From Sinonovacula constricta (taxonomy: Eukaryota; Mollusca; Bivalvia; Cardiida; Solecurtidae): DNA of 64,000 nt. The notes under the pieces were generated by a model that made no database searches, was not told the DNA's origin, and saw only the letters and a list, made by a program, of their open reading frames with translations. The stretch lies in assembly GCA_007844125.1 (NCBI GenBank), contig CM017571.1, positions 31,474,356-31,538,355 on the forward strand, given 5' to 3'. Numbering within the stretch: the stretch's first letter is position 1; every line of letters starts with the position of its first letter. Positions 1 through 64,000 of the stretch are shown piece after piece. A program made the position numbers and the translations under genes.

Positions 1-1522
1 TCATCAATTATTCAGTATAGTGCATATTTGGTTTTCAAAGAACATACTACTGTACCAGACTATAATCAGAACCGTTTTTGCAATATCCTTGATAATTTTG
101 GAAGACGATTTGAAAAAAGAAATCATATGCATAGGAAACTAGTTTTATTGTTCAACGCCCCAAGACGCCCAAATCTCCTCTTTTTATTGATCTTTTCAAA
201 TGATTTAATTGTAGTTATAATATGCAATTTTTGTATATATATTAGTTTCTATTCAAAAGTAACAAATATACCATTTTATCCAAAATGCGACAATAAAAAT
301 GCATAAAAAGGAGTGAAATGGCTAATCTCAAAACATCTGTAATAAACGAAACATTTGGACTCTTGCATATATTAGTCGTCAATCTCAATGTTACATGTGG
401 TTTTATTATTTTTATGGTTTGAATTATTCAATTTGGATTTTTTCGTCTGGATATAGTCCTCGTTTTATTACAGGTGTTCCACATTGTAATATCGAATTTC
501 GTGCCGCAAGACCATTGTCTACCATCTTTATTCAAGTCTTGAAATAATCTTCAGTCATAAATTGTCCAAGCACATTGAATTGTTGCGTATATTTTACATG
601 ACACTGAATAATTATATAATTTCAACGATATAAAATGTCCTGAACATTTAAAAAATTATGAGGAATAAAAACGCAAATGATAAAACGTGACAGTGACTTC
701 GCTATATGCTACGGTTTTTAACAAAGAGTTGGCCTGAATGGAACATAAATGATGCGATTGACTAATAACACGAAGCTTAAGCTATTGTTCTGATAATCTA
801 AACATGACATTTGGACTAAGAATGTATAAGACGAAATAAAGAATAAGACCATACACACACATACACAAACACACGCGCCCTCTAATAGGACACAAAAGTT
901 AATACACTCTATGTCACACTGGAAGTCCGTAAGCAGATAATCAACTTTTGTAAATATCAATAAAGTTTCATTTGTTGGTCTGCCATATGAAATTAGCTAT
1001 TGAAATACTCAAAATATTAATGCCTCCACCACTCAATTGGACATAACAGAAAATAAATTGCACAGATATGCGTTAGCTACTATGGAGGTCATTTGTAAAC
1101 GTTTATCTTCTCCGAATATATTGTCAACTTATGAAATAAACCAGTTCGCAGATTAATTTTGTTCTTAAAAGCTATTTCTATATTAAATTACATCAGACAT
1201 ACACATTAGGTTCTGCACATATTTTTCCCGGTTTTATTCTAATACTGTTTTGATGGTGAGAGTTTGTTCGAGACAATGAGGTATGTATATAATATCGATG
1301 ACTATTTTGATTGTAGACACTTTAACTGTTTTTGCTCTGTGTGTGTAAAGTCTCGTCGCAGTGTTTTGTCACTTTTTACATAAACTTGTATTAGACTTTA
1401 TCCAGTGAAAGTTCAAGCACAAACCTTACGGTCATGAGACGTTTAATATTTTCCTATGTAATGTTTTGTATCGTTATCTGTCATGTGAAATAACATATCT
1501 GTTTACACCAGTTGGTACACAT
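1..1522. other. No recognisable gene
   Basis: AT-rich sequence with only short random frames. There is a small CA-rich tract near 850-880. No splice-supported exon or repeat match was seen. Confidence 0.6.
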
Positions 1523-1638
1523 ATCTCAGGGATTATTTATCTGTCAAAATAGTTAATAGTGGTTCTATAATCGGCAGTGTTTCAAAACACTAGACGGTGT
1601 ATATTATTTGTCCATTCTTCATTGTCGAAGTTTATGGC
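1523..1638. repeat. Direct repeat, copy 1
   Basis: TAGTTAATAGTGGTTCTATA, AACACTAGACGGTGTATATT and CATTCTTCATTGTCGAAGTT recur in the same order at 1804-1921. Confidence 0.85.
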
Positions 1639-1803
1639 GGCCCTTCGAACATAGAAGTTAATCTTCATAGACAAAATACCAAAGAGTCAGACATCTAGGC
1701 GAAATAAACAGATGACTAGTAAATGAATACTAAACATGTTAGATTTAACATATTGTTGTCTGGCTATTTCTTATGCAGTAATATAGACCAGTAAACACAA
1801 GTA

Positions 1804-1921
1804 TGTCTCAGTGATAATGTATCTGTCAAACTAGTTAATAGTGGTTCTATAATAACGGCAGAGTATCAAAACACTAGACGGTGTATATTATTTTCCCATT
1901 CTTCATTGTCGAAGTTTATGG
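1804..1921. repeat. Direct repeat, copy 2
   Basis: About 118 bp, nearly identical to 1523-1638, with a spacer of 165 bp. Confidence 0.85.
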
Positions 1922-4076
1922 GGATGGGATTTGGAATTTGCCGGCATGTTTGCCGATACTGTGCAGCGACATTTCTATCATTATAGCACAGGGGCACTTA
2001 TGAGGTGCCTGTTTGTTGAATATAAGATATTTAGCAAAACATGGTATTCATGTTCAACCATCTTATTTCATTAATCAGAAGACTGAATATAAAAATCTCA
2101 TGACACTATATTATAATAACATAACGTCTACCAGTTTCAATAGCTAACGACTGTTTCGAACATCTAAATGTACCAAAGTCTTAATCAAATAAACATTTCC
2201 ACGACATTTGTTCTGAGAAATATGTGCAGAATTGCTGCAGAAACTTATACTTTAATGTAAGAAAGGCTGTTTACTGCATTTTAGTATGACCTTTTAATAT
2301 GAAGCCGCTGTTTCTGTTGTCATTATTATAAACATTCAGAACTGTTTATTCAGGTTAGACTGTCCAGACTTTTGTTATACGCTGGAGGTAAAGTTTAAGA
2401 TTTTCCTTGACAGCACGCTTACGGGGCAAATGAATTAGGGCATTCTTATGTGTTAAAATCAGATGAGTTAGATTATGCATTTTACTATATTCTGCCATCT
2501 ACATTTTTTTCGGGATTCCAATGTTTGTTAAATGCTTTAAAGCAAAATGATTCTTCTATTGATAAATGCCACTCTGTGTTTTATTGTCTTTCCCGGAAAG
2601 TTTAACAAAATGCATTTGTACTTCCAACATTCTGAGAACGTCACATATAGCCTAGACCGTACTTGCATAGCCATTTTTTAACATAAAATGTCATATTTCC
2701 TGTTCCAGTTTCATCTCTTTTTAACATGTAACAGATTATTATTAAATACGCAACCACAAAAACTAATTTTGCATTTCTTTTAATAGCCATATAGACAACA
2801 ATTTTGATTTAATTTAGAAAAGAAAATATTTTTAACTTTCAAAGCAACATTAGATCGTATATATGACAAAAGTGATATTTTTACAGTTTAATAAATGTAT
2901 TTCTGTACTTGAATGTTTTATACTAATTATTGTTAATGTTAAATGCCGTTTTTAGCAATAGTTAAGCAATCATGTGTTTGGCACACTGTGAAATTAGAAC
3001 GGCAGTCTATCTTAAAGCGAAAAATATACGTTCTTTTATTTTGTTATGTATCTGGAAAATTATATGGGACATTGATCACGAAAGGTATAAAAGCACAAAG
3101 AAATAGACTTATTACAAAACTGTAACATTATTTAATGCAGACAACGAGTACAGGTTCATTTCTATATTTGTGTCAACCCTTAATAACGTAGGTGATGCCG
3201 TTTGAAAGTTATGAAAACATGGCGTGATATTGGCATCCATTGGTAGACGAAGTGTCACGTTCATGTGACGAGATTGGACGTTCTTCTCTGTTTGGCAGTC
3301 AAGTTTAACTGAAGGTGCAACTCGTGCACTGTATTGGATATTGACTGTCGTGCATTATTCTTGCGATCACTTCGCATCAATTATGGGATAAATACATATG
3401 TGTCAATAATTCATTTGTTATCTTTATAGCATCAGACGGCATACTTCAACAACATGGAATATCCATCCTTAGCTGTCGTCTAAAGTATTCCTAGACGATA
3501 TACATAAGGTCGCACAGACAGAAATGGTGATTTTTATTTGCACGTTAATACTGGATAAACCAAATATAGATGTCTGGCAAGCTTGTACATAAATCTTAAA
3601 AAAAACTTGTCAGATGGTAAAGTGTCAGATGGTAAAGTAGAAAAAGCTTTCTGTATGGTTAAAATGATTTATGATATTTCTATATGTCCGGGATAAATAA
3701 AATGATCGACTGAAAAAATAAATTTTGTTTCCGATTTTAGATTTTAATAGCGTTTGTTGTCTGGAAGTCAGTAGATTGTTTATGCGTTGAAATTGGGATG
3801 CGACTGTCACTGTTTTCAACATCTTACTAGACAGGAAAGTAAAATGCTATAAACATAACATTGTTCTGGGCACCTGCTTGTGCATAAAATACCATTTTGT
3901 CATTTAATTCGTTGATTTATTTTCTACGGATCTTTAGACTTTAATTCCAACTAACCGTAAACAGGTTCAAATACTTTCTGATAACAGTGACTGTTAATTT
4001 TCCAATAATATTTGCACTTTAACTTTCTTGTTATATGTCTAAATCAACCAGTATTTCGTCTGGTTGTTCTCAGACT
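1922..4076. other. No recognisable gene
   Basis: AT-rich, only short frames without domains or family resemblance. Confidence 0.6.
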
Positions 4077-4183
4077 ATCATCATCATCACCATAACCATC
4101 ATCATACATCATCATCATCATCATCATGCATCATCATCATCATCATCATGCATCATGCATCATCATCATCATCATCATCATGT
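4077..4183. repeat. (ATC)n microsatellite
   Basis: Interrupted run of ATC/CAT triplets with CATGCATC interruptions. Probably the tail of the adjoining LINE fragment. Confidence 0.9.
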
Positions 4184-4345
4184 TTAACGTGTAGGAGTTT
4201 TTTTCCTACGGCTGATCTCCAAGTTTTCCTATCCATATAATCAGCGGTTGAAAGGATGTATCGAGTGATGTATTCTCTTTTACTGTTTGATGCTTTGTCT
4301 TCTGGTCGGCCTCTTGGTTTTGGACTAGTATTTAGTGTCATTTCA
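4077..4345 (-). mobile_element. 3' end of an RTE-like LINE with (ATG)n tail
   Basis: The minus-strand frame from 4341 reads KPRGRPEDKASNSK, then STADYMDRKTWRSAVGKKLL and runs straight into a (GAT/ATG)n tract. The RGRP and DR--WR motifs resemble the end of RTE/CR1-type reverse transcriptase ORFs, and RTE elements end in short microsatellites (family knowledge). Only the last 50 or so codons remain. Confidence 0.45.
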
Positions 4346-4562
4346 AACTGTTATTACGTTGTTAGACTCAAAGGGCCTGGTAATCTTTCCTTGATTTAAA
4401 ATAAATACCCACCATTGGAAAAGTGAACGATTGATACGGCCAGAAAATAAGGACGAAGTATTTTGTTGAATGATTAAATGACGTTTGTTGTGTGTTTTAA
4501 CAGGGATAAGGAATCTTTAACATATGTTTCTTACTTATCTCAATATGTAATTGTCTTTTAAT

Positions 4563-4760
4563 ATAAGGTGCTAACATAATAATGTTGGTTCATTTACTGT
4601 ATAATGCAACAAGCCGTCATTACGTGCAGAAACAGAAGTAAGAGTCTGCAACAGTTACTCAGTTTTTGTCTAAATATGTACATTTCTCACATCATAAGGT
4701 TGTATCTTAATAATGTTGGTCATTTTCGATATACTACAACAAAGACGCCATTACTTGTCG
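4563..4760. repeat. Short diverged direct repeat pair
   Basis: 4563-4628 and 4694-4760 share ATAAGG, TAATAATGTTGGT, TTTTCGATATACTACAACAA (with changes) and GCC-ATTAC. Period about 131 bp. Confidence 0.5.
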
Positions 4761-4954
4761 CATAACCTTCACATTTAGCCATGTTTGAACCTTTTCCCTC
4801 TCGCTTGTATAAACGCTTGGTCTTTATTTAGACAAATGATGTAAGTGTACACTAAATTGATATTGTAAAAGCAATTAGACTTTGACATGAAATTCTACTT
4901 AAGCATCTACATCATATGATCTCTGGCTAATTTTGTACATATACTTATAAAATA

Positions 4955-6510
4955 GGCAAATAAGAAAATGCCCCATACCACATATATATTTAAATCTGAA
5001 CTACCTATAGACTAAGGCCAACATGGTAAATGAAAAAGTGACAGAACAAAGAGAGGAGACACAACACACAAAACAGAAAAACCAGCAGAAAAGCTGTGGA
5101 AACGTCAAAAGGTCCGACTGGGGTGCTTAAACCTGCGCTCCAACCTCGCACTTCCTTGAAGGGTTTCTAACAGTGTAAATAAAAATATCCCATCAAAATG
5201 AGACAACCGACAGCAAGCACATGCATCGGGGATAAAACTGGTAGAAGTCTATTTTGTACAAATGTACAAACAATATAACCATATTTAACTATCAATATAT
5301 GTTCAGTATGATCAGAAGATAAAATCCTCGACAACCTAAAAGTTCAAAACGAGAGAGTGGTTTGAAATAAAACAGTCCAAGCGATGAAGTATAATAAGAA
5401 CAATTTAATGACGTCATATGTCGTTAAAAGGTGAAATAAAAAAAATACGAAGAAAACCACGAATTTTAGAAAGCAATCCAAACCAACAATACAAAATGAA
5501 ATATTGTGAATAGATAAAAGGTAATGAAATCCAAATGTGATGTTATAATAGACCGAGGATTTATCTATAATTGGCAAACAAAATCCCCACGTTAAACCTA
5601 CTGTGTAATTTCACACAAAGGAGACTGCTCAAATTGTGTTACCTATATAGGACACGACTGGAGAAATAAAGAGGCAGAATTCAATAGCCAAGTATGGCTT
5701 TAAGTCCACGTATTCATGAAGACTACGCGACCTGTCCGGTCATCTGGTAATTTAAAAGCTGTGTCAGTTCTTGACTGTAAAATGGTCCATGGCAAGTATT
5801 GTTGTATAACGAAAGATTCCTGGGTTGTAACCATCACAATAAATTTCCCGATAACTTCTGTAAAGAGGTTAGAAAAGTAATTGATTTTCATTATCTTATA
5901 TAAAACATTTCCATTCAATGCTGAATGGCTTATGCCTAGAAGCATATGTGCTTTTATACTGCGATTATATTTTGAAACAATATAAAATCACTGCGGTGAA
6001 AGAATTTAAAAAATGCATTTCTTAATTCGTTAAATCGAAAGCCTAACTGTAACAATTTAGAAGTAATTAACTGGTTTCTAACAATGAAATCTTCTAGTTG
6101 AGTACAGACTCGTGCAAACTTTGTTGGGATATGTAAATACCATAGGAGGTGGCACGAGTTGACTCACCATCAATGTATGGATAATTCACAACACTGAAGT
6201 TGAAATCATCTCTCTCAACATAGATTTTAGTAGAGAGGATGTCATTGAAAATAGCGATCGCAATGTCTAGAAATGCTACACATAAATATTAGGAATTTGC
6301 CTTGTTAAGGGTAAGCTCTGGAGGGTAAATCTGATGGATTGTGTGAGAAAAGAACGAAAAGGATTATCTATAGTAAGAATATCGTCAAGATAGCGTGACG
6401 TTAAATTGAAAACATGTAAAAATGTGGCTTTAGAAGGGGATTACGTTAATATTAAATCACATTCACAGCAGTATAAAAACTAATCTGCAAATGGTGCACA
6501 GTTGGTTCAA
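4955..6510 (-). mobile_element. R repeat family, longest copy
   Basis: This is an unclassified interspersed repeat. On the minus strand it runs from about 6510 to 4955 with CTATATAGG, a TGACGTCA site followed by a TATA-like stretch and CATCGCTTGGACTGTTTTAT, then GCGAGGTTGGAGCGC, GTTTAAGCACCCCAGTCGG and TGTGTCTCCTCTC. The upstream 0.8 kb (5700-6510) is shared with 9690-10440. No protein domain was recognised. Other copies are at 9465, 14690, 22310, 29867, 31181 and 59800. Confidence 0.75.
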
Positions 6511-9118
6511 AACTGCAGAGCAATGACAATTTTAAGTACGAAACTTGTCTTAGACTTTTGAATAATGCTTTGACAAAAAATAATAAAAAATCCTGAATTT
6601 TCATACACTTTTCTGCAATATTTAACAGCGTGATTACGAACGGGACAAAGACATGAATAATAACATTTAGTTAAGATATGTAAGGGAAAACGTATGCGCA
6701 ATTTACATGGGTTACTGACTACCGGATGGTCTTATAATTGGTTAAGGAATGTCGTGGGTAATAATGTATTACCAATCAGATCTTTCTCGTAGCTTAAATT
6801 ATGGTACTATGTAACGACGTAATTGCTTATTTATTATTAAACATTTATTTTTTGTTCTTTTATTCAAAGCCACCTTAAGTCAGTTTTGGATTCTGCCTCA
6901 ACGTTTGTTTGCGCTGCCTAAGATACATTCCAGGAAACAATTCCTTCAATTGACCAAGGGTCTGATAAATGTCTTAAGTTTAATGTAATGAAAAAACAAA
7001 GTAGCATGTAGTGACGTGTGCCGTAAATAAGTGCATTTTATCAATATCGTGAAAAAATTGATGGAAATCTAAACCAGGTTTGAATAGCACGATTAAAGTG
7101 CTAGTTAAATTCATTTTCTTTTCAAAAGTATTGGTCAATAAAAACAGTGTGAAAGGTTTTCTGGATAAACAAAGGTAAGTCCCTGGGTCAGTAAAGGGGT
7201 TTTGTATCAGCGGATGCTTGTCAAATGTAAGGGGATTTCGCGACAGATTATTCAAGAACAATGTAATCTAAATAGGGGAATTCATGATAAGTAGTATGCC
7301 TTACAAACATATGTCTGACAGAACTTAATTTAGCTCTCAATTTATTTGCGGTTAAAGGGGAGGGTATAAATTTCCGTGAACTCATTGTAAGTTTGTAAAA
7401 AGTAAGTCCATACTGACAATCGGTAATATATATTGTTTGGTTTCTTTTTACTTTTTAAGTAAATGTTACAAAGAGAGTAAAATAGTTTGCAAAAGAGAAT
7501 CCACAAAGTGGAATGAAAAATAGAACAATAACTTGAATCCAGATTTCATACGCTGGTTTGATGACCTAAGCTTAATGATGACATACTGTACTACACAGAG
7601 GTCATGACGCAATGCCTTGGACACATTTTGTAAATTTGATATGCTTTAATAGTACAACCATGATACCGTAAGCGACAATATAAAGAAATAACACAACAAT
7701 AATAGGATAAAGATCTAAATGATGCTACAAATAATATGTGTACAGAATAATTCATTCTCCATCTAAATACTAGAAATACCTGCTTTTGCTCTTTAGTTTT
7801 TTCCGCTTTGCTATTCGCTTACTATAATCAAAGAATTTCAATACAATATTATTTTATAATTTAAATTTGGCTTTAAAAATGTTAATATTTTAGTGTTTAT
7901 ATTACAGCCGATTGCAATTTTTGATGTAAGATACCGAAAATAATCAAATTTGGCACGGGGCCTTGGAGGTTTGTAATTGTGAAAACAGTTGAATTTTTAA
8001 TGGCTTGGTGTAACGAGTGATAATCGGGTTTCTGGCAAAGGGAAGTTTGTACAGTAGATAAACGTTTAAATGTAAACATATAATGTGTCCACATCTGGTA
8101 TTAATAGTTGTTATTGTAACACAGATTGTACAACCAATTTAGAGTAGGATTTAAGAAAAATGACGATGATAGCTTCTTTTGTAATCATATCAATTACGTG
8201 ATTTGAAATTAGTTTTGGGGCAAAGTGGGGAGAGGGGTTCACTTGTACTTTTTGTTATGCTCCGATAATGTCTTTACAATTCCAATTAGTAACTCTTCGC
8301 AGAATTACAATTTCCAATTAGAGCAAGATGAGAACACTAAGATTTTCTCATAAAACAAAAAGGAAATCAATAATTAATTAGAGCTTAAGAACGTGTGTTA
8401 TAGTAAAATAATCGTGAGGCCAGATAACATGAAGTTTTCTCACCGAAACATAAATGGTTGATATTTTTTACTTGAGCCTTCGACCACACAGAGCACAGAA
8501 ACATGAAAGTTTAAGAAAAAATGCGTTACAAGAATTTGGTGGGAAGGTTATGTCAGCTTCAGGAGGCAGTGACAAGCAAGCAGCCCTTGCAAGCAGTAGT
8601 TGCGGCGCTTTTTTCAGCTGTTGATTCCATATATCCAAACACTTAAAACAATCCTGGTAAATGGAATATTTAAAAGTTCGAAGTCAGAACGCTCTTCTAA
8701 TTTCAGTGTATAATGTGAATAGAGCATTTACACACTACACATACGCCCACACAGGTATATACACGCATGTGTGTGCGTGCGATTGTGTGTGACACGCGTG
8801 AGTGCGGATATATATCGTTGAACAAACCTTATACTTGCTTTAGCACGCGACCCCACTATTTTAATTAAATAAATAAAACAGCCTGACACACGCAGGGGCT
8901 ATAATTAAAAAATCGAAAAGTGTGGATTGTTTTTTTTCTTCTATTCAATGAAAAGGGAACTAAACACAAAATGTGTAGGACAAATATTTTCTTTGTCAAT
9001 AAATAGGTTTATCTTCACCAAAATAGCTGGGCGTTGATCTATAGATATAATAAAGTTACATAAACCATATTCTGTCAAAACGCTCGAATCAGACGGTAAA
9101 GCATTTGATAGGGGCTTA
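6511..9118. other. No recognisable gene
   Basis: AT-rich unique sequence. A CA/TG alternating stretch lies at about 8735-8810. The short frames have no motif. Confidence 0.6.
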
Positions 9119-9345
9119 CGTGGCGAAGTGTCGGTAGAGTAACTCCTCTGACTGCTTAGCCTACCACCGCGTGGGTTCGAGTCCCGGTCGGGATGAGAAC
9201 TTAATGTGGGAAGGTCTTCCAGCTGACCTGCGGAGCTCCGGTGGTTCTACCCGGACATTTGTCTGGTGTCTTCGTTCATCAAATAGTCGGACGTCGCCAT
9301 AATGATCATAATTGATCGCTGCGATGTAGCTGCAAAACAAAAACA
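9119..9345 (+). mobile_element. SINE-B (tRNA-derived)
   Basis: The head GTGGCGAAGTGTCGGTAGAG and B box GGGTTCGAGTCCCGG are followed by GGTGGTTCTACCCGGACATT, CATCAAATAGTCGGACGTCG and GCGATGTAGCTGCAAAACAA. Relatives are at 36020, 46430 and 53930. Confidence 0.8.
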
Positions 9346-9464
9346 AACTAATTTGACTGTAGACTCTTCAGTGTATTATTGATGTTAAACATTCTTCGTA
9401 TTGAATATGTTATCTTATCTCTTTTAACAATCAGTCTCCGCAGATTGGGTCATTCTCACAATCC

Positions 9465-10440
9465 AATCCCAGCGATGACGTATAATAACAACTTAGCGAC
9501 ATCTTACGATAAAAAAAACGCAGTGACGCCATATGTCAAAATTAAAATGTACACTTCTTTACAAAACAAGAAGACAATTATCGAAGTAAAGGAAACAATC
9601 CTTACCAGCAAAACAATTAGTTAAACGGTTATACGTAATGAGATCTAAAAGAATAGATATAATAGGCCGAGGATTTATCCGCAAATAAAACCCCTAAGTT
9701 TTGCCTTCTATGCATTGGGACTTAAAGTGCATGGAGTCTGCTCAAGTTGTCTCACCTATCAGGGCACCACTGGATAGATAAACAAAAGAATTTCCACTAG
9801 TGACAGTCAGAATTGACGCGTAAAGTCACCGTACTCATGTAGTCCGGTTATCAGGTAATCTAAAAGCAAAGAAAATTCTTGACTGTAATATGCCGTAAAG
9901 CAAAAAACATTCAGCAAAACGTGGGATTCCCGTCTTTTAGCCGTCCTCAATGGAAAGATGTGATTTATAATTAGCATAGAAGGTAACACGAGGTGTAACA
10001 CCATCAAGGTATTTATAATTCACAATACTTAACTAACGTTCGGTTGTTTTTGTTACATCGACACATCTGTGATCACATTGGCGACGTCCAGCTAATTATT
10101 GGTGGAGGCAGACTACAAAGTATTGTCTGGTGGCGAACAGCAGGTTAGCCGATACTAAAGTTAAATAGTAATTTCAATGTCTAGAAATACTGCCTTTAAA
10201 AGACAAGTGCTTGCTTTGTTAAGAATAAGTTCCGAAGGGTTAAATCAGATGGACTATTGAAGCAGAGAATGGATTATCTATAGTCAGATTATCGTAAAAA
10301 TAGCGTGACGGTAAATTGAAAGTCTCCATATTGCAACTTTAGGTAGAAATGGGTAAGGTAAACATAGTCACGTTCAAAGCAGTATAAAATTAATCTGCAG
10401 TCAACGGTGCACCGCGCAGAAGGTTCCCATAGTAATCCTG
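9465..10440 (-). mobile_element. R repeat family, copy lacking its 3' part
   Basis: It matches 5400-6510 in order: TTCACAATACTT, CAATGTCTAGAAAT, GGATTATCTATAGT, ATAGCGTGACG-TAAATTGAA and GCAGTATAAAA-TTAATCTGCA. A SINE-B fragment interrupts it at about 10041-10140. The 3' third of the element is absent. Confidence 0.7.
10041..10140 (-). mobile_element. SINE-B fragment nested in an R copy
   Basis: The string GACGTCCAGCTAATTATTGG is the reverse of the SINE-B tail. Comparing this R copy (9465-10440) with the one at 4955-6510 shows that this piece is an insertion. Confidence 0.5.
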
Positions 10441-11065
10441 ATAACTTGTTTAAATAAGATGTCGCCATATTTAATGAAAATGTTATCAATTAAGAAACAT
10501 AAAGCTGCACAAATATCCATACAAGTCCACATCGTGAATTTATCTAAAAAAAGTGTTGGTGTTGAAGACATTACTTTAAATTACATGTAATGCATAAAGG
10601 TTCCTCTCGAGCAATGTATTTTTTCAATTAGATTGATCAATTTGACCATGAATCAATCCTTAGATAAAGCAGTGTAAATCGTTTGCGTTTATAACAAATC
10701 ATCGGGTTTTGTTTATTTGCAATTAAGGATTTTACTGACATTGACATTGATATCCCGAAAGAAACTGAGTAAGTCGATAAAAACAATACAATTAATAATG
10801 TATTTGATTTTCTTGAAATGGCGCGTGCGTTCGAATTGTTTGTCAATATGCACTTAAAAGCTGTTAATAATACATGTGTCCTTTTTGACATCAGGCATAC
10901 AACAGTACTCTTGGCACTCAAATCAAAATCCGTTTATACATTCGCGATAAGATTTTTTTATAATATACAGCTTAGTTAAACATTTAAAAACAGCGACATA
11001 AACCCTGGATATTAAAGTGAAGTCCATTATACTGACTACTTTAGTGATTTTAAAAGCAAATAATG

Positions 11066-11077
11066 ATAATGATGATG

Positions 11078-11109
<32 letters not shown>
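11066..11109. repeat. (AAT/GAT)n microsatellite
   Basis: AATGATGATGATAATAATAA and on through AATAAT repeats. Confidence 0.9.
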
Positions 11110-11110
<1 letters not shown>

Positions 11111-11625
11111 GATCAGGTAACTTTAGAATAAACAGGTAATTTTAGAACATAAATACCAAACAAACATTAAGCGATGCATTCAACAAACAATACAGTTAAA
11201 AATCAATTGTAAACTAATTATCTTATGGGAAATAAAAACGGTTCAAACAGGAATGAAACAGTCAAATGTTGTACCAAAAGAGAAAACAGATAAAAATGAA
11301 GATTGAAAATGAAAACAATGAAAATTTAAAGCCTCGAACAAATGTTACCGATGAATACTGATTCAGTACAGATAAAACTATAACAATAATTGATTTATAA
11401 TAAGCAACAACTGCAGACCATCAAAGATGAAAAAGATGGAGCTTTACAAAAACTGTTAAGCTTTTTATGGAGTTATATCAAATGCTTTTAAGCTAAACAC
11501 AACGAAAATATTTCTAAATATTATTCTAGTCTTAAAAATTAAATACAGAAAAGTTGTTTATAAACACAAAGTAAGCAATTAAATAATAACTGGTATCCCC
11601 AAAAGTTAACAGATGCAGTCTTGTT

Positions 11626-11676
11626 TTATAAATAAATAAATAAATACATACATAAATAAATAAATAAATAAATAGA
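11626..11676. repeat. (AAAT)n microsatellite
   Basis: AAATAAATAAATAAAT with an ACATACAT interruption. It accounts for the isoleucine/phenylalanine-rich frame on the other strand. Confidence 0.9.
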
Positions 11677-11779
11677 AAATTAAGTAGATATTTAATCAAA
11701 TATGAGCCTTTAAACAAACCATCTTAAAGATCTGGCGATAAGAGGCCTGTGTGAGGGCATTCCATCAGAATACGGGTGT

Positions 11780-12310
11780 AAAGAAGATAAATAAATGAAG
11801 CGCAACAAAATAAGAAAATATGACAGAGTCCTGTGAGTATTGAAAAATATATTAAACATTGAAAATGCACATGACAAACAGTATTCACATGCCAGTCAAA
11901 TGCGAAGGTTACAACAAACATGTGACGAAACATTATATAAAATAGACAAAAAGTTTCAGCCTTAGAACGATTAGTCGGCATAAGGGCCGACTGGGCGGCA
12001 AAAGGGCCGACTGGGCGGCAAAAGGGCCGCAAAAGGGGCTGGCTGGGCGGTAAAACTGGGCGGCAAAAGGGATGACTGGGCGGTAAAAGGGATGACTGGG
12101 CGGCAAAAGGGATGACTGGGCGGCAAAAGGGCCGCAAAACGGCTGACTGGGCGTAAACTGGGCGGCAAAAGGGCCGACTGGGCCGCAAAAGGGCTGACTG
12201 GGCGGCAAAAGGGCTGACTGGGCGGCAAAAGGGCCGTAAAAGGGCTGACTGGGCGGTAAAACTGGGCGGCAAAAGGGCCGACTGGACGGAAAAAGTGACC
12301 GACTGGGATC
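11780..12310 (-). mobile_element. R family 3' fragment carrying the 20-bp minisatellite
   Basis: 11860-11980 matches 22390-22530 (GTATTCACATGC, AGCCAAATG, GTGACGA-ACATTA, then ATTAGTCGGCA). Where other copies have a single GGCAAAAGGGCCGACTG, this one expands it into the minisatellite. Confidence 0.6.
11980..12307. repeat. 20-bp GC-rich minisatellite (GGGCGGCAAAAGGGCCGACT)n
   Basis: About 16 copies of a 20-bp unit, with truncated and point-mutated variants (GGGATGACT, GGCCGCAAAA). It stands out as the only GC-rich block of this part of the window. The unit matches a motif in the R repeat family (CGGCAAAAGGGCCGACTG at about 30003-30020). The array sits at the place that motif should occupy in an R 3' fragment running 11780-12300. 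Overlapping proline/alanine-rich frames are artefacts. Confidence 0.93.
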
Positions 12311-13912
12311 GTTAAACCGGTTTAACAGGGTTCGCAATTCCTCGTGGTTTTCGAAAATACATGCAAGTCTTTCCAAATGTGATAGAAAGAACACGTGGTT
12401 CCATTAAAAGCAGATATATTCAGACAAACAAGGTAAGAACATGTATAAATGTAACAGAAACATAGAACCGAGATTACCTTGTTTTCATAGACTTTCAGAA
12501 AGTATTTGAATGCATTGACCTAACATTCCCTTTTGACTGCCTAAGTCTATTTAATTTTCGCGGAAACCTTATAATATGGGTGTCTGTTTTCTTTAACGAC
12601 ATTTAAATTGTCATAAATTAGTATAAAACTTGACAAAACAATATCTTGAACCACAAATGATCCAAAACTACACTGTTTTAAATATAAACTATTGACAAGA
12701 ATCATACCAACAATTTCTGTTTACATATAAATATGGTACTGTACGTTAGTGTGACTGGCAGCTCTCATCAGAATTAATGGAACATTTACTTATGTTCCAT
12801 TAGGAATATTTCTTTGTATTTCAATAGTGAGAGGAACTGAGCTTTTCTCAGAAAACATTAAAATACCATTAAAGACAATGCCATGAAAGGAATTACCACA
12901 ACCAATCTGTCTTTTAATATATGTAACTCATTAATGCTGATTTTGAAGTACTTTATTTTCTGAACAAAGCAAAAACAATATAATTATTACCTACTTTTGA
13001 ATTTTACAAACACATTAAAGGCTTAACTCCAACCAATGTTTATACTCTATCTACCATATGTATATGTTTATATTTTTATATTTAACTTAAAAAACGAAAA
13101 ATAACAAAGCCATAAAAAGTTGCCTTTTATATTTTTAAAACTTTATGGTATTTCAATTTTATACACTTCTCAGACGCTATTTGAGCATGAAGTTGGGACA
13201 AGCCAGGTACAACCATACAGCCGACTTCCCACAGCTTATACATTTCCCACGGTGTAGCCATATAAGGTGCTGACACATTCCTACTTTAGAAACTTTCCAT
13301 ATATTTATGTTAATTAGAAACAGATGTCTTTATTTTATATATAATTAATATTTTTCCGTGGTAGAAAAGCCTGGTGTTATCACTAAACAAGCAATAACTG
13401 ATCCACGAGCATATTCGAGTTATCGTTCGTTACTCTCTCATGTATCCCTCAACAGGATCATGGCCATTTATGCCAATATATTTTTGACGCAACAAAAATA
13501 AATAGATTATAAAGTATTGGAGGTATATTCATATTGTACAGTTGGTGTTTAAATGGAAGATAGTTTGTTTTGGTGTCTGAAAACTTTATATTACTTGAAT
13601 CGTTCAGCAGACTGTGGAATTATTTCCTGTACTTTTGTACGCCGGGGAAGATAACTATGCGACTGTAAACAACAACGTCGTATATCGAAAGCATACAGAA
13701 AGAGGCAAAAATAAATAATTAATTTAACAATATTCAAATAATTCAAACGGCACTGGGAAACAAGAACAAATTCTATATTCTAACACGCGTTTAGTTTTAA
13801 AATCAAGAGACTTATATTGATTTAAACAAAAAATGTGGACATGTTTCGCATATTCATGGTAAAACATTGTGATTTAATAAAACCCACGCGTTTGTAATAC
13901 CTGTTGACTAAA
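12311..13912. other. No recognisable gene
   Basis: Strongly AT-rich (many TTTATA and AAATA runs). No coding frame, splice pair or repeat match was found. Confidence 0.6.
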
Positions 13913-14075
13913 CCTGGTAGCGCAATCAGTCGAGCGTCGTCTCCAGGTACGGGAGGTCACAGGTTCGATCCCGGTACGCGACATACTAAGTCGTTAAAAA
14001 TGGTAGTGGTACAGCTGCCTTGCTAACGCTCAAGATAACTGAAATAATGTTGGCGGGACGATAAACCCAACATAC
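13913..14075 (+). mobile_element. SINE-A (tRNA-derived), internally shortened
   Basis: The tRNA-like head has an A-box-like TGGTAGCGCAATCAGTCGAG and a B box GGTTCGATCCC. It is followed by the shared tail GATAACTGAAAT, TGTTGG and GGGACGATAAACCCAA. The longer central domain present in the 34343 and 44582 copies is missing. Confidence 0.85.
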
Positions 14076-14689
14076 AAATAACTGTAGATAACAACTTATC
14101 CCATTTGAAGAACAATGGTTCTACATTGAGATAGCGTTGCAAAACTAAGTATTTGCTCATAACAAGAATTGTCTGGAATCAATGTTATAAAATATATGCG
14201 AAAGGACCATTGTAATCTAAGACATCAGTCATTATATTAAAAATAGAACAGAACATTCCTTTATTTCATCCCAGGTACAATAGGTACGACATGGGATAAG
14301 GTACACTAATATAGGTTTACAAAATACAATGTTCCGGCTTTAACAAGAAAGTATCATTTTTCATAAATTGATATTTGGCTGAAGGGTGGAAGGTTGGGGG
14401 AACACACAACATAATGAAATGCTGACACAAATTATTGCTGCGAAAGAGAGGTAAAGAAATGAAGAAGACAGTGAAAGGGCGCGATAGTTCGGAAGGTAGT
14501 GGCAAACTAGAGTGTTCAGGTAAATAAACAAACAAGTCAACAATCAAATAACACTTAATCAAGTAGTAAGTATCACGCGCTCATACACATACTCACGTAT
14601 TTACACGCAACACACAACACGCCTGTGCAAGCACACGCTCACACTCAAACACGTACACATTCATCCCAAAGTGCTTTTTTTTAAATACG
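14076..14689. other. No gene; CA-rich tract
   Basis: A CACAC-rich stretch at about 14578-14660 lies just before an R copy. Overlapping minus frames are uninformative. Confidence 0.55.
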
Positions 14690-15130
14690 TATTAACTCTT
14701 TAACAATACTACATTTTATTTTGTTGATTTGGGTTGTGTTCTAAAATTCGATTAATTTCTTTCGTATTTTTTTTTCATTTCACTGTTGACGCTTTTGGCA
14801 TATGACGTCATGGCATTGTATGACGTCATTATATTGTTCCTACTATATATATCAGCGCTTGTACTGTCTTGTTTTATTTGAAACTACTTTCTCATTTGGA
14901 ATTTTTGAGTTGCCAAGGCTTTTATCTACTGTACATACTGAACATATGTTGATAGTTTATTTTATTACTACTTACTTTGCATGTACATAAGTTCATTGTA
15001 TCTGTTTTAACTCCCGATGCAGGTGCTTACTGTTAGTTGTTTCACTTTGACGGGATATTTTTATTTACATTGATTGTTTGATAGAAAAACCCTTAGGAAT
15101 TGCGAGGTTGGAGCAGCACTTTACAACCCT
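14690..15130 (+). mobile_element. R repeat family copy
   Basis: It carries the two TGACGTCA sites, a TATA stretch, ATCAGCGCTTGTACTG, AACTCCCGATGCAGGTGCTT and GCGAGGTTGGAGC in the same order as the 59800 copy. It is truncated after about 15130. Confidence 0.75.
14803..14855 (+). promoter_or_regulatory. Promoter-like CRE pair plus TATA in R element
   Basis: TGACGTCA at 14803-14810 and 14821-14828, then ACTATATATATC. Same layout as the R copy at 59886. Confidence 0.45.
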
Positions 15131-15269
15131 GATTTAAGGTTCTGGAACTGTAATTAACTTCGGTAAACATCGGCACTCGGTATTATCCGGTTTTATTTGA
15201 ATAGCATTCGTCGTCAAGTTTCGTATTTGCTATTTTTAGTAATTTTTCACCAAGTTATAGGGATTTTCC

Positions 15270-15647
15270 ATGACGTCATTGGGTTACTTATTTCTCCAAG
15301 CAGTGAGGTCTTTGTGTACTGCTTGTAACTTGTCGTCAGTGAAACTAATGGAACACTCTTTTTGTGCAAAGGCTATATACAATAATCAGCGTTATTTGAA
15401 AGCTAAGACTCAAAATATGCCAACATTACACACTCTGGTGGCAAATGGTGTATGCAAAATGACAACAGCAGAAAACATCGCCGGATCAGGTTTGACGCTC
15501 GATCACCTTCGTCTGATATTTTCTCGGGATGGCAAGGATGGACTTTTGAATGTGTTCAGGGGTCAAAACTGTGAGGGACAACCAAGTGTCACTAATACCA
15601 AAAGAGTGCTTGACTCAATTATTCCTAAACTGTCGGAAATTTTGTAA
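15270..15647 (+). CDS. Unknown ORF, 125 codons, probably a transposon or exonuclease-family C-terminus
   Basis: An open frame from ATG to TAA. The N-terminal half (LFLQAVRSLCTACNLSSVKL) looks ordinary. The C-terminal half has MTTAENIAGSGLTLDHLRL, SRDGKDGLLNVF, then VTNTKRVLDSIIPKL. From memory this resembles the C-terminal module that follows a DnaQ-like exonuclease domain in some animal mobile-element proteins; I cannot verify that. No exonuclease motif is visible upstream, where an R copy ends at about 15130. There is no intron signal that I trust. Codon use looks protein-like and the frame is intact, so it may be a relic of a larger gene. Confidence 0.5.
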   Translation: MTSLGYLFLQAVRSLCTACNLSSVKLMEHSFCAKAIYNNQRYLKAKTQNMPTLHTLVANGVCKMTTAENIAGSGLTLDHLRLIFSRDGKDGLLNVFRGQNCEGQPSVTNTKRVLDSIIPKLSEIL

Positions 15648-16489
15648 AAAGAAGTATAATCTGTAAGTGACCATTTTGACGTTATTTTTCTCTATAAATT
15701 CTTTTGCAGACTCATTATAGAAACCTTTACAAATTCTTATAAATTTTATTAGGAACGGTAAAATGCCTTTAAAATCTCATATTATGGGCAGTTCATATTG
15801 CAGAAAATTTCAAAACTAGTTGTATGTGTCAAACTAGCTTCAAACTTGAGATATTTGCTTTTATAGACAGAGAACATTTTTAAACACACCCAAAAAACTC
15901 GGATTTTTGCTTGGGGTACATGTATGCAAAGCTCTGTATTTTCATAAGTATTTGTCCAAAGTGTAATCTTATTGTTCTGATTTATCATGACAGGAAAATT
16001 GGTTAAAATTTGAATATATAGCTTTGCACATGCTTTCTTAAAGGGAAAAATAAATAAGTGTGCATAACAATAGAAAACTTAACCATGTAATATGAATGTT
16101 GTACTATAATTATTTATAATGTTCAATTAAAGATGACGAAGCTAATACAACAACATTTGTAATATGTGTTATCAAAAGTTCTAAATGCTTTATAAACAGA
16201 TGGGAAAATTGTCAGAAAACATTTTTTCTCGTTACAATGTTAAAATGTTGAGTTAACCAGTTTTTTATGAAATGAAGTAAATAGTATGATTCTTTCTGAA
16301 ATAGTGGTATCTATTTTATCGATAATTACTATATAGTCACTTTAACAGTTACTTATTTAAGAGTAGTCTTATATAACGATTTATGTTTAAGGAATTGATG
16401 TTTATGTTATCTAACTTAGAAAGTTCTACACCAGACGAACCATTATCAATTAAACGAATTTAAACATCGTTTAGAAAAAAGGGAGAACA
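15648..16489. other. No recognisable gene
   Basis: AT-rich sequence between the unknown ORF and the LINE fragment. Confidence 0.55.
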
Positions 16490-17045
16490 ATAATAGGGGT
16501 AGATTCTCACCCTGTCTGACACCAATTTCGCTTACTAAAAATTCTGAGAAATCGCCATCAACAGGAACACAGGACTTAATATTTTGATAAATATTTTTAT
16601 TTCATTGAAACCTTTTCCAATGATGTTGTGATTAGAAGTTTGTGCCATAGACCAGCTCTCCATACGGTATCAAATGCTTGGGAGAAGTCAATAAAGGAAC
16701 AGAACAACTTCTTCTTTTGTCGTTTCAGAATTTCTTTAAGAGCCTGAAGGGTATAAATATGGTCTATGCAGGAGTAGTGTTTTCTAAAACCAGCTTGATT
16801 TTCATTTAATACGTTATTCTATCTAAAAAGAGACTAAGTCTGGAATTAAGAACGGATGTGAATAATTTTGCAAGGCAACTTAATAGAGTAATTGGTCTGT
16901 AATTAGATGCTTTTGTCAGACTTCCGTTGTTTTTATAGATCGGAATGATTGCACTCTTTAACCATGATGATGGAATGTGCCCGGTATTTAAGACAGCATT
17001 GCAAAGTGCGGTATATGCAGATAACAATTTTTTGTGAAGCTTTTA
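16490..17045 (-). pseudogene. LINE reverse transcriptase fragment
   Basis: The frame from about 17045 reads LCNAVLNTGHIPSSWLKSAI, PIYKNNG, NYRPITLLSCLAKLF. After a frameshift near 16815 it continues NENQAGFRKHYSCIDHIYTL, then LFCSFIDFSQAFDTVWRAGL and, in another frame, VRQG. These are the reverse transcriptase blocks of a jockey/CR1-like non-LTR retrotransposon: the NYRPI motif, the F-DF--AFD box with one catalytic Asp, and G-RQG. The YADD block is missing and stops interrupt the frame, so it is dead. The element is truncated at both ends and abuts the Tc1 element. Confidence 0.85.
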
Positions 17046-17189
17046 TGTACTCATTTAATATACTAGCCCTAATTCCTAAACCTCCACCTAATACAAGAGG
17101 AATTTGCTAAGACGTCTTGTAAGCTATTCTAAAGAAAATTGGGATGAAGAATAATGAATATAAAACACACAATCAGTTAATTTTTTTTA

Positions 17190-18105
17190 TTAAAACAATG
17201 ATTTCATTTAGGAAATTTACTGCAAATCACCAAGGTGCCGAAATTCATGTTCACAAAAACATCAACATTTAAGCACACAGTCTTAATAGCGAGTGTGTCC
17301 ACCTTCCGCTTGACTGACGGCTAAACATCGGGTCCTCATAGACGTCGCATTGTAACGGAGGTATCGCTGGCTAATGCTATCATAGCAATTGATGACGTCG
17401 GCCGCCAGATTGGCAAGATCAACATTAGGTCCGCGTTGACGAACTCTCGCCGGTCTAACTCGTCCCAGACTTGCTCAATAGGATTGAGATCTGGGCTACA
17501 AGATGGCCAATCAAGGCTCCTAACGTTGTTGTCTTGCAATAGTTGAAGAGTCGCCCTAGCTGTGTGCGGCCGTGCATTGTCCTGCATGAATATCATGCCT
17601 CTGTTTTCTCGTATGTGAGGAATGGCAACAGGGCGCAGAATTTCATTTTGATATCTGGCGGCGTTAAGATTTCCATCAATCACTAATGCGTTGGTCTTCG
17701 TGTGTAGAGAGAAGCCGGCCCAGGTCATAACAGACTCCCAACATACTGATCCTTCTCCACCACACATGAATCATGGAGCGCCGCAAATTAAATCGGGACT
17801 CGTCAGTGAACAACACATTAGCCCAGTCAGCTCTAGTCCATCTAACATGCTGACGAGCCCACGAAGACGCCGCTGGCGATGTCTTCGCGTCATAACAAGT
17901 CCCACATATGGTCTTCGGAAACGAAGACCGGATTCTTTAAGTCAGTTGATAACAGTTTGGGATGAAATATGACGTCCATGATGGCCTACAGTGGTATGTG
18001 CTGTACTCGTTGCGATTGTAAAACGACGTCGACAGTGTGAAAGTCTTAAGTGTCTGTCTTGACGTACAGAAGTGACGCGTCGTTTTGCCGGTAGGGGCCT
18101 TAGAA
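17190..18105 (-). pseudogene. Tc1-type (DD34E) transposase, frameshifted
   Basis: The minus-strand pieces are in order. First comes a helix-turn-helix region, about 18105-17940 (SVRQDRHLRLSHCRRRF, HISSQTVIN). Then FRRPYVGLVMTRRHRQRR, then NVLFTDESRFNLRRSM with the first catalytic Asp (about 17800). Then, in another frame, MQDNARPHTARATLQLL with the second Asp, and WPSCSPDLNPIEQVWDEL with the catalytic Glu. I count 34 residues between the second Asp and the Glu, which is the Tc1 spacing. A further frameshift after DELDRR moves the C-terminus (YDSISQRYLRYNA) to another frame. The N-terminal DNA-binding domain is cut at about 18105 and I could not identify terminal inverted repeats. Confidence 0.88.
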
Positions 18106-18235
18106 TTCTCCGGCTGCCGCTACCTGTAGCGGGGTAAGAACCCTCCAAAGGTAGCCCACCTGTTTGCCGTGGGTGGCGACCCTGTATCTCCACGACGAGG
18201 GGACATCTTGGTTTAAGGCTTTAAGAGAGCATAAA

Positions 18236-19440
18236 CACATCAGGTATAAAACTCGAAAACATTTCTGAAAACCCCACAATTGGACATCCACCATGGCAAC
18301 TCCGTTCTCCTGATGTGAATTTAGAACTTTGTAAAAATAAAAAGTCGAACACAGATCCTTTGATTTTACGATCTGAATTTCTCGAACATCTTGACAAGTA
18401 CTCTGATCACCTTCATATATATATACTGATGGTTCAAAGACGGACACTCATGTTGGCTGTGCTTCCGTAAGTAATAGCCACTGCATTAAACAAAGACTTC
18501 CTAACAACTCGTCTATCTTCACCGCTGAAATCCAGGCTATAAATCTAAGCCTTGATTTCATTTCAGAACATTCCGGTGAAAAATATGTTATATTTTCAGA
18601 CTCATTATCTGTATTGCAAAGCATAAATTCACTGAATTATTCAAATCCACATGTTCGCACTGTTCTTGTCAAACTTCAGAGTTTATACGGCACTAACGAA
18701 ATCTCCTTCAGTTGGCTTCCTAGTCATGTAGGCATCCGAGGAAACGAAGATGCTGACAGGGGTGCAAAATCTGCCTCAGCCCTTACTGAGACAGATCTTT
18801 GCATCCCACACACTGATTTTAAACCACTTATTTACCGACATATTTTAACCAAGTGGCAAACAAGTTGGGACAGTATTGTTTGTAACAAATTACACGTAAT
18901 TAAACCTAACGTCGGTGCCAATGTCTCTGCTTGCAGAGAAAGTCGACGAGAAGACGTAGCTCTTACCCGCTGTCGCATTGGACATACTAGATTGACTCAT
19001 TCATATCTCTTGAAAAGAGCAGTTCAACCTGTATGTGTTCCTTGCCAGGAACCACTGACAGTCAACCATATTTTATTACAGTGTATCGACACAGACCACA
19101 TACGGTCGAAATATTTTAATGTCCATAAAATGTACGAACTATTTAGGACAGTGTCGGATTCTAAACTTGTTTGCTTCTTGAACGACATTGGTATTCTTAG
19201 TAAGTTATAAATTTTTAAACTGTTTATTTACCAATCGTCATATTTTTAAACCGTTTTATGTGTTGACCTGTTTTCAATTGTTATTTATTTTCTTACCTGA
19301 TAGTTTTTCTATTTTTCTGTATTTTACATGCGTAGTTTGGTTTTAACCTGATTACGCTTTATTCACATTTAACTTTGTATTCGGCGCCGTATGACCTATT
19401 AAGTGTCGGTGTGCCGTAAAACCCAAATAAAAAACTTTCC
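18236..19440 (+). pseudogene. LINE 3' end: RNase H domain and C-terminus
   Basis: The frame starts ENPTIGHPPW and reads RSEFLEHLDKYSDHLHI. An indel in a TA run near 18420 shifts it to YTDGSKTDTHVGCASV. It then stays open to the TAA at 19208-19210: FTAEIQAINLSLDFI, VIFSDSLSVLQSI, SWLPSHVGIRGNEDADRGAK, then a C-terminal RRED, ALTRCRIGHTRLTHSYLL, CQEPLTVNHILLQC. The four RNase H acidic/His blocks (DGS, AE, SDS, H-GI-GNE-AD) are all present. The tail ends GTAAAACCCAAATAAAAAA at about 19435. This is a 5'-truncated jockey/I-like element, in the opposite orientation to the reverse transcriptase fragment at 16490. Confidence 0.88.
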
Positions 19441-19728
19441 AGAATTTCTACTGATGAGCTAAACTTTTAACTGACATAAATACCGATGCCGCCAGATTTT
19501 CTACGGTACGATTGATTCCGATGCTTGTGATATAAAGAATAACCCGGAGTATCGGCTGTATTGTTTTGGTCTAGGTGAGTCTTGAGTTCTTTAAGTAATC
19601 GACAAAATCGGGGTAATCTAGTTTTCGCTTTAAACCACTAACGCTGAGTGCACACAATTTTAATGTTGTTATTTATTTTTATTTTTTTCAGGTAGGCGAT
19701 ATGTGCTGGAGGGTTCCCCCGGCGATTC

Positions 19729-20973
19729 CTAGTGGGATACAGCTGGTTGACGTGAAAGGTGAGGACCGGCAGGCTGATCAGAGGAATTAGAATCCCATGG
19801 ACGTCTAAAGGCTAGATCGGCGCTTGAAGCGTTCGAGGTGTGTTTGGTTTCGGAACGCCGACAAGGAGCTTGACTGCGTGTGACACGTGGATTGCGGGGA
19901 GATCTTGATTTTCGTCGGGAACGGTCGTGCGCAATGTCAGACTGGGAGTCGGTACAGGTCGTTCCACTACTGTTAACCTGAGTGACAGATTGGTGCAAGA
20001 GTGCCCGAGATTCCTGCTGTGAAGTAACTGTAGCATGTGGTTGTTGGCCGGCCTGTGTTTGCTTTGGAGTTTCAATGACGAGGTAAGTGGACATATTGTG
20101 AGATTCACTGAACATAAAAGCCCAAGGGACGTTTGTGTATTCGTGTTTTTGTTGATGTACACGACTGTTTTTCATGGAGGTGTCCCAGAGGGGAAATGCG
20201 TTCGCTTGCACCAATCTTTGCAGGGTAAACCATGTTGACCCTTTTCTCCGGGAAACGTTTCTTAAACGTTTTAAATCTGACCACAGGGACTTTCTGGCGT
20301 TTACAATTTCCTGTGGGAAATCTCTATTAATACTAAAGACAGTCCCTTTGAGCCGACTAGCACGGGATATCACCAACTGCGATAATGGGACGACATTTTT
20401 CCCGTCGAAAGGGCCCCAATCTATGAACGCCAGGAATGGCGGGGCATTGGGATATTCCAAGCTGGTCATTTAGAGAACTGACGATTTTTAATGGCAATTT
20501 TCATTCAATGATTCAGGAATCTCAACAAAAAGCAGATTGTTGCGGCGAGATCTAGCCTCCGAATATAGACTTATATTCAAGAAAAGTCAGTCGATCATTA
20601 TAGCTGTCAGCCTTGAGTTCAAGGTCATGCACCCTGGTGTGTATTGATAAACACTCTTGCACTTTACTGTCTACGTTGCATACTTTAGAAAATATCAAGC
20701 TCATTTTTAAAGCAGTAGACAGTTGATCAAATTCTGTGGCATCCATTATATCAGTCACACTGCTTGAGCTGATTCGGGGTCCTTTTTAGTTTTGTTCGTT
20801 ACGACAGACCATTTTAAATCATTGTTATCAATTCCCTGGCAAAAGAATGACTTGTTTGAGTAGCCATGTTGGTCATCATCTTCAGTGGAGGCCTGGGTAG
20901 CTGACAATTCAGGCAAATCCGACTCACGTACCTGGTGATGTGTGCCATAGGCTTTACAATCCTGATCTTTCAT
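19729..20973 (-). pseudogene. L1-like ORF1 (nucleic-acid-binding protein), broken
   Basis: Three minus-strand frames join up. 20973-20757 gives MKDQDCKAYG through VVTNKTKKDPE. 20760-20560 gives SSVTDIMDATEFDQLSTAL and RVHDLELKADSYNDRLTFLE (coiled-coil-like). The third, after a frameshift, gives EARSRRNNLLFVEIPE, two stops, then the frame 20469-19729. That last frame has FLAFIDWGPFDGKNVVPLSQ and FPQEIVNARKSLWSDLKRLR, typical of the RRM and C-terminal domain of L1 ORF1 (Transposase_22). The final part is rich in S, R and Q and contains CRRSETKHTSNASSADLAF. No ORF2 follows. Confidence 0.75.
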
Positions 20974-22309
20974 GTCTCCTTACGTTTCTACACTATGTCA
21001 GAGCAACGAGTAACGATTGAAGTCTTAATTTCTTTCGATTAAATTATGAGATTCGAATATTGCAGTCTTGTTTTGACCAGAACCGGAAAACAGAGAATAG
21101 AAGAAACGTATTTGACGTTTAACGTGTTTTATCAAAGATGGGCATGCTTCATTTGAATTAGGATTAGTAATTGCTGATTCAGCTTTAAAGAATAAACAGC
21201 AAATTCAGATGACACTTTGCGCGATATGTTTAAATTATTTCTATGCCCTGATGATTGGTTTGCTTGTTTGTTTGGTTTGTTGTTGTTTGTTTGTTTTTGT
21301 ATTACAAATTGTTGTCTTTGCCATTCGTTTTGTGTGTGCGTTTGTGAATAGCAAAAGACAAATGATGTCACATTACCAATAAATATTGATTGATTTTGAC
21401 TTGATGAACACATTGTGGAACGAAATATAACCTATTCATGTTTTTCCTTTTATTTCTGATAATTTAATTAATGTGTTATAATTTTCATTAAATCAGAGTA
21501 ATTATTGTCGTATATTTTACTTTTTAATTATCGGTGTGCACTAAGTAATGCATCATTAATTATCGTAGCTAGAATATCAGTCGTCAATAAAGCTTAATTG
21601 AAATGGATAAGAGATGGACATAGAGTTTGCCGAATAAAACTAAATGAAATTGAAACAGTATTCTAGCTTAAAATAATTAACCTCGGTTGAAGAAAACAGA
21701 CATTCGTTCAAATCTAATAACCTATGGAAACCAGTGTCAATTAGAACACAGTACATGACAGATAGTGACGTATGAATCGAACGGCGAAGTGCTTCCACTC
21801 TCTACATCTTACCAGTATAAACAATTAGAAGTCTGTTTAAATCAACCTTTAATCAGTTAAGTACAACTGTTTATGGATAAGCCTACATTTTAATTGAATT
21901 AAAAACACGTTTCAACGATATTGTTTCCTGATGAATTTGTAAGATTTGAACTGGTGTTAACATGAAACTACTATCTGACTGCTGGAAAAGTGAAAACATC
22001 AGTGACACTGCTGTCACTGAAATTGAAGGTGAAAAACGAACAAAGATGTGAATAATTTGCTGACGAAAACGATGAAGTGGATACCTGATCAAGGTTTAGT
22101 CAATTAATTAAAATCAAATGGAACACCAGTGTCTTGTACGTGATCTACACATTTAACAACCTTCCAACATTCTCATTTGTACCGTTACATTTGTCTTACT
22201 GCTAGATTTGTTCCATACAAAATAATTTTAGATGTTGATAAGGAAATATTCAGTTAAAATTTAAAAGTCATAAACTAATTAATTATTGAGGATATAACAT
22301 TGTCAAATC
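20974..22309. other. No recognisable gene
   Basis: AT-rich. A TTTG-rich (GTTTGTTTG) stretch lies at about 21255-21300. Nothing else was identified. Confidence 0.55.
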
Positions 22310-22560
22310 CTGCTGTACAGGGTTAAAACACACATTTCACACAGTACTTCAACATTAAGAATATATGACCAACTCCTATGATCATTGCAACATATATCAA
22401 AATGTGAAAAGGCACAGGACAAAGGTATTCACATGCAAGCCAAATGTAAAAGTAAAAACAACTCTGTGATGAGTCATTAAAAAAAAGAGCAAACCGGACA
22501 GTTACCGCCTAGGAAAGGTCAGTCGGCAATATGGATCCACTGGGGTCTTTGCTTTGTTGA
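22310..22560 (-). mobile_element. R family 3' fragment
   Basis: The reverse complement contains GCCGACTGACCTTTCCTAGG and CGGTAACTG, as in the full copies, and continues like the fragment at 11780. Confidence 0.6.
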
Positions 22561-22695
22561 GTGTTGATATTTTTAAATCTAACTTTCAGCTGATCGGCAC
22601 CTGAATTTTAAATATAAAGTATAACTACACTCTTGAAATATTGTAACACCTAATCACTTTAACAATTAAACAGGATCAAACAGGAAACATCTTAA

Positions 22696-23192
22696 AGGTG
22701 GTATCCAACACTTTGAACCACTTTGATTTCTCTTATGCAGACAGATAAATCATCGTTGCCTGAAAATAACCCGTGGAATTTTGTTTATTGGTGCCCTACA
22801 TCCATGTAAAAAGTAAATCATAAAACCCCCCTTGTCATTACAAATGGGTATTTCCTATCCGAGCCACGCTGTACAGTAAACTATTTTTAAATTAAGAAAA
22901 CCCCGTGCTCCCTTATTTTTAAAATCATTTTACACAACCCTCAAGGCAATCAGTTCTAAAGCAGATATTTATTTTAGCTGAAATCCCCTACATGCTTATT
23001 TATAGATTTGGAAGTTGGAATGGAAATGAATGGACATTCAGCGCGATATTTAAACTGTCTTAGGGGTAATGTTAAAATAGCATTTACTTAAACTAAAGTA
23101 TAAGCTTTTGCAGTAATAATGCACACATTTTACAGAACATGACAATATGTTGTTACATACATTAGATATGGGCAAACTGTCGAATACCACCT
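22696..23192. mobile_element. TTAA-flanked MITE, complete copy
   Basis: TTAA at 22692-22695 and 23193-23196 flank inverted ends AGGTGGTATCCAACA and (reverse complement) AGGTGGTATTCGACA. At 497 bp with no coding frame, it fits a non-autonomous element of a TTAA-targeting superfamily (piggyBac or Kolobok). Related copies are at 46553, 47467 and 50560. Confidence 0.8.
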
Positions 23193-24248
23193 TTAACACT
23201 TGTGAAATGTCAAAAACTCATAACACAACCGACTGTAGGAAAACGTCGAATAACGGTAACGAGGCGATATCACAAAACATGGGTTGTCTTTATGTAACGG
23301 GTAAAAATCATATCTAGTTTCTCCATTTCATGATTTAATTCTGTCTCTGCCATTCCAATTAGGATTTCTTTAACATAACTTTACTATCCAATTAGTAGAT
23401 AATGAGAATGTCCAGGATGTCTCTTATGACGATAAAAAAGCAAATTAATTGGTAAATGTCAACCAATGATGATGTATTGTAAAGTAAATACATGGATTAA
23501 AATACAAGAGTTGACATTATACAATTTATTTTATGCAGAGCAGTGCAATATCAAGGTTTATCGGTGAAACAGAAAATATATTTTACTGGGAAATTAATCG
23601 GAACTCCTCGGAAAATTCCGTCATTGGGACACTCAAATCGGAACTCCTCGGGTAATTCCGTCCTCGGGACACTCATCCTTCGGATGTATCTGGCGCAATG
23701 ATACTTATAGAAATCTCGATCGTTTTGTTTGCCGGAAATCTGAAGAAGAATGCGCCTAAATGTAGTTTGCATAAAACATCAACAAAGGCATCGTTTGACA
23801 GCTGTGTGTCTGCTGCGCTGGGTAATTTAAAATTTAATGATTTAAATTTGATGATGCAACAAATTAAAGTTTTACGGGCATTGTACTGTAGTTATCTGTC
23901 AACAGAGCTGCCATCTTTGTTTTGACGTCTGTCACTAAAGTATTCCCATTCAGGTAAATGGCCGAGGTGATCCGACTACCTACATACATCCGAGATGATT
24001 CGTGAATTATCCGAGGTGTTCCGATTGGTGACACTCATTCTTCGGATGTTATCTGGTGCAATGATACTTACAGAATCACTATCGTTTTGTTCGGCGAAGG
24101 CAGAATACGCCATAAAAAGCTCTTCAAAAATCGTTAGGAGTAGTGTATATAATTATTTCATCCTATTAACTTTCGTTTATCAATTTGACAGCTCGTTAGA
24201 TACACAACTGTTAGTGCATTTTCAGTAGAGAAAGCAAAACCTTTATCT

Positions 24249-25308
24249 TTGTTGTTGGGCAGCAATCAGCTCTTTGATTACACAGCCATGTCATATCTGG
24301 AGCACAGTTCAGTGTCTGATGACTATCAGCCGATCATGACTACCGCTGATGGCAAATGTCTCTTTAATGCGCTGTCAATCGGAATATGTGGCAATGAAAG
24401 CTCAAGTATTGAACTGAAAGTAAGAACTTGTGTGCAAATGGCAACCAATGCTCAGTATTATCCCAAACAAAGTTATGCAAAAGGCTTCAGTTTGTGTTCA
24501 CCTAACTTTGTCGATGCTACTTTTGCCTGCGCAACACAAGGACAATATTCAAGCGCGTGGACAATACAATCGGCTTGTCATGTACTTGGACGCAACATTA
24601 ACATTGACGTATCCCTATGTCAACGGTAAGAACGACCACCAAGGTCACCTGCTAACTAGAATTTACCATAGACGAAATGAAATAAAGAGTGACAATTTAA
24701 ACCTCATGTGGACTAGAGTGAAGCCGCATGGTGGCAAAATATGGCTTGCGGATCATTTTGTGCCACTTATGCAGGTCAAACGAGTAAATGTGAGCACATC
24801 ATCTAAACTATGCGATGACCGTTTTACAGAACAAATGACATTTGACCAGTCAAAAATCGTTCAGGATCTTGAAGTCAACAACAACAACAGTATCAGCAAC
24901 AGCGGTTTCATCGTGACAAGCAATTTGCACTTGAATGAAGACAGCAACAGCAGTCATTATAGTGAGAGTGCAAACACCAATAATGAAACAACGAACCTAC
25001 AAACACCAAACAAGTATACTGACAGTGGCAATATGTCAGGTGTGCATCGGTTAGATGGAGGCAAGGCACTTCTCCCAACAGAGGTGTTGAATGTTATAAT
25101 CAGTGATATTCCAGGAGTGATGCAGGTTTCTGTTGGAATCAAGGAAAATGTATTTGTCTTGCTGGACAACAGGGACAACAAATCATCAAGTTCAGCACAA
25201 ACTGTCACCTCACAAGATGGCACCTACACAGTCAATAAAATTCCAACACTGGCAAAGAAGCCAAACCAGAAAACAAATAGTCGATCGCACAGAACTTCCA
25301 GAAAATAG
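24249..25308 (+). pseudogene. OTU/vertnin-like cysteine protease ORF with one frameshift
   Basis: Frame 1 (24249-24629) has TTADGKCLFNALSIGICGNE, where D-G-x-C is the OTU catalytic Asp/Cys motif (24348-24359). It continues ELKVRTCVQMATN. Just before its stop, at about 24605, the homology moves to another frame: YPYVNGKNDHQGHLLTRIYH, LNLMWTRVKPHGGKIWLADH and FVPLM, where DHF supplies the catalytic His (about 24753). The second frame stays open to TAG at 25308, with an N/S-rich linker (VNNNNSISNSG), then GGKALLPTEVLNVIISDIPG and a basic end. A one- or two-base indel therefore separates the Cys and His halves. The module resembles OTU/vertnin-like proteins spread with mobile elements in invertebrates (memory, unverified). 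Inverted motifs flank it at about 23600 and 26165. Confidence 0.7.
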
Positions 25309-26130
25309 ACGTAGGATAATATTACCCATAGAAAATACCTGTTGACCAGTCGGTTGTTAAGAGCTAAATGAACATTTTTAATGTCTGTAAATATGATGTT
25401 TGCTTTTTGCCATTTTTTAAATGTTTCTTTTGATTGTCGGATAGGACGTTCAAACGAACGGCCCTCGCATTGAATATGCACCGACGCTACTAAAAATTGT
25501 CTTTGTATGTTTTTTGTGATTAATCTTGTTCTGTTTTTCTCAATTAAGTTCCATAAAGTTATTAAAATCAAATTCAAGTTATCTTTGTATGTCTTTGGGC
25601 TTCTTATCGTAATTTGTATGAACGAAATGATCGTTTTGTTCATATTTCATAAATAGTCATTAATAAACCCATTTTGAATGTCTTTGTCCAACTTAATGCC
25701 GACTTTGTCTGCCTTTGTCCCCATCTTTTATGAAGACAAATTACATTGGATACATTAACTTGGATTCATATCGTAATTAAATCAATCAAAAGCGCTTTTC
25801 ACAAATATTTCATATCTGATCTTTAATAATATCATTTTGCATGTCTGTGTCAAATATATGCTCACTTTGTAGTTTGTAGTGCTCAGTAGGACCCTGTTTT
25901 TGCTATCTGTTTGGTCTTGTCTTTTTGTATTTCTATGTATGTTTTTTGTGCCTCATGTTGTCTTTTTTCTAATTTTTGTTTCTAAAACGTCATAAAAAAC
26001 ATTTCAAAGTTGTCTTTGTAAGTCTTAGTGGTACCTGTGCATGTCTTTGTGTGTCTTTGCATGTATTTTGCAGTGTTTAGTAGGACCCTGCTGACTTCAT
26101 ACGCACCGACATGTTTATTTTCGCATGGTT
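25309..26130. other. T-rich region with scattered GTCTTTG words
   Basis: TGTCTTTGT or close variants recur about a dozen times at irregular spacing (e.g. 25498, 25579, 25678, 26010, 26040). They are too degenerate to define a repeat unit. The region lies between the OTU ORF and the right inverted motif. Confidence 0.4.
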
Positions 26131-26185
26131 ACATCCGAGAGGTGATTCGTGAATTATCCGAGGCGTTCCGATTATTTGAAAAGAA

Positions 26186-27180
26186 CACGTTTGAGGATTA
26201 CTTATGGTATCACAGTGTTCACAAGCCTATATCCACTTTCATCCAATTATCTTGTATTAATTAAGTGTCTGTGAGTAATCAAAATAGTTTCAAAATATCA
26301 CACTTTAACCATAGTCTGCATAAAAAACAACAATGCACAGCTGCTATATTACTTTAAATCTTTATTTTATTTTTTTTAATCGTGAACAAAGAATGGCAGC
26401 CATATTATTTGTAAACAAACATTACTTGACCATGTTTTACTACAAAGTATCATTTGACTTTTCTTTATTTATTCCCAACACATTTTCCAATAATTTTAAT
26501 GTCAACATTAACAAAATGCTAAAATTGCGTTCATTAGAAATAGATTTGAAGAAGCTGCCTTCAGGGACTATTTCTTCAGATGGGATTATTTAAACTTGCG
26601 GTGGGGATATTAAAATGTAAAAGATAAAGTATTTATTTTCCAGATGAAGTTCTAGATATAAAATAAAGATCATCTTTGTTGTGTGTGTGTGTTCATGGAA
26701 CTCTAACAAGATGGAACAAAGTGTGCTTAGTAAGTAACAATGACGGTTAAAGATATATCCTCAAGTAACCTGCTATAGTAGCGAAGATATATGTTTCTAA
26801 CCTGACAAACGTATTATAATGGATATTATCAATAGTATTATGTAATACATATGCTCATTTTAACTATTGCAGGTACTTAGCCTTCATCCCCAATGTGGAC
26901 AATAATTGACGTCACTATTTATCATACAAAATAAGCACACAATAACAATATAAAAGGAGAAAATGTTAATGTCAACAAGTTTATAAGATGCATTAGCATG
27001 GTCATACATACATTTATTTAAAATATCACACCCTTAAAGCTGAAAACTATAAAAATTCCTCTTGTAAAATTCAGTATATGACATCTAGTGTCGACGTTTT
27101 GGGTTTACAGAGAAGTTCTAGTGGAGTGAATTCTTTTATTTTACAGCATGATATACCATATTCGGGACCATATTGTTCTT
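26186..27180. other. No recognisable gene
   Basis: AT-rich flank downstream of MTO1, with a short (GT)n at about 26680. No domain in the short frames. Confidence 0.5.
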
Positions 27181-27349
27181 GTACATAACCTGCATACCTA
27201 GCACACAACGGACAGTTTCTTACAATTCTTTATTCTGTAAAATCAAAATACAATTGGCTAGTTCATATTCAACAAACATCAGACAATTTCTAACAATTGT
27301 TTTGTACATGTTCTATTTTCAGAATACTACAGGCAAGTCAATATTCATC
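27181..27349. repeat. Degenerate tandem repeat, left part
   Basis: This contains diverged units with ATTCAGCACACAACAG, ACTATTTCTTACAATTC and TTTATACATGTTCTG, about 45-55 bp apart. The same repeat resumes at 28290 after an inserted element. It lies downstream of the MTO1 stop codon. Confidence 0.6.
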
Positions 27350-28289
27350 CAGGAGTGTAGAAATCTCAAACTTTTCTACTTGTCCCCGGACAAGTAAACT
27401 GAAAAGATTTACTTGTCCGCCAGCAATGGTCACTTGTACCAATTAAATAGTATTTAAACTGACCCTTTACCTTAAATAACATTTATTGAGCTATAATATT
27501 ATTCAAACCTTATTATTATTCAGAACTCAAGATAAAATGATTATTCAACCGTTTATTTCTATCTAATCCACATGTAGTTGTTACTCAAATGAAGTCTTAT
27601 CTGATTACAAACTTTGTAGGGTTTATACAAGGATTATTGGGTGTGTTAAGGTTTAAATTTAGATTTACATATCTAGTGCAATTACAGATTGTTGTAAATG
27701 TTCCAAATTAAATTATACATATTAAGTATATTTGCTCTGTTGATAAACCGATCCATTTTAAGACCAACAGCAACATGACGCGCTCGATTTGCTCCGTGTA
27801 TTTTTGGGTAGTTATGTTAGTCTATAAAAATACAGTTCGAATGACGCTATCTCTAGACAAGACCATATATTTTTCTGAATCAGTTAATGAAAAAAATTAC
27901 GGTATTAAATGCATGCAGTAGTCAGTTCAACATTACGAATATAATACAAAAGCCAGAACTCGGTCTCAGAACAGGCGTTTTCTGCAGATAATCCAGAATC
28001 CCCGACTACATCACGTGATCTCTGTGTAGTTTCCAGGATGACGTCATCGAGATGCTTCACGTAAGGGATTTATTTTGTAAACAAGTGTTTCTGTTTCTTC
28101 GAGGTTTGTAAAAGGAATCGGCATTTCTTCTTACGATTTTGTTATCATGGATTGAAAATACGTCATATATATCGTTTAAAAATAGAAATGTTTACTTGTC
28201 TGCGATTGTTGAAGTTGAGCTTTAAAAGTTACTCCGGTCGTAGATTTACCCATGTCGGACAAGTCGGGCAAATGATATCCGCACCCCTG
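27350..28289. mobile_element. Putative hAT-like non-autonomous element (MITE), about 940 bp
   Basis: The left end reads CAGGAGTGTAGAAATC, then CTACTTGTCC. The right end, reverse-complemented, reads CAGGGGTGCGGATATC, then GACTTGTCC. These are imperfect terminal inverted repeats starting CAGGRGTG, a form typical of hAT elements. No transposase frame is visible. The flanks share only TTCA at the expected 8-bp duplication site, so the class is inference. It interrupts a degenerate tandem repeat, which makes its borders clear. Confidence 0.6.
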
Positions 28290-28462
28290 TTCAGCAAACA
28301 ACAGACTATTTCTAACAATTGATTTTGTAAAACTATGAATATTCAGCACACAAGAACCTATTTCGTACAATTCTTTTTATACATGTTCTGTTCAGAATAC
28401 AACAGACTAGCCCATATTCAGCTCACAACAGACTATTTCTTATAACTGTTCTTGTGGGTGTG
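28290..28462. repeat. Degenerate tandem repeat, right part, up to the MTO1 stop
   Basis: Continuation of the units seen at 27181-27349 (CAACAGACTATTTCT, TACATGTTCTGTTCAGAAT). It covers the start of the MTO1 3' untranslated region on the minus strand. Confidence 0.6.
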
Positions 28463-28558
28463 TCAAGACTGCAGATGTTTTGATTTATTTTTTACATATC
28501 TCAACAACATTACAATAGCTGCTGGAGTCATGCCTGGGATACGACTGGCTGCTGCAAT
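28463..28558 (-). CDS. MTO1: MTO1 last exon with stop codon
   Basis: The 96 coding nt start after AATTTCAG and encode [19 protein letters not shown] through [12 protein letters not shown], then TGA at 28465-28463. The ASRIPG-TPAAI motif is the conserved C-terminus of GidA/MTO1. I see no close AATAAA downstream. The first clear one on this strand is at about 27234-27229, beyond an inserted MITE, so the 3' UTR end is undetermined. Confidence 0.95.
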   Translation of the reverse strand: MAAASRIPGMTPAAIVMLLRYVKNKSKHLQS

Positions 28559-31500
28559 CTGAAATTATAACAACAGAGGTCAGTTAGTTATGACATTTTG
28601 AAATTAAATTTAAATTGTATTATCTTTGGTCAGAGAGAGAGATCTAAAAGCAATCAATATACTTTTCCTACAAAATACCTATTAAATGTGTGTTTTGTAG
28701 TTCTTGAAAGGTGTATATGCTTTTTTGATGACATTTTTTCCCTAAAAACGCTCACACTAAAATTTTCGGTAATATATTTGTGGGCATTTTAAGAAAAAAA
28801 ATAAAACATAATTAATTAACAACATTTAAAAAAAGGACAGACTGAGACTTAAAACAATTAATGTACTTCTCTAAAAATACCACTTAAATGTATTTATTTC
28901 TTGCATGGTTGATATACTTTCTTTGCCGAATAAAACATTTACCAAACATATCCAAAACAATCTTGGAGTACATGTAAAATGAAAGTGGCAGCAACTACCA
29001 ATCCGGAGTAAGTATCCGGTAAGAACATATGGTTTCCTTGATCGAAAGACAATGGAATTTTCTGATCGCTGTTGTCATTATATGGCTTCTTATATGACTT
29101 CACACTGACTAAAATAACATTGTACCGTCTCTTATCTGGAGCAAACATTACAAGTTAACCCTAAGTATTAAAGCGACTTGGCCACTGTTTTGCATAGGTA
29201 ACTTACGCATACAATCGCAAAGTCCGAGCTTCATGTTGTTTATGTTTTGTTTTACTCTGTTGTTGCCTTCTTTGTTCTACTATATACACAATCAGTTTAT
29301 TGTTAAAGACAGGCATATACAAATGATGTTTATTAGCGCATGTGTATCCGGAGTTTGGTATTATATGGTAGAGCTTGAAATGGCTTAAAATAGTTGAAAG
29401 GCATTGCAATCAGCGGTAACATCTTATTCCATTATTCGTTATGGTTTAACAAATACCGCTGTTTTGGAACAACAAAAATATAGTCATGATGGCACCATAT
29501 TGTTCAACTAAGGACCATTGTCTTCAGTTTCTTTAAAAATATCATCCAGCACTTCAGTCAAGAAAAGTCGTTGATGCGACTAATGGTTTTTATTTGAAAT
29601 TTTCAGTATAAATCTATAAAAATACTATAAATACTATCAATCTTGAGAAATAGGTCTTTCATGTTGTTACATTTATAGAAAAAAGTTGCAAAATTATTAA
29701 AGTACATGCAATTATAAAACTAAAGTGTACAAGAAGAAATTGAACATGTGCAGCAGCCTCACAAAATACAAATAATTATTGTTCATATAGCATTAAGTTA
29801 TGTTGACAGATACAGACACACAAAAATAAATAAAAAATAATAGGTAAATAAGAAAAGGTCCTATCAAAATTTCCACAGATATTTAAATTTTATCTACCAA
29901 TAGACAAAGGCAAACAAGGTAAATGTAAATGTGACAAAAACACAGAGACGAGACATAACACACAAAAAGAAAAACCATCAGTTACCGCCTTGGAACGGTC
30001 AATCGGCAAAAGGGCCGACTGAGGTGCTTAAACCTGGTTTGTGGAGCGCTCCAACCTCGCACTTCCTGAAGGTTTTTCTAGCAAACAAACAGTGTAAATA
30101 ACAACATCCCGTCAAAGTGAAACAACTTACAGTAAGCACCTGCATGGGAGTTAAACAGATACAATGAACTGATATACATACATAATAACTAGTAATAAAA
30201 ACTATAAACATATGTACAGTATGTACAGTAGATAAAAGCCTCGGCAACGTAAAAATAAAAATTCCAAACGAGAGATTAGTTTGAAATAAAACAGCCCAAG
30301 CGCTGATATATTACAAGATATTATAAGAACAAATAAAACAGCCCAAGCGCTGATATATTATAAGAACAAATAAAACAGCCCAAGCGCTGATATATAATAA
30401 GATCAATTTAAATATGGCATATAATGCCATGACATCATGTTCCAAAAGTGTCAAAAAATGTAAATGTAAAATATACGAAAGAAAACATCGAAATTCAAAA
30501 GAACATCCTACCAACAAAATAAAATGTAGTATTGTTAAGAGCTAATAAGTTAAAAGAAAACAGTTCATGAAAAGGATTTATCCGCAGTTGGCATTTTATA
30601 TATAAGAAAGGTACTAAAAATCCCGATGTTATACCTACTGTGCAATCTCACGTAAAGGGTATGAAGACAACGCTTTTTACCGAATTAGGACCTGTATTTT
30701 ATCAGGTAAGGTCCGCAAAAAAAAATTCCCGATGGTCGAATTTCAGTGAGCATTCCATATATAAGCGTCGCCCTCCAGCCAAATTATTTTGGCAAAGTGT
30801 GGTGCAGATTGGGCTTCAAATTGCAGCCTTAACAAAGTTTACAAGATTTTTACAAAAATTTGCCCCGCAGTATTACTTTTTACCCAACATGATCCAGTTT
30901 TAAATTCATTAATATTTTATACAGATAATCTGACAAAGTTTGGGAGAAATTGGCCCATAAAAGTCGCCTCTAGGATATTCACAAAGTTGATCTTAGTGAC
31001 CTACTTTTAACCACATGTGACCCACTTTCGGACCCATCAAGATTTCATGCAGACTCTTTTACAGTCCAGAACATACACTGCTTTATAATTACTCGATGGC
31101 CGAACACATTGACTTAAAGACTTTGGGCAGTCACTGTTTGAATTCTGTTTCTCCAGTCGTGCCCTATATAGGTGAGACAACTTTACGTGAGATTACACAG
31201 TTGGTATAACATCGGGATTTTGTTTGCCTTTATAATATAGCATGCCGATTGCCGCTAAATTCTCGGCTTATTATTAACATTTAAACTTTATTGCCAATTA
31301 TCTCTTTACAATACTATATTTTGTTTTGTGGGCTTGGATTGTTTTCTAAAATTCGTTTGGTTTCCTTCGTGTTTTTAAGTTTCACATTTAAATTCTAGCG
31401 TCACTGAATCTTTATTGTATGACATCATAATATTGTTTTTAGTATATATCATCCGGGGCTGTTTTATTTCAAGCTACTTACTCGTTGTGAACTTTCTGGC

Positions 31501-31745
31501 TGCCTAGGTTTTTATGTCTTGTACATATGAAAATAGTTTATTATATTAAGAGTTTTTTGTCTGTATATAAAAATCTTTTATCTGTTTTAACTCCTGATGC
31601 AGATGTTAGTTGTCTCACTTGATATATTTATACTTGATGGTTTAATTTTAGTTACACTGTTTGTGATGTATTAGGCCTCCAAAAACAAGGTGTAAACACC
31701 CTTAGTTTGTCCTCTTGCCGACTGACCGTTCCAAGGAGGCAACTG

Positions 31746-31777
<32 letters not shown>

Positions 31778-34700
31778 ATACGTGAGTGCGTGCGTGCGTG
31801 TGTATTGTCTCGTCTCTGTATTTTTGCCAGTTTACATTTACTCTGTATGTTTATGTCTATCGATAGTTCCAATTAAAATATTTATGGTCATCCTTATACA
31901 TATATACCGTGAAAAGACAATACAAAAAGCTGTCCACATCCATGTGTTTCAATTGGTTTAATTATTAATTCATCATTATAATTTCCTGACCGATTTTGCA
32001 TAAGTATTACTTACATTATATGGGCAAGATTCAGCTAGTTTCATTCTAACATCTGCCGACAAGCTAGAAATACTGTGAAAAGAAAACATTACATAAACAT
32101 TACTACAATCAAAACAATTCTGACAGCGACCTGAAACCTAAGTTGTATATACATGTGTATAAAGATATTTCAAGAAATTGCAAGTCCCATTTGTCAAGCC
32201 ACTTGAGAAAATAAGACAATCATACAACCTTTACGTTATAATATACTGTAAGTTAAGTGTCAGGCAGTTCTTGTCATTCCCACAAACACACACAAACACA
32301 CCCGGGAGAGAGAGACCATTCAAACACACACACACGCACAAACAAGTGCGCGCACACATCTGCATACGCACACACACATATGCATGCACACATATACACA
32401 GTCATATATATGAAAATAAAGAAATGTATAAGCAATAAGTTGTAATTCTTGATTAGACTAACAGCACTTTGATGCAATAATATTTATAAATCTATTGTTG
32501 ATCGTTAAAGAACCTATTTGGTGTCATGCCCAAAAAGAACAAGAATGTTATGTCCAAGGCAAAAGAAACACCAACCAAACATTCTGCTCTCTATTTGTAT
32601 ACCTTCCCCTTTTAAGAACTAAGAAATGGGCAGCTTTGAAAATATGGAAAATACTATAAATTTTATCGAGAAATAAATCATTAAGTAGGCAAGTCATCTT
32701 AAATGTTGAAGGAGGGACACAATCACGTAGTATGAATAACATAATCTGTCACCAGCATCGCTGCAAACTAAAGAATTGACACAGAGAACACAGTTGATCT
32801 GATATATCACAATGAACTACAATAACTTATGCCATGGTACAAGGATTATTTTGAAAGTTGCAGGTACATCAGATCACATTGCAGAAAAATACATAGACAG
32901 CTTGCATGAAAATTGATGCACAACTGCACAGTAATCACTTAGAAATTTTGTTTAAAGTGGCAATAATTACTGCAAATGAAAAAAGTGTTTTAAAAAGGCA
33001 GGCGCACAGGTTCACATGGTAGTACAGGAAATTGGGGCGTTTCATTACAATGATACAAAACTATAGCAGAAGCCTTTATAAAATGTGTCCAAACACTGAC
33101 AGAAGGACAAATAACTCACTAGCATATCCCTAATCTTTGTGTGTGGGGACTATAACAAACAAAATTTAATTGTAATAAATCTTATAAAACTATTTGTATT
33201 TAGCAATATTACATGTGCACAAGGTATGAGAATATATTAAAATAAAACCTTAAAAGTGCCATCTTAAACCATGAATTTGTCTTGGATAACTACTTTTGAT
33301 GTTTTAATGCTGAATTAAAATATTTTAAACTTTTATAATAACAACATAGTTGAAAATACATTTTACATTAATCTTTAAAATTCATCCATAAACAAAACTT
33401 ATAAAGTTCATCAAAAGGGCATACCTCATGAAGTCAAGATCATCAGGTAGCAGCATTTGCTCATCTCTCTGAACCTCTGCCATCTCTATCTGTTGTTGGG
33501 CCACAACATGACTGTATCGCGCTGGAGATAAAATTACCAGAACGAATTATTATACAGTCAAAACACAACATTTTTAATTATATTATGGCTTTCTTGTCAA
33601 AACCAGGTCAAGAACTTTAAGTGCAAGAAATGGTGTAAAATGGCAGTAGTTTGTCTTACAAGTGTTATATGGCATTTCAAAGAACTTACTGTTAAAAGCA
33701 GAAAATGATATAACAATGAAGAAAGGGGTTGTGAAATAAAATGATCATATAAAATGTTTACGCCATCATTCTGATAGTTCCTATGAAACTGGTTAAACTT
33801 GGACAATAGATTTTGAAGATGAATATGTTAATAGACTGACTAAAGGCTAGTAGGTGGGCAGTGCAACAGAGTTGACTGCTCCTCCGGATTATAAATCTTC
33901 TTTTTAAGATCTGCTTCTGATAGATAAGAACATAACATAAATGAAACACAATTGTACCAATTTATATGGACAGTAACATACTGTCATTGATAACTAACAT
34001 TAATGTGTATGCCATTTCAGTGTGTGATTATAAAATTTTGTGGTCAATGATTTTACTATTTTGTGAAATTTTACCAAATTGGCTAAAATGGCAAATATCT
34101 ATCAATCCGTTAAATAAGTTTAACATACATGTACATCATTGGATTTAAATAATGAAATTAATTATGAATGCAGTACTTACCATTGATCTCTATTCGAGAC
34201 TTGAGACTTAGTTTATCCTTGAGATGCCCAAAGTCTTCAGGAAAGACAGCAATAAGGTTATCTAGGGTGACACCTGGCAATAACAGGGCATCATAGGCAC
34301 TGGAAAGATGTACAGTGGAAATAAAAATGGCTGATAATTTAGTTGGTTTGTTTCCCAACAACAGCATTTCAGTTATCTTGAGACAGTGTCCACTTGCAGC
34401 AGATATAGTGCTGCCTTCTCTGTGTATAGCATGCCGTGAACACATGGCATGATACCACACCAAGTCACATTATCCTGACACCGGGCCAACCACTTGTGGA
34501 ACTACCCTTTTATTTGCTTGAGAGTTAGCAAGAGAGCTTTACCACTTCCATTTTTTAACAACTTTGGTATGTCGTGGCCCGGGATCGAACCTGGGGCCTC
34601 CCATCCCTGGAGCCAATACTCAACCGATTGCGCTATCAGGTCCAGTTAATTTAGCTGGTGTTATATATGAAAATAAACCAAGTTATTTTACATTGAAGGG

Positions 34701-37700
34701 TCCAATACAGACATATATTTGGACAAATGCCCAGATTGAAAAGCCATATTAAACGAGCTGTCAGGCGAGTCAAATACAACTTTACCATCTGGGCACGAGC
34801 CCAAATATATTATCTGTATTGTTATACTTCAGTGTAGAATGACCTTTTTATTCTATATCCATTTTTTGTTATATACTTAATACTCTAGATTATACTTCCC
34901 TTATTACTAACTTGGACTTATAAAAAACAGAGATTTAAATAAAATAAGTTTACAAAGACATTATATATATATATATATATATATTTCATATATAACAATT
35001 AGTTAAATATTATGACTATACCACCGACAAACGCTTCCCTTATTTGAGACAACTGAAGAGAACTCTCTTATTATAAATGATACATAATGTAAAACACTTG
35101 CATACATCAGTTTCATCTGGATACTTATTCATTAACAGCTTTTATTGTATATTGTTTGTGTCCGAGATAATGAGATTACTGTCAAATAATATAAAATACA
35201 ATATGTCCAATACAGCTTATTACAGGATGATCACGTGGTACAACTTGACTGCATTGATTGATAAAAAAATATGGATATAGAATAAAATTGTAGTAGGCAC
35301 CAAAAATGGACAAGAAAATATAGTATAAAGGACTCTCAGGGGCAAGCAGTCATAGTCACCAATCGTTAGCTCCAGCCCCAGCCCTTCAACTATGGGTTCA
35401 AGTCCCAGTAGACATGCTAACTTTTATCTGGAAAGATGGTTCAGCTTTTGTTTATTCTGCACCAGCATAATGTTAAGAACAAATATAACATTGCATGTAT
35501 TAACAGATCATTCTCTTGAGTGTTTTCATGATAACCAACAACAGGTGGCTCTCATCACCATTGACAATGCTGAAATAATAAGTTTAATTTTTCAAACTTT
35601 AACAAAATCAATACATTTGTTTTAATGATTCTAAGAAAGCCAACAAAGACAATCTTATCTAGCAAATCCTTCTCCACCCTAATTAGAGATAATACACTTT
35701 TTAACTAAAATGTAAAAGAAAGTTTCTCCAAAATATTTAAATATTAATTGATGATGGCTGACTATTGTCTCCTGTAATTGTGCCCATTATAACTTTATTC
35801 CCAATCTATCTTTTTAAACCTTGAATAGACTTTTATACAATACAGAAGCATTCTCTTTAATGCATCCATCACAGACTCTAGGCTTTTATGATCTACTTTA
35901 TCAAATGAAACCTTCCCAACAGGATATTGTCTCATGGATCTGCCAAGAACAATATGGTATAATTAAACCTTGGCTGCCACACCAATACTGTTTTTTTGTT
36001 TTGTTTTATTGTTCAATCGCACTGACATGAAAACGGTCATAATGGCAACATCCAGCAAATTATTAGTGGAGGAATACCCCAGACTAATGTCTAAGAAGAA
36101 CCACTGGCGTGCGACAGGGTAGTTGGAAAACCTCCCCTCAAGGTAATTCACGCCCCAACCAGGACTCTAACCCATGCTGTAAGGGGGATAGGAGTTACAA
36201 GTCACCGAGTGTAGCCACTCCGCCACAGATGCTCCTTCACTGATAATGATACACTCCTTCCAAAGTCAATAAAACATAGATGAAAACTGTAAAGTGCAGA
36301 GACAAACAAAGCAAATAATCTATCCACAGTAGTCTTGAAGCACTACAAATGTCAAGACATTATACCCTTTGTGTACTTCTTTTAGAGCAATGCATTCTTT
36401 CAACAGATGAATGCAATGAAAACCAATGAATGTCATGAAAACCAATCTCCTGTAAAAGAAAGATCTGTCAAAAGAAAATGTTTATGTTGTATGTCGTATT
36501 AAAATGGGTTTCACCTTACAATCATTTGTAACATTTTTTGTATTTTTCAAGTTAATCTAGATCATGTAGTAGTGCATTTTATGAGTTAAAGGTGTAAGTA
36601 TATATTTTGTAGCTTACATTCTTGACTCATTTCTATCCTCTGAAAATACTTAAGACATTTTATATCCCTCCTTCTTGCCTCATTTCTATCCTCTGAAAGT
36701 ACTTAACAAATTTTATATCTCACCTTCTTGTCTCATTTCTATCCTCTGAAAGTACTTAACACATTTTATATCTTATCTTCTTGAATAATTTCTAATCTCT
36801 GAAGGTATTCGTGCATTTTATATCTCATCTTCTTGCCTCATTTCTATTCTCTGAAAGTACTTGTACATTTTATATCTCATCATCTTGAATAAATTCTAAT
36901 CTCTGAAAGTACTTAACACATTTTATATCTCATCGTCTTGAATAATTTCTAATCTCTGAAAGTACTTGTACATTTAATATCTCATCTTCTTAAATAAATT
37001 CTAATCTCTGAAAGTACTTAACACATTTTATATCTCATCGTCTTGAATAATTTCTAATCTCTGAAGGTACTTGTACATTTTATATCTCATCTTCTTGAAT
37101 AATTTCCAATCTCTGAAAGTACTTGTACATTTTATATCTCATTGTCTTGAATAATTTCCAATCTCTGAAAGTACTTGTACATTTTATATCTTATCTTCTT
37201 GAACAATTTCTAATCTCTGAAAGTACTTAACACATTTTATATCTCATCTTCTTGAATAATTTCTAATCTATGACAGTACTTGTACACTTTATATTTCACC
37301 TTCTTTAGTTATTTCTCTTCTCTACTTATTATGTTTTTAGTGTTTAGTATTTCACCTTTTTGACTCATTTCTTCCTTCCGCTACAGTGAGACCAAGCTTC
37401 CTGATCCAATCTAGCCTTGGTTTGACCATGGACCTCAGTAACTCTGTTGTGTCATGTATGCTGTCAACCAGACCCTTTGTCATGGTATACCTCTCCTTAC
37501 CCACGCAGCCAGCCTTATAACCTGTGTCAAATGTGCATTTGTTTTTAATGTTGTCATTTTGGATACAATCTGCACAAACTGTTTTTAACCCTTATCGATC
37601 TACCATAGTCAAGAAATACAAAATCTTAAATGAATTGCTATATGTGCTGATTACAAGGCAAATTACTAGAGACTCCACAGCAAAATTGCAAGGGACAGCT

Positions 37701-40700
37701 TGCTAAACCGGGTCTTATCTTTTTGCCAAAGCCTGAATATTTCTTGCTTAGCAGGAGCAGTGTTAAGAAAGGTACATATTATGTTCATAGTGACTGTGTT
37801 TAACATCAAAGCAATGAAGAAAAAACATATTCATAAAAAGGTAATTATGTCCATGTCAAACATACAAAGCAAACAATTTTGAAAGAACAACAGAAAGTAA
37901 CAGCTTTGGAATCTGTAAGTTTATGATTGTAAAATGTGCATACATATGAAGCAAAGTTAAATTATATAGAGAGGAATCAAAATAAAACGGCACCTTTCTC
38001 AGTGAGTCTCTCGTCAGCATTGTCAGACCGTAGAGACAGTCTGAACTCAGCTCTGCTTGGGAACATCCTGTATGGCTCATTGGTCCCCAGAGTGGTGAGG
38101 TCATCGATGAGAACCCCAACATACCCCTCTGTCCGGGCAACAATGAATGGCTCCTCTCCTGTGACATTCAGCGCAGCATTCACACCTGCTATCACACCCT
38201 GTGGGAAAAAAATGTAAACTAGTCCATTGATGGGGAAATGCTATCACACCCTGAGGGAGAGAAATGTAAACTTGTCAATCTGAGACATGTTACCGCACCC
38301 TGAAGGACAGAAATGTAAACTTGTCTGTCTGAGACATGCTATCACATCCTGAGGGAGAGAGATGTAAACATGTCCATCTGAGACATGCTACATGCTATCA
38401 CATCCTGAAGGAGAGAGATGTAAACATGTCCATCTGAGACATGCTACATGCTATCACATCCTGAAGGAGAGAGATGTAAACTTGTTCATTAATTTAGACA
38501 TGCTATGTGTGTGTATCACACCCTGAAAGAGAGAGATGTAAACTTGTCCACTAATGTAGACATGCTATGTGTGTATTACACCCTGAAAGAGAGAGATGTA
38601 AACTTGTCCATTAATGTAGACATGCTGTGTGTGTGTATCACACCCTGAAAGAGAGAGATGTAAACTTGTCCACTAATGTAGTCATGCTATGTGTGTGTAT
38701 CACACCCTGAAAAAGAGAGATGTAAAATTGTCCATTAATGTGGACATGCTATGTGTGTGTATCACACCCTGAAAGAGAGAGATATAAACTTGTCCATTAA
38801 TGTGGACATGCTATGTGTGTGTATCACACCCTGAAGGTGAGAGATGTAAACTTGTCCATTAATGTGGACATGCTATGTGTGTGTATCACACCCTGAAGGT
38901 GAGAGATGTAAACTTGTCCATTAATGTAGACATGCTATATGTGTATCACACCCTGAAAGAGAGAGATGTAAACTTGTCCATTATTGTAGACATGCTATAT
39001 GTGTATCACACCCTGAAAGAGAGAGATGTTAACTTGTCCATTTATGTGGACATGCTATATGTGTATCACACCCTGAAGAAGAGATATGTAAATTTGTCCA
39101 TTAATGTAGACATGCTATGTGTGTGTATCACAACCTGAAAGAAAGAGATGTAAACTTGTCTATTAATGTAGACATGCTATGTGTGTGTATCACACCCTGA
39201 AAGAGAGAGATATAAACTTGTCCATTAATGTAGACATGCTATATGTGTATCACACCCTGAAAGAGAGAGATGTTAACTTGTCCATTTATGTGGACATGCT
39301 ATATGTGTATCACACCCTGAAGAGATATGTAAATTTGTCCATTAATGTAGACATGCTATGTGTGTGTATCACAACCTGAAAGAGAGAGATGTAAACTTGT
39401 CCATTAATGTAGACATGCTATGTGTGTGTATCACACCCTGAAAGAGAGAGATGTAAACTTGTCCATTAATGTAGACATGCTATGTGTGTGTATCACACCC
39501 TGAAAGAGAGAGATGTAAAATTGTCCACTCATGCAAACATGCAATGTGTGTGTATCACAACCTGAAAGAGAGAGATGTAAACTTGTCCATTAATGTAGAC
39601 ATGCTATGTGTGTGTATCACAACCTGAAAGAGAGAGATGTAAACTTGTCCATTAATGTAGACATGCTATGTGTGTGTATCACACCCTGAAAGAGAGAGAT
39701 GTAAACTTGTCCACTAATGTAGACATGCTATGTGTGTGTATCACAACCTGAAAGAGAGATATGTAAATTTGACCATTAATGTAGACATGCTATGTGTGTG
39801 TATCACAACCTGAAAGAGAGAGATGTAAACTTGTCCACTAATGTGGACATGCTATATATGTAACACCCTGAAGGAGAGATATGTAAATTTGTCCATTAAT
39901 GTAGACATGCTATGTGTGTGTATCACAACCTGAAAGAGAGAGATGTAAACTTGTCCACTAATGTGGACATGCTATATGTGTATCACACCCTGAAGGAGAG
40001 ATATGTAAACTTGTCCATTAATGTAGACATGCTATGTGTGTATCACACCCTGAAGGTGAGAGATGTAAACTTGTCCATTAATGTAGACATGCTATGTGTG
40101 TGTATCACACCCTGAAAGAGAGAGATGTAAACTTGTCCACTAATGTGGACATGCTATATGTGTATCACACCCTGAAGGAGAGATATGTAAATTTGTCCAT
40201 TAATGTAGACATGCTATGTGTGTGTATCACAACCTGAAAGAGAGAGATGTAAACTTGTCCATTAATGTAGACATGCTATGTGTGTGTATCACACCCTGAA
40301 AGAGAGAGATGTAAACTGTTCATTAATGTGGACATGCTATGTGTGTGTATCACACCCTGAAGAAGAGAGATGTAAACTTGTCCATTAATGTAGACATGCT
40401 ATGTGTGTGTATCACACCCTGAAAGAGAGAGATGTAAACTTGTCTATTAATGTAGACATGCTATGTGTGTGTATCACACCCTGAAAGAGAGAGATGTAAA
40501 CTTGTCCATTAATGTGGACATGCTATATGTGTATCACACCCTGAAGGAGAGATATGTAAATTTGTCCATTAATGTAGACATGCTATGTGTGTATCACAAC
40601 CTGGAAGAGAGAGATGTAAACTTGTCCATTAATGTAGACATGCTATGTGTGTGTATCACACCCTGAAGAAGAGAGATGTAAACTTGTCCATTAATGTAGA

Positions 40701-43700
40701 CATGCTATGTGTGTGTATCACACCCTGAAAGAGAGAGATATAAACTTGTCCATTAATGTAGACATGCTGTGTGTGTGTATCACACCCTGAAAGAGAGAGA
40801 TGTAAAATTGTCCACTTATGTAGACATGCTATGTGTGTGTATCACAACCTGAAAGAGAGATATGTAAATTTGTCCATTAATGTAGACATGCTATGTGTGT
40901 GTATCACAACCTGAAAGAGAGAGATGTAAACTTGTCCATTAATGTAGACATGCTATGTGTGTGTATCACACCCTGAAAGAGAGAGATGTAAACTTGTCCA
41001 CTAATGTAGACATGCTATGTGTGTGTATCACAACCTCAAAGAGAGATATGTAAATTTGACCATTAATGTAGACATGCTATGTGTGTGTATCACAACCTGA
41101 AAGAGAGAGATGTAAACTTGTCCATTAATGTAGACATGCTATGTGTGTGTATCACACCCTGAAAGAGAGAGATGTAAACTTGTCCACTAATGTGGACATG
41201 CTATATGTGTATCACACCCTGAAGGAGAGATATGTAAATTTGTCCATTAATGTAGACATGCTATGTGTGTGTATCACAACCTGAAAGAGAGAGATGTAAA
41301 CTTGTCCATTAATGTAGACATGCTATGTGTGTGTATCACACCCTGAAAGAGAGAGATGTAAACTGTTCATTAATGTGGACATGCTATGTGTGTGTATCAC
41401 ACCCTGAAGAAGAGAGATGTAAACTTGTCCATTAATGTAGACATGCTATGTGTGTGTATCACACCCTGAAAGAGAGAGATGCAAACTTGTCTATTAATGT
41501 AGACATGCAATGTGTGTGTATCACAACCTGAAGAAGAGAGATGTAAACTTGTCCATTAATGTAGACTTGCTGTGTGTGTGTATCACACCCTGAAAGAGAG
41601 AGATATAAACTTGTCCATTAATGTGGACATGCTATATGTGTATCACACCCTGAAGGAGAGATATGTAAATTTGTCCATTAATGTAGACATGCTATGTGTG
41701 TGTATCACAACCTGAAAGAGAGAGATGTAAACTTGTCCATTAATGTAGACATGCTATGTGTGTGTATCACACCCTGAAAGAGAGAGATGTAAACTTGTCC
41801 ATTAATGTGGACATGCTATATGTGTATCACACCCTGAAGGAGAGATATGTAAATTTGTCCATTAATGTAGACATGCTATGTGTGTATCACAACCTGGAAG
41901 AGAGAGATGTAAACTTGTCCATTAATGTAGACATGCTATGTGTGTGTATCACACCCTGAAGAAGAGAGATGTAAACTTGTCCATTAATGTAGACATGCTA
42001 TGTGTGTGTATCACACCCTGAAGGAGAGAGATGTAAACTTGTCCATTAATGTAGACATGCTATGTGTGTGTATCACACCCTGAAGAAGAGAGATGTAAAC
42101 TTGTCCATTAATGTAGACATGCTATGTGTGTGTATCACACCCTGAAGGAGAGATATGTAAATTTGTCCATTAATGTAGACATGCTATGTGTGTATCACAA
42201 CCTGGAAGAGAGAGATGTAAACTTGTCCATTAATGTAGACATGCTATGTGTGTGTATCACACCCTGAAGAAGAGAGATGTAAACTTGTCCATTAATGTAG
42301 ACATGCTATGTGTGTGTATCACACCCTGAAAGAGAGAGATATAAACTTGTCCATTAATGTAGACATGCAATGTGTGTATCACACCCTGAAAGAGAGAGAT
42401 ATAAACTTTACCATTAATATAGACATGCAATGTGTGTATCACACCCTGAAAGAGAGAGATGTAAACTTGTCCATTAATGTAGACATGCTGTGTGTGTATC
42501 ACACCCTGAAAGAGAGAGATATAAACTTGTCCATTAATGTAGACATGCTATGTGTGTATCACACCCTGAAAGAGAGAGATATAAACTTTACCATTAATAT
42601 AGACATGCTATGTGTGTATTACACCACCCTGAAAGAGAGAGATGTAAACTTGTCCATTAATGTAGACATGCTGTGTTTGTGTATCACACCCTGAAAGAGA
42701 GAGATATAAACTTGTCCATTAAAGAGGACATGCTATGTGTGTGTATCACAACCTGAAAGAGAGAGATGTAAACTTGTCCATTAATGTAGACATGCTGTGT
42801 GTGTGTATCACACCCTGAAAGAGAGAGATATAAACTTGTCAATTAATGTGGACATGCTATATGTGTATATCACACCCTGAAGGTGGAAATGTTAACTTGT
42901 CCATTAATGAGGACATGCTATGTGTGTGTATCACACCCTGAAAGAGAGAGATGTAAACTTGTCCATTAATGTAGACTTGTTGTGTGTGTGTGTATCACAC
43001 CCTCAAGAATAGAGATGTAAACTTGTCCATTAATGTGGACATGCTGTGTGTTTGTATCACATCCTGAAAGAGATAGATGTAAACTTGTCCATTAATGTGG
43101 ACATGCCATGTGTGTATATCACACCCTGAAGGTGGAAATGTCCATTAATTAGGACATGCTACCACATGCTGAGGGAGAGCGATGTTAGCTCACCCATAAA
43201 TGTGGACAGGTTATCACACCCTGAGGGAGAGCAATGTAAACTTGCCCACTACTTGGGACATGTGATCACTCCCTCAGAGCGATGCATTTTGTCTATTAAC
43301 TGAAAAATACTATCACACCCACAGCTAGACAGGAGGGACGATTCATTGAAAAATACTATCACACCCACAGGTAGAGAGAAGGGACGATTCATCGTAAACA
43401 GAAAAAAAATCCCAGCAGTTTATATACACTTGTTGTTATTGTAATAAATGATCTTAAGCAGTTATTGTCACAATGCTTGCAGTGCTTCTATCATTACACA
43501 TCCTCTGAGTGTTGCCTAACATGGTGGGCTACCCAAGTGACTTTACAGGCAAACAAAGTGTTATCTCCCATTCATAGTAATGGCATTTGCCAAAGAAAGT
43601 ATTCTTTAGGCCTTGTTGAATTGCATCACAAGAATTATAAAAACAGAGCATTCACGTGAAGAAAACTTGGCAGAAGCATCTTTATGGGACTAAAATTGTA

Positions 43701-46700
43701 TAAAAATGCAGAAAACAGTGCATTCAAGAGGAGAAAATTCTTTTCCATGAAGTTGCATAATAAATAGACTTGGTTAAAACTGTATCAATTTGATGCAGAA
43801 AACATAGCATTAAATAAATGAAAACCTTCTGGCAAAGCAGTTGTAAACATTATTAACTATTAAAAAGACAAACCAATATACATATACCACCCCATGTGAT
43901 TACAAAATAAGTGTAAAAACTGTTACAAGTATTTTGTTTTGCATATTTTCCCAATCAATCATTAAATGTTTAGATAGACGCATTTTATAACTGAAATTAC
44001 TGAAGAATGGGTTTTTTAAAATGTGGGCCTGTGTTGGTCCTTGTTGGTCATTACTGGTCCTTGTTGGTCTTTGCTGGTCCTTGTGATTATAGTGTTTCAT
44101 GACACTGACTTATTGTACCAGGATTGTTGCATGCTCACCATTTTATCATAGAAAGGCTTAAAGTCCTTTGGGATGCAATTACATTTTTCATTTCTGGTCA
44201 TTACATATAGACGGATATGAAGTATCTATTTGTTGTTTAACGTGTTAACTTCAGCTTGATACACACTGAGCTAGGTTTCTGTGGGTAAATATCGCAACAA
44301 TTGTAGCTGATAATTAGTGTTTGGTTTTGTTACATTGCTGCATGTTAACAGACGCTGTACAAAGAAGCTTTAAATAGTGAAATTGATAATTATCTTTATG
44401 ACAAATATCAGAGAAATTTTCAGCAAATTGCAAACTTTTTTCTTGCTAATAAGTGTCACTCATGGCAATTTCCAAAGCCTATTAGAAATATATGGACAAC
44501 AATCCATACAAGAATATCAGATTTTATATAATACAACATGGTCTTATACAATACTTTTTGATACATTAATATGATTATGTTTGTTTGTTTGTTGGGTTTA
44601 TTGTCCCACCAACAGTATTTCAGTTATCTGGATATGGTGTCCACTTGATGCAGATACAGTGCTGCCTTCACTGTGTATAGCATGCCGTGGACACCTGGCA
44701 TGATAGCACACCCAGTCACATTATCCTGACACCAGACTAACCACTCGTGGAACTACCCTCATATTTGCTTGAACGTTAGCAAGGGAGCTATACCACTACC
44801 TTTTTTAGTGCCTTTGGTATGTTGTGGCCCGGGATTGAACCCGGGGACCCCCGTTCCTGGTGCTGATGCTCTACCAATTGTGCTACCCGGTCCGGTCTTA
44901 TTTGATTATGTTGTGAAACCTCACTTTAGATTATGACCTGTGGTTCATCAACAGTTCCATCCTAATATTTGACTTTGGTCTACCAGCATCAAAATAGCTT
45001 GACCAACATAAGGACAATGATTCAATTAGTGCAATATTTATGTTTATTGTGTCCCTGATCTATTGGCTAAGGTATGAGAATTTAGTCCTTGGGAAAGATC
45101 ATTTTCTCTGCATTGCTTCAATAAGTCACTGTGTGAGCACTGGTTCTACCCAGGAAGTAAGCAATATGATAAAAAAGATATAAAGGATTAATGGCTCTTC
45201 CATATTTTATCTTTAAGATTACACCAAACATCCTAGCTAGCTCTAATTTACCTGTGCAGCAGCCTCCTCGTACCCAGTGGTGCCGTTGATCTGTCCCGCT
45301 AGGAAGAGGTTTGCTATCGGCCGCGTCTCCAGTGATGGCTTCAGCTGTCGAGGGTCAATATAGTCATACTCTACACCATAACCTGCACGAATAATCATAG
45401 TAAGTCTATTTAAGTATTTTTCTATATTAATCATAGTCAAATGTAGGCAATACCATGACAACAAATCAATACCTTAATTGGGAACTATTATGTTCATGTG
45501 ACCCTCACAATGTGGGATTCAGTTGCAGTCGGGGTGAGCTAACTTGTGGTTTGCCAGTGGTTCTACCGAGACATAAGTTTGTGGCATGCTATACACAGTG
45601 AAGGCAGCACTTTATCTGGTTAAAGTGGACAAGTCTCCACTGAAACACTGGTGGTGCAATGATAAACCCAATAAACAAACACAAACAAAAACCATTTGAA
45701 TATTCAAGAACACAGCCACCCAGACCAACTCTGTAAAAAATGATATGTGTGACATAACCAGCATAGTGGCCTATATTATTGTGGGGATCTTCCATTAAAA
45801 GATCCACCATTCCTGTTTTCGTGATCACTTCTGGCTGCTCAAGGTTAAGGTCTGTACGACTTTTATTATTTACAAGGTTCTGGTTATCTGTCACGAAACA
45901 CATATCAGTTTATCTCAATTCTTTATCAAGTGTCTCAAATTTGACTACATAATTAGGCCATGCCTTCTACAGGTACATTGCTTTCCAAAGCAATGATTGC
46001 AGCACTTTTATTTACAGATACATTTTAAGGTTAGTAGCTCTCTACCTATTAAAAATTACTAATAGTTTTATGTTCACTTGCCCTCACGTATCATACAGAA
46101 GCATTCATGTACATATCTTTACCTGGTTTGACAAGCCTACACTGTTCAAGGCCTGGTATAAGTTGGATGATCCTCTGCTGGAATTCCTCAGGCATCGTAC
46201 AACTCAGGCCATTCGGGTAGATCAGGTCACTGTCAAGCCCTGAATATGTAACAAAAACATGATAATCTGCTGATAACTGTCGGCTATAATAACAAAGCTA
46301 TACCCAGCTACCTCACATTTCTGACTTTTTCCAACTTGTAAAGCCTACAACTTGTTAATCCCTTACCACATGTGTACTAATTCCACTTGGGGCAAAGGAC
46401 CTTAATGAGATAAGATTTGCTGTGCACCAGTCATTTTACCCATGAATCTGTTTGGCATCTTCCTTCATCAAAATAGCTGGATGTCACTATAATGATCATA
46501 ATTGGTTTCTACAATGTATTTTCAAAATTAAAACAAACCATTACATGTTTAAGGTTGTCTCCATCAGTTTGGACCAGATTTTTTCCTCTCAAAAAAACAA
46601 ATAAATTATTGTTGCCTGAAAAGACCTTACAAAATGCTGATTATTGATGTCCTACATCTACGTGAAAAGTGAAGCATGACACAACAATCATCATTACAAA

Positions 46701-49700
46701 AAGGTACATGTATTTTCTATCTATGCCATGCTCCACAGTTAGCTATTTTAACCTAAGAAAACCATGTGACCCGTAACTTTGTATAATCCTTTGTGTAATC
46801 TGCTCTGAAATAGGTTTAGCAAATATCACAATCATGCTTATTTATAGTTTTAGAATGAATGTGCATTGAGAGTGATTTATTTTATGATTTCTACTGTCTT
46901 ACAATAAAGTGTTCAAAATCGTCTTTTGTTAGATTTAGGTTAGACTCTTTGCAAAAATTATGTCCCGATTCCCTCAATCCATGTTTACATGTATTTGATA
47001 AAGACAAACTGTTGGATAAAACCTTTAATGCATGTACATGATGTATACACACCAAGAAAGCCGTTATAACATGACTATAGTGTTCTTGGTCAAGAGGTTA
47101 AGGTTATGGTCTCGGGATCAGAGGGGTCTGGGTTCAAACCCTAGACCTGACATAAGAATTTCTTACTTGTCCAAGACTTTTATTACACAAACAAAATATT
47201 TTCTGTCTAATTATTGCTTTCTTACACCCATATTTACTAAATAGCAGTATCCATCTCGGAAACTATTGAAATTTTGCTTTTCATAATAAGTCACTTGATA
47301 TTTTGCAGTATTTTGGTCCTATATTGAATGACATACAAACCTTTGGCTTGACAGCAACGTTGCATTTGGTTTAAACATTTGTCTTGTGTTGTGTTTCACT
47401 ATTACAAGATGGAAGTAACTATAATGGCTATAGCAATATAAACCCTTAGAAGACACTGTTCATTAAAGGTGGTCTCTGACAGTTTGGACAAAAAAATGTT
47501 TGTTTGTTTTGTTTACTTGGTTCATCATCCCACCAACAGTGTTTCAGTTATTTGGGACCAAAAAATGTTTTCCTAAAACAGGCAAACACATTTATATGAC
47601 TTGAACAGATCCTGTGAAATGCTTTTTATTGATATCCTAGATGTTCATGAAAAGTGAAGCAAATCACTGCAATACAAACATGTATTTTCTCTCTGGCCAT
47701 GGTGTGCAGCTGGTTATTGTAAAGTAAGGAAATCATTTGACCACTTATATTTGAGATCACGTTATATTATCCCCGGGGTCATTCGTTCTGACATCAGTGT
47801 TTACTTTTAGCAGAAATCACAATCGTGTTTATTAATACAGCCATTCCACCAAAATGGCTAGATTTCTGTAACATTGATGTTGCCGATATTTGAAGACATC
47901 TAATCATCAGAATATGATAATTAAAAAAATAATACATAATTTGTATAAAACTCTTATTATGAATCAATTTCAAGTTTTAACATAACTTTTTATGTCAAAC
48001 CCATGATTGTGAAAATGGGAAAGGTAGGCAAAATAAGCTGTCACAATTTCATCCTCCCATTTTCCACATAGAGTAATAATGTTTTGAAACCTCACTTTAG
48101 ATTTTCAGTTGTATTTTTTAGCAAATTATGTATACGACAAATGGAAAAAGAAATACAATTCTTAATTGTTCATGATGAATTGACCATGAACAAGTCATAT
48201 ATGGATGCAACCCAAACCACCTATGACTCCATAACTGTGTGGACCCTCAAGGTAAGTCTATGTTACTACTCCAGACAATCTCTGACAAAGAGAATGCAGC
48301 AGGATCATTGTAGCTTCAAATAATTGTTACAATATTTACTTGTGATAATTTTCCAAGCTGAAATCATTATTAAAAGTTAAATTTTGTCACGTTTTAAAGT
48401 CTGTGCATCTGTAATCCTTATGTTTCTGAAGTCACTCCTGCAGCAGGTACTAACTTTCGTATACAAATTCAGTAGATGAATCGGATTTCAGAAAGTGTAA
48501 TTTAACCGTAAAACAGCATTTTCTTAATATTTGTGTATAAGATTTATGGTTCCTCTAAGTCTCTGTAATGTCTAAATTCCATTACAATCTTATAAAACAG
48601 AATTATGCATAGCTATATCGAGCAAATTTCATGATTTTTCACACTGTTTCCTTTTGAGCTTTCAAATATCATCTGCAGCTACGCAAAATACCGTGTGATC
48701 AGCAAAATTCATACAAAAGCATGTGAAAAATGTTCAAAGCCATGTTGCTGTCTCAAATTCCCAGAGTCACAATGCATCAGCTGTGTATGCAATCTTAAAG
48801 AAGTTGGTTCTATGAGTGAAAAATGAATTCCAAGCACTTAATCAACAACATATCTAAGAGACTCGTCAAGCAGTCAATACAAAAACAAGAGCATTTTCAG
48901 GTTAGTTTGTGATCATGCACATGAATTTGGAGTTCAAGCTCAATGGACTTTTTTACAGTGTTGGCATGGAAAGGGCCCTAGTGACGGGCTTGTGGCATCA
49001 GTAAAGAGAGCTGCAGATATGGCAGTGAAGAGGGAAAAGTGCACCATACCAGATGGGGTTGACTTCTTTGAGTGGACAGTAGAAGTCAGTAGAATCGTCA
49101 ACAAAGGTGAAGAACAAATGGTATACTGAAGAAGATATCATTGCTGCTTCCTCTGTCATAAGGGGTAAAGATCAGGTATCTGCCACTCCAGGCACAATGA
49201 AGCTACATGCAGTGGCTCCACTTACCAGAGACATACTTTTAGTAAGAGAGTTGTCACGCTGCTGTCAGGAGTGTCTACTAGATTGCAAAAGAAGTTGTTG
49301 TGGCTGATATGTCAAGACGCTGATAAACAAGAAACCAGAGACAAGTGGTGACACAGGAAATGATGGTGATACTCACAACAAGCAAAAAGTATGGCGATGC
49401 CTAAAGGTCTCCACCGAAAAGGGACGAAATCATGATACCAACGTCAGATACTATTATCATGTTGAATGAATTCATGGCTATAGGAAAAACAAAAAGGAGA
49501 GAGAACAAGCTTTCTGAAAAGTACAAACGGACAATAACCAACAAAGTTTAATGAATGATTACTAAGTAGTGCCTGATTTATGATTAAGTATATGCCAAGT
49601 TTGAAGTTTACCTTTTCAACAACAGACAGTTTGTTCATTTGTTGTGAACATCTATGTGCTGTAACAGTTATGACAATGTTTTCTTAATATTGTTTAATAC

Positions 49701-51183
49701 ATGCAGTTCTTGCTTATTTTAATTTGAATCTGTTTCAAGATGAATAAATAATAGATCCATAGCCGGAAACAGTAAACATGTTTTATTAGTCAAAATGTGG
49801 ATCATTTCTACGATGAAACCTATGCTTCCTAACAGTCAAGTCTTTTTCCACATTTAAAATAAATGTAGAGCCAAAAAGATATTTGCAGATCAGTTTGTAG
49901 ATGTACTTTGGAGAAAAATATTTTTAACAAAAACCTTTTTGAAACCTTTCAAATCTTTTTATATGATTAAATTAAGGGTAAATACCTATCATCTGTAACA
50001 CTAGGATACACCCGTGTTAACACCATAAAACCAGCACAAATTCAATTCTTATGTTACTTAAACATTTGTTTTAAGCTGAATACACAACACATTCCAAACT
50101 GGAATCAAACATATTTCTATTGTATAACCTTCTTCTAAGATAAACATAAAAACAAAAACAACATTTAAAAAGTAAAGAAATTTACTTTGAAAGGACTTAA
50201 AAAAGCAGTGTTTTTCAATGTTTATTTTCAAAAACAGTTATTTTACAAGAAATTTAAAATCACATTATTTTTGTAGGTATGTCTTTTCTCTTTTGTAATT
50301 ATGCAATTAAATACAAGGGCGAAAGCAAACCATGCTTTAAGATGATATGAAAAGTTCAACTAACCTTGATATATGTTCCGCAACAAAGTGGCATGATATA
50401 TATTTTTAAATATGTGCATCTCACATTTCAAGTGGTGTGTGTGATAATGGAAGCATGTTAATATATGCATGACCCATGGAAAATCTTCATTTTTCAATGA
50501 TAAAATGAAAAGTTGGTGTTGTGACATTTTGCAGTTTAGAAATGTACCCATTTTAGTTGAATGGCTGAATAGATTTGAAAGGAATGAACATTTTGAGTTG
50601 TTGTTAACCAGTTGTACATTCTTAAAATTGATATAGTGTTGAAAGTCATCTTTGCTTAGACTACAGTATAATTTTCTAAAGAAATTATGCCCAAATTCCC
50701 CAAACAGGGGTCTGATATTGTTACATGTATTTGGTATAGGTCAATAGTTGGCTACCACTTTTAAAAGCCAAAACTAATTCTTAGTCATCTTCCTACATCC
50801 TATGCAAATGAGCCTGGACAAACTGTGTAAGTCCTGATAAAAAAGCTCCAGTTGGAATAGGCAGATCTGTATCTAAACTAATTAATATGCGCGAAACACA
50901 GCAAAAGTTAATGTGGCTAATAATACAATCAAACATGCACTAGCGGTCATGTGCTCAAAGCAGTCACCATGCTGTATGCAGTCATTTGTTCTATTACTAT
51001 TGTCAAATCAGCAGTCACATGTCTTTTATAGCCAGCTGGCGCCTCAGTTGGGCATATCTTTCTTTAAGTAATTTCTAATTAGAATTATGAAAACAAACAA
51101 AATACATACCTTCTGGTTCCAGCCAGACCTGGTGTCTCCTACCAGGGAACCTCAGCACCTTGGACTCCAGAGACGGACAAAAC
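28463..51183 (-). CDS. MTO1: MTO1 (MnmG/GidA homologue), C-terminal part, nine exons
   Basis: MTO1 works with GTPBP3 in the mitochondrial matrix. It installs the 5-carbon substituent on the wobble uridine of a subset of mitochondrial tRNAs (known for the family). Joining 51183-51110, 46239-46123, 45382-45252, 38198-37994, 37521-37356, 34299-34181, 33521-33425, 32072-32015 and 28558-28463 gives 1063 nt. After one leading G this is 354 codons including a TGA stop, with no frameshift. Recognisable motifs in order are FCPSLESK (GidA signature 1), [29 protein letters not shown] (signature 2), [35 protein letters not shown], and the helical GidA-associated C-terminal domain ending [12 protein letters not shown]. 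Family members are about 630-720 residues, so the FAD/Rossmann half is missing and presumably upstream, beyond the window. Introns are 0.47 to 7 kb and repeat-rich. The identification is certain; exon edges are inferred from splice signals and homology. Confidence 0.96.
28559..29866. other. MTO1 last intron, left part: nothing recognised
   Basis: AT-rich intronic sequence. The inverted R pair follows at 29867. Confidence 0.5.
29867..30657 (-). mobile_element. R repeat family, left arm of an inverted pair
   Basis: On the minus strand it runs from CTTTACGTGAGATTGCACAG (30657) to the TCTACAG-region end near 29867. It contains a tandem triplication (about 30290-30395) of AACAGCCCAAGCGCTGATAT, the TATA/start-like segment. 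It lies in the last MTO1 intron and faces the copy at 31181. Confidence 0.78.
30658..31180. repeat. Spacer of the R inverted pair, with a repeat shared with 61247
   Basis: 30672-30785 (TACCGAATTAGGACCTGTAT, GTCCGCAAAA, CAGTGAGCATTCCATATATA, GCGTCGCC) recurs split in two at 61247-61275 and 61698-61760. The rest shows nothing known. Confidence 0.6.
31181..31885 (+). mobile_element. R repeat family, right arm of an inverted pair
   Basis: It starts CTTTACGTGAGATTACACAG and ATCGGGATTTT, as the left arm does in inverse. It continues through GGGGCTGTTTTATTTCAAGC, AACTCCTGATGCAGATG and CCGACTGACCGTTCCAAGG to about 31885. A (GT)n expansion sits at 31748-31785. Confidence 0.78.
31748..31802. repeat. 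(GT)n microsatellite within R copy
   Basis: TGTGTGTG run passing into GTGCGTGCGTGCGTG. Confidence 0.95.
32015..32072 (-). CDS. MTO1: MTO1 exon 8 of window
   Basis: This 58-nt exon lies between acceptor TTTCACAG and donor AAT|GTAAGT. It encodes [20 protein letters not shown] when joined to the AG of the previous exon. This matches the family's loop-and-helix 'LS-EVR-KL' segment. Confidence 0.93.
32280..32402. repeat. (CA)n-rich tract near an MTO1 exon
   Basis: Interrupted CACACA and GCGCACACA runs, about 210 bp upstream (gene sense) of the 58-nt exon. Confidence 0.9.
33425..33521 (-). CDS. MTO1: MTO1 exon 7 of window
   Basis: This 97-nt exon lies between acceptor ATCTCCAG and donor ATGAG|GTATG. 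It encodes [17 protein letters not shown] through LLPDDLDFM. It corresponds to the family segment in which a Tyr and several Gln/Glu precede LP-DLDY. Confidence 0.94.
34181..34299 (-). CDS. MTO1: MTO1 exon 6 of window
   Basis: This 119-nt exon lies between acceptor CTTTCCAG and donor AATG|GTAAGT. It encodes [19 protein letters not shown] through [11 protein letters not shown], part of the GidA-associated helical domain. A SINE ends only about 44 bp upstream of the acceptor. Confidence 0.93.
34343..34645 (-). mobile_element. SINE-A, full length, in an MTO1 intron
   Basis: On the minus strand the head reads GACCTGATAGCGCAATCGGT, then B box GGTTCGATCCC. The core includes GCATGCTATACACAG and AAGGCAGCACTATATC, and the tail GATAACTGAAATGCTGTTG. 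It is in the same orientation as MTO1 and ends about 44 bp from the acceptor of window exon 6. Confidence 0.88.
34962..34985. repeat. (AT)n microsatellite
   Basis: A run of about 11-12 AT dinucleotides in the intron between window exons 5 and 6. Confidence 0.9.
35338..35425 (+). mobile_element. tRNA-like SINE head, uncertain
   Basis: A B-box-like GGGTTCAAGTCCCAGTAGAC lies about 50 nt after an A-box-like segment. No family match was seen elsewhere in the window and no tRNA fold is supported. Confidence 0.35.
36005..36232 (-). mobile_element. SINE-B, minus copy in an MTO1 intron
   Basis: On the minus strand the head TGGCGGAGTGGCTACACTCG with B box GGGTTAGAGTCC leads into CCAGTGGTTCTTCTTAGAC and GCTGGATGTTGCCATTATG, as in the 9119 copy. 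Confidence 0.78.
36608..37320 (-). repeat. About 53-bp minisatellite (about 13 units) resembling an MTO1 splice donor
   Basis: This is a tandem array in the intron between window exons 5 and 6. Plus-strand units read like TTTTATATCTCATCTTCTTG, AATAATTTCTAATCTCTGAA and AGTACTTGTACA. The edge units match the exon 5 donor region. At 36620-36635 the string TTGACTCATTTCT is identical to the end of that exon. A unit near 36711-36740 reads, on the gene strand, AGACAAGAAG|GTGAGATA, a good donor. Most interior units have ATGAGA in place of GTGAGA. Confidence 0.93.
37356..37521 (-). CDS. MTO1: MTO1 exon 5 of window
   Basis: This 166-nt exon starts after GACACAG with GTTATAAGG and ends AAAAAG|GTGAAA. 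It encodes [17 protein letters not shown] through [11 protein letters not shown] and AEGRNESK. The final AG joins T of the next exon to make serine. The 3' edge is supported by phase and by a length match to the family. Its donor region resembles the units of the 53-bp array at 36608-37320. Confidence 0.9.
37994..38198 (-). CDS. MTO1: MTO1 exon 4 of window
   Basis: This 205-nt exon starts after TTTCCCACAG with GGT GTG ATA GCA (G-V-I-A) and ends AAAG|GTGCCG. It encodes [10 protein letters not shown] through [18 protein letters not shown] and [11 protein letters not shown]. Its acceptor is the apparent seed of the 5-kb minisatellite that begins directly upstream (38199-43390). Confidence 0.96.
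38199..43390 (-). repeat. About 62-bp minisatellite (about 84 units) seeded from an MTO1 splice acceptor
   Basis: This is a tandem array of 58-62-bp units. The plus-strand consensus contains TATCACACCCTGAAAGAGAG, then ATGTAAACTTGTCCATTAAT and GTAGACATGC with a short (TG)n. Read on the gene strand, each unit carries TCTCTCTTTCAG|GGTGTGAT, matching the true acceptor of the adjacent MTO1 exon (CCCACAG|GGTGTGATAGC). The outermost units on both sides (38199-38470 and about 43140-43390) keep the ancestral form GCTATCACACCCTGAGGGAG. The interior is homogenised and shows multi-unit higher-order copies. Length differences come mainly from the TG run and small indels. Reading frames that cross the array are repeat artefacts. 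Confidence 0.97.
44027..44088. repeat. 10-bp tandem repeat (TGTTGGTCCT)n
   Basis: Five to six imperfect copies of TGTTGGTCCT within the intron between window exons 3 and 4 of MTO1. Confidence 0.7.
44582..44902 (-). mobile_element. SINE-A, full length, with 10-bp target duplication
   Basis: TGATTATGTT is duplicated at 44572-44581 and 44903-44912. Head (ACCGGGTAGCACAATTGGTA), B box (GGTTCAATCCC), core (GCATGCTATACACAG) and tail (GGGACAATAAACCCAAC) are all present on the minus strand. Confidence 0.9.
45252..45382 (-). CDS. MTO1: MTO1 exon 3 of window (signature [12 protein letters not shown])
   Basis: This 131-nt exon lies between acceptor CGTGCAG and donor CAG|GTAAAT. It encodes [19 protein letters not shown] through [16 protein letters not shown], the second GidA signature. 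It ends in phase 0. Confidence 0.96.
45505..45688 (+). mobile_element. Chimeric SINE: SINE-B-like front, SINE-A tail
   Basis: 45505-45577 resembles the middle of SINE-B (GTCGGGGTGAGCTAACTTG, CAGTGGTTCTACCGAGAC). From about 45585 it becomes SINE-A core and tail (GCATGCTATACACAGTGAAG, CTGAAACACTGGTGGTGCAA, GATAAACCCAATAAAC). Confidence 0.65.
46123..46239 (-). CDS. MTO1: MTO1 exon 2 of window
   Basis: This 117-nt exon lies between acceptor TATTCAG and donor CCAG|GTAAAG. It encodes [19 protein letters not shown] through [10 protein letters not shown], the conserved segment after the first signature. Its phase fits the flanking exons. Confidence 0.95.
46432..46540 (+). mobile_element. SINE-B 3' fragment
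   Basis: It contains TCATCAAAATAGCTGGATGT, CACTATAATGATCATAATTG and an A-rich end, matching the 3' half of the 9119 copy. Confidence 0.7.
46553..47024. mobile_element. TTAA MITE, second full-length copy
   Basis: TTAA at 46549-46552 and 47025-47028. The left end AGGTTGTCTCCATCAGTTTG and the reverse-complemented right end AGGTTTTATCCAACAGTTTG are inverted. The interior matches the copy at 22696 (TTGTTGCCTGAAAA; CCTACATCTACGTGAAAAGT). It lies inside the MTO1 intron between window exons 1 and 2. Confidence 0.75.
47040..47165 (+). mobile_element. SINE-C (tRNA-like) copy
   Basis: An A-box-like GGTCAAGAGGTTAAGGTTAT and a B box GGGTTCAAACCCTAG sit about 40 nt apart. There is no cloverleaf acceptor stem, so it is not a tRNA gene. 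A second copy at 60715-60830 extends the homology upstream through ACACCAAGAAAGC and GTGTTCTTGGTCAA. Confidence 0.6.
47467..47840. mobile_element. TTAA MITE, 5' part, with nested SINE tail
   Basis: The left end AGGTGGTCTCTGACAGTTTG follows TTAA (47463-47466). The interior follows the same family to about 47840. The right end is missing. A 56-bp SINE fragment (47499-47554) is inserted in it. Confidence 0.7.
47499..47554 (-). mobile_element. SINE-A tail fragment with target-site duplication
   Basis: This 56-bp 5'-truncated tail of SINE-A (CCCACCAACAGTGTTTCAGT) is flanked by GGACAAAAAAATG (47486-47498) and GGACCAAAAAATG (47555-47567). The near-perfect duplication shows retrotransposition into an existing MITE. 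Confidence 0.8.
48084..49310 (+). pseudogene. Degraded mobile-element-type ORF with HGKG motif, antisense in an MTO1 intron
   Basis: Several broken frames read in one direction. 48140-48265 gives [19 protein letters not shown] and [10 protein letters not shown]. About 48900-49100 gives [40 protein letters not shown] and [14 protein letters not shown]. 49107-49307 gives [40 protein letters not shown]. The W-F...HGKG-xDG...KRAAD pattern recurs in uncharacterised invertebrate proteins associated with transposons (memory). Stops and frame changes show it is a relic. Its function is unknown. Confidence 0.5.
48312..48880. other. Interior of the degraded ORF region
   Basis: Between the recognisable pieces of the HGKG relic the frames are too broken to read. 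No repeat match was seen. Confidence 0.35.
50560..50760. mobile_element. TTAA MITE, 3' part
   Basis: The segment with ACATGTATTTGGTATAG, then CAATAGTTGGCTACCACTT before TTAA (50761-50764), matches the right half of the 46553 copy. The left half is absent. Confidence 0.6.
51110..51183 (-). CDS. MTO1: MTO1 exon 1 of window (signature FCPSLESK)
   Basis: This 74-nt exon starts after acceptor CAACAG and ends at AAG|GTATGT. It encodes 24 whole residues, [12 protein letters not shown] through HQVWLEPE, which is the first GidA signature. The leading G completes a codon from an upstream exon that I could not find in the window. Confidence 0.95.
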
Positions 51184-52707
51184 CTGTTGACATATGAACA
51201 GAATCTGGTAAAACACCAAAGGGAACTTTAGCATCATTACCTGCCAACTCACTAACAGTTCTGTTTCAATTCAACATTAGTCACAATAAATGTGCAGTTA
51301 AAAATATATAACTACATACTTTATTTAAAATGCTCAACACATCTTAAAAAAAGGCAAAACATAAAATAAGTATAAATATTTCATCCATTAATAACCAGAG
51401 TGCAAGATTTTATACAACTTCATAAAATCACTGCTAACAAACCTGAAGCCCTATGCAGCATAAATATCGACCAAGTTTTGGGCCAAAGGAAAGAATATTT
51501 TCATCAGAGAAAATTGGTTAGTTTGTTTTTATTTATTAAAATATGTGTTCACACAATGAAGAACACAATAAATCTTTAACATAAAAAGCTACTTTTCATT
51601 GTACCATGACTAAATGATCATTCTGACAGGATAAACAAAGCACACTATATACACATAGAAGGACTGAACCCAATAAATGCACAGCAGGGGCAGATCCTGG
51701 ATTTTTTCAGGGGGTGGGGGTCTGAACTGAGTTAGCACCAGAGGTGCTGGCTGTGCAGGGGAAGAAAAGGTCTGGGGCCATGTTCATCCCAGAAAACTTT
51801 TGAAATGTTGCAGCATAATAGAGTTATTTCCAGCATTTCAGAAGCTGCTAGAAACTTTTAATCTCAACATCTATAATCATGAATTTTTATGGGATGAGGG
51901 AGAGAGGTTAAATTGAGCAAGAACCATAGGTACGAGTCGAGTTAGAGAGTCTAATGGCATCTCCTACAAGAAATGTGTTGACATCTAGAAGCCAAATACC
52001 AGTAGTGTCATTTCCGGCATTTCAGATGCTTGACAGACCTTCACAGAAAAAATCTTTTTATACAAATAGTTTAATTTCAATGCCAAAGAAATTTGAGGTT
52101 TAAATATGTGCTTACTCATCTTATCTTAATCAGTGGACACATATGTTACATTATTACTACTAGTGCCATAAAGATGTGAAACACCTATGTAAGGTCCTGG
52201 TGTGACAATTACAGGTGTCCAAGGGAAGTGAATCCAATAGAGCATAATATAATAAACTGACACATTTGTATCCCTTTATTTTACAATGGGTGGTGGGGGT
52301 GCTGGTTTTGTGGGGAATATGTCAGAAAGAAAATAAATTTGGTCTGTACAATTGATATAAGCTCAGGAAGTACCATGTAAGTTCTGTCTTGTAAACACAT
52401 TGGTATGTATTGACGGTGGATTGATCTTCAGAACTTCTCTCCTGTGGCCTGAGCTTTACCCATATAATCACTTCGTTATATAGACAATGATGTCACTAGA
52501 TATTAGCCACCTGTATTCTACGACACTTCAAAACTAGCCGATTTATATAGTTTTATGTTTATCTTTGTAAAATCAATCCATGAAATCGTTTTTTTTACTT
52601 AATTTTACGAACAAATAGTTATAAATAACATGTGAAGTGTCTTATATGCACACAGGCATTACCGTCTTTGTGTCAATAAATGTTTAGCAGCAATGTTTGA
52701 AAGTAGT
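51184..52707. other. No recognisable exon
   Basis: I searched the minus strand by eye for the upstream MTO1 motifs (dinucleotide-binding glycines, FGGIGKG, TGTPPR) and found none. A near-duplicate pair of short segments occurs around 51790-51850 and 51975-52030 (CAGCATTTCAGAAGCT / CGGCATTTCAGATGCT). Confidence 0.45.
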
Positions 52708-53018
52708 TTCTTTGTTTATTGGGTTTATCGTCCCAGCAACAGTATTTCAGTTATCTGGAAATTTGAAGCAGATATAGTGCTGCTTTCACTGTGCAAAGCA
52801 TGCCATGAATACCTGGCATGATACCACACCCAGTCACATTATCCTGACAATGGGCAAGCCAGTTGTTGAACCATCCTTATGTTTGCTTAAGCATTAACAA
52901 GGAAGCTATACCACTACCATTATTACAACTTTGGTAAGTCGCTGCCCAAGGATTGTACCCAGGGCCTCCTGTATCTGGAGCTGACACTTTAACAAATGTG
53001 CTATCAGGTGCGACAGTC
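52708..53018 (-). mobile_element. SINE-A, full length
   Basis: On the minus strand it has the same core and tail (GATAACTGAAATACTGTTG) and a decayed head (GATAGCACATTTGTTAAAG; B box GGTACAATCC). AAAGTAG at about 52700-52706 and 53020-53026 is a probable target duplication. Confidence 0.82.
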
Positions 53019-53029
53019 AAAAGTAGCCT

Positions 53030-53175
53030 GTGTCCCAAATCCTGAGCGATTTCACCAGACTGGTCATGTCCTCAGGAGTTGGCACACTGACACCAAGCCA
53101 CCACAGGCAATGGTCATTTGGTGACTTGGTCTTGTTTTTCTTAAAGCCATGCTGAAGAATAATTTCTTGTTTTGG
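53030..53175 (-). pseudogene. Possible coding remnant, unknown
   Basis: The minus-strand frame from about 53175 reads QEIILQHGFKKNKTKSPNDH, LWWLGVSVPTPEDMTSLVKS, LRIWDTG with no stop over about 48 codons. No start codon, splice pair or recognised domain was found. It may be part of the same relic as 53560-53665. Confidence 0.35.
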
Positions 53176-53559
53176 TATGTCCTTACATTGTAAATCCTTA
53201 CTAAAGCATTTTTATGTAATCATAGAGCTACTGTTTTATATTTTGTGGAAGTGGCTACTTCCAGAACACTTCTTGCCAGATTTTTCTTGGTCTCTAAATC
53301 TTACATCTACATAGCCATATCAATAAAATGGCTGTCTGATAAACATATATGTAACACACACAAGCACATATTTTACTTTTGTTTTGTGTCCACAACCATT
53401 GCAAGCATGTAATTTTTAGGCTCCACTAAAAAAAAAATGCTGCCATACATAATATTTACATACGTATGCATAAATATTGTTACTTGAGAAAGCCTATTGT
53501 GTTTGTCAGTTATCCCCATAAATATAACTGCAGGATGATGCACATTAAATACCAAACAC

Positions 53560-53665
53560 TTGTTATTTTTTAGCTCATCTTGCAGATGTTTCCTCTACAT
53601 CTACAGTGTGAATGTGTGGGTCGCAGTTCTTCCACTCAATGTATTCACCATGGAACTGCAAGCTG
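53560..53665 (-). pseudogene. Possible coding remnant, unknown
   Basis: The minus-strand frame reads FFSLQFHGEYIEWKNCDPHI, HTVDVEETSAR followed by TGA. The composition looks coding but no family was recognised. It lies 400 bp from the 53030-53175 remnant on the same strand. Confidence 0.3.
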
Positions 53666-53924
53666 AAGAATTCTTGGCAAGGGTTCATTTACATTCTCCT
53701 TGCTGCTGATGATGATATAAAATTTAGTGACTGACTGCTGCACAATGAATAGGAAGAAGGTTTCCATGGTAACGGATGTACACAATGGTTGTTTGGAGAA
53801 TGATAGCTACAGGAGGAAGACACACGGAGGTATCAGATTGGGGATGTCACTTGCTGTACTGTCATTATGGAAATACAGGTAGTCACTCCCTGGACTTTAC
53901 AATGCTATCATGTACCATTTTCGT

Positions 53925-54045
53925 TTGTTTTTTGTTTTTGAGAAACATCGCAGTGACCAACTGTGACCATTATAGCGATGTCCAGCTGTTTTGGTGAAGA
54001 AAGACCCCAGATAAATGTCTGAGTAGAACCACTGGCACACCAGGC
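53925..54045 (-). mobile_element. SINE-B 3' fragment, minus copy
   Basis: Reverse-complemented, it reads CCAGTGGTTCTACTCAGAC, ATTTATCTGGGGTC, CAAAACAGCTGGACATCGC, the 3' half of SINE-B. Confidence 0.7.
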
Positions 54046-54344
54046 GCATCCTTAAATCTAAAAATACATGTATGCTTCTTAGAATAAATAGTCTGATGAA
54101 TAAAATTTAATAAATGTTCTCATAAGCAAATACATTTCACAGTTAAAATGTGAAAAAAACCCTACAAATATACATTCTTATAATTACCCTAGTTGTCCAA
54201 AAAGGGCAAAGAGAGAGGCCCAGTGCAACTTGGTATTGGTAACCACAAAACTGTGTAACAGACTGAAGCTACAAACTGGTCAATGGATATCTAATTTCTA
54301 TAGCTAGTAAATAATGTGGAAACTGGAACATCAAATCTGTTTAA

Positions 54345-57300
54345 AGATTGGGTCATAGTATATCATCAGACAGGTTCAAGGGATATCATCAGTGTCTTAG
54401 TAGAAGGATATCACCAGAGTCTTAATAGAGGGATATCATCAGAGTCTTAGTAGAGGGATATCATCAGTCTTAGTAGAAAGATATCACCAGTCTTAGTAGA
54501 GGAACATCATCAGATTCTTAGTAGAGAGATATCACCAGTCTTAGCAGAGAGATATCATCAGAGTCTTATTGGGGGATATCATCAGAGTCTTAGTAGAGGG
54601 ATATCATCAGTCTTAGTAGAGAAATCACCAGAGTCTTAATAGATAGATATCATCAGTCTTAGTAGAGGGATATCACCAGACTCTTAGTAAAGGGATATCA
54701 CCAGTCTTAATAGAGGGATATCATCAGAGTCTTAGTAGAGGAATATCATCAGTCTTAGTAGAGAGATATCACCAGTCTAAGTAGAGGGACATCATCAGAT
54801 TCTTAGAAGAGAGATATCACCAGTCTTAGTAGAGGGATATCATCAGTCTTAATAGAGGAATATCACTAGAGTCTTATTAGAGGGATATCACCAGAGTCTT
54901 AGTAGAGGGATATCATCAGAGTCTTAGTAGAGGGATACCATCAGTCTTAGTAGAGAGATATCACCAGTCTTAATAGAGGGATATCACCAGAGTCTTAATT
55001 AAGGGATATCATCAGAGTCTTAGTAGAGGGATATCATCAGTCTTAATAGAGAGATATCACCAGTCTTAGTAGAGGGCCATCATCAGATTCTTAGTAGAGG
55101 GATATCATCAGTCTTAGTAGAGAGATATCACCAGTCTTAGTAGAGGGACATCATCAGAGTCCTATTAGAGGGATATCATCAGAGTCTTAGTACAGAGATA
55201 TCACCAGTCTTAGTAAAGAGATATCACTAGAGTCTTAGTACAGGGATATCACCTGAGTCTTGGCAGAGGGATATTATCAGTCTTAGTAAAGAGATATCAC
55301 CAGAGTCTTAGTAGAGGGATATCATCAGAGTCTTAGTAGAGGGATATCATCAGAGTCTTAGTACAGAGATATCATCAGTCTTAGTAGAGAGATACCACCA
55401 GTCTTAGTAGAGGGACATCATCAGAGTCTTATTAGAGGGATATCATCAGAGTTTTAGTAGAGGATATCATCAGAGTCTTAGTAAAGAGATATCATCAGAG
55501 TCTTAGAAGAGGGATATCATCAGTCTTAATAGAGAGAGACCACCAGTCTTAGTAGAAGGACATCATCAGATTCTTAGTAGAAAGATATCACCAGAGTCTT
55601 ACTAGAGGGATATCATCAGTCTTAGTAGAAGGATATCACAAGTCTAAGTAGAGAGATATCACCAGAGTCTTAATAGAGGGATATCATCAGAGTCTTAGAA
55701 GAGAGATATCACCAGTCTAAGTGAGGGATATCACCAGTCTTAATAGAGGGATATCATCAGAGTCTTAGAAGAGGGATATCATCAGTCTTTGTAGAGAGAT
55801 ACCACTAGTTTTAGTAGAGGGATATACTCAGAGTCTTAGTAGAGGGATATCACCAGAGTCTTGGTAGAGGGTATCACCAGCTTTAGTAGAGGGATATCAC
55901 CAGTTTTAGTACAGGGATACCAACCGAGTCTTAGTAGAGGTATATCAGCAGTCTTAGTGGAGGGATATCATCAGATTCTTAGTAAAGGGATATCATCAGA
56001 TTCTTAGTAGAGGGATATCATCAGAGACTTACTAGAGTGACATCACCAGTCTTAGTAGAGGGATATCACTGGAGTCTTAGTTAATGGATATCACCAGAGA
56101 ATTAAAAGAGGGACATCACCAGGTTTGGTAGAGTGATATCACCAGCCTTAGTAGGGGGATATCACCTAAGTCTAAGGTAAGGGATATCATCAGTGTCTGG
56201 GTTATGGTAGTTCATCAGAGTCTGGTTCAAGGCTATCATCAGACTCATGTTCAAGGATAACTTTTGCGTCTGCATCAAGAGATATCAGAGCCTGGATCAA
56301 GGGATACCATCAGAGTCTGTTTCAGGGGATATCATCAGTCTGAATGAAAGGGATATTATCAGAGTCTGTGTCAAGGGATATCATCACAGTCTGAATGAAA
56401 GGGGATATCATCAGAGTCTGAATGAAAGGGATATATTCAGAGTCCGTGTCAAGGGATATCATCATAGTCTGAATGAAAGGGATATCATCAGAGTCTGAAT
56501 GAAAGGGATATCGTCAAAGTCTGAATGAAAGGGATATCATCAAAGTCTACATCAGGGGATATCATCAGAGCTTGGGCAAGGGATATCCTCAGAGTCTGGG
56601 TCAGGGGATACCATCCATGTCTATGTCTGGGTCAAGGGATATCATCACAGTCTGAATGAAAGGGATATCATCAAAGTCTACATCAAGGGATATCATCAGA
56701 GCTTGGGTCAAGGGATATCCTCAGAGTCTGGGTCAATGGATATCATCTGAGCTTGGCTCAAAGATTGACATCAGAGTCTGGGACAAAGGTTGTCATCAGA
56801 GTCTGGGTCAAAGGTTCTCATCAGAGCCTGGGTGAAAGGTTGTTATCCTAGTCTGGGTCAATGGTTGTCATCATAGTCTGGGTCAATGGTTGTCATCAGA
56901 GTCTGGGTCAAGGGATATCATCCAAGTCCGGGTCAAAGGATTGGGTCAAGGGATATCATCAGAGTCTGGGTCAAAGGATGTCATCCAAGTCCGGGTCAAA
57001 GGATATCATCCGAGTCTGGGTGAAAGGTTTTACTCCGAGTCTGGGTCAAAGGTTGTCATCGGAGTCTGGGTCAAAGGATATCATCCAAGTCCGGGTCAAA
57101 GGATTGGGTCAAGGGATATCATCAGAGTCTGGGTCAAAGGATGTCATCAGAGTCTGGGTCAAAGGATGTCATCCAAGTCCGGGTCAAAGGATATCATCCG
57201 AGTCTGGGTGAAAGGTTTTACTCCGAGTCTGGGTCAAAGGTTGTCATCGGAGTCTGGGTCAAAGGCTGTCATCGAGTCTGGGTCAAGGAGTATCATCAAA

Positions 57301-57350
57301 GTCTAAGTCAAGGGTATTAGAGTCTGGGTCAAGATGTATCATCAGACATT
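54345..57350. repeat. About 25-bp minisatellite, 3 kb, two sub-families
   Basis: From 54345 to about 56200 the unit is close to AGAGTCTTAGTAGAGGGATA followed by TCATC (25 bp), with common shorter variants lacking AGA (about 22 bp). From about 56200 to 57350 the unit changes to AGAGTCTGGGTCAAGGGATA plus TCATC. Intermediate forms ('CTGAATGAAAGGGATATC') occur at 56330-56550. Roughly 120 units in all. The reading frames through it are artefacts. It lies upstream of the first MTO1 exon in the window, either in an intron or in flanking DNA. Confidence 0.96.
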
Positions 57351-58379
57351 TAGCTTTTAACTGGCTGTGCACCAGCTGATAAGACAGATAAAGTGTGTAG
57401 ATCTAGATCATCTCCAGCTGGAAGTTGTCTCATTAGGATCACCAATATGTTGTATCAAGTTTCTAGCTTCAGCAAACTGTTGTTTTACATTTACATCTTC
57501 TTGTTACAAACAAAACTTAAAAAAATGAATTTTAACAATTGGATCATATAGAGGGTTGATGACACATTTCAGTTTCTCCTAATATGTTCACTTCAAAATT
57601 TAAAAAAAAAAAACTAATTTATGCTTACACCAATTATCTTGATTTTAAAAACTGGCAAAATTAAAAATACCATGAGTTAACTGTGAATATCCAGCAATAA
57701 AATAACCATGTTTTACTTGAAACATTTTGTGAACTTATATTTTGGTAAAAAAGGGAGAATAATTCTGACAAACTTAATTTATGGGTTACATGTCCTTTAG
57801 AAATGTGTTTCCCTTTTGACAGTGAACAATTTTTCCAAGTTTGAAATGAATTCCATCATCAGTTTTTGAGATCTTAATGTCAACAGGGTCATAACAATAT
57901 CTCCACTATTTTTCTGCAAAAGGTGAAACTAAACAAGAAAGATCTTTAAAACAATATGTGGAGTTGGTAAGGCATTCACTTACACATATTTTTTATCGTG
58001 TTAATGTTTTTAGATAAAATTAATTTGTAAGAACAAAGACCCCAAAATATTTTACATTTTTACTCCAGAAGCTCGCTCCATCTGCACCTTACATAATAAA
58101 CACTAAAATTTACAAAACAGTGTGAGAGTGAATGATCTGCTTAGTAGAATATGGCTCAGATTAAGTTTAAATGACTAAAGGAACAAATAAACTATACATA
58201 TACCCCGATGACGTTTAATAGAAACACTATGGTATATGATGAGTAGTTCTGATATTCATTAAGTCTATCCATGCATCAGCATTTGTAAGTAGGTCAAAAG
58301 TGAGGTTAGAAAGTTACGCTGAAAAAGGTTCACATGTAACAAATGCTTCAATATCTGCTTGTTGAATAGTTTAAAGGTA
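57351..58379. other. No recognisable gene
   Basis: AT-rich sequence right of the 25-bp array. No MTO1 exon motif on the minus strand. Confidence 0.5.
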
Positions 58380-59340
58380 TTTAATAAAGATCCATGCAAT
58401 CTCATCCTTGAAACATGTAAATTGTTTGAAAGATTGACAAACAGCTTTGAGTCTCTTTAATCTCTGCAGCCACTGATTTCATGAAGAAAACAAAAGTTCT
58501 AGACTGTCTATAGTTAGTAGGTTATATACCTGTCTGTTTAGCTTATTATGACCAATGTCGAGGCATACAGAGATGGCTGCTGTCATCAACAAAATACTTC
58601 CCAGTTACTGGAGTGATATTTAAATGGTCAGTGTTTAAGGAAAGGTTATATTACTACTAAATTTCAGACAACAGATGATTTTAAATAAATAGTTTATCAG
58701 ACCTGGAATCACTAATACCAACCTCAGGGTTGGTATTTGATCTACAGAAAGGTGCCATTTCTGCTTCTTTGACTACAATCTATTGACAGTTTTCAGTTGG
58801 CATAGACCATGTAATTGGTTCTAAAGTACTGCTTTTAGCATTTCAAGACAACCATCTCTGGGTCCATTATCTTACTGCCTTTAGTTTGAATTCTAGTCAG
58901 AAAGACAGGTTTCATTTAAAGTGGCTATCAAGTTGATCTGCAGCATGCTGGGGATGCTACGCAGATCGGACTGGGGTTTCCTCTGCCTACAAAAGCTTGA
59001 TGTTTCCGTATTAGCCATGATTTTGTTTTGTGCAAAACAACTGAAAACAGTGAGTGTGTAGGCATTACATCAGAAACATCCCATTTGTTTGAATCATCCC
59101 CGTAGATGCTTGTAAGATTTTTATGCACTCTAAAGGCTCTACATGTATCTAATGGATTACAAGTGGTCGCTGCAGCTATTACTGTTAGTTAAAATTATAA
59201 TCATCATCATTACATTCTAAATCTGATCGTAGTTTAAGCACAGAAAGCAAATTATCAGCCAATAAGACAAACAACTTCAAATTATTAATAGGTGATGTTT
59301 TAATATCCCAGGCAGACATCACACATATGGTTACACTAAA
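58380..59340. repeat. Duplicated block, copy 1 (segments A and B)
   Basis: Segment A (58395-58770) matches 63665-64000 (CTCATCCTTGAAACA, GTCTCTT-AATC, GAAGGTTATATTA, ACTAA). Segment B (59030-59340) matches 61970-62410 (GGCTCTACATGTATCTAATG, ACAAGTGGTCGCTGCAGCT, GCCAATAAGACAAA, AATAGGTGATGTT). Confidence 0.75.
58714..58737. other. Perfect hairpin, 10-bp stem, TCAG loop
   Basis: AATACCAACC, TCAG, GGTTGGTATT. One arm (TTGGTATT) persists in the duplicate at about 63977, the other is altered. Confidence 0.7.
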
Positions 59341-59799
59341 AGGCAAGAAAAGTCATTGATGCGAAGCATCAAAGGCGACGCATAAACTGGCAAAGGCAAA
59401 AAAGGTTTAAGCAATATGGAAGCAATTAACAAAGACGTATTTGGAAAAAAAAATATGAAAGTTTTGAATTTCAGTATACTATAAACAAAATCTCGCAAAG
59501 TATGAATTACGTATAGGCCTATTCCTGAGACCATATAATGGTTTAAAACAAAATAAAAGCAAATCCCAACACCATTTAATAGGTTTTCCAAGAGGTTACA
59601 TGTAAAGAAAAGAAGTTGCCAAAACTAGAATAAATAACAATGCGACTTAAGTGTACAAACAGAAATTGAACGTGTGCAGCAACCTCACATTACACAAATA
59701 ATTATTGTTCAGATAGAATTTTTCTGGAACATAGTATTATGTATACAAAGAACAATGTTTAAATCCTCGGCGTTTATGATATGTTTTTTAAACGTATTA

Positions 59800-60420
59800 A
59801 CTCTAAACAATACTACGTTTTATTTTGTTGATTTTCTAGAATTCTATTATTTCTTCCGTATTATTTACATTTCACTTTTGGCATATGACGTCATGGCATT
59901 TATGACGTCATTATATGGTTCTTATAATATATCAGCGCTTGTTCTGCTTTATTTTATTTTAAACTACTCTCTCATTTGGAATTTTTTGGTTGCCGAGGCT
60001 TTTCTCTACTGTACATACTGTACGTATGTTGTTTTATTACTAGTTATTTTGTATGTACATATGTTCATTATATCTGTTTTAACTCCCGATGCAGGTGCTT
60101 ACTGTTAGTTGTGTCACTTTGACGGGATATTTTTATTTACACTGTTTGTTTGATAGAAAAACCTTCAGGAAGTGCGAGGTTGGAGCGCTCCACAAACCAG
60201 GTTTAAGCACCCCAGTTGGCCCTTTTGCCGACTGACCGTTCCAAGGCGGTAACTGATGGTTTTTCTTTTTGTGTGTTATGTCTCGTCTCTGTGTTTTTTG
60301 TCACATTTACATTTACCTTGTTTGCCTTTGTCTACAGGTAGATAAAAATTTAAATATCTGTGAAAATTTTGATAGGACCTTTTCTTATTTACCTATTAAT
60401 ATTTCCTAAACTTAACCTAC
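59800..60420 (+). mobile_element. R repeat family copy, best preserved 3' half
   Basis: Two TGACGTCA sites (59886, 59903) precede TATAATATATC (about 59923) and ATCAGCGCTTG. These are followed by AACTCCCGATGCAGGTGCTT, GGTTGGAGCGCTCCACAAAC, GCCGACTGACCGTTCCAAGG, CGGTAACTGATGG and TCTACAGGTAGAT. Confidence 0.78.
59886..59935 (+). promoter_or_regulatory. Promoter-like CRE pair plus TATA in R element
   Basis: Two palindromic TGACGTCA motifs 17 bp apart are followed about 15 bp later by TATAATATATC. The same arrangement is at 14803-14855. It is conserved between copies, so it is probably the element's own RNA polymerase II promoter (inference). Confidence 0.45.
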
Positions 60421-60714
60421 TTCTCACATTTAAAATGAAATGAGAGAAACAGTAAAGACAAAACGATCTAGTATGTCCTTAATCCCGATGGAACTAATGC
60501 AATGTTATTACCTAAGTATGTGCTACTGTGGTTTATAATTACACACTGAGCTGACATTAATAATACAACTTAACAAAAGTTGCTTTCTCAAAAGTGAGAG
60601 GTAGTTTGTCATTTTATAGAGGAAAGAAGTACTACAAAAAACTAATCTTACTGTCCAAGATGAATATTACATTCTAGAAAATCTGGGTGCAATAAAAGTT
60701 TTGACATGGAATAA

Positions 60715-60830
60715 ATCTCAGGTCAGGTCTTGGGTTTGAACCCAGAACTCTACGATCTCAAGTTTATAAACTTAATATTTGACCAAGAACACTTCAACTA
60801 TGTATAAATGCTTTCTTGGTGTGTTGAACG
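60715..60830 (-). mobile_element. SINE-C copy, minus strand
   Basis: The reverse complement has CACACCAAGAAAGCATTTAT, AGTGTTCTTGGTCAAA and B box CTGGGTTCAAACCCAAGACC, parallel to the 47040 copy. Confidence 0.6.
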
Positions 60831-61779
60831 TTTCTCTTATGCAAGTGAATTAAACATCCGAATCTTTAGTAAGATCCTTTTGAAAACTTGTTGTGACGGG
60901 GCTAGGAATTGATTTGCCGGGACCATACAGATATCGTTAATGTATCTTCAAAGGTTGCATAAACATTGCATCTATAGTCAGATTTTAGCATGAATACTCA
61001 ATATATCGTTCAGAACAAACTTTTTCTGGCTACGGGCTGTTTCGTTGCTTATGGATAATCTCAATTCGTTAACATGCAGTCCGAAAATCGAAGGACGTAC
61101 CGAGGAGCAATCCTATACGTTTTAACATTTACTTAAAGGTTTAGAATTTTAAATATAAAAAAAACCCAAATCTCTAGTTTTTACCATGTTTGCATAAAAG
61201 TTACAGACATAAAAAATAATAAATAAATAAATAATAGAACGCCGTTTACCGAATTAGGACCCGTATTTTATCAGGGTTAGAAGGGGCGGTAAGCGTAATT
61301 GTGCACCGGAAGTAGTACCCCTGACAGTTTGTTGTTGCTGTTGATGATATTTTAAGATTGATTCTTTTGTTTTTGACGGATTTGCTATAATGAAGATAAT
61401 CTCGTACCATTTGGTGCAAATCAAAGAAAAAACATTGCGAAGTTATGAAAATTTAAAATAACTGCACTCCTATGCACAATAATGGACTGCCATTTAGGTC
61501 TGGACTGATAATCTCCCTGAAATTCTGCGGGTACACTATGCAAAATCATTGTGTATGTTTTAAGTGGCGGATAAACGTCTTTGCAACACATAACACATAA
61601 CTTTTCTTCGCAAAGGCCCTTTTAATTGCTCTTTCATTTTGTGACATTTACTTAACAGTAAAGAACAAATTCATTTAGTGTCGTGCAACCTATACAAGTC
61701 CGCAAAACAAACTTTCCCCATGTGCAAATTTCTGTGAGCATTTCATAAATAGGCGTCGCAAATAAGTTTTTAAAAATGA

Positions 61780-62565
61780 GAACAGCGGAATAACTTGTTT
61801 GGAAATAACAATGCACGAAGTATGCCAAGCACAAAAATAGTGAAGCAGCTGGGTTAGCTATAAAACAAATGTATATCTAGATTCTTATTAGTTCTGCATC
61901 TAGATGTTGTAATTGAGACAGGGGAATATGCAGAAAGTTATCCAAATCATTGTGGTGTTCATTACTACATAAATTTTGTTTGCTCAAAACAGCATAAAGC
62001 AGTGTGCGAGCATTACAACTGAAACAGCCCACTTGTTTGACGAATCAAAGCAGATGCTTATAACATTTATATGCCCTCTCAAGGCTCTACATGTATCTGA
62101 TGGGTATATTATGGGTAAAAGTAGTCGCTGCAGCTAAAACATTTAGTGGAGATGACAATCATAATCCAATTCGTAATCTGGTCGTGTATCTAGCACAGAC
62201 AGCTGGCTCTACATGTATCCTATGGGTTACAAGTGGTCGCTGCAGCTGTAACAGTAAGTGGAGATGATAATAATAATCATCAATTCAAAATCTGATATTG
62301 TATCTAGCCTAGATAGCAAATAAGTAGCTAATAAGACAAAAAGCCTCCAATTATTAACAGGTGATGTTATTATAGCACTGGCAGGCATATAACAAATGGT
62401 AACATAGCAACAACAGTTTTATTAGTAAGATAGGGAAATAACTTATTAGGAAGCAAAATGGTCAAAGAATGCCAAGCTAAAGAAAATTTAAGTAGCTGGA
62501 CTAGCTATAAAACAAATGTATAGCTTGATTGTTGCTAGTTCTCCATCGAGATGTTGCGATTGATT
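61780..62565. repeat. Duplicated block, segment B with internal tandem duplication
   Basis: GGCTCTACATGTATC and GTCGCTGCAGCT occur twice (about 62083-62135 and 62211-62255). GCTATAAAACAAATGTATA with the flanking AGCTGG-TAGCT occurs at about 61850 and 62500, a period near 645 bp. Confidence 0.7.
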
Positions 62566-63649
62566 CAAAAGAAAATAAAAAAGGTTTTCCAAATATCTTA
62601 CATTTACATTTTTATCTTGTGTAGAGTCATTAGCGCGGCTCTTGAGAAGCTATTGTTATTATGGAATAACTCAAATAATAATAAGGACATAATAATCGCT
62701 AACTGCATTTATGCCAGATTCCTTATATTACCCCTTAAATTTATTTTAGGACTAGATGTTAATAATTCAAATAAGTGCATTTCAAATATATGATATATTA
62801 TTTGGCTGTTTATCCATGTTATTGTAAATTTTATTTGTTATGAGTCAAGAACAAAATATCCATAAAATTATTAAAAACATATTTCGTCCGTTGTAAAAGA
62901 TTTTACCTGTGTTCAGTTCAGTCTCAGGGTGCTGTCCCTGTAAAATATGGCATGACACGACTTCCAGTCACAATATCCTGTCCAACTGACTATGGAACTA
63001 ACCTTTATATTTGCTAGATCATAAGGGCAGGAGCTATTTCACGGCCATTGTTGACAACTTTGGCATGTCACCGAGGTTTGAGACCATATAAGTTTGAGAC
63101 TGCAGCCCTGTGGTAAGTTTATTGCAAGACAATACTGTACAGGTGACAAGCTTAGCTATCGGCAAATTTTGTACCTGCATCATAAACCCCACCCCTTCTC
63201 CGACTTATATCTGAAATATAATACCGTGATGGCAGAATGTTTCAGCGACACTATCTCTACCTTGCTAAACGATATGCACGAATGCCTATTACAATGCTTC
63301 CTTCACACAGCTTCGAAGATCAGCACATGTGTTGTCTGGTGCTCAAATCACAGGTCATATTGCGATGGAATATGTTTCTGACACTTACGAGATAAATACA
63401 ACGCATATGGTTATATATAATTTGTTTGGTGCTACAATCACGGGCCATAATGCGATGGAATATGTTTCCGATAAAGACATAAAGACAGATGGAATGGTGA
63501 TATATACTTTGTGGACTTTAAGACATCATTTTTATTGATTGCAAAATATTTCAAGATTTATAAAAATACCATTAAAACTGATCTTTTACGAACAAGTGTA
63601 TCAAGGTATGTGTGTTGGCAATTTTAAAGCCATTTGAAATAGGCCCCAA
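62566..63649. other. No gene recognised; SINE-A relic inside
   Basis: Apart from the SINE at 62940-63090 there is a short internal repeat. CACAGGTCATATTGCGATGG at about 63350 and CACGGGCCATAATGCGATGG at about 63436 are each followed by AATATGTTTC, a period of about 87 bp. Confidence 0.5.
62940..63090 (-). mobile_element. SINE-A, diverged partial copy
   Basis: It keeps the core order TGGCATGA, CAGTCACAATATCCTG, TGGAACTA, AACTTTGGCATGTC seen in the other minus-strand copies. Head and tail are degraded. Confidence 0.6.
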
Positions 63650-64000
63650 AGAAACCTGTACCAGCTCATCCTTGAAACACAAGATTTGTCGACAGATAAA
63701 AATCTTTTAGTCTCTTCAATCCCCAATTTCTACAGTCACTGATTTTGAGAAGAAAATAAAAATGGCATATTTACACAAGTTTATGTATTTGTTTAGTTGT
63801 CTACAAACCATGTATAGGCATATAGTGAAGGTGCTTTCATCAACAAGATTATTTCTGCTGCATATATATAAATTGTCAGTACTGAAGGGAGGTTATATTA
63901 TTACTAAACATTAGACAAGAGATTGTTTCGCAATAAATATATTATTTGATCTGATATCAATGGTATCGATCAAGAGTTGGTATTAGATCAACAAGAAAGT
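63650..64000. repeat. Duplicated block, segment A, second copy (cut by window end)
   Basis: It aligns with 58395-58770 over its whole length, with many substitutions and small indels. It continues past the window edge. Confidence 0.7.

Follow-up and report, generated by a model that had tools for sequence, protein, structure and literature searches.

The window analysed here, a stretch of 64,000 nucleotides from the bivalve Sinonovacula constricta, carries MTO1 on its minus strand. Exon C (131 nt; 45252..45382), which ends in the donor CAG|GTAAAT and is the upstream partner of exon D, was located using tblastn with E. coli MnmG and the exon map. Exon D (205 nt; 37994..38198) was placed in the same way, together with its open frame and P0001, a transcript-derived protein of 345 aa from a 3036-nt contig; the exon map and P0001 likewise place exon E (166 nt; 37356..37521, minus strand). 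P0001 is identical at 342 of its 345 residues to the product of the window's nine spliced exons (51183-28466, 22.7 kb of genomic DNA). As a single transcript-derived sequence, it joins exon C to exon D (AAAQ|GVIAG) at the true acceptor, position 38199/38198, although its source may possibly be an intronless or second copy of MTO1.

Directly 5' of this acceptor lies a 3' splice-site minisatellite, or "mirage", of 86 junction units (38199..43392, minus strand); array and true site together occupy 38198-43392 at the MTO1 intron/exon edge. An earlier reading, made from the sequence only, had set the array against the 131-nt exon, but that exon is C, and the exon at the array is the 205-nt exon D. 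TRF detects a 62-bp unit in 78.2 copies with 90% matches (38340-43130), flanked on either side by additional, shorter units. A search anchored on the junction pattern and tolerating three substitutions at most yields 87 units running from 43365 to 38198, the last of which is the true acceptor and the other 86 decoys. An AG is present in 85 of the 87 units (84 of the 86 decoys) and a CAG in 82 (81 decoys), in good agreement with the roughly 80 decoys first proposed. The units are 43-64 bp long, mostly 60-62 bp in the core and 43-56 bp at the edges; their spacing is 62 bp in 49 of the 86 gaps and 60 bp in 20, and the five gaps adjoining exon D measure 49-56 bp. The terminal unit, which is the true junction (38198..38250, minus strand), contains TTTAC, a branch-point-like motif, at -17, a T7C3 tract, and CAG|GGTGTGATAGCA. 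Copying extends over the first 9-12 bases of exon D: the first nine (GGTGTGATA) are exact in 57 of the 86 decoys and carry one change in 24 more, and all 12 are found in a single decoy, the unit adjoining exon D. An open stretch at 42260-42547 lies within the array; a search with that one stretch found no candidate protein.

Aligned gap-free with the true junction, the unit consensus is identical to it in 43 of 54 columns. The resulting score is 53, whereas 4686 segments taken from the rest of the window average 13.1 and peak at 27, and 2000 shuffles reach 25 at most. When the 17 MTO1 exon boundaries in the window were each compared with 200 shuffles, the exon D acceptor scored 54 against a shuffle maximum of 22, and 15 of the others showed no duplicate above their shuffles. 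For a core 20-mer, TCTCTCTTTCAGGGTGTGAT, a genome-wide search reported at least 30 exact copies, the reported ones all lying in the array (the window itself contains 30); this search takes in exact matches only, and its repeat counts are lower bounds. The array thus originated from the junction, as the sequence-only reading had held in describing a minisatellite built from the MTO1 3' acceptor and the first coding bases. That reading was to be given up if the units resembled the acceptor no better than random intron sequence does, or if the satellite occurred elsewhere in the genome without this exon; the likeness stands at 53 against 27, and exact 20-mers were reported only from the array, as lower-bound counts. 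There is next to no chance that a CT-rich satellite merely happens to end near the exon. Tandem arrays are indeed common (ten 10-kb samples contained six that measured 300 bp or more), and the units of one, L023:846-2747, resemble an acceptor although no exon was seen next to that array; however, the similarity at MTO1 includes the exonic bases, and chance was rejected by the control segments, the shuffles (also in the boundary test), and the genome-wide 20-mer count.

Units from both edges of the array carry the junction. Their edit distance to the true junction is 11-15 for the exon-adjoining units and 9-15 for core units; since the former are no closer than the latter, no gradient marks the exon end as the birthplace of the array. 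The true site falls into the array's register as one of its units, which would also fit the reverse order of events: an array that existed first and later gave rise to today's acceptor and the opening bases of the exon. This order is very unlikely, because the first codons of exon D encode a peptide, GVIAG, whose aligned counterpart in E. coli MnmG is GLLAG, and conservation over this distance makes the exon older than the array. The intronic side of the acceptor could, however, have been homogenised by the array. Similar core units, shorter edge units, and recurrent five-unit blocks are traits of a growing array; two such blocks reappear, at lags of 17 and 21 units, with no unit showing more than one difference, a suggestive hint of instability in array length.

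Splice sites were scored using matrices of human frequencies, which may not suit S. constricta. On this scale the true acceptor, with pyrimidines at all ten positions from -14 to -5, reaches 10.3, the highest score among the nine native acceptors scored. Only 12 of the 84 AG decoys exceed it and 72 do not; thus, the contrast of a weak true tract with strong decoys, suggested from the sequence, does not hold. The decoys are nevertheless locally complete: all 84 carry a branch-point-like yUnAy motif, the pyrimidine tract is strong in most of them, and 77 score above all eight of the other native acceptors. Since decoys and true site are equally strong, the last copy cannot be singled out by local strength. 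Donor scores point both ways. In favour of a choice by the downstream exon, no donor within the array attains the 3.2 of the second weakest native donor, the best having 3.0; against it, among the eight native donors that of exon D is the weakest (0.0), and 62 of the 346 GTs in the array score at or above it, so that exon definition based on the donor is not clear-cut. The AG is invariant in the 70 core units, as are two other of the 42 neighbouring column pairs (three, AG included); consequently, selection on the decoy AGs is not detectable.

Splicing to any AG decoy is computed to produce a premature stop (84 of 84), in 83 cases within the array, after a median of 22 codons. Use of a decoy would therefore yield nothing usable, contrary to the extended messages that had been envisaged. 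The premature stops, the 77 decoys that outscore the eight other native acceptors, and the transcription of the decoys ahead of the true site, as judged from their order, are what would be expected if the decoys were used meaningfully and the array were a poison element that lowers MTO1 through nonsense-mediated decay (NMD) in proportion to its length. This possibility is unlikely though not negligible: P0001, the sole transcript-derived protein, reflects splicing at the true site, and no truncated, decoy-type protein stood out among the best 120 of 1481 matches. Within these 120, the top match by E-value has 89% identity across 60% of the query stretch, matches that span 94-100% reach just 50-60% identity, and the best match has another tail. 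Since NMD products would be rare in assemblies, this lack of decoy-type proteins is weak evidence, and unproductive products of decoy use could arise and then be degraded. The sequence-only reading had allowed two outcomes, discrimination of the last copy or use of the decoys; the P0001 joint speaks for the first, and no decoy-spliced product appeared among the matches listed.

A third route would be recursive splicing: once exon C had been joined to a decoy, the donor regenerated there (CAG|GTTGTG or AGG|GTGTGA) would enter further rounds of splicing that end at the true acceptor. AG is followed directly by GT in 19 of the 84 decoys, as in ratchet points. However, CAG|GTTGTG scores -4.1, below every native donor, and AGG|GTGTGA (1.6) leaves one extra base and shifts the frame. 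Recursive splicing as the main mode was rejected because the regenerated donors are poor and lack the strength that marks a ratchet point; it is scarcely credible here.

The array is therefore best regarded, with good confidence, as a neutral mirage minisatellite copied from the MTO1 junction, with splicing picking the last copy by means of the exon downstream. According to this explanation, a tandem duplication would have taken in about 40 bases of the intron end plus 12 bases from the start of the following exon, and unequal exchange or slippage would have expanded the array to 86 extra copies. The copies would present decoy 3' splice sites, of which the last would normally be the only one used: it alone would be followed by a complete exon that has a donor at its downstream end, and so would be chosen by exon definition, while the rest of the array would leave with the intron. 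The array itself is most likely functionless.

A second, degenerate array (36617..37356, minus strand) consists of 14 copies, each 52-56 bp long, which share their register with the exon E 5' splice site; the true donor there is AAAAG|GTGAAAT at 37356/37355. GT is kept in three of the 14 copies and lost from the other 11. The core consensus alone is not significant against the true donor: its score of 28 is reached by six of 5044 controls and the shuffle maximum is 36. The distal unit scores 33 (control maximum 28, shuffle maximum 29), and in the boundary test the exon E donor scores 30 against a shuffle maximum of 29. Because of its register and its distal unit, this array is assigned to the donor end of exon E, which it probably copies, with a weaker link than that of the first array. 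If the window's four arrays of at least 300 bp were placed at random, the probability of two or more falling at exon ends would be 0.003, with a tolerance picked post hoc. A candidate third mirage at 54349-57346 was rejected, as no MTO1 exon was found beside that array.

It is conceivable, though doubtful, that minisatellites here arise preferentially on splice junctions and that mirages recur outside chordates, with message-breaking decoys tolerated when they lie upstream of an acceptor but, downstream of a donor, turned by homogenisation into an inactive form (GT to AT). If so, the MTO1 array would be a natural many-way competition in which a complete local 3' splice site is insufficient for use. 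With dozens of similar, locally complete 3' sites upstream, the locus is a natural experiment in splice-site choice; since the last copy differs mainly by what comes after it, counts of decoy junctions in RNA would weigh exon definition against local strength and transcription order.

Minisatellites on splice signals have precedents. The human gene IFI6/G1P3 has a minisatellite of 12-bp units at an exon end. Under the gene's older name, interferon-induced 6-16, this is reportedly a minisatellite of splice donors of which several copies are used (Nucleic Acids Res. 1995, 23:1854, as cited in PMC2572611). Like the MTO1 array, it sits on a splice signal, but its short units are donors and several serve, whereas those of MTO1 are acceptors for which no decoy use was seen. 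The Rogers model of intron gain by tandem duplication of (proto-)splice sites shares boundary tandem repeats with the MTO1 array; at MTO1, however, the intron pre-existed, the copies are intronic, and there is no sign of an added intron or exon. In human segmental duplications, alternative splice sites arise through tandem repeats located at exon-intron boundaries, according to the available part of the source (PMC2812944). To judge from the portions available, reports on C. elegans minisatellites near alternative exons (PMC4039745), Lucina haemoglobin introns (PMC4732748), and Conus introns (PMC3862624) have no bearing on the array, and the accessible text on an abalone intron with a length-variable 27-bp minisatellite yielded no link to a splice site (PMC6905558).

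The closest counterparts are the "mirages" of amphioxus, described, in the sections available, from Adh3, the globins BflGb6 and BflGb9, TnC, and PGBD5 (PMC3087553, PMC3902484). As these sections have it, either the 5' or the 3' boundary can be affected, AG or GT is kept in many copies, regular splicing is undisturbed, and the units undergo concerted evolution from which cluster boundaries are exempt (PMC3087553, PMC3902484). The MTO1 array shares several features with them: its unit spans the exon-intron boundary, as the alignment with the real junction shows; its 43-64 bp fall within the ~10-160 bp given for mirage units in the excerpted text (PMC3087553); many but not all decoys keep the AG; and P0001, as one sequence, joins both C-D and E-F at the true sites. 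The array was fairly called unusual, but, on the same partial texts, its kind had already been described (PMC3087553, PMC3902484). It differs in its host, a bivalve mollusc where the mirages known from those texts are cephalochordate; in AG retention by 84 of 86 decoys; in the probable presence, within a single gene, of two arrays of opposite type; and in size, with 86 extra copies over 5.2 kb compared with the 3 and 6 units given for BflGb6 haplotypes. Thus, as far as the available accounts go, the MTO1 array extends the mirage phenomenon from amphioxus to a mollusc, at a far larger copy number.

The minus strand of the window encodes MTO1, the animal homolog of bacterial MnmG/GidA, whose exons are located by tblastn with E. 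coli MnmG as the query. With bivalve and transcript-derived homologs as a guide, nine exons (A to I) can be placed between 51183 and 28466; all introns between them are GT-AG, and once joined the exons can be read through for 353 codons without a stop. The window and P0001, a transcript-derived MTO1 protein, group with Mercenaria, Mactra, and Dreissena (support 100/97) in a phylogeny of 21 MTO1 proteins, which places them in the bivalve group Imparidentia. No sequence for roughly the first 320 residues of MTO1, its N-terminal half, was detected from exon A to 110 kb upstream of the window (51183 upward; G000:C17:31538356-31648355); the gene may be split, an intron here may be very long, or this may be a copy truncated at its 5' end. 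The P0001 ORF also starts inside exon A, and a Mactra MTO1 model (P0004) is MTO1-like only from about exon A onward.

Exon C ends at 45252 and exon D starts at 38198, both on the minus strand. Of the 7053 bases of intron C-D, about 5.2 kb, its 3' portion (38199-43392, minus strand), are a tandem array. TRF gives a 62-bp unit in 78.2 copies, while a junction-anchored count gives 87 units, the final one being the true acceptor. The other 86 units ("decoys") resemble the junction, with an AG in 84/86 and a CAG in 81/86. Core units, mostly 60-62 bp, consist of GGACAAGTTTACATCTCTCTCTTTCAG before the junction and GGTGTGATA after it, followed by a CA-rich stretch. Exon-side units are 49-56 bp, and the unit adjoining exon D carries 12 exonic bases, GGTGTGATAGCA. 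When the units are compared, the 62-bp unit looks like the shorter one with about 10 extra bp of CA-rich sequence within the exonic copy. Exon D itself opens (38175-38198, minus strand) with GGTGTGATAGCA GGTGTGAATGCT, a direct repeat inside the exon. In the nearest unit, the exonic portion stops where the second GGTGTGA of exon D starts; this repeat is possibly related to the first duplication.

The sequence-only reading had proposed that the minisatellite was built from a 3' splice acceptor, and comparison with controls bears this out. Of 54 aligned positions, 43 are identical between unit and true junction (score 53), against maxima of 27 in 4686 control segments and 25 in 2000 shuffles, so the resemblance is well beyond that of random sequence. 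Nor was the satellite found elsewhere without exon D when the 177 contigs of the assembly (1.22 Gb) were searched for exact matches to the 20-mer TCTCTCTTTCAGGGTGTGAT: the 30 reported all lie inside this array, and 30 is also the count in the window. Such repeat counts are lower bounds, and diverged copies may lie elsewhere. Copying went from the exon into the array, since the opening codons of exon D, GVIAG, align with GLLAG of E. coli MnmG. Core units are alike, edge units have other lengths, and two five-unit blocks recur 17 and 21 units away, no unit differing from its counterpart by more than one change, a pattern that fits growth from within the array. The edit distance of units to the true junction shows no gradient toward exon D (11-15 in the five exon-side units, 9-15 in core units, and up to 24 in far-edge units).

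Splice sites were scored with matrices based on human frequencies, not those of this species. On this scale the true exon D acceptor scores 10.3, and the native acceptors of the other exons, eight in all, range from -2.2 to 6.0. The decoys average 8.7 (range -9.8 to 10.5); 12/84 score above the true acceptor and 77/84 above 6.0, a value exceeded by 0/98 other AGs in intron C-D and by 4/766 in the other seven introns. Every decoy (84/84) has a branch-point-like yUnAy motif, the commonest form being TTTAC at -17; the true acceptor has it too. Splicing to any of the 84 is predicted to give a premature stop, located inside the array in 83. The minus strand of the array also contains 346 GTs with a top score of 3.0, of which 62 equal or exceed the weak donor of exon D (0.0); the remaining seven native donors lie between 3.2 and 6.5.

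A protein search retrieved P0001 (345 aa), encoded on a contig of 3036 nt whose source, "lgn", is presumably the Logan assemblies of public reads. P0001 agrees with the translation of the nine exons without gaps at 342/345 residues, and the start residue accounts for one of the three mismatches. Because its exons span 22.7 kb of genomic DNA, the contig must derive from spliced RNA or a spliced copy. P0001 reads AAAQ/GVIAG at the C-D junction, which corresponds to the true acceptor, and NESK/S at the E-F junction, which corresponds to the true donor. A hypothetical decoy-spliced product, used as a query, found no decoy-spliced protein among the best 120 of 1481 matches (a weak negative), the top one having 89% identity over 60% of the stretch and a different end.

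A second array, of 14 units of 52-56 bp, lies at the exon E donor (36617 to 37356, minus strand) and keeps the register of the true 5' splice site. Its distal unit aligns with the real exon end and its donor at a score of 33, reached by 0/5044 controls; the core consensus matches weakly (28, reached by 6/5044 controls, with shuffles up to 36). When 17 boundaries were tested, only the D acceptor and the E donor beat all of their own 200 shuffles, E by one point. This array probably copies the exon E 5' splice site. GT is retained in 3/14 copies, including the nearest, and is AT in ten and GA in one. The nearest copy has a donor score of 3.2, equal to that of the true exon E donor, and another of the three, the decoy donor at 36724, scores 6.7, above all eight native donors. 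The contrast between AG kept in 84/86 units and GT in 3/14 is only suggestive, because there are two arrays alone and homogenisation can spread single changes.

This genome is rich in tandem arrays of >=300 bp: ten spaced 10-kb pieces contain 6, and the 194 kb around MTO1 contain 15. Of these 21, the one in MTO1 has the highest single-strand density of strong acceptor-like sites, 15.6 per kb; next come L023:846-2747 with 6.8 and a two-copy array of 340 bp with 5.9, from two sites. The remaining arrays have at most 2.0 per kb, and sequence outside arrays about 0.33. L023:846-2747, a 49-bp array near 3.0 Mb of G000:C17, has units that look like acceptors, CATTTCAG/AGGCGAC, but lies beside no visible exon. 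Upstream of exon A lies a 3-kb array of 25-bp units (54349-57346), for which no link to any exon was found. By eye, the region 16597-19210 contains ORFs resembling non-LTR retrotransposon reverse transcriptase and RNase H, and a mariner/Tc1-like transposase-like ORF.

Most likely, the MTO1 array would reflect neutral growth, with the last copy chosen by the exon that comes after it. Tandem duplications of exon-intron boundaries, called mirages, are described in the amphioxus genes Adh3, globin, TnC, and PGBD5 and are reported to be harmless to regular splicing (PMC3087553, PMC3902484). A literature search, with most subscription papers outside its reach, found no mirage from a mollusc. The MTO1 array is filed here as a new and very large case of a mirage, a kind already known from amphioxus.
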